This document shows positions 1 through 63,861 of a DNA stretch of 63,861 nt, piece by piece. How positions within the stretch are numbered: position 1 is the first letter of the stretch; each line of letters begins with the position of its first letter. The position numbers and the translations under genes are program-made. Under the pieces are notes generated by a model, which was not told the DNA's origin, searched no databases, and saw nothing but the letters and a program-made list of their open reading frames with translations. Source of the DNA: Mycobacteriales bacterium (GTDB taxonomy: Bacteria; Actinomycetota; Actinomycetes; JAFAQI01); contig DASZRO010000043.1 of assembly GCA_035550055.1 (NCBI GenBank), positions 1 to 63,861 on the forward strand. Direction: 5' to 3'.

Positions 1-16
1 CGCGGCGTACGCCGCG
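1..16. repeat. 16-bp perfect palindrome at the window edge
   Basis: Positions 1-16 read CGCGGCGTACGCCGCG, identical on both strands. It lies upstream of the pilin gene and may be the stem of a terminator for a gene outside the window, or an operator. There is no T-run after it. Positions 17-60 hold no gene that I can see. Confidence 0.4.
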
Positions 17-60
17 GGCCTCCGTGCATTAGGCCGGACGGGGGATTACGATCCGGATTG

Positions 61-84
61 CGGTGTCCGAGATTTAGGACACCG
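61..84 (+). promoter_or_regulatory. Perfect hairpin directly before the pilin ribosome binding site
   Basis: CGGTGTCC (61-68) and GGACACCG (77-84) are an exact 8-bp inverted repeat with an 8-nt loop. The Shine-Dalgarno AAGGGAG (85-91) begins at the next base. A TACGAT box at 46-51 could be the -10 element, which would place the hairpin at the 5' end of the transcript. It could act as an operator, an mRNA stability hairpin or a translational control element. No known riboswitch consensus is recognisable. Confidence 0.5.
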
Positions 85-99
85 AAGGGAGACGGTGAA

Positions 100-546
100 A
101 TGCGCGCACTCGAGCAAAGGGTCAGCGACACCGACGAGGGATTCACCCTTATCGAGCTGCTCGTCGTGATGATCATCATCGCGGTCCTCGCCGCGATCGC
201 GATTCCGGTCTTCCTCAACCAGCGATCGAAGGCCGACGATGCCACCGCCAAGGGCGACCTCCGCAACCTCGCCAACTTCGAGGAGATCTACCTCAACGAC
301 TACGGCACGTACTCCTCGATCGCCAACGTCCGCCTGGACGAGCCCAACATCTTCCCGAGCAAGAACATCACCCTCACCGTCGTCGACTACGACGGCGTGA
401 GCGGCTACTGCCTGTCCGCGATGAACAGCAGCAACTCGCACACCTGGTACTACGACAGCGAAGGTGGCGGGTTGCAGCCCTATGGCTCGACCGGCTGCCC
501 GGACGTCACCACGGGCCTACCTGGCGGGAGCGTCAGCAACCCGTAG
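100..546 (+). CDS. Type IV prepilin, major-pilin type
   Basis: A 148-residue class III signal protein. The leader of 14 residues ends in Gly14, followed by Phe15 and the conserved Glu19 at +5, then an uninterrupted hydrophobic helix (about 15-36) ending with the typical alanine-rich and proline turn. Two cysteines, Cys104 and Cys133, sit where a pilin D-region disulfide forms. Expected fate is cleavage and N-methylation by the prepilin peptidase at 4434, then assembly into the fibre. The ATG at 100 is chosen because AAGGGAG lies 8 nt upstream; an upstream TTG at 58 lacks a site. It is first in the pilus cluster and best placed to be the main subunit (PilA-like), but that rank is inferred from size and order. 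Confidence 0.9.
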   Translation: MRALEQRVSDTDEGFTLIELLVVMIIIAVLAAIAIPVFLNQRSKADDATAKGDLRNLANFEEIYLNDYGTYSSIANVRLDEPNIFPSKNITLTVVDYDGVSGYCLSAMNSSNSHTWYYDSEGGGLQPYGSTGCPDVTTGLPGGSVSNP

Positions 547-643
547 CCAGCCCCGCTGCGGGAAACGGCGCCCCGCTACTCCATTCGATCTAATCTGCGC
601 TGCTCCGTTCAAATCACGGTTGGCAGGTGCCGATAGCCCAGGC

Positions 644-1957
644 GTGATCAGGCGGTTGGAGCAACGCCGCCACTCGACCCTGCCCTCCGCCGGGTTCACG
701 CTGGTCGAGGTCATCGCCGCGCTCGTGGTGTTCGCGCTCGGCGCGCTGGCGGTCGTCGGGGCGCTCACGATGACGGGGAAGCTCAGCCGCACGAACCGGC
801 AGCGGGTGCAGGCCGCCACCATCGCTCAGCAGCGGGTCGACCTGGTCCGCGAGCAGGTGAAGAACAGCGTGACCGATCCCATCGGCCGCACGATCACGAC
901 CACCACGGTCGGCTCCACGACCTACACCATCACCCAGGACACCAACTGGACCAGCCTCGGGCAGGCCGGCAACGACTGCGCGACCGGTGCCTTGCAGGGC
1001 TCTGTCGCCTACCAACGAGTGGCCGTTTCGGTCACCTGGCCGGGAGGGACCGCGCCGGTCACCGATGACACCGTGGTGACGCCGCCGGCGAACGTGCTGT
1101 CCGCCGACACGATCACGCTGCCCATCCAGCTCGTAACGGGGTCCCTGGGGCCACTGGCCGACCAGACGGTCAAGGTCACGCCGGTGGCGGGTGGCGCCAC
1201 GGTCTCCGAGGAGACCGACTCCTACGGCTGCGCCGTCTTCGCTCAGCTCGCACCGGGGCTGTACAAGGTCGAGGTCAACACAGCCGGCTACGTCGACGTC
1301 TCGGGCGTGACCGACCACGTGGAGCAGGACGGGCAGTCGCAGCCGGGCATCGTGCCCGTGGTTCGCATCCTCTACGACCAGCCGGCGTCGCTCACCGTGA
1401 TGCCGTCATGCACCGGGCCCGCGGTGTGCAGCTTCAGCGCGTACCCGCCGGCGCCGAGCGGCTTCAAGTACACCGTGTTGCAGACCGGCTGGCCGGGTGG
1501 TTCGGCGACGGTTGTCGGCAACGGCGGCTCGCCGGTCACGAAGTCGCCGGTCTTCCCGTTCACCGGGACGACGGGGGGCTCGTACAACGGCTTCGCGGGA
1601 ACGTGCACCGACGCCAACAAGAGCAACACGGTCGCGACGAGCTCGCAGCCCGCCCCGGGCGGCACGGGCACGATCACGATCCCGCTCGCATCGGCGACGT
1701 TCGTGTTCAGCCGGTCGGGTACGCCGGTGACCATGACCAACGCGACGATCACGGCGTCCGACACGAGCGGCGGGTGCACGGACACCTACACCTGGACCGG
1801 CAAGACGATCAATGGCTCGCTCGGCGTCGCCCTTTCCATCCCGTACGGATCGTTCAGCTGGTCGCTCAAGTCCGGCTCGACGACGCACGCCGCGACGACG
1901 GCGACGTCGGTGACCCCGACGATGGGGGCGACCAAGACGGTGACGCTGTCGTCATGA
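644..1957 (+). CDS. Minor prepilin (PilV-like) with CnaB-like domain
   Basis: A prepilin-type protein of about 437 residues, far larger than a normal pilin. The leader ends at Gly17, followed by FTLVE, so Glu is at +5 and the hydrophobic helix follows. After a pilin-like region, residues around 185-240 resemble a carboxypeptidase-regulatory/CnaB beta-sandwich: a YxVEV-type strand follows a turn with SYGCAVF. The remainder is Thr/Ser/Gly-rich, typical of a surface-exposed domain. GTG 644 is the first start close to the leader; TTG 620 is an alternative, and neither has a strong ribosome site. The 97 bases after the pilin gene (547-643) show no gene. Probably a tip or priming subunit. Confidence 0.75.
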   Translation: MIRRLEQRRHSTLPSAGFTLVEVIAALVVFALGALAVVGALTMTGKLSRTNRQRVQAATIAQQRVDLVREQVKNSVTDPIGRTITTTTVGSTTYTITQDTNWTSLGQAGNDCATGALQGSVAYQRVAVSVTWPGGTAPVTDDTVVTPPANVLSADTITLPIQLVTGSLGPLADQTVKVTPVAGGATVSEETDSYGCAVFAQLAPGLYKVEVNTAGYVDVSGVTDHVEQDGQSQPGIVPVVRILYDQPASLTVMPSCTGPAVCSFSAYPPAPSGFKYTVLQTGWPGGSATVVGNGGSPVTKSPVFPFTGTTGGSYNGFAGTCTDANKSNTVATSSQPAPGGTGTITIPLASATFVFSRSGTPVTMTNATITASDTSGGCTDTYTWTGKTINGSLGVALSIPYGSFSWSLKSGSTTHAATTATSVTPTMGATKTVTLSS

Positions 1958-2688
1958 TCCGCCGCAACTCTGCCCGCCAGGACTTGGGCATGACTCTGCC
2001 CGAGCTGCTGGTCTCGATCATCGTGTTCGGGATCCTCGCCGGAGCTGTCGTCGCGACGATGACCTCGACGCTCGGCTTCTTCCGCAGCACGTCGGCTCGA
2101 GCGAGCGACCTCAACGGTGTGCAGGTGGCGGTCGACGCCATGGCGAAGGCGCTGCAGACCGCCACGGTGCCGCCGGTCGTGAGCGGGGTCGCGCCGGACG
2201 CGATCATTTCGGCGGGACCGAGCGACCTGTCGTTCTACGCCTACGACACGACGGGCAAAGGTCCGTCGAAGATCCGGTTCTTCATCAACTCGTCGAACCA
2301 GCTGGTCGAACAGCGCACCGCAGCCACCAACTGCACCCCACCGTTCACCTACGGCGCCACTACCTCGCGCGTGCTGGCGAGCGGCGTCACCAGCGGCGAC
2401 CCGTCGCTGTTCACCTACGACGCCGCCCCGACGCCGTCGCAGGTGAGTGGTTCGCCGCTGCCGTTCGTGGGTTCGCCGAAGCTGCTGCGCAGCGACCCCG
2501 ACCCGGTGCTCGCCCAGCAGCACAACGACGACGACATCGGCAAGGTGGAGATGGTCAACATCAGCTTGAGCGTCTACGGCACGCCGGGCGCCAAGGTCCA
2601 GGCGAGTACGGCGTCGACGACCGTCGACCTGGTCAACCATCTCGTCCAGTCGCGGCAGGGCGTCACACTGCTGGGGAACTCGTGCTGA
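1954..2688 (+). CDS. Minor prepilin (PilW/PulJ-like)
   Basis: 244 residues. The leader ends at Gly12 and is followed by MTLPE, so the conserved Glu is at +5, then a 20-residue hydrophobic helix (about 17-38). The C-terminal part is polar with a pilin-like beta-rich look and a single Cys pair region near the middle and end. The ATG at 1954 overlaps the previous stop as ATGA, and the gene runs 7 nt into the next one. This spacing implies translational coupling with the other minor pilins. Family assignment to PilW/PulJ rests on order and the N-terminus only. Confidence 0.75.
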   Translation: MIRRNSARQDLGMTLPELLVSIIVFGILAGAVVATMTSTLGFFRSTSARASDLNGVQVAVDAMAKALQTATVPPVVSGVAPDAIISAGPSDLSFYAYDTTGKGPSKIRFFINSSNQLVEQRTAATNCTPPFTYGATTSRVLASGVTSGDPSLFTYDAAPTPSQVSGSPLPFVGSPKLLRSDPDPVLAQQHNDDDIGKVEMVNISLSVYGTPGAKVQASTASTTVDLVNHLVQSRQGVTLLGNSC

Positions 2689-4406
2689 GACAACGCATCC
2701 GGCTCGCCGAGGGACGCGATGGCGGGTGGGCGATGCTGACCGTGATCGCCTCCCTGCTGGTGATGACCATCTTCGTCACGGCCGCACTCGAGCTCGCCTC
2801 GGGACGTCAGAAGAGCGCAAAGCGCGACCAGGACTTCACGGCGGCGGGCCAGGCGGCCGATTCCGGCGTCGACGACTACATCGCCCGACTCCAGGCGAAC
2901 GGCAACTACTTCACGCTGGGCAACAACGACCCGAAGAACGCGGCGATGACGGGCTGGGCGCCGGTGCCGGGAACGGCGTCAAATGCGTCGTTCCACTACA
3001 GCGTCAACACCTCACAGGAGTACACGACCGGCGTGCTGACGCTGACGTCGACCGGTCGCGTCGACGGTGTGGACCGGACCGTGACGGCGAAGCTGGCTAA
3101 GACCTCGTTCCTCGACTACATGTACTTCACCGACTACGAGACCCAGTCGCCGGTGACGTACCCGCAGAGCGAATGGCCTTCCGGCGGGATCGGCGCGCTG
3201 ACGACGGCGTGCAAGAACTACCTCTACGCGAACCGGCAGCAACCCGACGCAAACCATGCCTACTGCCAGCCGATCTACTTCACGTCTGGTGACGTGCTGA
3301 AGGGCCCCGTCTACAGCAACGACGTCATGCAGTTCAGCGGCAGCCCGACGTTCCAGTCCACCTTCGGTACTGCTTGGCAGGACCCGTCGAAGCAGTATTG
3401 GGAGTGCGAGGACGGCGCAAGCTGCCACCCGACCTTCGCCCAGGCGCCGTTCTACGAGAGCCTGACCTTCCCGTCGACGAACAACCAGCTCGAGCAGTAC
3501 GCGGACCCGTCGGTGGGTGGACAGGGGTGCCTGTTCGTGGGCCCGACCTCGATCACGCTCAACGCCGCGGGCACGATGACCGTGGTGAGTCCCGAGACGC
3601 CGAGCGGGATGAACACCGGCGCCTGCGGCACCCACTCGTGGACGTCGGGCGTGACGGTCAACGTCCCGTCGGGACAGGTGATCTACGACGAGAGCCAGTC
3701 ACCCGCCACGTGCAGCAGCTACCCGACCGGCCTCGCCGGCTTCCCCGCCAGCGGCGACACCAACACGACGGGCCAGCCGACCGGCCTGGCGACCGGGAAC
3801 TCGTCGAGTTGCGCCAACGGCGACGTGTTCGTCCAGGGGTGGCTCAAAGGCCAGCTCACGATTGCCTCGACGAACAACATCTACATCACCGACAGCATCC
3901 GTTACGTGGGCAGCAACAGCAACCCGACGGCCACCAACCTCGACTCAGGGATCCCTTCGAACTCCAACTCGGCCCCGCCCTCGGCCGACACCAACGGCAC
4001 GGACGTGCTCGGTCTGTCCGCCAACAACTTCGTCGAGGTCTACCACCCGCTCACCAAGTGCGGGTCCGGCCGCAGCTCGGGCGGGTACTGCCCGACCAAC
4101 GCGGGCAACGCAGGATCGGCGCGCACCAACCTCGAGATCGACGCGGCGATCGTGGCCTCGCAGGGCTCGTTCCTGGTCGAGGACTGGGGTTCCGGCCCGC
4201 AGCTCGGCGTCCTCACCGTCGACGGCGGCATGATCCAGCGCTTCCGAGGTCCGGTGGGCTGCACCGGCTGTTCGACCAGCCAGAGCGGCTACCTCAAGGA
4301 CTACAACTACGACCAGCGACTGGTGACGCTCGCCCCGCCGCACCTGGCCGATCTGGCCGCCTCGGAGTGGAACCCGCTGGAGTTCGTCGAAGGCGCCCCG
4401 AAGTAG
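2682..4406 (+). CDS. Large PilX-like pilus assembly protein
   Basis: 574 residues starting at GTG 2682, which overlaps the preceding stop. An N-terminal hydrophobic segment (about residues 17-38) follows a short charged leader with GG at 14-15, but the +5 Glu of a true prepilin is not clear, as in PilX_N-type proteins. Between the helix and the end lies a long, Asn/Ser/Thr/Gly-rich region with repeated Cys pairs, suggesting a large secreted ectodomain. In other systems PilX-like proteins sit at or near the pilus tip with minor pilins. I do not recognise a catalytic motif. The gene ends 27 nt before the peptidase start. Confidence 0.65.
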   Translation: MLRQRIRLAEGRDGGWAMLTVIASLLVMTIFVTAALELASGRQKSAKRDQDFTAAGQAADSGVDDYIARLQANGNYFTLGNNDPKNAAMTGWAPVPGTASNASFHYSVNTSQEYTTGVLTLTSTGRVDGVDRTVTAKLAKTSFLDYMYFTDYETQSPVTYPQSEWPSGGIGALTTACKNYLYANRQQPDANHAYCQPIYFTSGDVLKGPVYSNDVMQFSGSPTFQSTFGTAWQDPSKQYWECEDGASCHPTFAQAPFYESLTFPSTNNQLEQYADPSVGGQGCLFVGPTSITLNAAGTMTVVSPETPSGMNTGACGTHSWTSGVTVNVPSGQVIYDESQSPATCSSYPTGLAGFPASGDTNTTGQPTGLATGNSSSCANGDVFVQGWLKGQLTIASTNNIYITDSIRYVGSNSNPTATNLDSGIPSNSNSAPPSADTNGTDVLGLSANNFVEVYHPLTKCGSGRSSGGYCPTNAGNAGSARTNLEIDAAIVASQGSFLVEDWGSGPQLGVLTVDGGMIQRFRGPVGCTGCSTSQSGYLKDYNYDQRLVTLAPPHLADLAASEWNPLEFVEGAPK

Positions 4407-4420
4407 CCGGCACAGCGCAC

Positions 4421-4426
4421 TAGTCT
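4421..4426 (+). promoter_or_regulatory. Leaderless -10 box of the prepilin peptidase gene
   Basis: TAGTCT ends 7 nt before GTG 4434, and no ribosome binding site precedes that start. This matches the leaderless layout seen at efp, priA, rpe and tyrS in this window. Confidence 0.55.
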
Positions 4427-4433
4427 CGCCCGC

Positions 4434-5222
4434 GTGCCTGTCGTCGCGGTCGTGCTGCTCGGCCTGTTGGGGCTGGCGATCGGCTCGTTCCTCAACGTCG
4501 TGATCTGGCGGGTGCCCCGCGGGGAGTCCGTCGTGTCACCCCCCTCGCACTGCCCGTCCTGCGACGCCGAGATCGCGCCGCGCGACAACGTGCCGGTGGT
4601 GTCCTGGCTGGTCCTACGCGGGCGCTGCCGGCACTGCCGGGCGCAGATCGCCTGGCGCTATCCGGCCGTCGAGCTCGCCACCTGCGCGCTGTTCGTCGCG
4701 TTCGCGGTCCGGTTCGGTGCCCACGTCGACGTCGTCGCGTTCCTGTACCTCGCGGCGGTCGGGGTGGCGCTCGCGGTCATCGACTTCGACCACAAGCGGC
4801 TTCCCGACCCGCTCACGCTGCCGTCGTACGTCGTCGCTGCGGCGCTGCTCGGCCTGGCGGCGGGCCTGGGCAGCGGCGGCGGTGGCGGCGACTACGCGCG
4901 GGCGCTGATCGGCATGGCCGCATTGTTCGGTTTCTACGGAATTGTCTGGTTCATCTACCCGGCCGGGATGGGGCTGGGTGACGTCAAGCTGGCGGGTGTG
5001 CTGGGCCTCTATCTGGCGTGGCTGGGCTGGGGTCAGCTCGTGGTGGGCGCGTTCGCGGCGTTCCTGGTCGGCGCGGTCGTCAGCGTCGCCGTCGTGCTCG
5101 CCCGTGGTGGTGGCCGCAAGACGCAGGTGCCGTTCGGGCCGTTCATGCTGGTCGGCGTGCTGATCGGGATCTACGCCGGGCACCCGCTGGCGCACTCCTA
5201 CACCCACTCGTTGACCCACTGA
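4434..5222 (+). CDS. pilD: Prepilin peptidase / N-methyltransferase (A24 family)
   Basis: 262-residue polytopic membrane aspartic protease that cleaves the prepilin leaders encoded upstream. The N-terminal cytoplasmic domain carries the zinc pairs Cys40/Cys43 and Cys65/Cys68. The catalytic aspartates are in the DFDHKRLPD segment (Asp117/Asp119) and in the GLGD motif (Asp183). Length and topology match bifunctional TFPP enzymes. The C-terminus ends with a His-rich tail (HPLAHSYTHSLTH). It appears to be transcribed from its own leaderless promoter within the pilus cluster. Confidence 0.93.
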   Translation: MPVVAVVLLGLLGLAIGSFLNVVIWRVPRGESVVSPPSHCPSCDAEIAPRDNVPVVSWLVLRGRCRHCRAQIAWRYPAVELATCALFVAFAVRFGAHVDVVAFLYLAAVGVALAVIDFDHKRLPDPLTLPSYVVAAALLGLAAGLGSGGGGGDYARALIGMAALFGFYGIVWFIYPAGMGLGDVKLAGVLGLYLAWLGWGQLVVGAFAAFLVGAVVSVAVVLARGGGRKTQVPFGPFMLVGVLIGIYAGHPLAHSYTHSLTH

Positions 5223-5394
5223 CGCGCATCTGCGCGGGTCCGTAGGCCGTCCGGCGCAATCCGTCGGCCCACCTCGCTTAAGGCCGAGCCAATACGTACC
5301 GATCCCGTCTTTGGAGTTCAGCACCAGACGTCACACCAGAAACGTCTCGCGGCGCGCCTCGTGCGGCACCCGGGGCACGGGAAGGCGGTACGCA

Positions 5395-6465
5395 GTGGCA
5401 GGCGCAGCGGTCGGCCTCGACATCGGTACCTCCGGTGTCCGAGCGGCCGAGCTGGCGTTCGGTCGTGGGCCGGCGACGCTTCAGCGTTTCGGTCAGGTTG
5501 CGCTGCCGGTCGGTGCGGTCCGTGACGGCGAGGTGATCGACGCCAACACGGTCGCCGAGGCGATCAGCCACCTTTGGTCGACTGCGAAGTTCTCGACGAA
5601 GCGGGTCGTGCTCGGCGTCGCCAACCAGAAGGTCATCGTCCGTCAGGTCGACCTGCCGTGGATGCCGGAAGCCGAGCTGCGCAAGTCACTGGCGCTGCAG
5701 GTCCAGGACTTCATCCCGATCCCGGTCGAGCAGGCGATCCTCGACTACCACCCGATCGAGACCGTCTCGGGGGAGGACGGCAGCCGGTCGCTGCGGGTGC
5801 TCCTCGTCGCTGCCTCACGCGACATGATCGGCTCGACCCTGGACGCGGTCAGCAAGGCAGGACTGCAGACCGTCCACATCGACCTCACGCCGTTCGCCGT
5901 GCTTCGCGCCCTCGGGCTGGTCGACGAGACCGGCACGATGGGCAACCGCGGCACGGAGGCGCTCGTGGACGTCGGCGCGAAGGTCACCAACATCGTCGTC
6001 CACCAGAACGGCGTGCCGCGCTTCGTCCGGATCCTGCTCATGGGCGGCGACAACATCACCGACGCGGTCAGCGACCGCCTCGGGGTGCCCTTCGAGCAGG
6101 CCGTGGGGGTCAAGCAGCAGCTCGGCATGTCGCCGGTGCGCGGCGAGGTCGCGACCGACCACCCTGCGGCTCGGGTGATCGAAGCCACCGCGAGCTCCTT
6201 CGTCGAGGAGGTGCGCGGGTCCTTGGACTACTACCTGGCCCAGCCCGGGTCCGTCCCGTTGCAGCGTGTCGTGCTCTCCGGCGGCGGCGCCCGCCTCACC
6301 GGCCTCGCGCAGCGGCTCGCCGCGGCGAGTCGCCTGCCGGTCCAGCCGGGTGCCGCGATGGCGGCCCTGCGCATCGGCAAGACCGGCCTCTCGCCGGACC
6401 AGCTCCAGTACGTCGAGCCGCAGATCGTCGTACCGGTCGGCCTGGCGCTCGGGATGGCATCATGA
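5395..6465 (+). CDS. pilM: Type IV pilus assembly protein PilM (actin-like)
   Basis: 356 residues with an actin/FtsA-like ATP-binding fold. The N-terminal phosphate-1 loop is GLDIGTSGVRAAEL, and the second phosphate region includes ALVDVGAKVTNIVV followed by the LSGGGARL adenosine motif near the C-terminus. PilM binds the cytoplasmic tail of PilN and connects the inner-membrane platform with the motor ATPases. The GTG at 5395 is preceded by GGGAAGG with 9 nt spacing. The 172-nt space after pilD (5223-5394) has no gene; it probably carries the promoter for pilM-N-O. The stop overlaps pilN. Confidence 0.92.
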   Translation: MAGAAVGLDIGTSGVRAAELAFGRGPATLQRFGQVALPVGAVRDGEVIDANTVAEAISHLWSTAKFSTKRVVLGVANQKVIVRQVDLPWMPEAELRKSLALQVQDFIPIPVEQAILDYHPIETVSGEDGSRSLRVLLVAASRDMIGSTLDAVSKAGLQTVHIDLTPFAVLRALGLVDETGTMGNRGTEALVDVGAKVTNIVVHQNGVPRFVRILLMGGDNITDAVSDRLGVPFEQAVGVKQQLGMSPVRGEVATDHPAARVIEATASSFVEEVRGSLDYYLAQPGSVPLQRVVLSGGGARLTGLAQRLAAASRLPVQPGAAMAALRIGKTGLSPDQLQYVEPQIVVPVGLALGMAS

Positions 6466-7142
6466 CGGTCGCTGCCCCCGAGGCCACCCGTCCCGTCGCC
6501 AGCGGAGCGATGCCGCGGGTGAACCTGATGCCCCCGGAGATCGCCGAGGGCGCGCGGCTTCGTCAGGTCCAGCTCGCTTCCGGGCTGTGCGTCGTGCTCG
6601 CGCTCGCGATCGTGGTGCTCCTCTACCTGCACGCCCACAGCGGCGTCAGCTCGGCGCAGAGCTCGCTCGACCAGGCGCAGCAGGAGCAGACGTCGCTGCA
6701 GTCGAAGCTGGCCAGTCTCGCCTCGGTCCAGCAGACGTTCGCGGACGTGCAAGCCAAGCAGGGACTGCTGGCTGAGGCGATGGGCCAGGAGGTTCGCTGG
6801 TCCTACGTGCTGAACGACCTCTCCCTGCGGATGCCGAGCAACGTGTTCCTGACCTCGCTGGCGGTCACCGAATCGACGACGCCGGGCACCGCCCCGCCGG
6901 CGGCCGGCTCGGCTCCGGTTCAGATCGGCACGATCACCTTCGGCAACGTCGGGTTGCGCCACGACGACGTGGCGACCTGGCTCGATGCGCTGGCCAAGGA
7001 GCGCGGGTTCTACAGCCCGCTGTTCACCTCCTCGACCGAGTCCGCGGCCGGGACGCGGGGCTACGTGACGTTCGCCTCCTCGGCGGAGCTCATGTCGAAC
7101 CTGCTGTCGGGTCGCTTCGTGCAGACGGCGGGTAGCTCATGA
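6462..7142 (+). CDS. pilN: Type IV pilus platform protein PilN
   Basis: 226 residues. The cytoplasmic N-terminus contains the PilM-binding motif VNLMPPE (about 20-26), followed by one transmembrane helix (about 40-60), a coiled-coil stretch rich in Gln/Ser (about 65-105) and a C-terminal ferredoxin-like domain. It pairs with PilO in the membrane. The ATG overlaps the pilM stop as ATGA, and its own stop overlaps pilO, so the three are made in a fixed ratio. The motif and order make the assignment firm although sequence conservation of this family is low. Confidence 0.88.
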   Translation: MTVAAPEATRPVASGAMPRVNLMPPEIAEGARLRQVQLASGLCVVLALAIVVLLYLHAHSGVSSAQSSLDQAQQEQTSLQSKLASLASVQQTFADVQAKQGLLAEAMGQEVRWSYVLNDLSLRMPSNVFLTSLAVTESTTPGTAPPAAGSAPVQIGTITFGNVGLRHDDVATWLDALAKERGFYSPLFTSSTESAAGTRGYVTFASSAELMSNLLSGRFVQTAGSS

Positions 7143-7915
7143 CGCCCACCAGGCGCTGGCTGGTCATCGGTGTCGTGACCGCGCTCGTCGTGCTGCTGGC
7201 CGGCTGGGTGCTCGTCGTCAAGCCGCAGAAGTCGAAGGTCTCCGATCTCAACGCGCAGACCGCCACCCAGGTGTCGGCCAACAACCTGCTGCTGACCCAG
7301 ATCTCGGCGTTGCAGTCTGAGCAGAAGGAGCTGCCGCAGCAGCAGCTGGCGCTTCAGAAATTCTCGACGGAGATCCCGGACAGCACGGCGGAGCCGACGC
7401 TGGTCCGGCAGCTGACCGCCGCGGCGCAGCACGCTGACGTGGAGCTCGTGTCGATCGCGCCCGGCTCGGTCGCGCCGGTCAGCGCGACGGCTGCCGCGAC
7501 GACCAGTTCGACGTTGGGCTCGGCGGCGCCGGCAGCGGCGGGGTCGCTGGACGAGCTGCCCGTCGCGCTGTCGGTCATCGGCTCCTACGCCAACGTCGAG
7601 TCGTTCTTCAACGCGATCGAGCACCTGCCGCGCGCGATGCTCGTCACCAGCTTCTCAGTGTGTCCGGAGGTGTCGTCAGGAGTCGGCACCCCGTGTCAGG
7701 GCCCGGCGGAGCCTGCCAACAAGGTTGCGCCACCGGGATCGGTCGGCGTGGCCCTGTCCGGGGACGTCTTCTTCACCCCGACGACCACCCCAACCTCGAC
7801 GTCAACCACCGAGACATTGGCTACGCCGCCGAGCACCCCGGCGACGACGGCGGCCGGCGCCCCGGACGTGACCGGTCCGAGCACGACCGGCGCAGCCGCC
7901 GGGACGACGAGCTAG
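7139..7915 (+). CDS. pilO: Type IV pilus platform protein PilO
   Basis: 258 residues: a short positively charged N-terminus, one transmembrane helix (about 8-28), a Gln/Leu-rich coiled coil (about 30-80), then a compact domain with the PilO-like VIGSYANVESFFNAIE segment. The last 60 residues are Thr/Ala/Pro-rich and probably disordered, an extension not present in proteobacterial PilO. It starts with an ATGA overlap to pilN and ends 9 nt before the next gene. Confidence 0.85.
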   Translation: MTPTRRWLVIGVVTALVVLLAGWVLVVKPQKSKVSDLNAQTATQVSANNLLLTQISALQSEQKELPQQQLALQKFSTEIPDSTAEPTLVRQLTAAAQHADVELVSIAPGSVAPVSATAAATTSSTLGSAAPAAAGSLDELPVALSVIGSYANVESFFNAIEHLPRAMLVTSFSVCPEVSSGVGTPCQGPAEPANKVAPPGSVGVALSGDVFFTPTTTPTSTSTTETLATPPSTPATTAAGAPDVTGPSTTGAAAGTTS

Positions 7916-7924
7916 GAGCGCAGG

Positions 7925-8653
7925 ATGAGCGACCCCTCGATCCTCCCTGGCACGCAGCTGCCTCCGGCGCCGGCTGGCGACGCCCCCTACCCGGACTTCG
8001 ACGAGCCCGCGGGCGACGACCGTCGCAGGCTGTTCATCATCGGTGGGGCCGCGGCCCTCGTGCTCGTGCTGGTCGTCGGATTCCTGTTGCTGCACGGCGG
8101 TGGCGGGAGCTCCGACAACGACCTCGGGCCGGTGCCGCACGGGACGCCTCCCACGACGCTGGCGAGCCCGTCACCGTCCTCGACGAGCACGTCCGCCGCC
8201 GGTGGCGGCAGCGCGACCGCCGGGACGAAGCTGCCCAAGAAGACTCACGTCGTGCTCGCCCGCGACCCGTTCAAGGCGCTGATCGTCGCTCCCACGCAGG
8301 CCGCATCCAGTCTCGGCAGTGCCGACGTGAGCGGCGGGTCCGGTGGCTTCAGCTTCCCGAGCGGTGGCGCCAGCGGCGGCGGCGTGCCGACGTCGGTGCC
8401 GTCGAGCTACGGACCGCCGATCTGGATCGAGCTGGTCAAGGTCAACGGTTCGTCGGACGCGGTGTTCGCCGTCGGCTACGCGCACGGCAAGAAGTTCCAG
8501 TTCGACGTGACCGCGCCGAGCCCGACCTCGGTGCAGGGGACCGTGTTCGACGAGGAGTTCTCGCTGCTCGGCATCCAGAGCGGGGGAGTGACGGTGCAGG
8601 TCGGCGACGCGACGCCGTTCGACCTGCGTCCTGGGGTGTCCCACCCGGTCTGA
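7925..8653 (+). CDS. PilP-like pilus assembly protein
   Basis: 242 residues with one transmembrane helix (about 37-57) and a Ser/Gly/Thr-rich linker. A core domain around 110-235 begins with ARDPFKALI, the RDPF motif typical of PilP/GspC-type proteins, and continues as a small beta domain. There is no lipobox, so unlike proteobacterial PilP it is membrane-anchored rather than a lipoprotein. AGGAG 6 nt before ATG 7925 supports the start. Its place right after pilO supports a PilP-equivalent role; in a monoderm-type actinobacterium there is no outer-membrane secretin for it to contact, so its partner is unknown. Confidence 0.65.
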
Positions 8654-8674
8654 CCCGCTCGGCGTCCGAAGGTC

Positions 8675-8690
8675 CCTGGCCGCGGCCAGG
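8675..8690 (+). promoter_or_regulatory. 16-bp palindrome abutting the aroC -10 box
   Basis: CCTGGCCGCGGCCAGG is a perfect palindrome. It ends immediately before CAGAAT (8691-8696), which lies 6 nt ahead of ATG 8703 and looks like a leaderless -10 element. A regulator dimer bound here would cover the spacer of the promoter. It might instead be the terminator stem of the pilus operon, but no T-run follows. Confidence 0.5.
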
Positions 8691-8702
8691 CAGAATGTAC
8701 CC

Positions 8703-9881
8703 ATGCTGCGCTGGCTGACGGCTGGAGAGTCGCACGGACCCGCCTTGGTCGGTGTGCTCGAGGGGCTGCCCGCTGGCACGGCGGTCACCAGCGACGACAT
8801 CGCGCACGAGCTGCTCCGCCGCCGTGCCGGGTACGGTCGCGGCGCGCGCATGTCGTTCGAGCAGGACGAGGTCGAGCTGCTCGGTGGGGTACGCCACGGG
8901 CTGACGATCGGTTCGCCGATCGCGATCCGGGTGGGCAACTCCGAATGGCCGAAGTGGGACGTCGTCATGGCGCCCGACCCGGTGCCGGACGGGGCGTTCG
9001 ACGGCACCGGCAGAGGGGCACCGCTGACCCGTCCGCGGCCAGGGCACGCCGACCTCGTCGGCATGCAGAAGTACGCCTTCACCGACGCCCGGCCGGTCCT
9101 CGAGCGGGCTAGCGCCCGCGAGACGGCGGCCCGCGTCGCGCTCGGCGCGGTGGCGAGGGCGTTCCTGTCCCAGGCCCTCGACGTGACGGTGCTCAGCCAT
9201 GTCGTGGCGATCGGATCCGTGGCGGCTCCGGACGGCGTGGTGCCCGGTCCCGACGACCTGGCGCTCGTCGACAAGGACCCGGTGCGCTGCGTCGACGCGA
9301 CCGCGAGCGCCGCGATGGTCGCGGAGATCGACGCGGCGAAGGCCGACGGAGACACCCTCGGCGGCGTCGTCGAGGTCGTCGTCTACGGGCTGCCGCCGGG
9401 CCTGGGCAGCCACACGCACTGGGACCGACGCATCGACGGCCGGCTGGCCGCAGCGCTGATGGGGATTCAGGCGATCAAGGGCGTCGAGGTCGGGGACGGG
9501 TTCACCAGCGCTCGACGGCGGGGGAGCCAGGCTCACGACGAGATCGAGTCCACCTCCGACGGGTTGCGGCGGCTGACCGGCCGCGCGGGGGGCACCGAGG
9601 GCGGCATGACCACCGGCGAGCTGCTGCGGGTCCGGGCGGCCATGAAGCCGATCTCGACCGTGCCACGTGCCCTGGCGACGGTCGACGTCGCCACCGGCGA
9701 ACCGGCCAAGGCGATCAACCAGCGCTCGGACGTCTGCGCGGTGCCCGCCGCCGGCGTGGTCGCCGAGGCGATGATGGCACTCGTGCTCGCCGACGCCGCC
9801 GTGGAGAAGTTCGGCGGCGACTCCGTCGCGGAGACTCGCCGCAACCGGGACGCCTACCTGGCGTCGCTGGTGGTTCGGTGA
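8703..9881 (+). CDS. aroC: Chorismate synthase
   Basis: 392 residues, normal length. Converts 5-enolpyruvylshikimate-3-phosphate to chorismate using reduced FMN. The three family signatures are present: GESHG near the N-terminus (8-12), the [18 protein letters not shown] segment around 137-154, and [10 protein letters not shown] around 299-308. The ATG has no ribosome site but has a -10 box 6 nt upstream, so the mRNA is probably leaderless. First gene of the aroC-K-B-Q block; its stop overlaps aroK. Confidence 0.97.
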
Positions 9882-10375
9882 CGCCGCTCGTCGTCCTCGT
9901 CGGACCGCCCGGCGCCGGGAAGTCGACCGTGGGACAGCTGGTCGCCGAGCGCGCGGGGGTGGCGTTCCGGGACACCGACCGTGACGTCGAGACGGCGAGC
10001 GGGCAGACCATCAGCGACCTGTTCGTCGAGCACGGCGAAGCAGCCTTCCGCGATCTCGAGCGCGACGCCGTCCAGGTCGCGCTACAGGCACACGACGGCG
10101 TGCTCGCGCTCGGCGGCGGCGCGGTGCTCGATGCCGGCACCCGGGCGTCCCTCGCCGGACACCGGGTGGTGTTCCTCGACGTCGGCCTGTCCGACGCTGC
10201 GGCGAGGGTCGGGCTCAACCGCGACCGCCCGCTGCTGCTCGGCAACCCGCGCGCCCAGCTGAGGACGATGCTGGCGGAGCGCCGGCCGCTCTACCTCGAG
10301 GTCGCGACGGCGACCGTGGACACCGACGGGCGGGACACCGAGGCCGTCGCGGCAGCGGTGCTGGCAGCGCTGTGA
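9878..10375 (+). CDS. aroK: Shikimate kinase
   Basis: 165 residues, a standard small P-loop kinase that phosphorylates shikimate at O3. The Walker A motif is GPPGAGKST (9-17). Asp in DTDRDVE binds shikimate, GGGAV forms the second substrate/Walker B-like loop, and Arg residues in NRDRPLL lie in the lid. GTG 9878 overlaps the aroC stop by 4 nt, which implies coupled translation. Confidence 0.95.
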
Positions 10376-10403
10376 TGCCCCGGAGCGGCCTGTCGGTGAG
10401 CTC

Positions 10404-11474
10404 GTGACCACGGTCATGCGGGTGGGCGGCGACGCGTCGTACGACGTCGTCATCGGCCACGGCCTGGAAGGTCAGGTCCCGGGGTTGGTCGGCGCCGCGT
10501 CGTCGGTGGCACTCATCACCGACCCGGCGGTTGCCGGCCGCGCCGGGACGGTCGCTGCGGCACTCGGTGCCCACGACATCTGCGTCGAGACGCTCACCAT
10601 TCCGGCCGGTGAGGGTGGCAAGTCGCTGATCACGGTGGCCGGGTTGTGGGACGACCTCGGCCGGATGCGCCTGACCCGCTCCGACGCGATCGTCGCGGTC
10701 GGAGGCGGCGCGACGACTGACGTTGCGGGCTTCGCGGCGGCAACCTGGCTGCGGGGGGTCAAGCTCGTCTCGGTGCCGACCACCTTGCTGGCGATGGTCG
10801 ACGCCGCGATCGGCGGCAAGACCGGCATCAACACCGCCGCCGGAAAGAACCTCGTGGGCGCCTTCCACCCGCCGGCCGGTGTGCTCGTCGATCTGGACGT
10901 CCTGGCCGGCCTGCCGCCCGAGCAGTGGGTGAACGGGATGGCGGAGGTGGTCAAGGCGGGGTTCATCGCCGACCCGGAGATCCTCGCTCTCGTCGAGTCG
11001 GACGTGCCCGCGGCCGCGCTGCCCACCGGTGGCCTCGCGACGGAGCTCATCGAGCGGGCCGTCGCCGTGAAGGTCGACGTCGTCTCACGAGACCTGCGCG
11101 AAACCGGACCCCGGGAGATCCTCAACTACGGTCACACTCTCGGTCATGCGATCGAGCGGCTCGAGGACTACCGCATGCCCCACGGTCACGCCATCTCGAT
11201 CGGGATGGTCTTCGCGGCGGGTCTCGCCCGCGCCGCCGGCATGATCGACAACGAGACGCTCATGCGGCACAAGGTGATCCTCACCGCGCTCGGGCTCCCG
11301 ACGAGCTACCGGCCTGACGCGCTGCCCGAGCTGCTCGAGCTGATGCGGATCGACAAGAAGTCGCGAGGAGCGACGCTGCGCTTCGTCGTGCTCGACGAGA
11401 TCGCGAAGCCGATGATGCTCGAGAATCCGGAACCGTCCCTCCTCGACGCCGCCTACCGAGAGGTTGCTGCGTGA
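10404..11474 (+). CDS. aroB: 3-dehydroquinate synthase
   Basis: 356 residues. Makes 3-dehydroquinate from DAHP with NAD+ and a divalent metal. The NAD site [11 protein letters not shown], the KTGIN substrate loop, and the metal ligands in [15 protein letters not shown] and HGHA are all present. The GTG start lies 28 nt after aroK. The stop overlaps the start of aroQ. Confidence 0.96.
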
Positions 11475-11911
11475 TGAAACAGCGGGTGCTGGTCCTCAAC
11501 GGACCCAACCTCGGGCAGCTGGGGACGCGCGAGCCGGCGATCTACGGCTCGCTGACCCATGCGGACCTGGTCGCGGCGTGCGAGGCGTGCGCCGCTGAGC
11601 TCGGCCTGCACGTCGAGGTCCGCCAGACCGACGACGAGGCCGAGTACGTCGGCTGGCTGCACGAGATCGCCGGCGGGGGAGCCGATGCGGCCGTGCTCAA
11701 CCCTGCGGCGTGGACCCACACCAGCGTCGCCATCCGCGACGCCGCCGCCCAGCTGGCCGTCCCGTTCGTCGAGGTGCACCTGTCGAACCCGTTGGCGCGC
11801 GAGGAGTTCCGCCACACCTCCTACACCGCGGGTCTCGCGCGCGGGCTCGTCGCCGGGTTCGGGGTCGAGTCCTACCTGCTCGCCCTGCGGGCGATCAGCG
11901 CCCTCAGCTAG
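11471..11911 (+). CDS. aroQ: 3-dehydroquinate dehydratase, type II
   Basis: 145-146 residues. Dehydrates 3-dehydroquinate by trans elimination. The type II hallmarks are the N-terminal [12 protein letters not shown], the catalytic Tyr in IYGSLT, the NPAAWTHTS substrate loop and the catalytic His in VEVHLSN. Either GTG 11471 (4-nt overlap with aroB) or ATG 11474 can be the start. The gene ends tail-to-tail with the large minus-strand gene, sharing 8 nt. Confidence 0.95.
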
Positions 11912-14501
11912 TCGGGGTCGTCGAGACCGGGCTGCCGCCCGAGCCGGTCGTGGACACCGGACCGGTGCTGCCGGCCGGCTTCGGGTCGACCGCGATCGCG
12001 TCGAAGTTGCCGATCCCGCTCGCCGACCGCAGCGTCAGCGTCCGGATGCCGCCCGGAATCGCGCCCTGCCAGAGGATCTCCCCGCAGCGGGTGAACGTCT
12101 GGAACTCACTCGCGGTGAAGTTCTGACCGGCGATGTTGATCGACAGCCGGCCCATGTGCGGCGCCTTGCAGCCGTAGATCACCAGCTCCGAACCGGCCAC
12201 CTGGATCGTCGCGATGCTACCGGCTTTCGCCTGGACCCAGCTCCCGCTGAGCGCGCTCGACGCCGAGTGCCTCGTCCAGCCCCGGCTGTACTGCCAGCCG
12301 GCGCTGGTGTTGAGCGCGGTCTGGTTGACCCGGATCGGGCTGCCGCTGACGACGGCCGGATCGCCACTCGTGTCCAGCACGGTCTGGGTCAACCGCAGCT
12401 GGTAGGTGCCGCCGGTCGCCAGTGGCGTGTGGGGAATGAAGCTGTAGAGCGTGTTCGAGGCGCCTTCGACGATCCGGCCGCGGATCGCGTTGGCGGTCGG
12501 TGCCCCCTGCGGGACCACCTTCAGCGTTTGGCTGTTCAGGTCGCGCAGCGGCGTGCTCAGCTGGATCACGAGCGGTTGGTTCACCGCGGCACCGGCGGGT
12601 GACAGGAACGACACCGTGGGTGCCACCGCGTTGACCGTGAGCTGCCAGATGGTGCTCCAGGTGAGGACTTTGCCGGCTTCGTCGATCGCGGCGACGCGCC
12701 AGTAGTACGACCCATCGGACAGCAGCGTCGTCGGGTTCGTGAACTGGGTGAGGTCGACGTCCTTCTCGTCGAGCACCGTCGAGTCGAAGTTGTGGTCCTG
12801 GCTGACCTGGAGCTCGTAGTTCCGCGCGTCGTAGGAGTCGAGCGCGCCGGAGGTCATGAAGTCCTGCCACTTGAACGTCGGGCTGGTCCCGGAGATCACG
12901 GCGTGGTTGGCCGGCGAGGTCAGCGTGATCGGACCGCTGCGCTTGGCGAAGGTCACCGGGTCGCTCGTGACGCCGGTGAAGATCTGCGCGCCGCCCACGA
13001 TCGTCAGCGGGGCGCTGGAGTTGCTGGTCCCGCCGTCCGGGTTGACCACCTTGAAGGTGACTTCCTCGTTGGCCGCCGCGGGCGCTTCATAAGTGAAGGT
13101 AATGAGCCCGCCGAACCCCACGTCGACGGTGCTTTCATCGACGAAACCGTCCGTGGGGATGACGCAGGCAGGTGCGAGGACTCCGGAACCGAGCAGGGTG
13201 ATCGTGGCCGTGCTCCCGCCGAACATCGACTGGTCACCTTCGGGACCGGGCGGGGTGGCCTTGATGTCAGCGGCGTCGGTGCCGAGGGTCGGCTTGCTCG
13301 TCCCGCCCGCGGTCGGGCAGGTGTCCGTCCCGGTCTCCCCGGGCTTCGCGCAGCTCGGGTCGGCCGCGCTGACCTCGCACGTGCCGGGCGTCACGGTCCA
13401 GTAGTACGGCTGACCCGCCTGCGCGTCGAACATCGTGAGCGCCGGGGTGAAATGCGGCCACGACGTCGCGTACTGCTGGTACTCGTTGGTGAGGTTCGGG
13501 TCGCGGTAGATGTCGACGAGGTAGTAGTTGGCGCCGGGGACCGGGTTCCAGGAGAACGTCGGCGTCATCGGGCAGGTCGCCGTGACGTCGCAGGTGCTGC
13601 CCGGCAGCGCGCTGGTGTGCCACGTGGTCTTGAGCCCGGTCGCGGTGGCACCGCGAGCCGGGTTGCCGGCGACCGGCGCTTCGAACTGGAACGCCTGGCC
13701 GAAGTAGCGGACGGTGTCGCACAGCGGCTGCTGGCCCTGCTCACAGTCGAGCTGGACGCCGGGGGCGTCCTCGGCGGCGATGCTGGCCGCCGTGGTGTCG
13801 TCGTACGCGATCAGCTCCCAGCCGTAGACCAGTCCCTGGACCAACGAGAAGGTCGTCGCGCTCTCGCAACCCTTCGGCGCTCCAGGCCCGGACTTCGGCT
13901 CGGTGGCGGTCACGAGCCCGTCGGTGTACGGGGTGACCGAGGTCTCGGCGGTGTAGCAGTCGACCTCACCGGTCTGCAGGCCGATCGTGCCGGTCCCGCA
14001 CGCGCCCGGGCAGTAGCGAACCAGGTAGAGCGAGGCCTCCTTCACCGGCGCCCAGCTGATCGTCGGGTCCGCTGACGAGGGCTGCTGGAGGATCGTGATC
14101 GGGGAGACCCAGTCCTTGACGAACGTCCACTGGCCGGAATACCTGCCCCAGACGCCGCCGACCTGCGCGCGCACGTGCCAGTAGTAGGTCGCGTTCGGCA
14201 ACGACACTGGCATCTCGAACGTCGGGTCGACGACGTCGCCGTTGTTCGGCAGCGTGACCGCGTTGTTCGTCCATTCGCCGTTGGGGCTGACCTGGACCTG
14301 GTACTGCGAGGCACCGGCGACGGGCTGCCACTTGAGGATGACGTCCTTGAGCTGCGTCGACGGGTCGTTCGCGGGGCTGAGCAGCACCGGGGTGTTGACG
14401 TCTCGGGCGGCCGAAGCCGGGGTCAGCGGCACCGCGACGCTCGCGATGACGGCCCCCACGGTCGCCAGCACCAATGCGATCCGGCGCGAAACTGATGCCA
14501 C
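11904..14501 (-). CDS. Large secreted Fn3/Ig-like surface protein
   Basis: About 865 residues. The signal peptide has Arg-Arg, a hydrophobic core and an ASA cleavage box at 29-31. The mature part contains at least four Fn3-like units recognisable by paired strands such as [15 protein letters not shown] and YYWHVRA, YYLVDIY and YYWTV, and YELQVSQ and YYWRVAA. An SbsA/Big_5-like Ig domain follows ([16 protein letters not shown]). The C-terminal 140 residues form a beta-rich module with paired cysteines that resembles a carbohydrate-binding domain. No membrane anchor or LPxTG motif is present. The GTG at 14501 is selected because GGGAG is 7 nt upstream; a start further up at 14561 lacks this. 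A cell-surface adhesion or polysaccharide-binding role is inferred. Confidence 0.7.
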
Positions 14502-14533
14502 GATGTGACTCCCGGTTGTGCTCGTGGGCGGCC

Positions 14534-14548
14534 CGCCTGTCACAGGCG
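14534..14548. promoter_or_regulatory. Operator-like inverted repeat between divergent genes
   Basis: CGCCTGT-C-ACAGGCG is a perfect 7-bp inverted repeat around one central base. It lies in the 112-nt divergent region between the secreted Fn3 protein and the aminopeptidase gene, where a regulator could control either. Confidence 0.35.
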
Positions 14549-14613
14549 TTGCATGTGGCATCGGCGGACCCCCTCGTGCGCTGTACGTCCATCACCCGAA
14601 CGGAGTAGTGCTG

Positions 14614-15705
14614 GTGCCCTCGCCGGATGAGTCAGCGCCTGCGCGGCGACGCCTGGCACTTGCGACCGTGTTGGGCGAGTCATCCTATGACGCGATGCTC
14701 GTCACCTCTCGTGACAATATGCGCTATCTGTCCGGTTTCACCGGCTCGAACGGCGCACTGCTGGTCGACGGCACCGGCGAGGCAGTTCTCGCGACCGACG
14801 GCCGCTACGTGGCGCAGGCCGCGACGGAGGCCGCGGACTGCAAATGTCTGCCGGCGAGATCGATCCTCGGGGCGTTGGTCGGACGGGCGGTCGAGCGGAA
14901 GCTCACCACCGTCGGGTTCGAGGCCCACGTGGTCACCGTGGACCAGCACGCCGCACTCGAACAGGCGGCGGGGGGCGCGGTCAGGCTGGCCCCGGCGGGC
15001 CGGCCGGTCGAGGGCCTGCGGGTGGTGAAGGACCCCGGCGAGCTGGCCCACCTGCGGAGGGCGTGCGAGATCACGGCCGCGGCGTACGCCGAGGTGCTGT
15101 CCGCGCTGCGGCCCGGCATCTGCGAGCGTGACGTCGCCTGGCGGCTGACCGAGGCGATGCGGCGCCACGGCGCGGAAGGCCCGGCGTTCGACATCATCGC
15201 GGCCTTCGGCGAGCACTCGGCGATCCCGCACCACACGCCGACCGACCGCGAGCTGCGGCGCGGCGACCTCATCAAGCTCGACTTCGGGGCGAAGGTGGCC
15301 GGCTACCACGCCGACATGACCCGCACCGCGGTCTGCGGGCCCGCAGCCGACTGGCAGCGTGAGATTCACGGCGAGGTCGCCGAGCTGCAGGCCGAGCTGC
15401 GCGACTCGGTCACCGCCGGAGTGGTCCCCGCCGACCTGGACGCGCAGATGCGCTCCGGGCTGCATGCGCAGGGGCGCGAGGTCGCGCACGGGCTCGGACA
15501 CGGCATCGGTCTCGCCATCCACGAAGACCCGTTCCTCACCGAGTCGTCGGCGGCGGCGCCGCTCGCCTGCGACTCGGTGATCACGATCGAGCCAGGCGTC
15601 TACCTGCCCGGCAGAGGCGGAGTGCGCATCGAGGACAGCGTCGTGGTCACCTCAGGCAGCCCCGACATCTTGACCGCGGCCACCCGCGACCTCGTGGAGG
15701 TGTAG
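14614..15705 (+). CDS. pepP: Xaa-Pro aminopeptidase / aminopeptidase P (M24B)
   Basis: 363 residues, cytosolic. Removes N-terminal residues that precede proline. All five dinuclear metal ligands of the pita-bread fold are visible: Asp in KLDFGAK, Asp in YHADMTRT, His in [11 protein letters not shown], Glu in ITIEPGVY and Glu in GGVRIED. The N-terminal creatinase-like domain occupies about 1-130. GTG 14614 has GGAG 8 nt upstream; GTG 14608 is an alternative. It is directly upstream of efp, the common actinobacterial order, and EF-P handles polyproline synthesis. Confidence 0.88.
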
Positions 15706-15715
15706 TCGCACTCCG

Positions 15716-15721
15716 TAGTCT
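15716..15721 (+). promoter_or_regulatory. Leaderless -10 box of efp
   Basis: TAGTCT ends 7 nt before GTG 15729, and there is no Shine-Dalgarno sequence. Confidence 0.55.
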
Positions 15722-15728
15722 GTTCGCC

Positions 15729-16292
15729 GTGGCGACGACGAACGACTTCAAGAACGGCATGACTCTCGACCTCGACGGTGTCCTGTGGAACATCGTGGAG
15801 TTCCAGCACGTCAAGCCCGGAAAGGGCGGCGCCTTCGTCCGCAGCAAGCTCAAGAACGTGCTGACCGGGCAGGTCGTGGAACGCACCTTCAACGCCGGCG
15901 TGAAGGTGGACACCGCCACCGTGGACAAGCGGGAGATGACCTATCTCTACGCCGACGGCTCGGACTTCGTCTTCATGGACGTCGAGACCTACGAGCAGAT
16001 CCACGTCCCGCCTGCCGCGGTCGGTGACGCCAAGGACTACCTGCTGGAGAACACCAACGCGACGGTCGCGGTCCACGACGGCACGGTCCTCTACGTCGAG
16101 CTGCCGGCATCGGTAGAACTCACGATCACCTACACCGAGCCCGGCATCCAGGGCGACCGGTCGACCGGCGGCACCAAGCCGGCGACGCTCGAGACCGGCG
16201 CCACCGTGCAGGTGCCGCTGTTCGTGGTGCAGGGCGAGAAGATCAAGGTCGACACCCGCGACGGCCGATACATCAGTCGCGTCAGCGGCTAG
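15729..16292 (+). CDS. efp: Translation elongation factor P
   Basis: 187 residues in the usual three beta-barrel domains. It relieves ribosome stalling at polyproline stretches by acting near the P site. The tip loop of domain I is KPGKGGAF with Lys in the conserved position. No modification enzyme is encoded nearby. Start GTG 15729 with the leaderless box above. nusB follows after 14 nt. Confidence 0.96.
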
Positions 16293-16306
16293 GAGCCGAC
16301 CGCCCC

Positions 16307-16711
16307 GTGCCCGCCCGCAGCAAGGCCCGCAAGCGCGCGCTCGACATCCTGTTCGAGGCCGACCAGCGGGCGACCGACCCGCGCGCCACTCTGAGTGAGT
16401 GGGTGACGCGCGCCGACCCCCCGGTGCCCGAGTACTCGCGCCGGCTCGTCGCGGGCGTCGTCGACCACCGCGCCTCGATCGATGAGCTGCTGACCGCGAG
16501 CGTGACGGACTGGACGCTGGAGCGGATGCCCTCGGTCGACCGCACCGTGCTGCGCCTCGCGGTCTATGAGCTGCTCTGGTGCGACGACGTGCCGGCCGCG
16601 GTCGCGATCGACGAGGCGGTCGAGCTCGCCAAGTCACTGTCGACGGACGAGTCCCCTGCCTTCGTCAACGGCGTGCTTGCCCGGGTCGCCAAGGAGACCA
16701 GCGCTTCCTGA
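16307..16711 (+). CDS. nusB: Transcription antitermination factor NusB
   Basis: 134 residues, all-helical NusB fold. Binds boxA RNA with S10 in rRNA antitermination. The N-terminal [13 protein letters not shown] segment is rich in basic residues, and the C-terminal [11 protein letters not shown] signature is present. It lies between efp and the pyr operon. Confidence 0.93.
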
Positions 16712-16748
16712 GTGCTACGGTCGGGGTGGTACGACAACGTCCTTTAAT

Positions 16749-16775
16749 CCCGTCCTGCGAGGCGGGCAAGGAGGT
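16749..16775 (+). promoter_or_regulatory. PyrR-binding mRNA hairpin overlapping the pyrR ribosome site
   Basis: The segment 16751-16764 (CGTCCTGCGAGGCG) fits the PyrR binding consensus ARUCCNGNGAGGYU except that the outer A-U pair is replaced by a C-G pair. The stem extends outward as CCC (16749-16751) with GGG (16764-16766). The ribosome site AAGGAGGT (16768-16775) starts two bases after it. The conserved GTCCTTTAAT stretch lies just upstream. In mycobacteria a comparable PyrR-RNA complex represses translation; the same mechanism is inferred here, with UMP/UTP as the signal. Confidence 0.85.
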
Positions 16776-16781
16776 GTCTCG

Positions 16782-17396
16782 ATGACTGCTGCGCGCCCGA
16801 CCACCGGGGATCCCGACGTCGCCCGACCCGTCCTCGCCTCCGACGACGTTCAGCGGGGGCTGACCCGGATCGCTCACGAGATCGTCGAGCGCAACCACGG
16901 CGCCGACCGGATCGTGCTGCTCGGCATCCCGACCCGCGGTGTCACCCTGGCCCGGCGGATCGCCGACCGGATCGCCGCAATCGAAAGCGTCGAGGTGCCG
17001 GTCGGGGCGCTCGACGTCACGATGTACCGCGACGACCTGCGGTTGCGCGGGGTACGCGCGCTCGAGGAGACCGACATCCCCGCGAGCGGCGTCGACGACC
17101 TCGTGGTCGTGCTCGTCGACGACGTGCTGTTCTCCGGCCGGACGATCAGGTCGGCCCTCGACGCACTGTCGGACATCGGACGACCTCAAGCCGTACAGCT
17201 CGCCGTACTGGTCGACCGCGGCCACCGCGAGCTGCCGATCCGGGCCGACTACGTCGGCAAGAACATCCCCACCTCGCTGACCGAGACGGTTCACGCCCTG
17301 CTGTGCGAGCACGACGGCCGAGACGCCGTCCTGGTCGGTCCGGCCGACCTGAAACGTGAGCCCAGCCCCGAGCCGACCAGCGGAGGGGCGGCCTGA
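16782..17396 (+). CDS. pyrR: PyrR bifunctional regulator / uracil phosphoribosyltransferase
   Basis: 204 residues, PRTase fold. Binds pyr mRNA when UMP is high and has weak uracil phosphoribosyltransferase activity. The PRPP loop is [15 protein letters not shown] (about 108-122). The ATG at 16782 has AAGGAGGT 6 nt upstream. The C-terminal 20 residues extend beyond the family core. It heads the pyrimidine operon and overlaps pyrB by one base (TGATG). Confidence 0.95.
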
Positions 17397-18343
17397 TGAA
17401 CCGTCACCTGCTCTCCGCCGCCGACCTCAGCCGCGACGACGCGCTGCTCGTCCTCGACACCGCCGCCGACATGGAGGCGGCTCTGGCAGGCCGCAGCATC
17501 AAGAAGCTGCCCACGTTGCGCGGCCGCACCGTCGTCAATCTGTTCTTCGAGGACTCCACCCGCACCCGGACCTCGTTCGAGGTCGCGGCCAAGCGGCTGT
17601 CCGCCGACGTCATCAACTTCTCGGCCAAAGGCTCGAGTGTGAGCAAGGGGGAGTCCCTCAAGGACACCGCACTCACTCTCGAGGCGATGGGGTCGGACGC
17701 GGTCGTCGTCCGGCACTGGGCAAGCGGCGCCCCCCACCGGCTCGCCACCTGGATCCGCGGCAGCGTGGTCAACGCCGGGGACGGCACTCATGAGCACCCC
17801 ACCCAGGCGCTCCTCGACGCGTACACGATGCGGAGCCGGACCGGCCGACTCGAAGGCCTGCACGTCACCGTGGTCGGCGACGTCCTGCACTCTCGGGTGG
17901 CGCGCAGCAACGTTCTGCTGCTGTCCACTCTCGGTGCCGAGGTCACCCTCGTCGCGCCCCCGACCTTGCTGCCGGTCGGCGTACCGAGCTGGCCCTGCGC
18001 GGTTTCCTACGACCTCGACGCGGTGCTGCCCAAAAGTGATGTCGTCATGATGCTGCGGGTCCAGAACGAGCGGATGCAAGGCGGCTTCTTCCCGACGCCC
18101 CGCGAGTACTCGCGCCGCTACGGCCTCGACGCGCGTCGCATGGCGGCGCTGCCCGACGATGCGATCGTGATGCATCCGGGCCCGATGAACCGGGGTGTCG
18201 AGATCGCCGCCGAGGTCGCCGACAGCGTGCGCTCGACGATCGTCGAGCAGGTCGCCAACGGCATCTCGGTACGGATGGCCGTGCTCTACCTGCTGCTCGG
18301 CGGGTTGATCGACGTCTCCGACAGCGAGGCGGCGGCGGCATGA
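17396..18343 (+). CDS. pyrB: Aspartate carbamoyltransferase, catalytic chain
   Basis: 315 residues. Condenses carbamoyl phosphate with aspartate. The carbamoyl-phosphate motif STRTRTSFE is at about 54-62, the [11 protein letters not shown] loop donates Lys to the active site, and [11 protein letters not shown] and MHPGPMNRG are the aspartate-side signatures. No pyrI regulatory chain is encoded in the operon. Confidence 0.96.
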
Positions 18344-19623
18344 GCCGACGCGGTGGTTTTGTCATTCGCGGCGCCCGCCCGCTCGGCGGCGACATCCGGG
18401 ACTTGTACGTCGATGGCGGCGAGCTCGTCGACACCGCCCCGAGCGGGGCCGAGACGATCGACGCCGATGGCCTGATCGCGCTGCCCGGGTTCGTCGACCT
18501 GCACACCCATCTGCGCGAACCCGGCCGGGAGGATGCCGAGACCGTCGAGACCGGCACGCGTGCGGCGGCGCTCGGCGGCTTCACGGCGGTGCACGCCATG
18601 GCCAACACCGACCCGGTCGCCGACGTCGCCGGGGTCGTCGAGCAGGTGTGGCGGCTCGGCCAGGAAGCCGGTCACTGCGACGTGCATCCGGTGGGGGCGG
18701 TCACGGTCGGCCTCGCCGGGGAGCGGCTCGCCGAGCTCGGCGCGATGGCGGACTCGGCGGCGCGGGTACGCGTGTTCTCCGACGACGGGAAGTGCGTCCA
18801 CGACCCGCTGCTGATGCGGCGGGCGCTGGAGTACGTGAAGGCGTTCGACGGTGTCGTCGCGCAGCACGCCCAGGACCCGAGACTGACCGAGTCGGCGCAG
18901 ATGAACGAGGGCGAGTGGTCTGCGACCCTGGGCCTTGCCGGCTGGCCGGCGGTCGCCGAGGAGGCGATCATCGCGCGGGACTGCCTGCTGGCAGCGCACG
19001 TCGGCTCCCGGGTGCACTTCTGCCACGTCTCGACCGCCGGCTCGGTGGAGCTCGTGCGGTGGGCGAAGGGCAAGGGCTGGAACGTGACCGCAGAGGTCAC
19101 CCCACACCACCTGCTGCTCACCGACGACCTCGTGGCCTCCTACGACCCGGTGTTCAAGGTGAACCCTCCGCTGCGTACGCACGACGACGTCGTCGCGCTG
19201 CGACAAGCCCTCGCCGACGGGACCATCGACGCGGTCGCCACCGATCACGCCCCGCACGCGCTCGAGGACAAGGAGACCGAGTTCGCCGCTGCCGCGTTCG
19301 GGATGACCGGGCTCGAGACGGCACTTGCGGTCGTCGCGACCTCGATGGTCGAGACCGGCCTGCTCGACTGGGCCGGCGTCGCGGACCGGATGAGCGTGCG
19401 GCCCGCCGCCATCGGGCGGCTACCCAAACACGGCCAACCGCTCGAGCCGGGCGCTCCCGCGAACCTGGTGCTCGTGGATCCGGCGGCGCGGTGGACCGTC
19501 GACCCGGCGGCAACCGCCAGCCGCAGCCGCAACACACCGTTCGCCGGACGCGAGCTCTCGGCACGCGTTGTCGCGACGTTCCTGCGGGGCAGACCCACGG
19601 CGATGGACGGCAAACCCACATGA
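18340..19623 (+). CDS. pyrC: Dihydroorotase
   Basis: 427 residues, type I amidohydrolase. Zinc ligands are visible in [10 protein letters not shown], in the HFCHVST and EVTPHH strands, and Asp in [11 protein letters not shown] conserved SDDGKCVHD loop is also seen. Start ATG overlaps the pyrB stop as ATGA. The next gene starts in the same way at 19620. Confidence 0.95.
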
Positions 19624-19781
19624 CGCTTGCCGCTGACGCCGCGAAGAAGGTGCTGATCGACCCTCATCCGGCGTGGGGAAGCCTCGGTGTGGCGATCGCC
19701 GCGGCCGTCATCTTCCTGCTGTTCTCCGGCTGGATCGTCTTCCAGCGGGTCCGTCACGGAAAGGACAACGACGATGACTGA
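19620..19781 (+). CDS. 53-residue single-pass membrane protein in the pyr operon
   Basis: A 53-residue protein with one predicted helix (about 20-41), a short N-terminal region starting [10 protein letters not shown] and a charged tail ending KDNDDD. Its ATG overlaps the pyrC stop as ATGA, and its stop overlaps carA by 8 nt, so it is translated as part of the operon. Many actinobacteria have a longer membrane protein at this position (for example between pyrC and carA in Mycobacterium, where a PH-like domain follows the helix). Here only the helix remains. Function unknown; a membrane tether or relict is possible. Confidence 0.7.
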
Positions 19782-20880
19782 GCCGGCGATCCTCGTGCTG
19801 GAGGACGGCCGGACCTTTCGCGGGCGCTCGTACGGCGCGACCGGCGAGACCTTCGGCGAGGCGGTCTTCACGACCGGCATGACCGGCTACCAGGAGACCC
19901 TCACCGACCCGTCGTTCCACCGCCAGGTCGTGGTGCAGACGGCGCCTCACATCGGCAACACCGGCGTCAACGACGACGACCCGGAGTCGCGCCGAGTCTG
20001 GGTGTCGGGCTACGTCGTCCGGGATCCGGCACGGATCCCCAGCAGCTGGCGCTCGCGCCGCACTCTCGACGTGGAGCTCGCGGCGCAAGGTGTCGTCGGC
20101 ATCTGCGGCGTCGACACCCGTGCGCTCACCCGCCACCTGCGGGAGCGCGGCGCGATGCGAGTCGGCGTCAGCAGCGTCGAGACCGACAGTGACGCGTTGC
20201 TGGAGCGGGTTCTGGCCAGCCCGGAAATGGAAGGCGCGAACCTCGCCGACGAGGTGTCGACCGCTGACGCCTACGTCGTGCCTGCGGTGGGGGAGAAGCG
20301 GTTCACGGTCGCCGCGGTCGACCTCGGCATCAAGGCCTCGACGCCGCGCTACATGGCAGAGCTGGGCTGCGAGGTCCACGTGCTGCCGGCCAGCTCGACC
20401 GCTGCGGACATCCTCGCGGTCGCTCCCGACGGCGTGTTCTTCTCCAACGGTCCTGGCGACCCGGCGACCGCGGACGGTCCGGTCGCCGCGCTGCGCGGCG
20501 TGCTCGGCGTCAAGCCGGTGTTCGGCATCTGCTTCGGCAACCAGATCCTCGGGCGCGCGCTCGGCTTCGGCACCTACAAGCTGAAGTTCGGACACCGGGG
20601 TGTGAACCAGCCCGTGCAGGACCGGCGGACCGGGAAGATCGCGATCAGCAGCCACAACCACGGTTTCGCCGTCGACGCCCCGCTCGACGAGCCGGCATCG
20701 ACCGAGTTCGGCAAGGTGGAGGTCAGCCACGTCGACTTGAACGACCAAGTGGTCGAGGGGCTGCGGTGTCTCGACGTACCGGCGTTCTCCGTGCAGTACC
20801 ACCCGGAAGCCGCGCCCGGCCCGCACGACGCGACCGACCTGTTCGCCACGTTCGCCGACCTGATGACTGCGAGCCGCTGA
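19774..20880 (+). CDS. carA: Carbamoyl-phosphate synthase, glutaminase subunit
   Basis: 368 residues. Hydrolyses glutamine and channels ammonia to CarB. The N-terminal CPSase domain is followed by a class I glutamine amidotransferase domain with Cys253 in FGICFGNQ and the His/Glu pair in VQYHPEA. The ATG at 19774 gives the expected [12 protein letters not shown] opening; it overlaps the small membrane-protein gene by 8 nt. Confidence 0.96.
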
Positions 20881-20881
20881 C

Positions 20882-24192
<3,311 letters not shown>

Positions 24193-24193
<1 letters not shown>

Positions 24194-25047
24194 TGGGAAT
24201 CCAGGTCAAAGGCGAGGTCCTCAACGTCAAGCCGGTCGGCGAGTACTACTCGATGACCGTGGTCGCTCCCGGGATCGCCGAGCTGACCCGGCCGGGTCAG
24301 TTCGTCGCGGTTGCGGTCGGTGGTGACGGCGGCGGGATGCTGTTGCGCCGCGCGTTCTCGATCTACTCGGTGCGCGAGACCGGGGTGTACGGCGGAACGG
24401 TCGAGTTCATCTTCTCGGTCGCGGGTCGCGGCACAGCGTGGCTTGCGGCGCAGCGCCCGTACGACCCGATCGACATCGTCGGGCCGCTCGGCCGACCGTT
24501 CGCGCTCCCGCGGGAGCCGGCGAACTGCGTCGTCGTGGGTGGCGGCTACGGCGCTGCTCCGCTGTTCATGCTGTCCGACGCGCTGCGCACCCGCGGTTGT
24601 CGCATCGACGCGGTGCTCGGTGCCTCGACCGGGGACCGGCTCTTCGGTGCCCTCGACGCGAAGCGCATGGCCGCCAGCGTCGCCTTCACCACCGACGACG
24701 GCACGTACGGCGAGAAAGGCCGGGTGTCCGACGTACTGCCCGAAGTGATCGATCGGGTGAAGGCCGACGTGATCTACGCCTGCGGGCCGATGGCGATGCT
24801 GCAGGCGGTCCAGGCGGTCGCGAGTGCGGCCTACGACGGCGCCGGCATCCCGACGCAGCTGTCGGTGGAGGAGTCGATGGCATGTGGCATCGGCGTCTGC
24901 ATGACATGTGTGCTGCCGATCATCGGCAACGACGGCCAGACCCGGATGTCGCGATCGTGTGCCGACGGGCCGGTGTTCCCCGGCGACCGGATCCGTTGGG
25001 ACGCCTTGGGAACCGTTCCCGACGACGCGGTCGGAGCCACGCAGTGA
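24193..25047 (+). CDS. pyrK: Dihydroorotate dehydrogenase electron-transfer subunit
   Basis: 284 residues, FAD and [2Fe-2S] subunit of class 1B dihydroorotate dehydrogenase, passing electrons to NAD+. The ferredoxin reductase-like FAD domain has the LLRRAFSIYSV motif. The NAD region has VVGGGYGAAPLF. The C-terminal iron-sulfur ligands are C-x4-C-x2-C (CGIGVCMTC) plus a distal Cys in SRSCADGPVF. The ATG overlaps the carB stop by one base. The presence of PyrK goes with the class 1B pyrD downstream. Confidence 0.93.
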
Positions 25048-25097
25048 CCGCGGCAGGGAAGCGCGCAGCGATGGTCGAGGCGGAGGTCGTGACGTGA
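25044..25097 (+). CDS. 17-codon reading frame bridging pyrK and pyrD
   Basis: GTG 25044 overlaps the pyrK stop as GTGA, and its own stop at 25095-25097 overlaps GTG 25094 of pyrD, again as GTGA. The product would be 17 residues (VTAAGKRAAMVEAEVVT). Nothing suggests a stable protein. It could let ribosomes finishing pyrK translate through to pyrD. pyrD has its own GGAGGT, so this is a weak candidate. Confidence 0.25.
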   Translation: MTAAGKRAAMVEAEVVT

Positions 25098-26197
25098 CGG
25101 TGACACTCAAGCGGCAGGTCGAGCCGATCCGTCACTTCAACGTCGACATGACGACGAAGCTCGGCTCACTGACCGTCGCCGACCCGGTGTTCACCGCCTC
25201 GGGGTGCGCCGCCGCCGGACAGGAGGTGGCGCAGTACAACGACCTCACTGCGATCGGTGGCGTCGTCACGAAGTCGATCCAGCTCACGGCGCGGGCGGGC
25301 CGGGCGACCCCTCGGATGGCGGAGACGCCGAGCGGGATGCTCAACTCGATCGGCCTACAGGGGCCGGGCATCGACGTCTTCATCAACCGCGACCTCGCCT
25401 GGCTCGAGGAGCACGGCGTCACCACGGTCGCCTCGATCGCCGGTCACACCGTCGAGGAGTACGGCAAGCTCGCCGGCAAGCTGCGCGGGAAGCCGGTCGG
25501 CATGATCGAGGTCAACATCAGCTGCCCGAACGTCGAGGACCGCGGTCAGGTGTTCGCGTGCGACCGCAGCGCCGCGGCGTCGGTGATCCAAGCGGTACGC
25601 CGGGCGGCTCCGCCCAGCCTGCCGATCTTCGCCAAGCTGTCGCCGGACGTCACTGACATCGTCGAGATCGCCAAGGCCTGCGTCGACGCCGGCGCCAACG
25701 GACTGAGCCTGATCAACACGACACTCGGGATGGTGATCGACACCGTCACGATGCGGCCGCTGTTGGCCGGTGTCACCGGCGGCCTGTCGGGTCCCGCGAT
25801 ACGCCCCTTGGCGCTTCGCTGCGTCTGGCAGGTCCATCAGGCGATGCCCGACGTACCGCTGTTCGGCATCGGCGGGATCCGCACCGGCAACGACGCCTTG
25901 GAGTTCGTCCTCGCCGGTGCCAGCGCCATACAGGTCGGGACGGTGATCTTCCACGACCCGGGTGCACCTGCCCGCATCTCCCGCGAGCTGCGCGAGGCGC
26001 TCGCAGCGCGTGGCATCGACCGGCTCGAGCAGGCCATCGGGTTGGCGCACCGCGCCCCCGAGCTGATCGTGCCGGAGCTGCCGGACCCGCCCGGCGACGG
26101 CGAGCAGATCACGGACGGGACGAGCGAGGCGGACGGCATCGAGGCCGAAGAGGACGACCCGTTGGCCGACGACTGGTGGGAGGACCAGGACGCGTGA
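25094..26197 (+). CDS. pyrD: Dihydroorotate dehydrogenase, class 1B catalytic subunit
   Basis: 367 residues. FMN-containing TIM barrel oxidising dihydroorotate with NAD+ through PyrK. The catalytic Cys is in VNISCPNVED. FMN contacts are in the AIGGVVTKSI strand and GIGGIRTG. The GTG at 25094 has GGAGGT at 25082-25087; ATG 25148 is the minimum core start. The last 45 residues are an acidic extension (EAEEDDPLADDWWEDQD) not usual for this family. Many actinobacteria use the quinone-linked class 2 enzyme instead. Confidence 0.93.
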   Translation: MTVTLKRQVEPIRHFNVDMTTKLGSLTVADPVFTASGCAAAGQEVAQYNDLTAIGGVVTKSIQLTARAGRATPRMAETPSGMLNSIGLQGPGIDVFINRDLAWLEEHGVTTVASIAGHTVEEYGKLAGKLRGKPVGMIEVNISCPNVEDRGQVFACDRSAAASVIQAVRRAAPPSLPIFAKLSPDVTDIVEIAKACVDAGANGLSLINTTLGMVIDTVTMRPLLAGVTGGLSGPAIRPLALRCVWQVHQAMPDVPLFGIGGIRTGNDALEFVLAGASAIQVGTVIFHDPGAPARISRELREALAARGIDRLEQAIGLAHRAPELIVPELPDPPGDGEQITDGTSEADGIEAEEDDPLADDWWEDQDA

Positions 26198-26889
26198 GGG
26201 ATCAGAGAGCTCCGATTGCAGTCGCCCTCGATACGGGCGACCTGGCGACCGCGGTGCGCTGGGCGCAGTCCGTGGCGCCGTACGTCAGCACGGTCAAGGT
26301 CGGCCTCGAGCTGTTCTGCGCGGAGGGCCCGGGCGCGGTCGAGAAGATCCGGGCGGCGGCAGAGGTCGAGATCTTTCTCGACCTCAAGCTGCACGACATC
26401 CCCGCGACGGTCCGTGGCGCTGCCGGATCCGTGGCGTCGCTGGCCCCTGACTATCTGACGGTCCACGCCTCGGGCGGTCCTGCCGTGATCGCCGCTGCCG
26501 CCGAGGCGCTGCCCGAGACGAGAGTGACCGCGATCACCATCTTGACCTCTCTGACGGCCGACGACTTGGACCTCCTCGGCATCGCCGGGCCGCCGGCCGA
26601 CGCCGTCGTACGACTCGCGCAAATCGCGGTCGACGCGGGAGCGCGGGCGTTGGTCTGCTCGCCGCAGGAGGTCGCCCTCGTGCGTGCTGCGGTCGGGGAC
26701 GGCGTACGCCTGATCACCCCGGGGGTCCGGCCGGCCGGGACCGACACCCATGACCAGGCGCGGGTCGCGACTCCCGAACAGGCACTCGCCGACGGGGCCG
26801 ATTTGGTGGTCGTGGGCAGGCCGATCACCGGTGCCGATGATCCGGGTGAGGCGGCTGGTTCGATCGCGGCGGCACTGTCGCGTCAGTGA
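26194..26889 (+). CDS. pyrF: Orotidine-5'-phosphate decarboxylase
   Basis: 231 residues, TIM barrel. The catalytic Lys-Asp array is seen in FLDLKLHDIP (DxKxxDIP, group I type), and phosphate binding is in VVVGRPIT. Start GTG 26194 overlaps the pyrD stop. It ends the pyrimidine operon. Mycobacterial enzymes belong to a longer group, so this short form is a useful taxonomic hint. Confidence 0.94.
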   Translation: MRDQRAPIAVALDTGDLATAVRWAQSVAPYVSTVKVGLELFCAEGPGAVEKIRAAAEVEIFLDLKLHDIPATVRGAAGSVASLAPDYLTVHASGGPAVIAAAAEALPETRVTAITILTSLTADDLDLLGIAGPPADAVVRLAQIAVDAGARALVCSPQEVALVRAAVGDGVRLITPGVRPAGTDTHDQARVATPEQALADGADLVVVGRPITGADDPGEAAGSIAAALSRQ

Positions 26890-26902
26890 GGGCCGCGGCC
26901 AG

Positions 26903-26932
26903 TTGCGCGACCTGTGTCAGCCTCGCTAGGTT
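26903..26932 (+). promoter_or_regulatory. Promoter of the mihF-gmk unit
   Basis: TTGCGC (26903-26908) and TAGGTT (26927-26932) are separated by 18 nt. The 120-nt gap after pyrF has no other gene. Confidence 0.5.
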
Positions 26933-27009
26933 CGCCGCCGCTAGCGATATGAGGCAGCGAGCGCGGCGCCGCGCCGGACCTCACCGATGTGACCTCGAGG
27001 TGGCACTCC

Positions 27010-27324
27010 TTGGCACTCCCGCCGTTGACTCCGCAGCAGCGGGCCGCCGCGCTCGAGAAGGCGGCTGCTGCTCGTCGGACGCGGGCCGACCTCAGAGAGC
27101 GTTTGAAGCAGTCGACGGTGTCGCTCGCGGAGGTGTTCGCCGAAGGCGAGCGCGACGAGGCGATCGGGAAGATGCGCGTCAGCGCGGTCCTCGAGTCGAT
27201 GCCCGGCGTCGGCAAGATCCGAGCCCAGCGGATCATGGAACGGCTCTCGATCTCCGCGAGCCGGCGGGTGCGGGGGCTGGGGGCGCACCAGCGGACGGCC
27301 CTCGTACGTGAGTTCTCCGACTAG
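27010..27324 (+). CDS. mihF: Actinobacterial integration host factor (mIHF)
   Basis: 104 residues. A nucleoid-associated protein, unrelated in fold to HU/IHF, that bends DNA. The N-terminus begins [17 protein letters not shown] and the C-terminal helix-two-turn-helix contains [19 protein letters not shown], as in Streptomyces sIHF. TTG 27010 is chosen because it gives that N-terminus and GAGG is 9 nt upstream; longer reading to 26989 is unlikely. The gene overlaps gmk by 17 nt, which couples their expression. Confidence 0.9.
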
Positions 27325-27874
27325 CCGCCTGACCGTCCTGTCGGGGCCCGCCGGGGTCGGCAAGAGCTCGGTCGGCGCTGCCTTGCGGGAGCTCGCGCCG
27401 CAGGTCTGGCACTCGGTCAGCGCAACGACCCGGCGGCAACGGCCCGGCGAGGTCGACGGGGAGTCGTACTTCTTCCTCAGCGCCGACGAGTTCGAGGAGA
27501 TGTCCAAGAACGGCGAGCTGCTCGAGCAGGCCGTTTACGCCGGCAACCGCTACGGCACGCCGCGCGGACCGGTCCGGGAACGGCTGGCCGCCGGGATCCC
27601 GGTCCTGCTCGAGATCGAGCTGCAGGGCGCACGTCAGATCCGGGCGATCGATCCCGATGCGCTGCTGGTCTTCCTCGCGCCGCCGTCGTGGGAGGAGCTC
27701 GAGCGGCGGCTGCGCGGACGGGGCACGGAGGACGCCGAGGTGATCGAGCGCCGGCTGGCCCAGGCCAAGGTCGAGCTCGCCGCCGAAGGCGAGTTCGACG
27801 AGGTCATCGTCAACACCTCGATCCCCGAAGCCGCCGCAGCACTGGCCGCCCTCATCTCGGCCAACCCCCGGTGA
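27308..27874 (+). CDS. gmk: Guanylate kinase
   Basis: 188 residues. Phosphorylates GMP to GDP. The P-loop is GPAGVGKSS (13-21), GMP-binding residues are in [21 protein letters not shown], and the lid segment is [13 protein letters not shown] 27308 lies inside mihF. The stop codon at 27872-27874 is part of the left arm of a palindromic repeat, so the repeat contributes the last bases of the coding sequence. Confidence 0.95.
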
Positions 27875-27931
27875 TCTTGACGTTTTCGGCCTGATGGCGC
27901 CCCCATGAGGCCGAAAACGTCAAGATCACCG
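27869..27931. repeat. Palindromic repeat, copy 1 (24-bp perfect arms)
   Basis: Left arm 27869-27892 and right arm 27908-27931 are exact reverse complements over 24 bp, with core TGATCTTGACGTTTTCGG on the left and a 15-nt loop. The right flank GAGGGAAGG is shared with copy 3. The gmk stop TGA lies within the left arm. The rpoZ -10 candidate begins 20 nt after it. Two other copies are at 43171 and 44195. The stem could form a strong transcript hairpin, but no T-run follows. Confidence 0.9.
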
Positions 27932-27950
27932 AGGGAAGGCGGGGCTCCTG

Positions 27951-27956
27951 TAGGCT
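27951..27956 (+). promoter_or_regulatory. -10 box of rpoZ
   Basis: TAGGCT lies 37 nt before TTG 27993. A GAGG ribosome site is found at 27982-27985. The -35 region would fall at the end of the palindromic repeat, so the repeat may influence this promoter. Confidence 0.4.
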
Positions 27957-27992
27957 TGACGGGCACTTCCGCGACCGAGATGAGGCATTGCG

Positions 27993-28262
27993 TTGGCCGG
28001 CACCGCTGCTCGCCCCGAGGGCATCACCAATCCGCCCATTGACGAGCTGCTCGACAAGGTCGAGAGCAAGTATGCCCTCGTCATCTACGCCGCCAAGCGC
28101 GCGCGACAGATCAACGCCTACTACTCCCAGCTCGGCGAGGGCCTGCTGGAGTACGTCGGTCCGCTGGTTCCGGCGCACGTGCAGGAGAAGCCGCTGTCGG
28201 TGGCGCTGCGCGAGGCGAACCAGGACCTGCTGACCTTCGAGCAGGTCGAAGTCACCGCGTAA
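27993..28262 (+). CDS. rpoZ: RNA polymerase omega subunit
   Basis: 89 residues. Promotes folding and assembly of the beta' subunit. The core motif [16 protein letters not shown] (about 26-41) is the conserved omega signature, and the C-terminus [15 protein letters not shown] is typical. TTG 27993 has GAGG 7 nt upstream. gmk-rpoZ-coaBC is standard order. Confidence 0.94.
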
Positions 28263-28268
28263 CGGCTC

Positions 28269-29480
28269 ATGTCGACCGAGCGCAGGCGCGTCGTCCTCGG
28301 CGTCTGCGGAGGCATTGCTGCCTACAAGGCATGTGAGCTGCTGCGTCGCTTCACCGAGTCCGGGTACGACGTGCGCGTCGTGCCCACGGCCGCCGCGCTG
28401 AAGTTCGTCGGCGAGACCACCTGGGCGGCGCTGTCCGGCAACCCGATCTCGACCGAGGTGTGGACCGAGGCGCATCGCGTCCCGCACGTGACGCTCGGCC
28501 GGCAGGCCGACCTGGTCGTCGTCGCGCCCGCGACGGCGGACTTTCTCGCCCGGCTCGTCATCGGTCGCTCCGACGACCTGCTCACCGCCACGCTGCTGAC
28601 GGCTCGCTGCCCGGTCATCGTTGCCCCGGCGATGCACACCGAGATGTGGCAGCACCCGGCGACCGAAGCGAACGTCGCGACGTTGCGGGCCCGCGGCGTG
28701 ATCGTGCTCGACCCCGCAGTCGGCCGGCTCACCGGCGCCGACACCGGCATCGGGCGACTGCCGGACCCGGAGGAGATCTTCCGCGTCGCGCGGACCGTGC
28801 TCGAGCGTGGCGTGGCCTCGCTCGCGCATGACCTGACGTCCCGGCACGTGCTGGTGACCGCGGGCGGGACCCGGGAGCCACTCGACCCGGTGCGCTTCCT
28901 CGGCAACCGGTCGAGTGGCCGTCAGGGGTACGCGATCGCCCGGGCCGCGCTTGCCCGCGGCGCCGAGGTCACGCTGGTCACCGCCAACTCGTCGCTGGCC
29001 GATCCGGCAGGTGCGAAGGTGGTGCGCGTCGGCACCGCCGAGGACATGCGGATCGCGGTGGAGGAGCTTGCCGGTAGCGCAGACGCCATCGTGATGGCGG
29101 CGGCTGTCGCCGACTTCCGGCCCGCGGTCCGAGCCGGCAGCAAGATCAAGAAGGGCGCGGTCGACCCCGACCCGATCGAGCTCGTCCGCAACGTCGACAT
29201 CCTCGCCGACATCTCGCGGACCCGCCGGCGCAGCGGTCAAATCATCGTCGGGTTCGCCGCCGAGACCGACAACGTGATCGCCAACGGCCGGGCAAAGCTC
29301 GAGGCGAAGGGCTGCGATCTGATCGTCGTCAACGAGGTCGGCGAGCACCGCACGTTCGAGTCCGAGCACAACGCGGCAACGATCCTCGGCGCCGACGGCA
29401 GCGAGACTGTGGTCGAACACGGCAGCAAGGAAGCTCTCGGCCACGCGATCTTGGACCTCGTCGCCGCACGCCTCGGCTGA
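28269..29480 (+). CDS. coaBC: Bifunctional phosphopantothenoylcysteine decarboxylase/synthetase
   Basis: 403 residues. Two steps of coenzyme A synthesis. The N-terminal CoaC flavoprotein has catalytic His in RVPHVTLGRQAD and the PAMHTEMW motif (PAMNxxMW family; Asn is replaced by His here). The C-terminal CoaB domain has VTAGGTREPLDPVRF, GNRSSG and the AAAVADF loop with Lys residues in KIKKG. ATG 28269 is 6 nt after rpoZ. Confidence 0.95.
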   Translation: MSTERRRVVLGVCGGIAAYKACELLRRFTESGYDVRVVPTAAALKFVGETTWAALSGNPISTEVWTEAHRVPHVTLGRQADLVVVAPATADFLARLVIGRSDDLLTATLLTARCPVIVAPAMHTEMWQHPATEANVATLRARGVIVLDPAVGRLTGADTGIGRLPDPEEIFRVARTVLERGVASLAHDLTSRHVLVTAGGTREPLDPVRFLGNRSSGRQGYAIARAALARGAEVTLVTANSSLADPAGAKVVRVGTAEDMRIAVEELAGSADAIVMAAAVADFRPAVRAGSKIKKGAVDPDPIELVRNVDILADISRTRRRSGQIIVGFAAETDNVIANGRAKLEAKGCDLIVVNEVGEHRTFESEHNAATILGADGSETVVEHGSKEALGHAILDLVAARLG

Positions 29481-29482
29481 AG

Positions 29483-30067
29483 TTGTTCCCGCTCGACCTC
29501 GGAGGGGGCCTGGTCCTCCACCCGGCCCGCACGGCCGATGCCGACGAGCTGTTCTCGCTCGTCGATGCCGACCGGCAACGGCTGCGCGAATGGTTGCCGT
29601 GGGTCGACGGCACCGCCACCGCGGACACGGTGCGTACCTTTCTCGCGGGTGTCGAAGCCTCCTCCGAACGTCGCAACGGGATCCACACCGTGGTTCGCCT
29701 CGACGGGCGAGCAGCTGGGGTCGCCGACCTGACCTTCGACGGCCTCGACAACGGTCACGTCGGCTACTGGCTCGCGGCGAGGGCACTCGGCCGAGGGGTG
29801 ATGACCCGCGTGGTCGCCGAGCTGATCGACCTCGGGTTCGGCGTGGCCGAGCTGCATCGCATCGAGCTGCAGGCGCCGACCGGCAACCACCGCAGCCGTG
29901 CCGTCGCCGAGCGGCTCGGGATGACCTTCGAGGGGGTACGCCGGCAGGCCGAACGGCTGCCGAGCGGGTTCGTCGACCTGGCCGTGTACTCGGTGCTCGC
30001 GTCCGAGTGGGCGGGCGCCAGCACCGTCCTCGCCGCGTATGGAACCGGTGAGCGCCGGAATCGGTAG
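29483..30067 (+). CDS. GNAT N-acetyltransferase, RimJ/RimL type
   Basis: 194 residues with a GNAT fold. Similar to ribosomal-protein serine acetyltransferases: an RPARTADADELF-like first strand, WLPWVDG, then the acetyl-CoA region with GYWLAARALGRGVMTRVV (motif A) and the ELHRIELQAPTGNHRSRAVAERLGM segment (motif B). TTG 29483, 2 nt after coaBC, is the best start but is poorly supported. Substrate unknown. Acetyltransferases at this position are not part of the conserved gmk-rpoZ-coaBC-metK block and look accessory. Confidence 0.78.
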   Translation: MFPLDLGGGLVLHPARTADADELFSLVDADRQRLREWLPWVDGTATADTVRTFLAGVEASSERRNGIHTVVRLDGRAAGVADLTFDGLDNGHVGYWLAARALGRGVMTRVVAELIDLGFGVAELHRIELQAPTGNHRSRAVAERLGMTFEGVRRQAERLPSGFVDLAVYSVLASEWAGASTVLAAYGTGERRNR

Positions 30068-30070
30068 ACT
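30065..30070 (+). promoter_or_regulatory. -10 box of metK
   Basis: TAGACT lies 57 nt before GTG 30128. The short leader shows no SAM riboswitch core. A TAGGAG ribosome site is visible about 7 nt before the start. Confidence 0.45.
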
Positions 30071-30127
30071 CCCCGCGGGCCGGCGTCGCTGCGCCCGCCT
30101 TCCCAGTGGGACCGATAGGAGCCGTAC

Positions 30128-31321
30128 GTGTCTCGCCGCCTGTTCACCTCTGAGTCCGTCACCGAGGGTCACCCGGACAAGATCGCCGACCAGATCAGCG
30201 ACGCCATCCTCGACGCGATGATCAAGGAAGACCCCACGAGCCGGGTGGCGGTCGAGACGCTGATCACGACAGGACAGGTCCATGTCGCCGGCGAGGTTCG
30301 CACCGAGACCTACGTCGACATCGCGAGCATCGTCCGCGAGAAGGTGCTCGACATCGGTTATGACTCCTCGCGCAAGGGCTTCGACGGCAACTCGTGCGGC
30401 GTCAGCGTGTCCATCGGCTCGCAGTCGCCGGACATCGCGCAGGGCGTCGACGACGCGTTCGAGCACCGGGCCGAGGGCGACGACGACCCGCTCGACCGGC
30501 AGGGCGCGGGCGACCAGGGCCTGATGTTCGGCTTCGCGTGCACCGAGACCCCCGAGCTGATGCCGCTGCCGATCGCGCTGGCCCACCGGCTCGCTCGCCG
30601 GCTGTCGGCGGTGCGCAAGAGCGGTACGGTGCCCTACCTGCGCCCGGACGGCAAGACGCAGGTGACGATCGAGTACGCCGACAACAAGCCGGTGCGCCTC
30701 GACACCGTGGTCGTGTCGAGCCAGCACGCGGCGGACATCGACATCGACACGTTGCTCGCTCCCGACGTCCGCGAACACGTCGTCGATCCCGAGCTGAAAG
30801 ACCTCGGCATCGACACCGACGGATACCGGCTGCTCGTCAACCCGACCGGGCGCTTCGAGGTGGGCGGCCCAATGGGCGACGCCGGCCTCACCGGCCGCAA
30901 GATCATCGTCGACACCTACGGCGGGATGGCACGCCACGGCGGCGGCGCCTTCTCCGGCAAGGACCCCTCGAAGGTCGACCGCTCCGCGGCGTACGCGATG
31001 CGCTGGGTCGCCAAGAACGTCGTCGCCGCCGGCTTGGCGCAGCGATGCGAGGCGCAGGTCGCCTACGCGATCGGCAAGGCACGGCCGGTCGGCATGTTCA
31101 TCGACACCTTCGGCACCGGGGTCGTGGACGACGACAAGATCCAGGAAGCGATCCTCGAGGTCTTCGACCTGCGTCCGGCCGCGATCATCCGGGACCTCGA
31201 CCTGCTGCGACCGATCTACTCGCAGACCGCGGCGTACGGCCACTTCGGCCGGCCCGAGCTCGACTTCACCTGGGAGTCGACTTCGCGAGTCGACGCGCTC
31301 AAGGCCGCCGCCGGCAAGTAA
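30128..31321 (+). CDS. metK: S-adenosylmethionine synthetase
   Basis: 397 residues. Makes AdoMet from methionine and ATP. Signatures are [29 protein letters not shown] and [16 protein letters not shown]. Start GTG with TAGGAG upstream. The following 258 nt (31322-31579) have no credible gene; they contain only the priA promoter at the end. Confidence 0.97.
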
Positions 31322-31565
31322 GGCGCCGCCGGCTGGTCGCGGGCGGCAGGCGACATCCAGTCGCGACTGTCGCGCACACTCTGGGTGCGCTCCTTTGGGT
31401 CGCTCCTCGGACGGCCACCCGCCACCCGCCGATCTTCCTGTCGTTGCGTCTTAGCTTTTGATCTTGATCGAGCGGCGGCCTTTCGGCGCGTGCTTGGGTC
31501 GCTCGTCGACGTGCCTTGGGGTGGTGGGGTTGTTGGCTGTCGGGCTTTGCAACAGTTTGTGCTGG

Positions 31566-31571
31566 TAGACA
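31566..31571 (+). promoter_or_regulatory. Leaderless -10 box of priA
   Basis: TAGACA ends 8 nt before GTG 31580 with no ribosome site between them. Confidence 0.5.
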
Positions 31572-31579
31572 GTCGAGGC

Positions 31580-33574
31580 GTGAGCCCCGCGAAGGCAGCC
31601 AAGCCGGCGAAGCCCGCGAAGGCAGGGGTCCAGCGGCGGGCCGAACGTTTGCCGATCGCTCGGGTGTCCGTCGACGTCTCGCTGGCGCACCTGGATCGGC
31701 CCTTCGACTATCTGGTGAGCGAGGAGCAGGATCGCGCCGCCCAGCCCGGCGTGCGGGTGCGGGTGCGGTTCGCCGGTGCGCTGGTGGGCGGCTTCGTGCT
31801 CGAGCGAGCCGCCGAGAGCGAGCACGAAGGGCGGCTGTCCTTTCTCGAGCGAGTACTCGGATCCGAACCCGTGCTGCGGCCGGAGATCATCGAGATCGCG
31901 CGCGAGGTGGCCGACCGGCAGGCGGGAGTGTTCGCCGACGTCACCCGGCTCGCTGTGCCGCCCCGGCACGCCGCCGTCGAGCGAACGAAGCGCAAACCGG
32001 CGGACGCCCCGGTTTCGGCCCCCGAGCCTCGGGCGCTGGGCCGGTACGCCGGCGGCGCGGAGCTCCTCCACGAGCTCGCCACCGGCACCGCCCGCCGGGT
32101 CTGGACGGTGCTCCCGGGCGACTGGCCGGGGGAGATCGCGGCCGCGGTCGGGGCGGTGGTGGCGGCCGGGCGCGGCGCCGTCGTCGTCGTACCGGACGCC
32201 CGCGACGTCGACCGGGTCGACCGGGCCCTGCAGGCCTGCCTCGGGGACGGGCACCACGTCGCGCTGACGGCTGACCTCGGGCCGTCGGAGCGCTACGAGC
32301 GGTTCCTCGCGGTGTCCCGAGGCGCGGTGCGGGCCGTGGTGGGCACCCGGGCTGCGGTGTGGGCGCCGGTGCACGACCTGGGGTTGATGGTCGTCTGGGA
32401 CGACGGGGACGACCTGCTCGCCGAGCCGCGATCGCCGTACTGCCACGCCCGCGAGGTCGCGCTGCTGCGGGCCCATCGAGCGGGTGCGTCGCTGTTGCTC
32501 GCGGGCCACGCCGTCACCGCCGAGGGCGCTCAGCTGCTGGCAACCGGTTGGGCCAGCGAGCTCGGCCCGAGCGCCCCCGCCAGGACCACCGACCTGCCCG
32601 CGGTCCGCGCCTCCGGCGGCGACGAGGAGCTCGCCACCGACGAAGCCGCACGGGCGGCCCGGTTGCCGACGCTCGCCTGGCGTACCGCGAAGGAGGCGCT
32701 GGCCAACGGTCCGGTGCTGTTCCAGGTGCCGCGGCAGGGCTACCTGCCGGCGCTGGGCTGCGCGCAGTGCCGTCGTACGGCGCAGTGCAAGCACTGTGCC
32801 GGGCCACTCGCCGGAGTGGGGGAGGACGCACCGCCGATCTGCCGGTGGTGCGGCGTGGTCGCCACCGCGTGGCGCTGCCCGCACTGCGCCTCGCTGAAGC
32901 TGCGCGCGGTGGTGGTCGGCGCCCGGCGTACCGCAGAGGAGCTCGGCCGGGTCTTCCCGGGCTTCGCGGTGCGCACCTCCGGGGGCAGCAAGGTGCTGGC
33001 GACGGTCAAGGGTGACCCGGCGATCGTGGTCGCCACTCCGGGCGCGGAGCCGGTGGCCGCCGGCGGGTACGCCGCAGCGATCCTGCTCGACGGCTGGCTG
33101 GCGCTGTCCCGGCCGGATCTGCGGGCAAGCGAGGAGGCGCTGCGGCGCTGGCTCAACGCCGCGAGCCTGGTCCGAGGCGCGGCAGCGGGTGGGCGCGTCG
33201 TCGTCGTCGCGCCCGGTGAGCTGCGGCCCGTGCAGGCGCTGATGCGCTGGCAGCCGCGCTGGCACGCCGAACGGGAGCTCGAGGACCGTCGAGCGCTGCA
33301 CCTGCCGCCGGCGGGCCGGATGGCCGCGCTGACCGGCGATGCCGGCGCCATCAGGGATCTGCTCGACTCCGCCTCGCTACCACCGGCCGCCGAACTCCTC
33401 GGCCCGGTGCCGGTCGACAGCGCAGAGCCTGACGCCGAGCGGGTGCTCGTCCGCGTGCCTCGCGTCCGCGCACTGGAGCTCGCCACCAGCCTCAAAGCGG
33501 CGCAGGCCGTTCGCAGCGCCAAGAAGGCGGACGGTTCGGTCCGGGTCGAGATGGACCCGATGGTTCTGGGCTAG
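31580..33574 (+). CDS. priA: PriA-like primosomal protein, helicase motifs lost
   Basis: 664 residues. The N-terminal DNA-binding region (about 30-140) and the eight-Cys zinc module (CAQCRRTAQCKHC and CRWCGVVATAWRCPHC, around 393-443) identify PriA. The Walker A GxGKT is absent: the corresponding loop reads VLPGDWPGEIAAAV. The DEEH box is replaced by WDDGDD. Such a protein can bind forked DNA but should not hydrolyse ATP. This is known for actinobacterial PriA. A basic Ala/Lys-rich N-terminal stretch (AKAAKPAKPAKAG) follows the leaderless GTG at 31580. The stop shares CTAG with the converging gene. Confidence 0.9.
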   Translation: MSPAKAAKPAKPAKAGVQRRAERLPIARVSVDVSLAHLDRPFDYLVSEEQDRAAQPGVRVRVRFAGALVGGFVLERAAESEHEGRLSFLERVLGSEPVLRPEIIEIAREVADRQAGVFADVTRLAVPPRHAAVERTKRKPADAPVSAPEPRALGRYAGGAELLHELATGTARRVWTVLPGDWPGEIAAAVGAVVAAGRGAVVVVPDARDVDRVDRALQACLGDGHHVALTADLGPSERYERFLAVSRGAVRAVVGTRAAVWAPVHDLGLMVVWDDGDDLLAEPRSPYCHAREVALLRAHRAGASLLLAGHAVTAEGAQLLATGWASELGPSAPARTTDLPAVRASGGDEELATDEAARAARLPTLAWRTAKEALANGPVLFQVPRQGYLPALGCAQCRRTAQCKHCAGPLAGVGEDAPPICRWCGVVATAWRCPHCASLKLRAVVVGARRTAEELGRVFPGFAVRTSGGSKVLATVKGDPAIVVATPGAEPVAAGGYAAAILLDGWLALSRPDLRASEEALRRWLNAASLVRGAAAGGRVVVVAPGELRPVQALMRWQPRWHAERELEDRRALHLPPAGRMAALTGDAGAIRDLLDSASLPPAAELLGPVPVDSAEPDAERVLVRVPRVRALELATSLKAAQAVRSAKKADGSVRVEMDPMVLG

Positions 33575-34671
33575 TCGCGGAGGTAGTGGTCCCACCCGGG
33601 CGGGACGATGTGCCGCAGCGCTCGGGTGAGGGCGGGGGTGACCTCGCGGGGCGCGCGGCCCGGCGCCGACACGGTGTGACAGCCGCTCAGCTCGACGTTG
33701 GCGTACTGCTGCACGCCGCTGTTGTAGCCGAGATAGATCCGCACCGCAGACCCGTCATCGCGCGGGCAGAAGATGCCGCGCGGCATCGGCGGAGCGTGCT
33801 CGATGGCTGCCGCGATCGCGTCCGCGTACGAGGCAGTGTCCATCTTGCGGACGGCGACGCAGTGACCGGTGTTCTCGCTGGGCAGCCACACCGACACCAC
33901 GCGCCGGGCGTTGCGGTACACCCAGACCAGGCCTTTGGACGTGTCGACGTTCCCGCCAGGAGCGGGGGATTCGACGGTGCAGACGCCCTTGTGCTCCTTG
34001 GTCAGCGGCGCGTTGGCGGGAGCGACTTCGTTGACGGGCGTGCCGTGGCGCCGGACGCCCGCCGTTGCGAAGTGCGCGGTTGGGGCGCCGCCGCCGAGGT
34101 AGGTCCGCCACGCCGGGGGCGCCGCCGGCAGCAGCGTCTTCTCGAACCGCGTCGTGTTGCCCCAGCGGGCGGCGCGGTCGGGGGCAGAGATCGGCCGGCA
34201 CCCGTCGAGGGCGGCCTCGGCGTACTCCGTGCTGCCGTTGGCGTAGCCGAAGTACAGCCGCACCGTCGTACCGTCGGAGAACGGGCACGGCAGCGGCTCG
34301 TCGGGCATCGGCTTGGCCTGCTCGATGGCCCTGGCCACCCGAGCGGCAAGCGCGGCCGAGCTGACGGTACGCCGGGCGACGCAGCGCTTGGCGTTGAGTC
34401 CGGGCAGCCACACCGCTGTCAACGAGGTGGGATCGCCATCAACCCACATCAGCTTCTCGTCGCTCGCCGACGGTCCAGCGGCGGTCACTCCCGCGGCCGA
34501 GCAGCTGCCGGCTGAGCGCGTAGCCGCCGGCCCGGAGCGCGGCGCGGCGCGGAAGACGGGGGCGCCGTGGCCTTGCGCGGCCTGGGCGGCGACGCCGCTG
34601 CCGAGGAGCAGCGCAGCGGCAGCCGCTGCGACACCGGTGATGCGAAGAGATGCAGCCATGCGAGCCATCAT
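33571..34671 (-). CDS. Secreted protein with an internally duplicated cysteine domain
   Basis: About 366 residues. The N-terminus has Arg residues and an alanine-leucine hydrophobic core, with signal peptidase sites near 28-31. Two tandem copies of about 130-150 residues follow. Matching segments are SLTAVWLPGLNAKRCVARR / VVSVWLPSENTGHCVAVR, TTVRLYFGYANGSTEYAEA / AVRIYLGYNSGVQQYANVE, LDGCRPISAPDRA / LSGCHTVSAPGRA and PPAWRTYLG / PPGWDHYLRD. Each copy has four cysteines in matching positions. Starts at 34671, 34668 and 34659 are all possible. No family is recognised and no catalytic motif is seen. Convergent with priA (stops share CTAG) and divergent from def. Confidence 0.65.
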   Translation of the reverse strand: MMARMAASLRITGVAAAAAALLLGSGVAAQAAQGHGAPVFRAAPRSGPAATRSAGSCSAAGVTAAGPSASDEKLMWVDGDPTSLTAVWLPGLNAKRCVARRTVSSAALAARVARAIEQAKPMPDEPLPCPFSDGTTVRLYFGYANGSTEYAEAALDGCRPISAPDRAARWGNTTRFEKTLLPAAPPAWRTYLGGGAPTAHFATAGVRRHGTPVNEVAPANAPLTKEHKGVCTVESPAPGGNVDTSKGLVWVYRNARRVVSVWLPSENTGHCVAVRKMDTASYADAIAAAIEHAPPMPRGIFCPRDDGSAVRIYLGYNSGVQQYANVELSGCHTVSAPGRAPREVTPALTRALRHIVPPGWDHYLRD

Positions 34672-34707
34672 GCGGGTTGGACGCGCCAATCGGCGGTATC
34701 GGTTCCC

Positions 34708-34713
34708 TAACAT
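34708..34713 (+). promoter_or_regulatory. -10 box of def
   Basis: TAACAT lies 34 nt before GTG 34748, in the 76-nt divergent region with the secreted-protein gene. GAGGAG (34736-34741) is the ribosome site. Confidence 0.4.
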
Positions 34714-34747
34714 TGATGCGCCTGTCGTCGCGTCGAGGAGTCCACCA

Positions 34748-35299
34748 GTGCCGGTCCAGCCGATTCGTCTGTTCGGCGACCCGGTGCTGACCACACCGGC
34801 CGAGCCGGTCACCGTCTTCGACAAGGAGCTGCGCCAGCTGGTCCGAGACCTCGCCGAGACGATGCTCGACGCGCCGGGAGTTGGTCTCGCGGCGCCCCAG
34901 ATCGGGGTCGGGCTGCGGGTGTTCACCTACCACGTCGACGACGAACAGGCCGGCCATCTCGTCAACCCGGTCGTGCGGGCGATCGGTGACGAGGAACAGG
35001 ACGGCGACGAGGGTTGCCTGTCGCTGCCGGGTCTGACGTTCCAGACGGTGCGCAAGCAGCGAGTCGTGGCGACGGGCGTCGACATGCACGGCGAGCCGGT
35101 CGTCGTCGAAGGCACCGAGCTGCTGGCGCGCTGCATCCAGCACGAGACCGACCACCTCGACGGGATCCTGTTCATCGACCGGCTGGATCCGGAGCAGCGG
35201 AAAGCGGCGATGAAGGCCATCCGGGAAGCCGAGTGGTCCGGCCTGACGCCGCCCGCGGTACGCGAGTCGCCGCACGTCACCGGCGGCTTGCCGGTCTAG
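34748..35299 (+). CDS. def: Peptide deformylase
   Basis: 183 residues. Removes the N-formyl group from nascent proteins. Motif 1 [10 protein letters not shown], motif 2 EGCLSLPG (metal-binding Cys) and motif 3 QHETDHLDG (HExxH) are complete. GTG start with GAGGAG 6 nt upstream. Followed by fmt, its pathway partner, after 13 nt. Confidence 0.96.
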
Positions 35300-35312
35300 C
35301 CGGCATCGACCC

Positions 35313-36251
35313 GTGCGGATCATGTTCGCCGGTACGCCGGAGGCTGCGCTTCCCTCGTTCGAGGCGCTGCTCGCGTCGGACCGCCACGAGGTCATCGCCG
35401 CCGTGACCCGGCCGGACGCGCGCGCCGGCCGCGGCCGGCGGGTCGTGGCCAGCCCGGTGAAGGAGCGCGCCCACGAGGCGGGCATCGAGACGCTCACGCC
35501 TGACCGCCCGTCCGATCCCGAGTTCCTCGACCGGCTCGCGCAGCTGGCGCCGGACTGTGTCGCGGTCGTCGCCTACGGCGCGCTGGTGCCGCAGGCCGCC
35601 CTCGACATCCCGACCCACGGCTGGGTGAACCTGCACTTCTCGCTCCTTCCGGCCTGGCGTGGTGCGGCGCCGGTGCAACACGCGTTGCTGGCCGGCGACG
35701 ACGTCACGGGCGCGACGACCTTCCAGCTCGAGGCGGGCCTGGACACCGGGCCGGTCTATGGCGCCATGACCGTCAGCGTGCGGCCACGGGAGACCGCGGG
35801 CGAGCTGCTGCACCGGCTCGCCGTCGACGGCGCGGTACTGCTCACCGCCACGCTCGACGCGATCGAGGACGGCACCGTGGCCCCGGTGCCGCAGCCGGAG
35901 GACGGGGTCTCGCTGGCGCCGAAGCTGACCGCACAGGACGCCCGGGTGAGCTGGGAGCGTCCTGCCATCGTCGTCGATCGCGTCGTGCGCGGGTGCACAC
36001 CGGAGCCCGGGGCGTGGACGGTCTTCCGGGACCAGCGGCTCGGGCTCGGACCGGTCGAGCCGGTCGAGGCGGTCCGCGACGTGGCGCTCGCTCCCGGAGA
36101 GCTCCTCGACCGCGGCCGCGACGGGGTACTCGTCGGCACAGCGACCAATCCGGTCCGGCTCGGCACGGTGCGGCCCGCCGGCAAGCCGGACCGCGAGGCG
36201 ACCGACTGGGCCCGCGGTGCCAGGCTGCAGCCCGGCGAGCGCGTCACGTGA
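35313..36251 (+). CDS. fmt: Methionyl-tRNA formyltransferase
   Basis: 312 residues. Formylates initiator Met-tRNA using 10-formyl-THF. The N-terminal Rossmann domain begins [15 protein letters not shown] and holds the [16 protein letters not shown] active-site region and the Asp in [10 protein letters not shown]. The C-terminal OB-like domain begins near 205. GTG 35313. Confidence 0.95.
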
Positions 36252-36291
36252 GAGCGGGCGTCGCGGGCGGCGCGTCCCGGCAGGCCGACGG

Positions 36292-37623
36292 TTGACGCCG
36301 GACCCGGCACGCAGGGTTGCCGCCGACCTGGTGCTCGCGGTGGACGAGGACGGCGCGTACTCCAACCTGGTGCTCCCGCGGATGATTCGGGACCGCCGCC
36401 TCGTCCCGCTCGATGCGGCGTTCGCCACCGAGCTCGGGTACGGCACGCTGCGATGGCAGGGCGTGCTCGACGAGGTGATCGGCGCAGCGGCGCGCCGTGA
36501 CGTGACGACCCTCGACCTGCCGGTGCGCGCCGTGCTGCGCGTCGGGACCTACCAGCTGCTGCACACTCGGGTCCCGCCACACGCGGCGGTGTCGACGACC
36601 GTCGACCTGACCAAGGCTCTCGCCGGCCATCGACCGGCCGGGTTGGTCAACGCCGTCCTGCGCAAGGTCAGCCAGCGCGACTGGGCGAGCTGGTCCGCTT
36701 CGCTCGCGCCGCCCGATCCGGTCGGCAGGCTCGCCTTCGAACACGGCCACCCCAGGTGGGTGGCCGAGGCGCTGCTCGACGCCCTGGCCGGCGACCTGAC
36801 CGAGCTCGGCCGGGCGCTGTCGTTCGATCGCCCGACCACCCATCTGCTGGCCCGTCCCGGTGCCATCGCCCGCGATGCGCTGCTCGCCGAGGCCGGCCCG
36901 CGTGCCGCGCCGGGCGCATTGTCGCCGTACGCCGTACACCTGCCCGCCGGTGATCCCGGTGCCATCCAGGCGGTTCGCGACGGCCGGGCGCGGGTTCAGG
37001 ACGAGGGCAGCCAGCTCGTGGCACTGGCGCTCGCCGCCGCGCCGGTCGAGGGGGAGGATCGTCGCTGGCTGGATGCGTGCGCCGGGCCTGGAGGCAAGGC
37101 GAGCCTGCTGGCCGGACTGCTGCCGCCCGGTGGCCGTCTGCTGGCCGGTGAGCTGCAGCCGCACCGGGCCGCGCTGGTCACGACCGGGCTGCGCGGCACG
37201 CGGGCTGCAGTGGTCGTCGCGGACGCGACCCGGCCGGCGTGGCGCAGCGACTCGTTCGACCGTGTGCTCGCCGACGTGCCCTGCAGTGGCCTCGGGGCGC
37301 TGCGGCGCCGACCCGAGGTCAGGTGGCGGCGTACCCCCGCCGATGTCGACCGGCTCGTGCCGCTTCAGCAGACGCTGCTGGACCGGGCGATCGCCTCGGC
37401 CCGGCCGGGTGGCATCGTCTGTTACGCGACATGCTCGCCGCATCCGGCCGAGACGACCCAGATCGTCGCGCACCTGCTCGCCGAGCGCCGGGACGTCGAG
37501 CAGATCGACGCGCGATCGGCGCTGCCCGGCGTACCCGAGCTCGGTGCCGGCCCGGCGGCCCAGCTGTGGCCGCACCGGCACGGGACCGACGCGATGTTCA
37601 TCGCGTTGCTGCGCCGCGTGTAG
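36292..37623 (+). CDS. rsmB: 16S rRNA m5C967 methyltransferase (RsmB/Sun)
   Basis: About 443 residues. An N-terminal NusB-like RNA-binding domain (about 1-130) is followed by a SAM-dependent MTase. Motif I is [10 protein letters not shown], motif [20 protein letters not shown] and motif [13 protein letters not shown] with the catalytic Cys pair. The start is uncertain: TTG 36292 is the first codon behind fmt that gives a sensible N-terminus; no good ribosome site is seen. In frame with it, an overlap from GTG 36217 inside fmt is possible. Confidence 0.9.
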
Positions 37624-37648
37624 CGCGGTGCCGAAGCGGTCCGCCACC

Positions 37649-37654
37649 TACCAT
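37649..37654 (+). promoter_or_regulatory. Leaderless -10 box of rpe
   Basis: TACCAT ends 7 nt before ATG 37662, and no ribosome site precedes it. Confidence 0.5.
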
Positions 37655-37661
37655 GCGACCA

Positions 37662-38342
37662 ATGCAGATCGCGCCGAGCATCCTGTCCGCGGACTTCGCG
37701 CGGCTTGCGGACGAGGTTGCAGCGGTCGCGGACGTGGCCGACTGGGTTCACGTCGACGTGATGGACAACCACTTCGTGCCGAACCTCACCCTGGGGCTGG
37801 GAACCGTCGAGGCGTTGCTGAAGCACACGACGCTGCCGCTGGACTGCCACCTGATGATCGAGGACCCCGATCGGCACGCCCCGGCGTACGCCGAGGCTGG
37901 CGCTGCGAGCGTCACCTTCCACGCTGAGGCTGCGCAGGCCCCGGTCCGCCTTGCCCGCGTGCTGCGCTCGGCGGGCGCCCGCGCGGGACTGGCGTTGCGG
38001 CCGGCCACGCCGATCGACGCGTACGCCGACCTGCTGCCCGAGATCGACACCGTGCTCGTGATGACCGTGGAGCCCGGTTTCGGCGGTCAGGCGTTCCTCG
38101 ACGTCATGCTGCCGAAGATCCGCCGGGCGCGGGAGCTGGTCCGGGAGGGTGAGCACTCGGTGTGGGTGCAGGTCGACGGTGGGGTCGACCTCGACACGAT
38201 CGAACAGTGCGCCACCGCCGGCGCGGACGTGTTCGTCGCGGGTTCGGCGGTCTACGGGCGCGACGACCCGGCTCAGGCCGTCACCCGCTTGCGCGATGCT
38301 GCCAAGAGCGCATCCGCGACGGCATGGTGGTCTGCTCCCTAG
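37662..38342 (+). CDS. rpe: Ribulose-phosphate 3-epimerase
   Basis: 226 residues, TIM barrel. Interconverts ribulose-5-phosphate and xylulose-5-phosphate. The opening [10 protein letters not shown], the metal-binding [22 protein letters not shown], the [10 protein letters not shown] loop and QVDGGV are all present. ATG 37662 is preferred over ATG 37653 because of the leaderless box. Ribulose-5-phosphate is also a substrate of RibBA downstream. Confidence 0.95.
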
Positions 38343-38352
38343 ATCGTCGGTT

Positions 38353-38380
38353 TTGCAAGGTCATCCGGCGGGAGCAGAAT
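38353..38380 (+). promoter_or_regulatory. Promoter of the riboflavin operon
   Basis: TTGCAA (38353-38358) and CAGAAT (38375-38380) are separated by 16 nt, placing the start of transcription just before the riboswitch. Confidence 0.5.
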
Positions 38381-38394
38381 GGTCGGGCAAGCCC

Positions 38395-38551
38395 CGCGCG
38401 CTCCGGGATCGGTGAAAGTCCGAACCGGCGGTGACGAGATGGTCCGAAGTCCGGGCCGCTCGAAGCCCGCGACCCGGCCGAAGCCATCGGCCGGTGGACC
38501 TGGTGGGACTCCAGGGCCGACGGTGAGAGTCCGGATGAGAGGCAGCGCGCG
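38395..38551 (+). promoter_or_regulatory. FMN riboswitch (RFN element)
   Basis: All conserved blocks of the RFN aptamer are present: GGTGAAAGTCCGAACCGGCGG near the 5' end, then AAGCCCGCGACCC, GTGGACCTGGTGGGACTCC, AGGGCCGACGGTGAGAG and TCCGGATGAGAG. The closing P1 stem pairs 38395-38402 (CGCGCGCT) with 38544-38551 (AGCGCGCG), perfect over 8 bp. FMN binding would shut down the rib genes. Downstream small hairpins, CACCC-GAA-GGGTG (38557-38569) and GCCCG-C-CGGGC around 38590, may form the expression platform. No T-run is seen, so control at translation is more likely. Confidence 0.95.
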
Positions 38552-38649
38552 AGCGACACCCGAAGGGTGCCGTCCGTTGCGACGTGCCCGCCGGGCTGCT
38601 TCGTTCGCGGCTCCTCGTCCCGGTCCGCCGGTTCGACCCGAGGAGACGA

Positions 38650-39744
38650 GTGGCCAGCCCCGCCGAGACCACCGCCATGCGCAGCGCACTCGCGCTCGCG
38701 CGGGGGGCGCTCGGCACGACGAACCCGAATCCCGCGGTCGGCGCAGTCGTCCTTGACCGAAATGGCCGGGAGGCTGGGGCAGGGGTGACCGCGCCGGTCG
38801 GCGGGCCGCACGCCGAGGTGGTCGCACTGACCGCGGCCGGCGAGTCCGCCCGCGGCGGCACTCTCGTCGTGACCCTGGAACCCTGCGCGCACCGCGGTCG
38901 TACCGGCGCCTGCGCCCAGGCCGTCGTCGCGGCCGGTATCGCGCGAGTGGTCTACGCCGCCACCGACCCGAACGCCGTCGCCTCGGGCGGGGTCGACCTG
39001 TTGCGGGATGCCGGGGTCGACGTCGAAGCGGGCCTGCTCCTCGACGAGGCGGAGGCGGAGCTCGGCCCGTGGCTGGTGGCGATGGGCCGCGGCCGACCCC
39101 ACGTGACGTGGAAGTACGCCGCGACGATGGACGGGCGGACCGCGGCCCGGGACGGCACCAGCCGCTGGATCACCGGCGAGGCCGCCCGCGCCGACGTCCA
39201 TCAGCTGCGCGCCCGCGCCGACGCGGTTGTGATCGGCATCGGGACGCTGCTCGCGGACGACCCGGCACTGACTGTGCGCGCGGTCGACGTCGGGCGGCAG
39301 CCGGTGCGCGTCGTGGTCGACAGCCATGCGCGTACTCCCGTGGGCTCGAAGCTGCTCGACGGTGCTGCTCCGGCCCTGATCGCGGTGACGGCAAGTGCGC
39401 CTGCCAAGCGCCGAGCGGCGTTGCGTGACGCCGGCGCGGAGGTGATCGAGGTGGCGAGCAAGGACGGCCGAGTCGATCTCGGCTCGCTGGTGTCCACGCT
39501 GTTCGCCAGAGAGCTCTACCTGCTCCTGGTGGAAGGCGGAGCCACGCTCGCCGCCGGGTTCGTCGGCGACGGTCTGGTCGATCGGGTGGTCGGCTATCTC
39601 GCGCCGGCGCTCCTCGGCGCGGGGAGCGACGTGCTCGGAGGTTTCGGGGTTGGCACGATCAATGACGTGAAGCGACTGCGGTTGCGTGACGTCGCAGCCA
39701 TGGGTGACGACGTACGCATCATCGCTGAGCTCGGAGGTGCGTGA
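38650..39744 (+). CDS. ribD: Bifunctional diaminohydroxyphosphoribosylaminopyrimidine deaminase/reductase
   Basis: 364 residues. The N-terminal cytidine-deaminase-like domain has zinc ligands in GPHAEVVAL and LEPCAHRGRTGACA. The reductase domain starts around 145 with HVTWKYAATMDGRTA, and NADPH-side residues include LLVEGGATLAAGF. GTG 38650 has AGGAG only 4 nt upstream; ATG 38677 is a shorter alternative. First gene under the FMN riboswitch. The stop overlaps ribE. Confidence 0.93.
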   Translation: MASPAETTAMRSALALARGALGTTNPNPAVGAVVLDRNGREAGAGVTAPVGGPHAEVVALTAAGESARGGTLVVTLEPCAHRGRTGACAQAVVAAGIARVVYAATDPNAVASGGVDLLRDAGVDVEAGLLLDEAEAELGPWLVAMGRGRPHVTWKYAATMDGRTAARDGTSRWITGEAARADVHQLRARADAVVIGIGTLLADDPALTVRAVDVGRQPVRVVVDSHARTPVGSKLLDGAAPALIAVTASAPAKRRAALRDAGAEVIEVASKDGRVDLGSLVSTLFARELYLLLVEGGATLAAGFVGDGLVDRVVGYLAPALLGAGSDVLGGFGVGTINDVKRLRLRDVAAMGDDVRIIAELGGA

Positions 39745-40340
39745 TGTTCACGGGGATCGTTGAGTCCGTCGGCGAGGTTGCGGCGATCGAGGATCAGACT
39801 GACGCGGTCCGCCTCACTCTCACCGGCAAGTCGCTCGACGGACTGGCCGGCGGCGAGTCGGTCGCGGTCAACGGGGTGTGCCTCACCGTCGCCGACATCC
39901 ACCCTTCCGGGTTCACCGCAGACGTCATGCGGGAGACCTTGCGGCGTTCGACGCTGGGCGGGCTCGCGGTGGCGGACCGGGTGAACCTGGAGCGATCCGT
40001 CACGCCGACCACCCGGCTCGGTGGCCACATCGTCCAGGGCCATGTCGACGGCGTGGCGACCGTTGTTGCCTCACGCCCGTCGGATCACTGGCGCGAGGTC
40101 GATCTCGAGGTGCCGGCCGACCTGGTCCGCTACGTCGTCGAGAAGGGCTCGATCGCACTCGACGGCGTGAGTCTGACCGTCGCGTCCGTAGCCGGCACCA
40201 CCGTCGGCGTCAGCCTGATTCCCGAAACGTTGGCGCGCACGACATTCGGGCAGCGCGAGGTCGGTGACCGGGTCAACGTCGAGGTGGACGTGCTGGCGAA
40301 GTACGTCGAGCGGCTGCTGGGTTCCAGGGAGGGCGCGTGA
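39744..40340 (+). CDS. ribE: Riboflavin synthase, alpha chain
   Basis: 198 residues, two lumazine-binding barrels. Dismutates 6,7-dimethyl-8-ribityllumazine to riboflavin. Each repeat contains the [17 protein letters not shown] type signature, with VNGVCLTV and LDGVSLTV repeating. GGAGGT (39733-39738) sits 5 nt before ATG 39744 and only 2 nt before GTG 39741, so ATG is chosen. Confidence 0.94.
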
Positions 40341-41740
40341 TGGGTAGGTCAGGAGGACATCAGCCGGTGGCGGGCTTCAGCGAGGTGGAACGCGCGATCG
40401 CCGACATGGCCGCCGGGAAGCCGGTGATCGTCGTCGACGACGCGGACCGGGAGAACGAAGGCGACCTGATCTTCGCCGCCGAGATGGCCACGCCCGAACT
40501 GGTCGCGTTCATGGTGCGCTACACCTCCGGCTACATCTGCGTGCCGTTGACCGAGGCCGACTGCGACCGCCTCGACCTGCCGCCGATGTACCACACGAAC
40601 CAGGACCGGCGTGGGACGGCGTACGCCGTGACGGTCGACCTGATCGAAGGCACCACCACCGGGATCTCTGCTCACGACCGTGCCTTGACCATGCGCGCGC
40701 TCGCGGACCCGAACTCCACCCCGGCGGACTTCACCCGTCCCGGTCACGTGGTTCCGCTACGGGCCAAAGACGGTGGCGTGATCCGTCGGGCGGGGCACAC
40801 GGAGGCAACCATCGACCTGTGCCGGCTCGCCGGCCTGCGGCCGGCCGGGGTGCTCTGCGAGATCGTCAGCGAGAAGGACGTCGAAGGCATGGCGCGGCTC
40901 GACGAGCTCGAGGTCTTCGCGGCCGAGCACGATCTCGCGCTGATCGCGATCGCCGACCTGATCGCCTACCGCCGTCGTACCGAGAGCCAGGTCGAGCAGG
41001 TCGCGGACGCCCGCATACCCACCAACCACGGCGAGTTCCGCGCGGTGGGCTTCCGCAGCCTGGTCGACGGCATCGAGCACGTCGCCCTGGTCCGGGGGGA
41101 CATCGGCGACGGCGAGGATGTGCTCGTGCGGGTCCACTCCGAATGCCTCACCGGTGACGTGTTCGGCAGCCGTCGCTGCGACTGCGGCCCGCAGCTCGAC
41201 GCGGCGCTGGCGGCCGTCGCCGCGGAGGGCAGGGGAGTGGTCCTCTACGTCCGCGGCCACGAGGGGCGCGGCATCGGGCTGATGCACAAGCTGCAGGCCT
41301 ACCAGCTCCAGGACCAGGGTCAGGACACCGTCGATGCCAACGTGTCCCTCGGGCTGCCGGCGGACGCGCGGGACTACGGCACGGGCGCGCAGATCTTGTC
41401 GAGCCTCGGAGTTCGCTCCATGCGGCTGTTGACGAACAACCCCGAGAAGCGTGCGGGCCTGGAGGGCTACGACCTGTCGATCATTGCCCGCGTCCCGCTT
41501 CCGGTGCGGGTGACACCGGAGAACCTGCGCTACCTCACGACCAAGCGCGATCGGATGGGCCACGACATCCCCGGGCTGCCGGCTGTCGTCGAAGAGGAGC
41601 TGACCGAGGCGAGTGCCGACGTACTTCCCGCGGCCGTAGCGGAGAGCGCGGTCCGCGCGGCGCCGGACCTCTACCGCAGCGCCGTTCGGATGGCCTACGC
41701 GCTCTCGCCGTTAGCGACACCGGTGGAGGAGGCCGAATGA
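40340..41740 (+). CDS. ribBA: Bifunctional DHBP synthase / GTP cyclohydrolase II
   Basis: 466 residues. The N-terminal RibB makes the four-carbon unit from ribulose-5-phosphate ([18 protein letters not shown]). The C-terminal RibA opens GTP with zinc ligands in [18 protein letters not shown] and the GHEGRGIGL motif. GGAGG is 7 nt before ATG 40340; the longer GTG 40337 overlaps the ribE stop. The C-terminal 50 residues beyond the GCHII core are Ala/Glu-rich. Confidence 0.95.
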
Positions 41741-42237
41741 GCGGCAGCGGAGCGCCGATCGAGGAGGTGCCCGACGGCAGCGGTCTGCGGGTGGCCGTCG
41801 TTGCGGCTCGCTGGCACAGCGAGATCACTGATGCGCTGCTCGCCGGCGCCCTGCGCGGCCTCGAGGACGCGCAAGTCGATGCGCCGTACGTCTGTCGGGC
41901 GCCCGGTGCGTTCGAGCTGCCCGTCATAGCCCGCGACCTCGCCGCAGAACATGACGCCGTCGTGGCGCTGGGCGTTGTCATCCGTGGCGGCACACCGCAC
42001 TTCGAGTACGTGTGCTCGGCGGCTACCGACGGCCTGTCGCGGATCGCGACCGACACCGGCGTCCCGGTAGGCTTCGGGTTGCTGACCTGCGACACCACTG
42101 CGCAGGCAATCGACCGGGCGGGACTGCCTGGGTCGAGCGAGGACAAGGGACGGGAGGCCGCGATGGCTGCGGTCGAGACGGCGCTGGTGCTGCGGGCGAT
42201 CCGCGCCCACCGCCATGCACCGGCGGACGGTCGCTGA
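41737..42237 (+). CDS. ribH: 6,7-dimethyl-8-ribityllumazine synthase
   Basis: 166 residues, forms an icosahedral or pentameric shell. The substrate-binding [32 protein letters not shown] (catalytic His) and [11 protein letters not shown] segments are conserved. ATG overlaps the ribBA stop as ATGA. Last gene of the riboflavin operon. Confidence 0.94.
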
Positions 42238-42291
42238 CCGCTCCGCCCGCATCTCGGCGCCCTGTCCTGTCCTCTTCGAAAGGCCATCACC

Positions 42292-43164
42292 GTGCTCTCG
42301 CTCGTGCTTCCCAAGGGTTCGCTGGAGAAGGCGACCCTCGAACTGTTCGACGCTGCCGACCTGGCCGTGCGGCGCGGGTCCGACCGCGACTACCGCGCGG
42401 GCATCTCCGATCCCCGGGTCGACCGCGTGATGTTCCTGCGGCCGCAGGAGATCCCGCGCTACGTCGAGGAAGGGCTCTTCGACCTCGGCATCACCGGTCG
42501 TGACTGGATCACCGAGACCTCGGCGAAGGTCGAATCGGTGTGTGAGCTCGAGTACTCGAAGGCGACCTCGAACCCGGTCCGGATCATCCTTGCCGTCCCT
42601 GCCGACCACCCGGCGCAGACGGGGGCGCAGCTTCCCGACGGCGTACGGGTCTCGACCGAATACCCCGAGCTCACCCGGCGGTTCTTCGCCGATGCCGGCG
42701 TCAACGCGGTCATCGTGCCGTCGTACGGCGCCACTGAGGCCAAGGTGCCCGACATCGTCGACGCGATCGTCGACGTGACCGAGACCGGCTCGTCGCTTCG
42801 CGCGCACGGGCTGCGGATCCTCGAGACGCTGCTGACCTCCCGTACCGAGCTCATCGCGAACCCGCAGGCCTACGCCGATCCGGAGAAGCGCGCCGCGATG
42901 GAGGACATCGCGCTGCTGCTGCAGGGGGCGATCCGGGCCCGGGGGACGGTCTACCTGATGCTGAACGTCTCCGAAGGCGACCTCAGCGCCGTGCTGGCCC
43001 AGCTGCCGTCGATGAGCTCACCGACGCAGACGCAGCTCGCCGGGGGTGGGTACGCGCTCGGGACCGTCGTACCCAAACAGGGCGTCAACGAGCTGATCCC
43101 TGCGCTGAAGGCAGCCGGAGCGCGGGACATCCTCGAACTCCCCATCGCCAAAATCGTCGAATAA
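42292..43164 (+). CDS. hisG: ATP phosphoribosyltransferase, long form
   Basis: 290 residues, the first step of histidine synthesis. N-terminal opening LSLVLPKGSLEKATLELFDAADLAV, the PRPP loop with VDVTETGSSLRAHGL, and a C-terminal ACT-like domain (about 215-290) make it the histidine-feedback form that needs no HisZ. GAAAGG is 8 nt before GTG 42292. In many actinobacteria hisE precedes hisG here; no such gene fits in the 54-nt gap after ribH. Confidence 0.95.
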   Translation: MLSLVLPKGSLEKATLELFDAADLAVRRGSDRDYRAGISDPRVDRVMFLRPQEIPRYVEEGLFDLGITGRDWITETSAKVESVCELEYSKATSNPVRIILAVPADHPAQTGAQLPDGVRVSTEYPELTRRFFADAGVNAVIVPSYGATEAKVPDIVDAIVDVTETGSSLRAHGLRILETLLTSRTELIANPQAYADPEKRAAMEDIALLLQGAIRARGTVYLMLNVSEGDLSAVLAQLPSMSSPTQTQLAGGGYALGTVVPKQGVNELIPALKAAGARDILELPIAKIVE

Positions 43165-43170
43165 CACCCC

Positions 43171-43233
43171 CGGTGATCTTGACGTTTTCGGCCTGAAAGC
43201 CGCCTCATCGGGCCGAAAACGTCAAGATCACCG
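43171..43233. repeat. Palindromic repeat, copy 2 (23-bp perfect arms)
   Basis: Arms 43171-43193 and 43211-43233 are exact reverse complements over 23 bp, with a 17-nt loop. It starts 6 nt after the hisG stop. A further CCC/GGG pair flanks the arms with one mismatch. The core sequence is identical to copy 1, while the loop differs. Together with copy 3 it brackets the nuclease-like gene. Confidence 0.9.
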
Positions 43234-43297
43234 CGGGTATGGCCAGGCCTGTGGATGGCCGGCGCCGCCGCGCGGCCGAACTGTCGATGCTGTCGCG

Positions 43298-44182
43298 GTG
43301 CCTCCGACGCCGTACGTGCCATTGGCCTTGACCCACGCGCCCTTCACCTCCGCCGAAGCTGCCGTCGCCGGGGTCAGCGACTCCGCACTGCGGCGAGGGC
43401 CGTGGCGACATGTGTTCCGGGAGGTATGGGTTCACGAGGACGTCCCCGACAACCGGGAGACCCGCGTCGAGGCGGTCCGGCTCGTCCTCGGCAAGCACGC
43501 GTTCGTGTGCGGCCTGACTGCGGCGTGGATGTACGGGATCGACGCCCGTGACCGGCGCTGGCAGCTGGTCTGGGTCGGCTGCCCGACCGGCAGCCGGCTG
43601 CGGACCCGTCGGGGATGCTTCACTCGCGAGATCACGGTGACGGCTGCTGATCTGGACCTGTTCAACGGCGTACTGCTGACCACGCCGGTCCGCACGGTGT
43701 ACGACTGCGCCCGCTGGCTGTCCCCGGTCGAGGCGCTCGTCGTCGCCGACGCGCTGGTCGGCCAGGGCCTGCTCACCGTGGAGGAGCTCAGCACTTACCG
43801 CAACTGTCATCGCGGCATCCGCAACGTGACTCGGGTCGACCAGCTGATCCGGACGATCGAACCGCTGTCCGAGTCTGCGATGGAAACCCGGGTGCGGCAC
43901 CTGCTCACGTCCGCGGGACTGCCGCGACCGACCGCGCAGCACGTCGTACGCGACGTTGCCGGCAGCTTCGTCGCCCGCCTCGACCTCGCCTACGTCGGGA
44001 TCAAGCTGGCGATCGAGTACGACGGCGCACTGCACTGGGAGCAGCGACGCGAAGACGATCGCCGGCGGGATCGGCTTCGTGCGCTGGGCTGGACCGTCAT
44101 CGTGGTGAGCGCGGAGGATTACTTCAACGCGCCTGGGCTGATCGTCGACCAGGTACGCCGGGAAATGCGCCGCGCCGCCTGA
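43298..44182 (+). CDS. AbiEi-like/DUF559 nuclease-type protein
   Basis: 294 residues. The N-terminal 100 residues resemble AbiEi-type winged-helix proteins (APFTSAEAAVAGVSDSALRRG, then WRHVFREVWV). The C-terminal third, from ESAMETRVRHLLTSAGLP, is DUF559/Vsr-like with a PD-(D/E)xK arrangement: Glu in AMETRV, Asp in RLDLAYV, Glu in LAIEYDGALHW and later basic residues (RRDRLRALGW). Proteins of this architecture are common in actinobacterial accessory DNA; their role is not established. GTG 43298 or 43316 could be the start, without a ribosome site. It interrupts the hisG-infC interval and is flanked on both sides by palindromic repeats. Confidence 0.8.
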   Translation: MPPTPYVPLALTHAPFTSAEAAVAGVSDSALRRGPWRHVFREVWVHEDVPDNRETRVEAVRLVLGKHAFVCGLTAAWMYGIDARDRRWQLVWVGCPTGSRLRTRRGCFTREITVTAADLDLFNGVLLTTPVRTVYDCARWLSPVEALVVADALVGQGLLTVEELSTYRNCHRGIRNVTRVDQLIRTIEPLSESAMETRVRHLLTSAGLPRPTAQHVVRDVAGSFVARLDLAYVGIKLAIEYDGALHWEQRREDDRRRDRLRALGWTVIVVSAEDYFNAPGLIVDQVRREMRRAA

Positions 44183-44194
44183 GCGCCCCCACCC

Positions 44195-44257
44195 CGCTGA
44201 TCTTGACGTTTTCGGCCCCATGAGGTGGTCAACAGGCCGAAAGCGTCAAGATCACCG
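44195..44257. repeat. Palindromic repeat, copy 3 (imperfect arms)
   Basis: Arms 44195-44217 and 44235-44257 pair over 23 positions with one mismatch (C197/C255) and one G-U pair; the loop is 17 nt. It begins 12 nt after the stop of the nuclease-like gene. The segment CCCCATGAGG and the right flank GAGGGAAA match copy 1. The same arm order is found in all three copies. Confidence 0.9.
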
Positions 44258-44418
44258 AGGGAAAGGCCTGGTACGCTGTTTGCTGCGACTAGTGGGTGGA
44301 AATCGCCTACTTGCAAGTGGAGCCTCAACTCCCACCCGTTCGGTCCGCGGATTGACGGGTCACCGGTCGCCGCACCGCCGGGGAGCAGATTTCGGTGGTG
44401 GGGTCCGCCGTTGTCGTC

Positions 44419-44462
44419 GAGGCCTCGCATGCGCGTCGTGCGGGGCCTTTCCCGTGAAGGCC
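44419..44462 (+). promoter_or_regulatory. infC leader with mutually exclusive hairpins
   Basis: Stem A pairs GGCCTCGCA (44421-44429) with TGCGGGGCC (44439-44447), followed by TTT. Stem B pairs GGCCTT (44444-44449) with AAGGCC (44457-44462). They share 44444-44447, so only one can form. Stem A looks like a terminator or attenuator, stem B an antiterminator. The 311-nt gene-free stretch 44183-44493 otherwise holds repeat copy 3 and a TACGCT box at 44271-44276. Attenuation of infC-rpmI-rplT operons by a ribosomal protein is known in other bacteria; this RNA is different in sequence. Confidence 0.55.
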
Positions 44463-44493
44463 TCGCGGAAGCCAACCCAAACGTGGAGGTCCC

Positions 44494-45099
44494 ATCAGCG
44501 TCGAACCCCGTATCAACGACCGGATTCGCGTCCCCGAGGTGCGCCTGGTCGGTCCGAACGGTGAGCAGGTCGGCATCGTCGCCATCGGCGACGCGCTGCG
44601 ACTGGCCCAGGAGGCAGATCTCGACCTGGTCGAGGTAGCCGCCGAGGCCCGTCCTCCGGTCTGCAAGCTCATGGACTACGGCAAGTGGAAGTACGAGAAC
44701 GCGCAGAAAGCGCGGGAGGCGCGACGCAACCAGTCGCACACGATCATCAAGGAGATGAAGCTCCGGCCGAAGATCGATCCGCACGACTACGAGACCAAGA
44801 AGGGTCACGTGGTGCGGTTCCTCAAGGCAGGAGACAAGGTCAAGATCACGATCATGTTCCGCGGCCGCGAGCAGTCCCGCCCCGAACTGGGCTTCCGGCT
44901 GCTGCAGCGACTTGCCGCGGACGTCGAAGAGCTCGGGTACGTCGAGGCGTCGCCCAAGCAGGACGGCCGCAACATGATCATGGTGATGGCCCCGCACCGA
45001 AAGCACCAGGCGCAGCCGGCACGAGCACGGCGGGCGGACAGCGAGGCGGCCAGCAACGCCGACGCTGGGCCCGAGGCTCCCGAGCAAGCTGCGGTCTAG
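44494..45099 (+). CDS. infC: Translation initiation factor IF-3
   Basis: About 201 residues. The N-domain [16 protein letters not shown], the linker of basic residues (KAREARRNQ) and the C-domain [18 protein letters not shown] with FRGREQ are complete. The conserved opening is preserved only if translation begins at ATC 44494, with GGAGGT just upstream; the first standard start in frame, GTG 44539, removes 15 conserved residues. A rare start codon is the known autoregulatory feature of infC (AUU in E. coli). The C-terminal tail (about 30 residues) is Ala/Glu-rich. Confidence 0.93.
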
Positions 45100-45129
45100 C
45101 ACCGACAACGAGGTAGGAGACAGGCAGCA

Positions 45130-45324
45130 ATGCCCAAGATGAAGACGCACAGCGGGTCGAAGAAGCGGTTCCGCGTGACCGGTTCCGGCAAGCTCATGCA
45201 CCGGCGCGCCAACCGCAACCACCTGCTCGAGCACAAGTCGTCGGTACGAACCCGCCGCCTTGCCAACGAAGAGGTCATGTCGGCAGCCGACACCAAGAAG
45301 GCCAACAAGCTGCTCGGACGTTAG
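45130..45324 (+). CDS. rpmI: 50S ribosomal protein L35
   Basis: 64 residues, highly basic. [21 protein letters not shown] is the typical L35 N-terminus. ATG 45130 has AGGTAGGAG upstream. It lies between infC and rplT as in most bacteria. Confidence 0.96.
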
Positions 45325-45341
45325 GCGCGCGTCGTCTCCCC

Positions 45342-45387
45342 GGCGCGAACGCGCCATTCCGTTGTCTTCCTCGGCTACGAGCCGAGG
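45342..45387 (+). promoter_or_regulatory. Two hairpins between rpmI and rplT
   Basis: GGCGC-GAAC-GCGCC (45342-45355) and CCTCGGCT-ACG-AGCCGAGG (45369-45387, an 8-bp perfect stem) lie in the 86-nt spacer. They may set relative expression of L35 and L20 by processing, partial termination or L20 binding. Confidence 0.45.
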
Positions 45388-45410
45388 CCTGATCTTTCAA
45401 GGAGAGTCCC

Positions 45411-45797
45411 GTGGCACGGGTGAAGCGGGCGGTCAACGCCCACAAGAAGCGTCGAGTCGTCCTCGAGCGGGCGAGCGGCTACCGCGGTCAGCGGTCGCGG
45501 CTCTACCGCAAGGCCAAGGAGCAGATGCTCCACTCGATGAACTATGCCTACCGCGACCGGCGCGCCCGCAAGGGTGACTTCCGGCAGCTGTGGATCCAGC
45601 GGATCAACGCGGCGGCGCGGGCCAACGGGATGACCTACAACCGGTTCATCCAGGGTCTGAAGGCGGCCGGTGTCGAGGTGGACCGCAAGAACCTCGCGGA
45701 GCTCGCGGTGTCGGACGAGGCGTCGTTCGCCGCTCTCGTGGAGCTTGCCCGCGCCAACCTGCCCGCGACGGGCAGCGCCGCCGGCTCCGCCGCGTAA
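45411..45797 (+). CDS. rplT: 50S ribosomal protein L20
   Basis: 128 residues. [19 protein letters not shown] and the [17 protein letters not shown] segment are L20 signatures. Binds 23S rRNA early in assembly. GTG 45411 has AAGGAGAG 7 nt upstream. The C-terminal Ala/Ser tail extends a little beyond the usual 120 residues. Confidence 0.96.
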
Positions 45798-45809
45798 CGC
45801 TCGGCGCCG

Positions 45810-46640
45810 GTGCCCGCCGGTACGCCGGACGCGATCGACTCGCCGCGCAACCCGCGGATCGTCGCCGCCCGGCAGCTCCACAACGCGCGCGGACGCCGGG
45901 CAGCCGGCGCATTCCTCGCCGAGGGAGTCCACGCGGTCTTGGCGGCGCTCGACGCCGGCTTCACCGTTCGTGAGGCTTTCGTCACCGACCCCGCAGCGGC
46001 GCGCGAGCCTGAGCTGATGCGCGGCTTGGCGCGCGCCGGTGTCACGATTCACACGGTCGGCGAGCGGGCGATGCGCGCCGTCGGGGAGACCACGACGCCG
46101 CAGGGTGTCGTTGCCGTCGTCGAGCTGCCCGACCCGCCGCCGCTGCCCGATTCACCGCGGCTCGCGGTCGTGCTCCACGACTGTGCCGACCCGGGAAATG
46201 CCGGCACCGTGATTCGCAACGGCGACGCCGCCGGTGCCGCCGTTGTCGCCCTCGGGGCGCGGTCGGTCGACGTCTGGTCGGGCAAGTCGGTGCGGGCGAG
46301 CGCCGGGAGCGTGTTCAACCTCCCGCTCGTCGTGGGGCGCCAGACGGACAGCCTGGTCGACGAGCTACGCGATGCCGGGTGCCAGATCCTCGCCACGGCC
46401 GCTGACGGTGACGCCGACCTCGACGAGCTCATCGACAGTGGCGATCTGGTCTCGCCGACGGCCTGGCTGTTCGGGAGCGAGGCCCACGGCCTGCCCCGCG
46501 AGCTGCTGGATCGCGCCGACCGGGTGGTCCGCATCCCGATCCACGGCCGCGCCGAGAGCCTGAACCTCGCTGCGGCGGCCGCCATCTGCCTCTACGCCTC
46601 CGCTCACGCTCAACGATCCGCGGGAGGTCCTAGGCTCTGA
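45810..46640 (+). CDS. SpoU/TrmH-family RNA 2'-O-methyltransferase
   Basis: 276 residues with an N-terminal substrate-binding domain (about 1-105) and a knotted SPOUT methyltransferase domain. The three SpoU motifs are DPGNAGTVIRNGDAAG, WLFGSEAHGLP and RIPIHGRAESLNLAAAAA. The exact target (23S rRNA or tRNA) is not determined by sequence. Its place after rplT is conserved in actinobacteria. GTG 45810 follows rplT by 12 nt. Confidence 0.88.
   Translation: MPAGTPDAIDSPRNPRIVAARQLHNARGRRAAGAFLAEGVHAVLAALDAGFTVREAFVTDPAAAREPELMRGLARAGVTIHTVGERAMRAVGETTTPQGVVAVVELPDPPPLPDSPRLAVVLHDCADPGNAGTVIRNGDAAGAAVVALGARSVDVWSGKSVRASAGSVFNLPLVVGRQTDSLVDELRDAGCQILATAADGDADLDELIDSGDLVSPTAWLFGSEAHGLPRELLDRADRVVRIPIHGRAESLNLAAAAAICLYASAHAQRSAGGPRL
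46631..46636 (+). promoter_or_regulatory. -10 box for the sensor-kinase/transporter unit
   Basis: TAGGCT lies at the end of the methyltransferase gene, 27 nt before GTG 46664. A ribosome site GGGAGG (46651-46656) is 7 nt before the GTG. Confidence 0.4.
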
Positions 46641-46663
46641 GGTCGGACCAGGGAGGCGGGGAC

Positions 46664-47725
46664 GTGCCTGAGCGGGGCGGCACCGGGTCGGCGTACGACG
46701 CGCTGCCCGACGGCGTCGTCGTGGCTGACGCCGACGGGATCGTCGTCGACGTCAACGCTGCGGCGAACCGGCTGCTCGGCGCCACTTCCGGCGGATGGGT
46801 CGGACGTCCGCTCGCGGAGGTCCTCCCGCTCATCGATCCGCAGGGTCGCGACTGGTGGGAGTGCAGCCGTCCGTACGACGGCTTGCCGACCCGGGTACGC
46901 CAGCCGGAGCGATGGCTCACGCTGAGCCGCCCCGGGCGGCCCGACGAGACCTTCCTGGTGACGGCGGCCTACCAGCGCGACGAGAACCGACGGGTGACCT
47001 CGCTGGTCGTGTCGCTTCGCGACACGAAGGCGCGCGCCCGCACCGAGCGCAGCGGCACCGAGTTGGTGTCCGTCGTCGCACACGAGCTCCGGTCGCCGTT
47101 GACCGGAGTGAAGGGCTTCACCGCGACGCTGATCAGCAAGTGGGAGCGCTTCACCGACGAACAGCGCTTGCACATGCTCCGCACGATCAACGCCGACGCC
47201 GATCGGCTGACCCGCTTGATCAGCGAGCTGCTCGACGTCTCTCGCATCGAGTCGGGGCGCCTCGAGCTGCACAAGCAGCTCGTCGACCTCCGAGCGTTGG
47301 TCGAGCGTGACGTCGCGGGCCGGATCGCGGCCGGCGAGGCGGAGAGCCGCTTCGTGGTCGAGAAGGACGACGTCCCCGAAGTGTGGGCTGATCCCGACAA
47401 GATCGGTCAGGTGATCGGCAACGTCATCGAGAACGCGCTGCGCCACGGGGCGGGCACCGTGACGGTCCAGCTCGCGGCCGAGCCTGACGGGGCGCGCCTG
47501 ACGGTTTCCGACGAGGGCGAAGGCATCGCTGCCGAGGCGCTGCCGCGAATCTTCACCAAGTTCTGGCGCGACGCCCGACGCGGCGGGACCGGTCTCGGCT
47601 TGTTCATCGCGAAGGGCATCGTCGAGGCGCACGGCGGGGTCATCGAAGCAGGCCGGGCCGCCAACGGTGGTGCCGCGATCGGCTTCGCGCTGCCGGTCGG
47701 TGCACCTGCGCACCCGGAGGGCTGA
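46664..47725 (+). CDS. Cytosolic PAS-domain sensor histidine kinase
   Basis: 353 residues, no transmembrane helix. A PAS domain (about 10-115) begins YDALPDGVVVADADG. The HisKA helix holds the phospho-accepting His140 in VVAHELRSPLTGVKG. The HATPase domain shows the N box (NVIENALRHG), G1 (VSDEGEGI) and G2 (GGTGLGLFIAKGIVEAHGG). No response regulator is adjacent; the nearest receiver is at 58366. A kinase at this locus before pheS is common in actinobacteria. Its signal is unknown. The next gene is in the same frame directly behind its TGA. Confidence 0.88.
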   Translation: MPERGGTGSAYDALPDGVVVADADGIVVDVNAAANRLLGATSGGWVGRPLAEVLPLIDPQGRDWWECSRPYDGLPTRVRQPERWLTLSRPGRPDETFLVTAAYQRDENRRVTSLVVSLRDTKARARTERSGTELVSVVAHELRSPLTGVKGFTATLISKWERFTDEQRLHMLRTINADADRLTRLISELLDVSRIESGRLELHKQLVDLRALVERDVAGRIAAGEAESRFVVEKDDVPEVWADPDKIGQVIGNVIENALRHGAGTVTVQLAAEPDGARLTVSDEGEGIAAEALPRIFTKFWRDARRGGTGLGLFIAKGIVEAHGGVIEAGRAANGGAAIGFALPVGAPAHPEG

Positions 47726-47746
47726 GGCTCGGCCGGCGAAACGGCG

Positions 47747-48517
47747 ATCGCCTTCCGCAACGTCTTCAAGGCGTACCGGCGTGAGCCGGACGACGTCGAG
47801 GTGCTCGACGACCTGAGCCTGACGATTGGGCGCGGCGAGTTCGTCACCGTGATCGGTCCGAGCGGCTGCGGCAAGACGACGTTGCTGCGGTTGGTCGCCG
47901 GGTTGGCAACGCCCGACAGCGGCAGCGTCACGCTGTTCGACCGACCGGTGTCGCAAGCCGTTGCGGCCAAGCAGATCGGCCTCGTGCCCCAGTCCCCGGC
48001 GCTGCTCCCGTGGCGGTCCGTGCTCGACAACGTGCGGTTCCCGCTCCAGGTCAACCGACGGCACTCGCCGTCGCGCCCACCGGACGCCCACCAGCTGCTT
48101 GCCGCTCTCGGCCTGGAAGGCGTCGCGGACCTGATGCCACACGAGCTGTCCGGCGGCATGCAGCAGCGAGTCGCGATCGCCCGTGCCTTCGTCCTCGACC
48201 CGCCCGTGCTGCTGATGGACGAGCCGTTCGCGGCGGTCGACGAGCTCACCCGTGAGACGCTTCGCCACGAGCTGCTGACCGCGTGGCAGCAGAGCGGCAA
48301 GACGGTTCTGTTCGTCACACACTCGGTGTCTGAGGCGGTGCTGCTCTCCGATCGAGTCGTGGTGATGTCCGCGGTGACGCATGGCATTCAGAGCGAGATC
48401 GACATCCCGCTCGACCGGCCCCGCGGCGACCTGGTCGAGACGACGACACAGTTCCAGAAGCTCGAACGGCAGGTGCGCCTGGAGCTGCGGCGTGGCGTCG
48501 AGAGCCGATCGCGATGA
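47747..48517 (+). CDS. ABC importer ATPase (TauB/SsuB-type)
   Basis: About 256 residues. Walker A GPSGCGKTT, Q-loop LVPQSPALLPW, signature LSGGMQQRV and Walker B LLMDEPFAAVDEL are intact. The conserved N-terminal strand IAFRNVFKAY, with the A-loop Tyr at 10, is encoded before the first standard start (GTG 47801). No ATG, GTG, TTG or CTG lies in frame between the kinase stop (47723) and 47800. ATC 47747 or ACG 47741 are candidate starts; the coordinates here use ATC. Beginning at GTG 47801 would give 238 residues without the A-loop. Membrane partner and binding protein follow. Confidence 0.85.
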   Translation: MAFRNVFKAYRREPDDVEVLDDLSLTIGRGEFVTVIGPSGCGKTTLLRLVAGLATPDSGSVTLFDRPVSQAVAAKQIGLVPQSPALLPWRSVLDNVRFPLQVNRRHSPSRPPDAHQLLAALGLEGVADLMPHELSGGMQQRVAIARAFVLDPPVLLMDEPFAAVDELTRETLRHELLTAWQQSGKTVLFVTHSVSEAVLLSDRVVVMSAVTHGIQSEIDIPLDRPRGDLVETTTQFQKLERQVRLELRRGVESRSR

Positions 48518-49287
48518 GGAAGCTTCGGCTCAGTGCATGGCTGCCGGCGGTCGTGGCGATCGCGGTGCTGCTTCTGCTGTGGCAGGTGTACGCCGACCAT
48601 CATCCGTACGTCTTGCCACGGTTGTCGAAGGTCGGCTCTCGGCTCCACCACGAGCCGACCCTGTTCGTGCGAAATGCGGTGACGACCCTCGAGGAAGCGG
48701 TCGTCGGCGGCGTGATCGGGATGGGCGCCGCATTCGCGCTCGCGGTGCTGATGTTCTACGTACGAGTCGTGGAGCGGGCGATCATGCCGATCGCGGTGGT
48801 TCTGAACGTCACCCCGCTCGTCGCGATCGCGCCGGCGCTCGTGGTGGCGCTCGGATTCGGGATGACGCCGAAGTTCGTCATCGCGGCCCTGCTGGTGTTC
48901 TTCCCGTTCCTCGTCAACGTGCTCGCCGGGCTGCGCGACGTCGACCCGCAGGTGCTCGACGTCGCGGCCACGCTCGATGCGACCCGGACCGAGGTGCTCT
49001 GGCGGATCCGCCTGCCGAGTAGCCTGCCGTACCTGTTTGCGGCTGCGCGAATCTGCCTGCCGCTGAGTCTGGTCGGCGCGGTGGTCGCCGAGTTCGTAGC
49101 AGCGGGGGAGGCGAAAGGCTTGGGCACCCTGGTCGTCACCGCTGCGTCGCTCGGTGACCTCGGGACCCTCTACGCCGCCGTTGTGGTCCTCGCGGCGCTG
49201 GGGGTGGCGCTGTTCCTCGTGGTCGTCATCACCGAGCGGCTGACTCTTCGCCGGCAGGGCCGCAGGGTCGTGGGAGGTCGTGCGTGA
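48514..49287 (+). CDS. ABC importer permease (SsuC/TauC/ThiX-type)
   Basis: 257 residues with about six hydrophobic helices. The EAA loop, EVLWRIRLPSSLPYLFAAARICLP, is the coupling helix for the ATPase. The N-terminal periplasmic segment is short. ATG overlaps the ATPase stop as ATGA and the stop overlaps the binding-protein start. Substrate cannot be told from this subunit. Confidence 0.88.
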   Translation: MRKLRLSAWLPAVVAIAVLLLLWQVYADHHPYVLPRLSKVGSRLHHEPTLFVRNAVTTLEEAVVGGVIGMGAAFALAVLMFYVRVVERAIMPIAVVLNVTPLVAIAPALVVALGFGMTPKFVIAALLVFFPFLVNVLAGLRDVDPQVLDVAATLDATRTEVLWRIRLPSSLPYLFAAARICLPLSLVGAVVAEFVAAGEAKGLGTLVVTAASLGDLGTLYAAVVVLAALGVALFLVVVITERLTLRRQGRRVVGGRA

Positions 49288-50360
49288 TGCGCACCAAAGT
49301 GGCGTCGCTCGCCTGCGCCGGACTGGCCGCGGTCGGGGCCCTGGCCGGCTGTAGCGGCGGCTCAACGTCGGGCACGGCCAGCCACGGCCTGGTCAGCGCG
49401 GCCCGGTGCGCGGCGAACCGCGACGCCGGCACGATCACCTACGTCTCGCCCTTCGGCTTCGACGCGTCGGCAGGGATCATCGAGGTGTTCGCGGCGGACA
49501 AGCTCGGCTACTTCGCCGATCTTTGCCTGAAGGTGCGCTTCGTCACGAGCGCGCAGAACTCGGCGGAGCTGGTGTCGGCGGGGACGGCGACGACCACGAG
49601 CACGGGTTCCGCGGCGGACTTCCTGGTCCTTGCCTCCAACGGGTCTCACGTCACGGCCGTGGCGACGTACGGCGACACGTCGGACTACTGCATCATCACC
49701 AAGCCCCAGTTCACGACGCTCACTGACCTCGAGGGCCACACGCTCGGCTACCACTTCGTCGAAGAGGCACCTGACCTCGAGATGCTGCGGGCGGCGGGCG
49801 TCGACCTGGATCGGGTGAAGCTGGTCAACACCCCCGACTTCGACCCGAACCAGATCGTGCAAGGCCGGCTCGACTCCGTCGGCTGCTACCAGTCGAACGA
49901 GCCCCTCACGCTGCGCGCGGAGCATGCGAAGTTCAACGAGTTCACCCCGGCCGAGTTCGGAGTGAAGGGCACCTACAACGTGGTGTTCTTCAACACGGGC
50001 TTCCTCGCGGCGCATCCCGCTGCGGTTGCCGACTTCATGCGTGCCGATCTGCACGCCTTCGACTATTGCGAGACCCACCAGGCGTCGTGTGTCGCGATCG
50101 AGCAGGGGTACGCGGCTAGTGCCGGGGCCGAGTTCTCGGTCAGTCACGAGCGCGCCGTCTGGCGGCTCGAGGCCGCGCTGTCGCGACGCCACACGTTGCC
50201 CGGGCGCGGAATAGGTGTGCAGAGCGCCACCGAATGGGCGCCGGAGGCCGCTGAGGTGACGAGATTCGGCTTGGCCAAGTCCGTCCCGCCGCTGTCAGAG
50301 GTGGAGAACACCGCGATCGTCGCGTCGCTGTACCGCGGCAGCAGGCTGGTTTGGCCGTAA
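49284..50360 (+). CDS. NMT1/THI5-like substrate-binding lipoprotein
   Basis: 358 residues. The signal peptide ends in a lipobox LAGC (about 20-23), so it should be anchored to the outer face of the membrane. The body belongs to the NMT1/THI5-like fold: FGFDASAGIIEVFAADKLGYFADL near the N-terminus, then DLEGHTLGYHFVEEAPDLEMLR. Related proteins bind thiamine pyrimidine precursors, riboflavin, taurine or nitrate; the ligand here is unknown. GTG 49284 (4-nt overlap) and ATG 49287 are both possible, with GGGAGGT upstream. Confidence 0.82.
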   Translation: MMRTKVASLACAGLAAVGALAGCSGGSTSGTASHGLVSAARCAANRDAGTITYVSPFGFDASAGIIEVFAADKLGYFADLCLKVRFVTSAQNSAELVSAGTATTTSTGSAADFLVLASNGSHVTAVATYGDTSDYCIITKPQFTTLTDLEGHTLGYHFVEEAPDLEMLRAAGVDLDRVKLVNTPDFDPNQIVQGRLDSVGCYQSNEPLTLRAEHAKFNEFTPAEFGVKGTYNVVFFNTGFLAAHPAAVADFMRADLHAFDYCETHQASCVAIEQGYAASAGAEFSVSHERAVWRLEAALSRRHTLPGRGIGVQSATEWAPEAAEVTRFGLAKSVPPLSEVENTAIVASLYRGSRLVWP

Positions 50361-50386
50361 GGCGCCGGAGCGCCGCTCACTAGAAT
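50361..50386 (+). promoter_or_regulatory. Hairpin and -10 box upstream of pheS
   Basis: GGCGC-CGGA-GCGCC (50361-50374) follows the transporter stop and may terminate that unit weakly. TAGAAT (50381-50386) is the likely -10 box, 15 nt before ATG 50402. No T-box or attenuator leader is seen. Confidence 0.45.
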
Positions 50387-50401
50387 CACGCCGAGCTGAA
50401 G

Positions 50402-51511
50402 ATGTCCGGACCCAACTCCCAGTACGACCCCAAGGAAGTGGCTGCGCTGTCCGACGACGAACTGTCGAGCGCCGTCCAAGCCGCCCTAGGTGCGTTCTCG
50501 GCCGCGTCGGACCTCGACGCCCTCGCGGCCGCACACGCGGCGCATCTCGGACCACGCTCCGACGTAGCGCTCGCGCGCCGCGAGCTGGGTGCGCTGCCGC
50601 CCCAGGCCCGCGCCGACGCCGGCCGGCGGGTCAACGAGGCGCTGGCGGCGATCACGGCGGCCTACGACGAGCGCCACGACCTGCTCGAACGCGATCGTGA
50701 CGAGCGCGTGCTGATCGAGGAGGCGGTCGACGTCACCCTGCCGTCGGAGCGCCGATTCCGGGGCGGTCGCCACCCGCTCACCGTGATTCAGGAGCGCGTG
50801 GCCGACGTCTTCGTCGCGATGGGCTGGGAGATCGCCGAAGGGCCTGAGGTCGAGGCTGCCTGGTACAACTTCGACGCGCTCAACATCCCGCCCGCACACC
50901 CGGCGCGCGAGACGCAGGACACGTTGTGGATCGACCCGCCGGAAGCGGGTGTGCTCCTTCGTACCCAGACCTCTCCGGTCCAGATCCGGGCGCTTCTCGC
51001 CCGTGGGGCGCCCTGCTACGTCGCAGTGCCTGGTCGGGTGTACCGCCAGGAGGCGCTCGACGCCACACATAGTGCGGTCTTTCACCAGCTCGAGGGGCTC
51101 GCGGTCGACGAGGGCCTCACGATGGGGGACCTGCGCGGCACCCTCGACGCGCTCGCGCGCGCGATGTTCGGTGCGCAGGCGCGGACTCGGCTGCGGCCCG
51201 ACCACTATCCCTTCACCGAGCCGTCGGCGGACGTGGACCTGCAGTGCTGGGTGTGTCACGGGACCTCGACCGAGCCCGGCGCTGCGCGCTGTCACACCTG
51301 CCGTTCCGAAGGTTGGGTCGAGTGGGGCGGCAGCGGCATGGTGCATCCGTCCGTGCTCGCGTCGGCCGGCGTCGACCCGAAGCGCTTCACCGGTTTCGCC
51401 TTCGGGATGGGTCTCGAGCGCACACTGATGTCGCGCCACGACATGAAGGACATCCGCGACCTCGTCGAAGGCGACGTACGTGTCACCGCCGCGTTGGGGC
51501 GTGAGAGCTGA
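50402..51511 (+). CDS. pheS: Phenylalanyl-tRNA synthetase alpha chain
   Basis: 369 residues. N-terminal coiled coil (about 1-95), then class II catalytic core: motif 1 near HPLTVIQERVADVFVAMGW, motif 2 YRQEALDATHSAVFHQLEG, motif 3 GFAFGMGLERTLM. A Cys-rich insert CWVCHGTSTEPGAARCHTC lies between motifs 2 and 3 and probably binds zinc; this insert is common in actinobacteria. ATG 50402 lies 15 nt after the -10 box. Confidence 0.96.
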   Translation: MSGPNSQYDPKEVAALSDDELSSAVQAALGAFSAASDLDALAAAHAAHLGPRSDVALARRELGALPPQARADAGRRVNEALAAITAAYDERHDLLERDRDERVLIEEAVDVTLPSERRFRGGRHPLTVIQERVADVFVAMGWEIAEGPEVEAAWYNFDALNIPPAHPARETQDTLWIDPPEAGVLLRTQTSPVQIRALLARGAPCYVAVPGRVYRQEALDATHSAVFHQLEGLAVDEGLTMGDLRGTLDALARAMFGAQARTRLRPDHYPFTEPSADVDLQCWVCHGTSTEPGAARCHTCRSEGWVEWGGSGMVHPSVLASAGVDPKRFTGFAFGMGLERTLMSRHDMKDIRDLVEGDVRVTAALGRES

Positions 51512-53970
51512 TGCTCGCCCCTCTGTCCTGGCTGCGTGAGTACGTCGAGCTCCCCGCCGACGTCACGGCGCGTGTGGTCGCGGAACGGCTCACCGCGGCA
51601 GGGCTGCAAGTGGAGCGAATCGAACGCCAAGGCGAGGGCATCGACGGCGTGGTTGCGGCGAAGGTCCTCGCGATCGAGGAGCTGGCCGGATTCAAGAAGC
51701 CGATCCGGTGGGTGACCCTGTCCGACGGCGCCGACCAGCGGCAGGTGATCTGCGGTGCGACGAACTTCGCGGTGGGCGACGTCATTGCCTACGCCCGGCC
51801 GCCCGCGACACTGCCGGGTGACTTCCGGATCGAGGCACGAGAGGCGTACGGGCACCTCTCGGACGGGATGATCTGCTCGGGCCGCGAGCTCGCCATCTCG
51901 GACGACCACAGCGGCATCCTGATCCTGTCGCCGGACGTCGAGCTCGGCAGCGACGTCGTCGACTCACTCGGCCTGCGCGAGGACATCCTCGACATCTCGA
52001 TCAACCCGGACCGTGGATACGCCCTGTCGATCCGCGGTGTCGCCCGTGAGGTGGCGATCGCCTACGACACCGCCTTTCGCGATCCCGCCGCGTCGACGTT
52101 GCCGAGTCCGAGCGGCCCCGGGCATCAGGTGCGGCTCGAGGACGCCGGCTGTGACCGCTACCTCGCGGTCGCCCTCGCCGATCTCGACCCGACGGTCGAC
52201 TCGCCCGCGTGGTTGCAACGCAGGCTCGTGCAGGGCGGGATGCGGCCGATCTCCCTGATGGTCGACGTCACCAACTACGTCATGCTCGCGGTCGGGCAGC
52301 CCACCCACGCCTTCGACCGGGCCTCCCTCAGGGGAGCGATCGTGGTGCGGCGTGCCATGGCGGGCGAGCGGTTGCGCACCCTCGACGACGTCGATCGAGA
52401 CCTCGATCCGCGCGACCTCGTGATCGCCGACGACAGCGGTCCGATCGCGCTTGCGGGGGTGATGGGCGGCGCCGCGACCGAGATCACCGGCTCGACGCGT
52501 GACGTCCTGCTGGAATCCGCCCACTTCGAGCCGACGACGGTGGCCTACACCGCGCGCCGCCACCGGCTGGGCTCGGAGGCGTCCCGCCGCTTCGAGCGCG
52601 GAGTCGACCAGGAGCTGGCGCCGGCTGCTGCGGAGCTCGCCGTCTCGCTGCTTGTCGAGCTCGGCGCCGCTCGTCGTACCGGCGAGGTGACCGACGTCGA
52701 CGACCGCACGCCGGCTGAGGTGATCACGATCGACGCCGCGCTGCCGAGTCGCATCGCGGGCGTCGTCTACCCGACCGAGACCGTCGTGCGACGCCTCTCA
52801 CAGATCGGTTGCGAGGTGGCGGAACGTGACGGCGGGGAGCTGACCGTGCGTCCGCCGTCGTGGCGGCCGGACCTTCGCCTCGACGTCGACCTGGTCGAGG
52901 AGGTAGTCCGCCTCGAGGGCTACGCGGGCCTGCCATCGACCCTGCCACGGGCGACCGCCGGCAGCGGGCTGACCCACGCGCAGCGGTTGCGGCGCGTGAT
53001 CGGGCGCGCAATGGCCGGCGCCGGTTACACCGAGGTGTTGTGCTCGCCGTTCGTCGGCCCGGAGACCGCTGCCGCCCTCATGCTCGAGCCTGGCGACGGC
53101 CGCATTCCGTCGGTGCGGATCGCGAACCCGGTCTCCGACGCGGAGCCGTTCCTGCGGGCGAGCCTGCTGCCGGGGCTGTTCGCCGCGGTCGCCCGGAACG
53201 TGGGGCGTGGCATGCACGACGTCGCGTTGTTCGAGACCGGGCCGGTGTTCCGCAACCGAGATGCGGGCGCTGCGCCGGTCCTCCCGGCGGCGGTTCGGCC
53301 GAGCGATGACGACCTCGCTGCTCTCGACGCCGCGCTTCCGGACCAGCCCGGCCGCATCGCCGCGGTGCTCGCGGGACAACGTGACCCGGGGGGCTGGTGG
53401 GGACCGGGCCGCGCGGCTGCCTGGTCCGATGCGATCGACGTGGCTCGGCTGCTCGGTGACGAGCTCGGTTTCCCCGTCACCGTCGCCGATGACCGCCACG
53501 CGCCGTTCCACCCGGGGCGCTGCGCCTCGCTGTCGGTCGACGGCACGCTGATCGGTCACGGCGGTGAGCTGCACCCGCGGGTGATCGAGGCGTTCGGGCT
53601 TCCTGCCCGTGCGGTCGCGGTGGAGCTGTCCCTCGACGCGCTGCTCGACGCAGCACTGCCGGTGCAGGCGGCCCCGGTGGTCTCTGCCTACCCCGCGGCC
53701 ACGATCGATGTCGCGGTCACCGTCGCCGAGACCGTCGCCGCTGCCGACCTCGAGCAGGCGTTGCGAGACGGGGCGGGTGAGCTTCTCGAAGCGATCCGGC
53801 TCTTCGACGTCTACCAGGGCGTCCAAGTCGGCGCGGGCCGCAAATCGATGGCCTTCGCGCTGCGGCTGCGTGCCGCCGACCGCACGCTGGCCGCGGAGGA
53901 GGTGGCGGCAGCACGCGACCGAGCCGTCGCGGCGGCCGCAGACCGTTTCGGTGCGGAGCTTCGTAGCTGA
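51511..53970 (+). CDS. pheT: Phenylalanyl-tRNA synthetase beta chain
   Basis: 819 residues. N-terminal tRNA-binding OB domain (about 40-150), B3/B4 editing domain (about 210-375), B5 domain (about 400-475), catalytic-like core, and a C-terminal FDX-ACB anticodon-binding domain starting SAYPAATIDVAVTV. ATG overlaps the pheS stop by one base. Confidence 0.96.
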   Translation: MLAPLSWLREYVELPADVTARVVAERLTAAGLQVERIERQGEGIDGVVAAKVLAIEELAGFKKPIRWVTLSDGADQRQVICGATNFAVGDVIAYARPPATLPGDFRIEAREAYGHLSDGMICSGRELAISDDHSGILILSPDVELGSDVVDSLGLREDILDISINPDRGYALSIRGVAREVAIAYDTAFRDPAASTLPSPSGPGHQVRLEDAGCDRYLAVALADLDPTVDSPAWLQRRLVQGGMRPISLMVDVTNYVMLAVGQPTHAFDRASLRGAIVVRRAMAGERLRTLDDVDRDLDPRDLVIADDSGPIALAGVMGGAATEITGSTRDVLLESAHFEPTTVAYTARRHRLGSEASRRFERGVDQELAPAAAELAVSLLVELGAARRTGEVTDVDDRTPAEVITIDAALPSRIAGVVYPTETVVRRLSQIGCEVAERDGGELTVRPPSWRPDLRLDVDLVEEVVRLEGYAGLPSTLPRATAGSGLTHAQRLRRVIGRAMAGAGYTEVLCSPFVGPETAAALMLEPGDGRIPSVRIANPVSDAEPFLRASLLPGLFAAVARNVGRGMHDVALFETGPVFRNRDAGAAPVLPAAVRPSDDDLAALDAALPDQPGRIAAVLAGQRDPGGWWGPGRAAAWSDAIDVARLLGDELGFPVTVADDRHAPFHPGRCASLSVDGTLIGHGGELHPRVIEAFGLPARAVAVELSLDALLDAALPVQAAPVVSAYPAATIDVAVTVAETVAAADLEQALRDGAGELLEAIRLFDVYQGVQVGAGRKSMAFALRLRAADRTLAAEEVAAARDRAVAAAADRFGAELRS

Positions 53971-53977
53971 CCTGCGT

Positions 53978-54012
53978 CGCATATCCACTCGCCTACCTGG
54001 ATGGCAATGCAG
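53978..54012 (+). promoter_or_regulatory. Possible ArgR box upstream of argC
   Basis: GCATATCCA (from 53980) and GGCAATGCAG (54003-54012) resemble half-sites of an ARG box (TNTGAATWWWWATTCANA-like) but the spacing is longer than usual. The -10 candidate TAGCCT (54013-54018) follows at once. ATCCA/TGGAT also form a 5-bp inverted repeat here. Confidence 0.3.
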
Positions 54013-54068
54013 TAGCCTCGGAAAACCAGCGTCGGTGCGACGCGAGAGTCGGAGGGTAGGGCCGGGAC

Positions 54069-55097
54069 GTGGGTGTGCAGGCCGCTGTCGTCGGCGCGAG
54101 CGGGTACGCCGGCGGCGAGCTGTTGCGGTTGCTCGACGCCCACCCGAGCTTCGAAGTGGGAGCACTCGTCGCGGGAGGCAACGCCGGGCGGCGCCTCGGC
54201 GAGCTCCATCCGCAGCTCGTCACACTTGCTGAGCGCGTGCTGGTCGACGCGAGCGCGCCGGAGCTCCGCGAGGCCGACCTCGTCTTCCTTGCCCTGCCAC
54301 ATGGCGCGACGGGCCCGGTCGTCGCTGCGCTGTCCCCGGACACCTACATCGTGGACATCGGCGCCGACTATCGGCTGGCCGACGCCGCCGACTGGCGGCG
54401 CTGGTACGGCGGTGACCATCCGGGCACCTGGACGTACGGGCTTCCGGAGCTGCCAGGGGCGAGAGACGCGATCTCCGGCAAGCTGCGGGTCGCGAACCCG
54501 GGCTGCTACGCAACGGCCGTACAGCTGGGGCTGGCACCGCTGATCGCGGCGGAGCTGGTGGAGCCGGTCGACCTCGTCGTGGTCGCCGGCAGCGGCACGA
54601 GTGGCGCCGGACGCAGTCCGGTCGTCGAGCAGCTTGCGACCGAGGTGATGGGGGACCTGTCCGCCTACAAAGTCGGCGGCGCGCATCGCCACATCGCCGA
54701 GATCAGGCAGTCGTTGCGCGCGATCGCAGGCAGCGAGGTCAGCCTCTCCTTCACCCCGATGCTCGTCCCGATGCCGCGCGGCATCCTGGCCACCTGCACC
54801 GCCCGGCTGAGGCCAGGGGTGGGTGAGGCGCAGCTGCGGGCAGCGTTTGCCTGCTACGACGGGGAGCCGTTCGTCACGCTGCTGCCCGAAGGACAGCTCC
54901 CGCACACGGGTGCCACGTCGGGTTCGAACAGCGCACACCTTCAGGTGGCCGCCGACACCGATGCTGGGCGGGCCGTCGTGCTCGTCGCGCTCGACAACCT
55001 CGGAAAAGGCGCCGCAGGTCAGGCGATTCAGAACGCCAACCTGATGCTCGGCCTGCCGGAGACGACGGGCTTGCCGGTGAACGGCGTGGCGCCGTGA
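54069..55097 (+). CDS. argC: N-acetyl-gamma-glutamyl-phosphate reductase
   Basis: 342 residues. NADP site VVGASGYAGGELLRLL, catalytic Cys in VANPGCYATA, and AHRHIAEI are conserved. Reduces N-acetylglutamyl phosphate. Start GTG 54069 or GTG 54075; GGG is 3 nt before the first and GGAGGG further up at 54051. The stop overlaps argJ. Confidence 0.95.
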   Translation: MGVQAAVVGASGYAGGELLRLLDAHPSFEVGALVAGGNAGRRLGELHPQLVTLAERVLVDASAPELREADLVFLALPHGATGPVVAALSPDTYIVDIGADYRLADAADWRRWYGGDHPGTWTYGLPELPGARDAISGKLRVANPGCYATAVQLGLAPLIAAELVEPVDLVVVAGSGTSGAGRSPVVEQLATEVMGDLSAYKVGGAHRHIAEIRQSLRAIAGSEVSLSFTPMLVPMPRGILATCTARLRPGVGEAQLRAAFACYDGEPFVTLLPEGQLPHTGATSGSNSAHLQVAADTDAGRAVVLVALDNLGKGAAGQAIQNANLMLGLPETTGLPVNGVAP

Positions 55098-56242
55098 GCG
55101 TCACCGCACCGAAGGGATTCCGGGCTGCCGGGGTGTTGTGCGGGCTGAAGGACAGCGGGCGCGACCTGGCGCTGGTGGTCAACGACGGACCGCAGTCTGC
55201 TGCGGCCGGCGTCGTCACAGCGAACCGGGTCAAGGCCGCCCCGGTCATCTGGACCCAGCAGGTCCTCGTGGGCGGCGAGGTCAAGGCGGTCGTCCTGAAC
55301 TCGAAGTACGCCAACGCGTGCACCGGTCCGGCCGGCTTCCAGATCTCGCACTCGACCGCAGAGGCGGTTGCCGAGGCGTTGGGGGTTGGCGCGGGTGAGA
55401 TCGCGGTGTGCTCCACCGGCAAGATCGGCGAGCCGCCGCCGCTGGACACGTTGCGCGGCGGTGTCGCCGCGGCCGTTGCGGCGTTGAGCGCCGACGGCGG
55501 CCACGACGCGGCGGACGCGATTCGCACCACCGACACGGTCACGAAGGAGGCGACCTCGTCCGGCGAGGGGTGGTCGGTGGGCGGCATGGCGAAAGGCGCC
55601 GGCATGCTCGCCCCCGCGCTCGCGACCATGCTGTGCGTCGTCACGACCGATGCGGTGGCCGATCCCGAGACCCTGGAACGGTCGCTGCGCAGGGCGACCG
55701 CACTGACCTTCGATCGCATCGACTCCGACGGCTGCATGTCGACGAACGACACGGTTCTGCTTCTCGCCAGCGGCGCTTCGGGTGTCGCGCCGAGCCAGGG
55801 CGCCCTCGACGCCGCAGTGTTCGAGGTGTGCTCGTCGTTGGCGCGTCAACTCATCGCGGACGCTGAAGGCGCCAGCAAGGACATCGAGGTCGAGGTCCGT
55901 GGGGCGGCGAGCGAGGCAGATGCCCTCGAGGTGGCGCGAGCGGTCTCGCGTAGCAACCTGCTCAAGTGCGCGTTGCACGGCGAGGACCCCAACTGGGGCC
56001 GGATCCTCGCTGCGGTGGGCACGACCGACGCGGCCTACGACGAGCTGACTCTCGACGCGGCGATCAACGGCGTCTGGGTCTGCCGGGACAGCGCGCCGGG
56101 TGCGGATCCGGCGACGGTCGACATGAGCGGGCGGGAGATCTCGATCGTGGTGGATCTGAAGGCCGGTAGCGAGTCCGCGACGGTCTGGACCAGTGACCTC
56201 ACCGCTGAATACGTCCACGAGAACTCGGCGTACTCGACATGA
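55094..56242 (+). CDS. argJ: Glutamate N-acetyltransferase / amino-acid acetyltransferase
   Basis: 382 residues. Recycles acetyl from N-acetylornithine to glutamate. The autocatalytic cleavage site is [16 protein letters not shown] with nucleophile Thr178, yielding two chains. One oddity: the usual LNSGGANACTG motif reads [11 protein letters not shown], with Gly-Gly replaced by Lys-Tyr. GTG overlaps the argC stop as GTGA. Bifunctional activity (argA role) cannot be judged from sequence. Confidence 0.94.
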
Positions 56243-56291
56243 AGTCGCAACGGAGGTCCTTGCTTCGCTCACCGCTTTGCGGGGGCGGCGA

Positions 56292-57166
56292 ATGAACCGC
56301 AAGATCGACCTCCAGTCGCGCGCGGCAGCCCTGGTCGAAGCGCTGCCGTGGCTGGAGCAGTTCCACGGCAAGACCGTGGTGGTGAAGTACGGCGGGCACG
56401 CGATGACCGACCAGCCGCTGCGGGAGGCCTTTGCGCAGGACGTCGTGTTCCTGCGCTACGCCGGCGTCCGGGTGGTCGTCGTGCACGGCGGCGGCCCGCA
56501 GATCAACGCCCACCTCGACCGGCTCGGCATCGAGCAGAAGTTCGCCGGTGGGTTGCGGGTGACGACGCCGGAGACGATGGACGTCGTCCGCATGGTGCTG
56601 GTCGGCCAGGTGCAGCGCGAGATCGTCGGCCTGCTCAACGCGCACGGCCCGTTCGCGGTCGGCTTGTCCGGCGAGGACGCGCGGCTGATGACCGCGTCGC
56701 GGCGGCCGGGCATCGTCGAGGGCGAAGAGGTCGACATCGGGTTGGTCGGTGACGTCGACTACGTGGACGCGGGCGTGCTCGAAGGGCTGCTGACGGACGG
56801 CCGGATCCCGGTTGTGGCCAGTGTCTGCCGTGGTGCGAACGGAGAGGTCTACAACGTCAACGCCGACACGGCGTCAGCGGCCGTTGCCGTCGCGGTCAGT
56901 GCCCAGAAGCTCGTCGTCCTCACCGACGTCGAGGGGCTCTACGCCGACTGGCCGAACAGCAGCGAGGTCATCAGCAGTCTGCGGGCCGATGAGCTCGCGA
57001 CGATGCTGCCCACCTTGTCCGAGGGAATGATTCCGAAGATGGAGGCGTGCCTTCGCGCGGTGCGGGGTGGCGTCGCAGCGGCTCATGTCCTCGACGGGCG
57101 CGTGCCGCACGCGCTCCTCCTCGAGCTCCTGACCGACTCCGGGGTCGGCACGATGGTGACTGCGTG

Positions 57167-57167
<1 letters not shown>
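56292..57167 (+). CDS. argB: N-acetylglutamate kinase
   Basis: 291 residues, amino-acid kinase fold. The ATP loop is [12 protein letters not shown], the substrate loop [14 protein letters not shown], and the [10 protein letters not shown] strand closes the site. The N-terminal helix ([20 protein letters not shown]) is the type linked with arginine feedback. The ATG at 56292 is 49 nt behind argJ with only a weak G-rich ribosome site. The argD start overlaps its stop. Confidence 0.95.
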
Positions 57168-60205
<3,038 letters not shown>

Positions 60206-60247
60206 AGACTTGATGTTCGACACGACACCTGACAGGAGCTCACCCAG

Positions 60248-63495
<3,248 letters not shown>

Positions 63496-63496
<1 letters not shown>

Positions 63497-63501
63497 GACA
63501 A
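63496..63501 (+). promoter_or_regulatory. Leaderless -10 box of tyrS
   Basis: GACAAT ends 7 nt before GTG 63509 with no ribosome site between them. Its first base is the last base of the glycosylase stop codon. Confidence 0.5.
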
Positions 63502-63508
63502 TGGCGGG

Positions 63509-63861
63509 GTGACCGCCGACATCCTCGACGAGCTCGCGTGGCGTGGGCTGATCGCCCAGACCACCGACGAGGCCGCGCTTCGCAAAGAGCTCGCGGACGG
63601 TCCGGTGACGCTCTACTGCGGCTTCGACCCGACCGCGGAGAGCCTGCACGCGGGCAACCTGCTCCAGCTGATCACCCTGCGACGATTTCAGCTGGCGGGG
63701 CATCGTCCGATCGTGCTGGCCGGCGGTGCGACCGGACTGATCGGCGATCCCAGCGGTCGCTCGAGCGAGCGCGACTTCGTGACCCGCGAAGAGGTCAGTG
63801 CGCGGGTGGAACGGATCAAGCCGCAGCTCGAGCGATTCGTCGACCTGGCCGGCGGCCGGGC
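63509..63861 (+). CDS. tyrS: Tyrosyl-tRNA synthetase (5' part, cut by the window end)
   Basis: 117 codons are visible before the window ends. The N-terminus [20 protein letters not shown], the [15 protein letters not shown] segment with the HIGH-like HAGN, and [17 protein letters not shown] identify a class I TyrRS. GTG 63509 follows the leaderless box. The KMSKS part lies beyond the window. Confidence 0.94.

Follow-up and report, generated by a model that had tools for sequence, protein, structure and literature searches.

Across actinobacteria, many genes of the DUF559 family are bordered by matching palindromes, an association that is widespread and apparently undescribed. We propose that such a gene and its private family of ~55-80 bp hairpins probably constitute a REP-RAYT-like system, albeit one built on a PD-(D/E)XK nuclease. 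The evidence suggests that the nuclease maintains or spreads its palindromes; their mobilisation is what we infer, cutting and dissemination being the less certain step. No paper linking DUF559 to palindromes, inverted repeats, REP, REPIN or RAYT was found in the open-licence literature.

The window analysed here is a stretch of 63,861 nucleotides (contig DASZRO010000043.1, assembly GCA_035550055.1) from a Mycobacteriales bacterium whose genome is a 3.5-Mb draft of 122 contigs. The initial annotation had described a DUF559 gene bracketed by two palindromes between hisG and infC, and the coordinates were confirmed. The relevant features are as follows.

27308 to 27874, plus strand: gmk (guanylate kinase), with its stop codon inside palindrome copy 1.
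27864 to 27936, no strand: palindrome copy 1, a solo ~72-bp repeat with a 57-bp core at 27872-27928.
42292 to 43164, plus strand: hisG, left neighbour of the DUF559 gene.
43166 to 43238, no strand: palindrome copy 2 (57-bp core 43174-43230), with the hisG stop on one side and the DUF559 gene on the other.
43298 to 44182, plus strand: DUF559 gene, 294 aa, with a predicted N-terminal wHTH/AbiEi-like part and a predicted C-terminal PD-(D/E)XK (Vsr-like) nuclease.
43487 to 43849, plus strand: AbiEi_1-like segment, codons 64-184 (the PADLOC AbiEi match spans residues 16-176).
43865 to 44179, plus strand: predicted nuclease domain, codons 190-294, with conserved S193, E196, R200, D229, E240 and D242.
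44190 to 44262, no strand: palindrome copy 3 (57-bp core 44198-44254), directly 3' of the DUF559 stop and ahead of the infC leader.
44539 to 45099, plus strand: infC, right neighbour, the ORF being taken from its first common start codon.

The 57-bp core of these palindromes, TGATCTTGACG...CGTCAAGATCA, is near-perfectly palindromic. Its arm matches six times in the window and never in shuffled windows, and the three copies fold as single strands with z-scores of -9.9, -7.4 and -13.8 relative to shuffles. The two flanking hairpins do match as initially described, but their 'direct order' carries little meaning because the elements are nearly symmetric. In copy 1, the first three bases of the core are the TGA stop codon of gmk (27872). 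This solo copy also lies upstream of a coaBC-like gene (28269-29480). About 19 places in the genome carry the arm, part copies included, mostly at the ends of unrelated genes, and contig C8 holds one further copy with different inner arms. A scan of the locus for intrinsic terminators was negative, with no T-run signature, and an Rfam search returned only sub-threshold matches, mostly to microRNA models.

The one further genome of the genus in our set, a Frankiaceae MAG (G001, contig JAICMG010000005.1), has the same arrangement. There hisG, the DUF559 gene and infC follow in the same order, the hisG-infC interval measures 1377 bp as in the window, the DUF559 protein is 72% identical and the two palindromes lie just where they do in the window. 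The outer ends of the palindromes are identical between the two genomes, and the inner arms have been rewritten while remaining self-complementary. In more distant relatives the hisG-infC gaps of 332 bp and 589 bp are without the unit. The palindrome-gene-palindrome unit was thus, judging from these comparisons, gained or lost above the genus level and then inherited together with its palindromes, and the DUF559 gene appears to be mostly vertically inherited. The idea of a cargo unit consequently holds insofar as the interval is empty in distant relatives, but a recent insertion does not fit, since the genus mate already has the gene and both palindromes in the same places. A strict palindrome pattern gave no matches in other genome contigs or in viral contigs because the inner arms vary by species; a looser pattern of the end sequences recovers the family in related genomes. 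One of these (G005) holds at least 18 palindromes with the end sequence of the window family. In the same genome, the DUF559 homologue at G005:C36:25101-25954 (L197) is split into two overlapping frames by a frameshift or an assembly error.

The protein itself scores above the Pfam cut-offs for both DUF559 (28.5 bits, cut-off 20.6) and AbiEi_1 (23.3 bits, cut-off 22.2) and matches PADLOC AbiEi models (E 3.9e-10), which bears out its first description as AbiEi/DUF559-type. Across 73 homologues S193, E196 and R200 are invariant (E196 100%), and D229 (96%), E240 (89%) and D242 are likewise conserved within 88-96%; this residue pattern is predicted to be that of an active PD-(D/E)XK nuclease. The AlphaFold2 model has a mean pLDDT of 61.5 overall, the C-terminal part being good and the N-terminal half poorly predicted. 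A Foldseek search with this model gave no match at E <= 0.001, and the fold assignment rests on VIA-align together with the sequence motifs. VIA-align of residues ~191-294 places the domain next to I-Bth0305I (Z 11.2), NGO0050 (Z 10.9) and Vsr (Z 9.4), so that the Vsr-like nuclease fold proposed initially is upheld by both the structural scores and the conserved catalytic residues.

Such a fold, together with the PADLOC AbiEi match, would also suit a defence or selfish nuclease cutting invading or palindrome-free DNA, with the host palindromes acting as recognition, decoy or protection sites. We find this reading very unlikely, and with it the defence role first suggested for the gene. Neither a methylase nor an AbiEii toxin gene is present among the annotated neighbours, the gene shows vertical synteny within the genus, and homologues are nearly absent from plasmids and phages, with seven homologue-bearing records in the plasmid collection and one in the phage collection. 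The annotated neighbours of the Tsukamurella homologues are unrelated genes, with no AbiEii toxin among them.

To place the window in a broader context, we compared 75 actinobacterial loci carrying a DUF559 homologue (27-100% identity), using the neighbouring gene ends of the same loci as controls. Hairpins occur at 49 of the 145 DUF559 gene ends and at 11 of the 473 neighbouring gene ends, an odds ratio of 21 with a p-value of 4.6e-24 that is nominal because the loci are not all phylogenetically independent. Their density is equally uneven, with 50 hairpins in the 36 kb around DUF559 gene ends versus 14 in the remaining 402 kb. At the level of loci, 37 of the 75 have a hairpin near the gene and 38 have none at the threshold used, these thresholds overlooking degenerate copies and most of the genomes being drafts; three of the six homologues in the window's own genome are among those lacking a hairpin at this threshold. 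The hairpins have a median length of 62 bp. Those upstream stop 11-148 nt short of the start codon, mostly 43-118, and downstream copies begin anywhere from 26 nt before to 56 nt after the stop codon. Seven further homologues came from the plasmid collection after the pattern had emerged, several of which are clearly chromosomal to judge from the genes around them, and five of these seven are flanked by hairpins: on both sides in Tsukamurella tyrosinosolvens (EL451_RS09310 and EL451_RS18665) and Arthrobacter ERGS1:01 (AL755_RS00945), and on one side at two loci of Arthrobacter StoSoilB13.

The bracketing of DUF559 genes by palindromes is no coincidence, a conclusion that we hold with near certainty. 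It had been anticipated that repeats at most unrelated gene ends and no link to DUF559 genes would speak for chance; repeats are indeed present at unrelated gene ends, but DUF559 genes are strongly associated with them, and other DUF559 genes are often flanked as well, each by a palindrome of its own sequence. If the palindromes were generic host terminators or repeats lying beside the gene by chance, solo copies at gene 3' ends would be accounted for, yet this explanation is extremely improbable given the gene-specific sequences, the strong enrichment over neighbouring genes and the missing T-run signature.

The hairpin structure of the palindromes is conserved. Comparison of 40 copies of 57 bp, drawn from three genomes, shows almost no variation at positions 1-11 and 17-19 (GGC). 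Elsewhere in the stem both sides change jointly: double-change cells number 153, shuffles reaching 86 at most, and 95% of cells are paired, a share that never exceeds 86% in shuffles. The stems therefore covary in a manner indicating that pairing itself is conserved, and not the sequence alone.

Solo copies cluster by the stop codons of genes. Of 28 copies from the genus (two genomes), 17 are no more than 10 nt away from a gene's stop codon and 21 no more than 30 nt away; for random intergenic placements the corresponding shares are 8.4% (p 5e-12) and 25% (p 4e-8). In several copies the palindrome's own TGA serves as the stop codon of the gene. The positions common to both species of the genus are those flanking the DUF559 gene and about two others, a lower bound since these are draft genomes. 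Differences are also seen between two species that are ~92% identical (G024 and G046): behind one stop codon G024 carries a palindrome that G046 lacks, no clear target duplication being visible at this cleanest empty site, and a second site differs likewise. About four palindromes spaced ~75-115 bp apart form a local array in G024 (L257, G024:C1:614589-614915) where G046 has one copy. Empty sites and local arrays of this kind show, as far as genome comparison reaches, a turnover in copy number in which gain and loss are indistinguishable. At the G024-occupied, G046-empty site, a third genome (G078, L298, orthologous to L274) carries an apparently different and unrelated insert after the same stop codon.

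These placements bear on the view that the protein is an AbiEi-type DNA-binding regulator autoregulating through its flanking palindromes, the solo copies being regulon operators or transcript-end elements. AbiEi antitoxins bind inverted repeats in their own promoter, and the AbiEi-like segment and the palindromes upstream of the gene would be in keeping with such a role. We nevertheless consider it unlikely: conservation of the nuclease active site is high, many flanking copies adjoin the stop codon of the gene, solo copies are located at 3' ends instead of promoters, and copies turn over between close species.

The link between a given gene and its palindrome is specific. Paralogues within one genome carry different palindromes, three of those in the window's genome beginning CGGTGATCTTGACG, ACGCCGAGCCCAACG and GCGAGGCCAACCG, and this genome has two palindrome families with two genes, the second family comprising five copies. 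In 12 of 13 two-sided loci the upstream hairpin best matches its own downstream partner, the exception being a small GC hairpin. A search with a concatenate of 33 palindromes found cognate palindromes in all 19 genomes where they were expected and in none of six control genomes; among the matches listed, most of the 19 genomes have several copies beyond those of the gene itself and one has only the gene's own. Two Tsukamurella palindromes recur at 20 and 11 places and one Arthrobacter palindrome at 37 (strands counted separately), and among 72,556 records they occur only in their own organisms. The overall correlation between protein similarity and palindrome similarity falls within the permutation range because the sequences diverge too fast to be tracked beyond close homologues. 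Two paralogues of another genome (G051, L214 and L222), 81% identical, share the outer ends of their palindromes (CCCCGTTGATCATGGAGAA) and differ in the inner arms. The same pattern distinguishes the window's genome from its genus mate.

Specificity of this kind weighs on a further explanation, in which MITE-like palindromes are moved by some other transposase and at times form a composite unit with the DUF559 gene as passenger. One genus has the unit between hisG and infC whereas other relatives lack it, which would agree with this explanation, as would the solo DUF559 genes within suf and pnt operons of Sphingomonas. Yet a shared external transposase explains the data poorly because each gene has its own palindrome, even among the paralogues of one genome; moreover, the cleanest empty site is without target duplication and a Y1 transposase was not found in the genome. 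We judge this scenario quite unlikely. The role in repeat mobility that had been raised for the nuclease fares better, as its homologues carry their own matching, multi-copy palindromes, from which movement may be inferred.

Under our preferred reading of a nuclease with a private hairpin family, the usual layout comprises a palindrome ~60 bp ahead of the gene, a palindrome at or overlapping its stop codon, or both, plus dispersed solo copies. The AbiEi-like N-terminal part would recognise the invariant arm tips (TGATCTTGACG in the window family), and the Vsr/I-Bth0305I-like nuclease would cut the hairpin or cruciform form or a target. Host repair might then copy the palindrome to new sites or expand arrays. 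Such a system would work as RAYTs do with REPs, albeit by a different enzyme chemistry.

REPtrons, in which REPs or REPINs are paired with a RAYT (TnpA-REP), share with the DUF559 loci a chromosomal gene flanked by its own dispersed palindrome family, species-specific repeats and copies mostly at gene 3' ends. They differ in their enzyme, RAYT being an HUH/Y1 transposase and the window enzyme a DUF559 protein of predicted PD-(D/E)XK type, and in their repeats, which are 20-40 bp long and GTAG-tagged whereas the DUF559-linked ones are single ~55-80 bp hairpins (57-bp cores in the window) without GTAG. A RAYT identity was rejected: a PF01797 profile search found no HUH/Y1 transposase in the window's genome, the same search being positive in five control genomes. 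Dispersed hairpins also occur as CGTC-tagged REPs, reported without a dedicated transposase and characterised by a CGTC end tag and 8-9 bp stems (PMC3733652). CGTC/GACG is present in the arms of the window family, but these arms are ~20-31 bp long and not every DUF559-linked family has CGTC. Vsr, a mismatch-repair endonuclease that nicks at T:G mismatches, and the Vsr-like homing endonuclease I-Bth0305I share the nuclease fold and acidic catalytic residues, whereas the window protein has in addition an AbiEi-like N-terminal part and a link to palindromes and is free-standing, not intronic. Finally, the AbiEi antitoxin of AbiE toxin-antitoxin systems shares the AbiEi-like segment by HMM, but in the window protein this segment is fused to a nuclease, and its neighbours, hisG and infC, include no AbiEii toxin gene.

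REP-type palindromes are among the commonest bacterial repeats and, to our knowledge, RAYT transposases are the only enzyme class linked to them. If our reading is true, DUF559 genes would have a function, a genome-specific repeat class in actinobacteria would be explained and many natural nuclease-site pairs would be supplied. The DUF559 family, so far of 'unknown function', thereby gains a concrete candidate substrate, a cognate palindrome that can be read from the genome for each gene.

A broader generalisation is possible, and we advance it only tentatively: entire classes of bacterial palindromic repeats, in both actinobacteria and alphaproteobacteria, may have DUF559/Vsr-like nucleases as their dedicated enzymes, independently of RAYT transposases. 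The actinobacterial class would consist of AbiEi-DUF559 fusions with ~60-bp palindromes, and the alphaproteobacterial class of short YcjD-type DUF559 proteins with short CCCTCTCC-type REPs, some of them CGTC-tagged; we know of no enzyme for these short REPs. In alphaproteobacterial replicons, short YcjD-type DUF559 genes (loci L315-L331) do lie among CCCTCTCC-type REPs, which are found at 16 of 28 gene ends as compared with 15 of 61 control ends (p 0.004), a modest enrichment that is a lead and not a result, given the abundance of REPs and the small sample. On pSymB of Sinorhizobium meliloti Ak57 (L318:2332-2961), the gene lies between two REPs that stand in inverted order, one tagged CGTC and the other TGTC. 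In Sphingomonas parapaucimobilis, the suf operon (as sufB-DUF559-sufC) and the operon for NAD(P) transhydrogenase each contain a solo DUF559 gene (L326:2486-2896 and L329:2483-2878).
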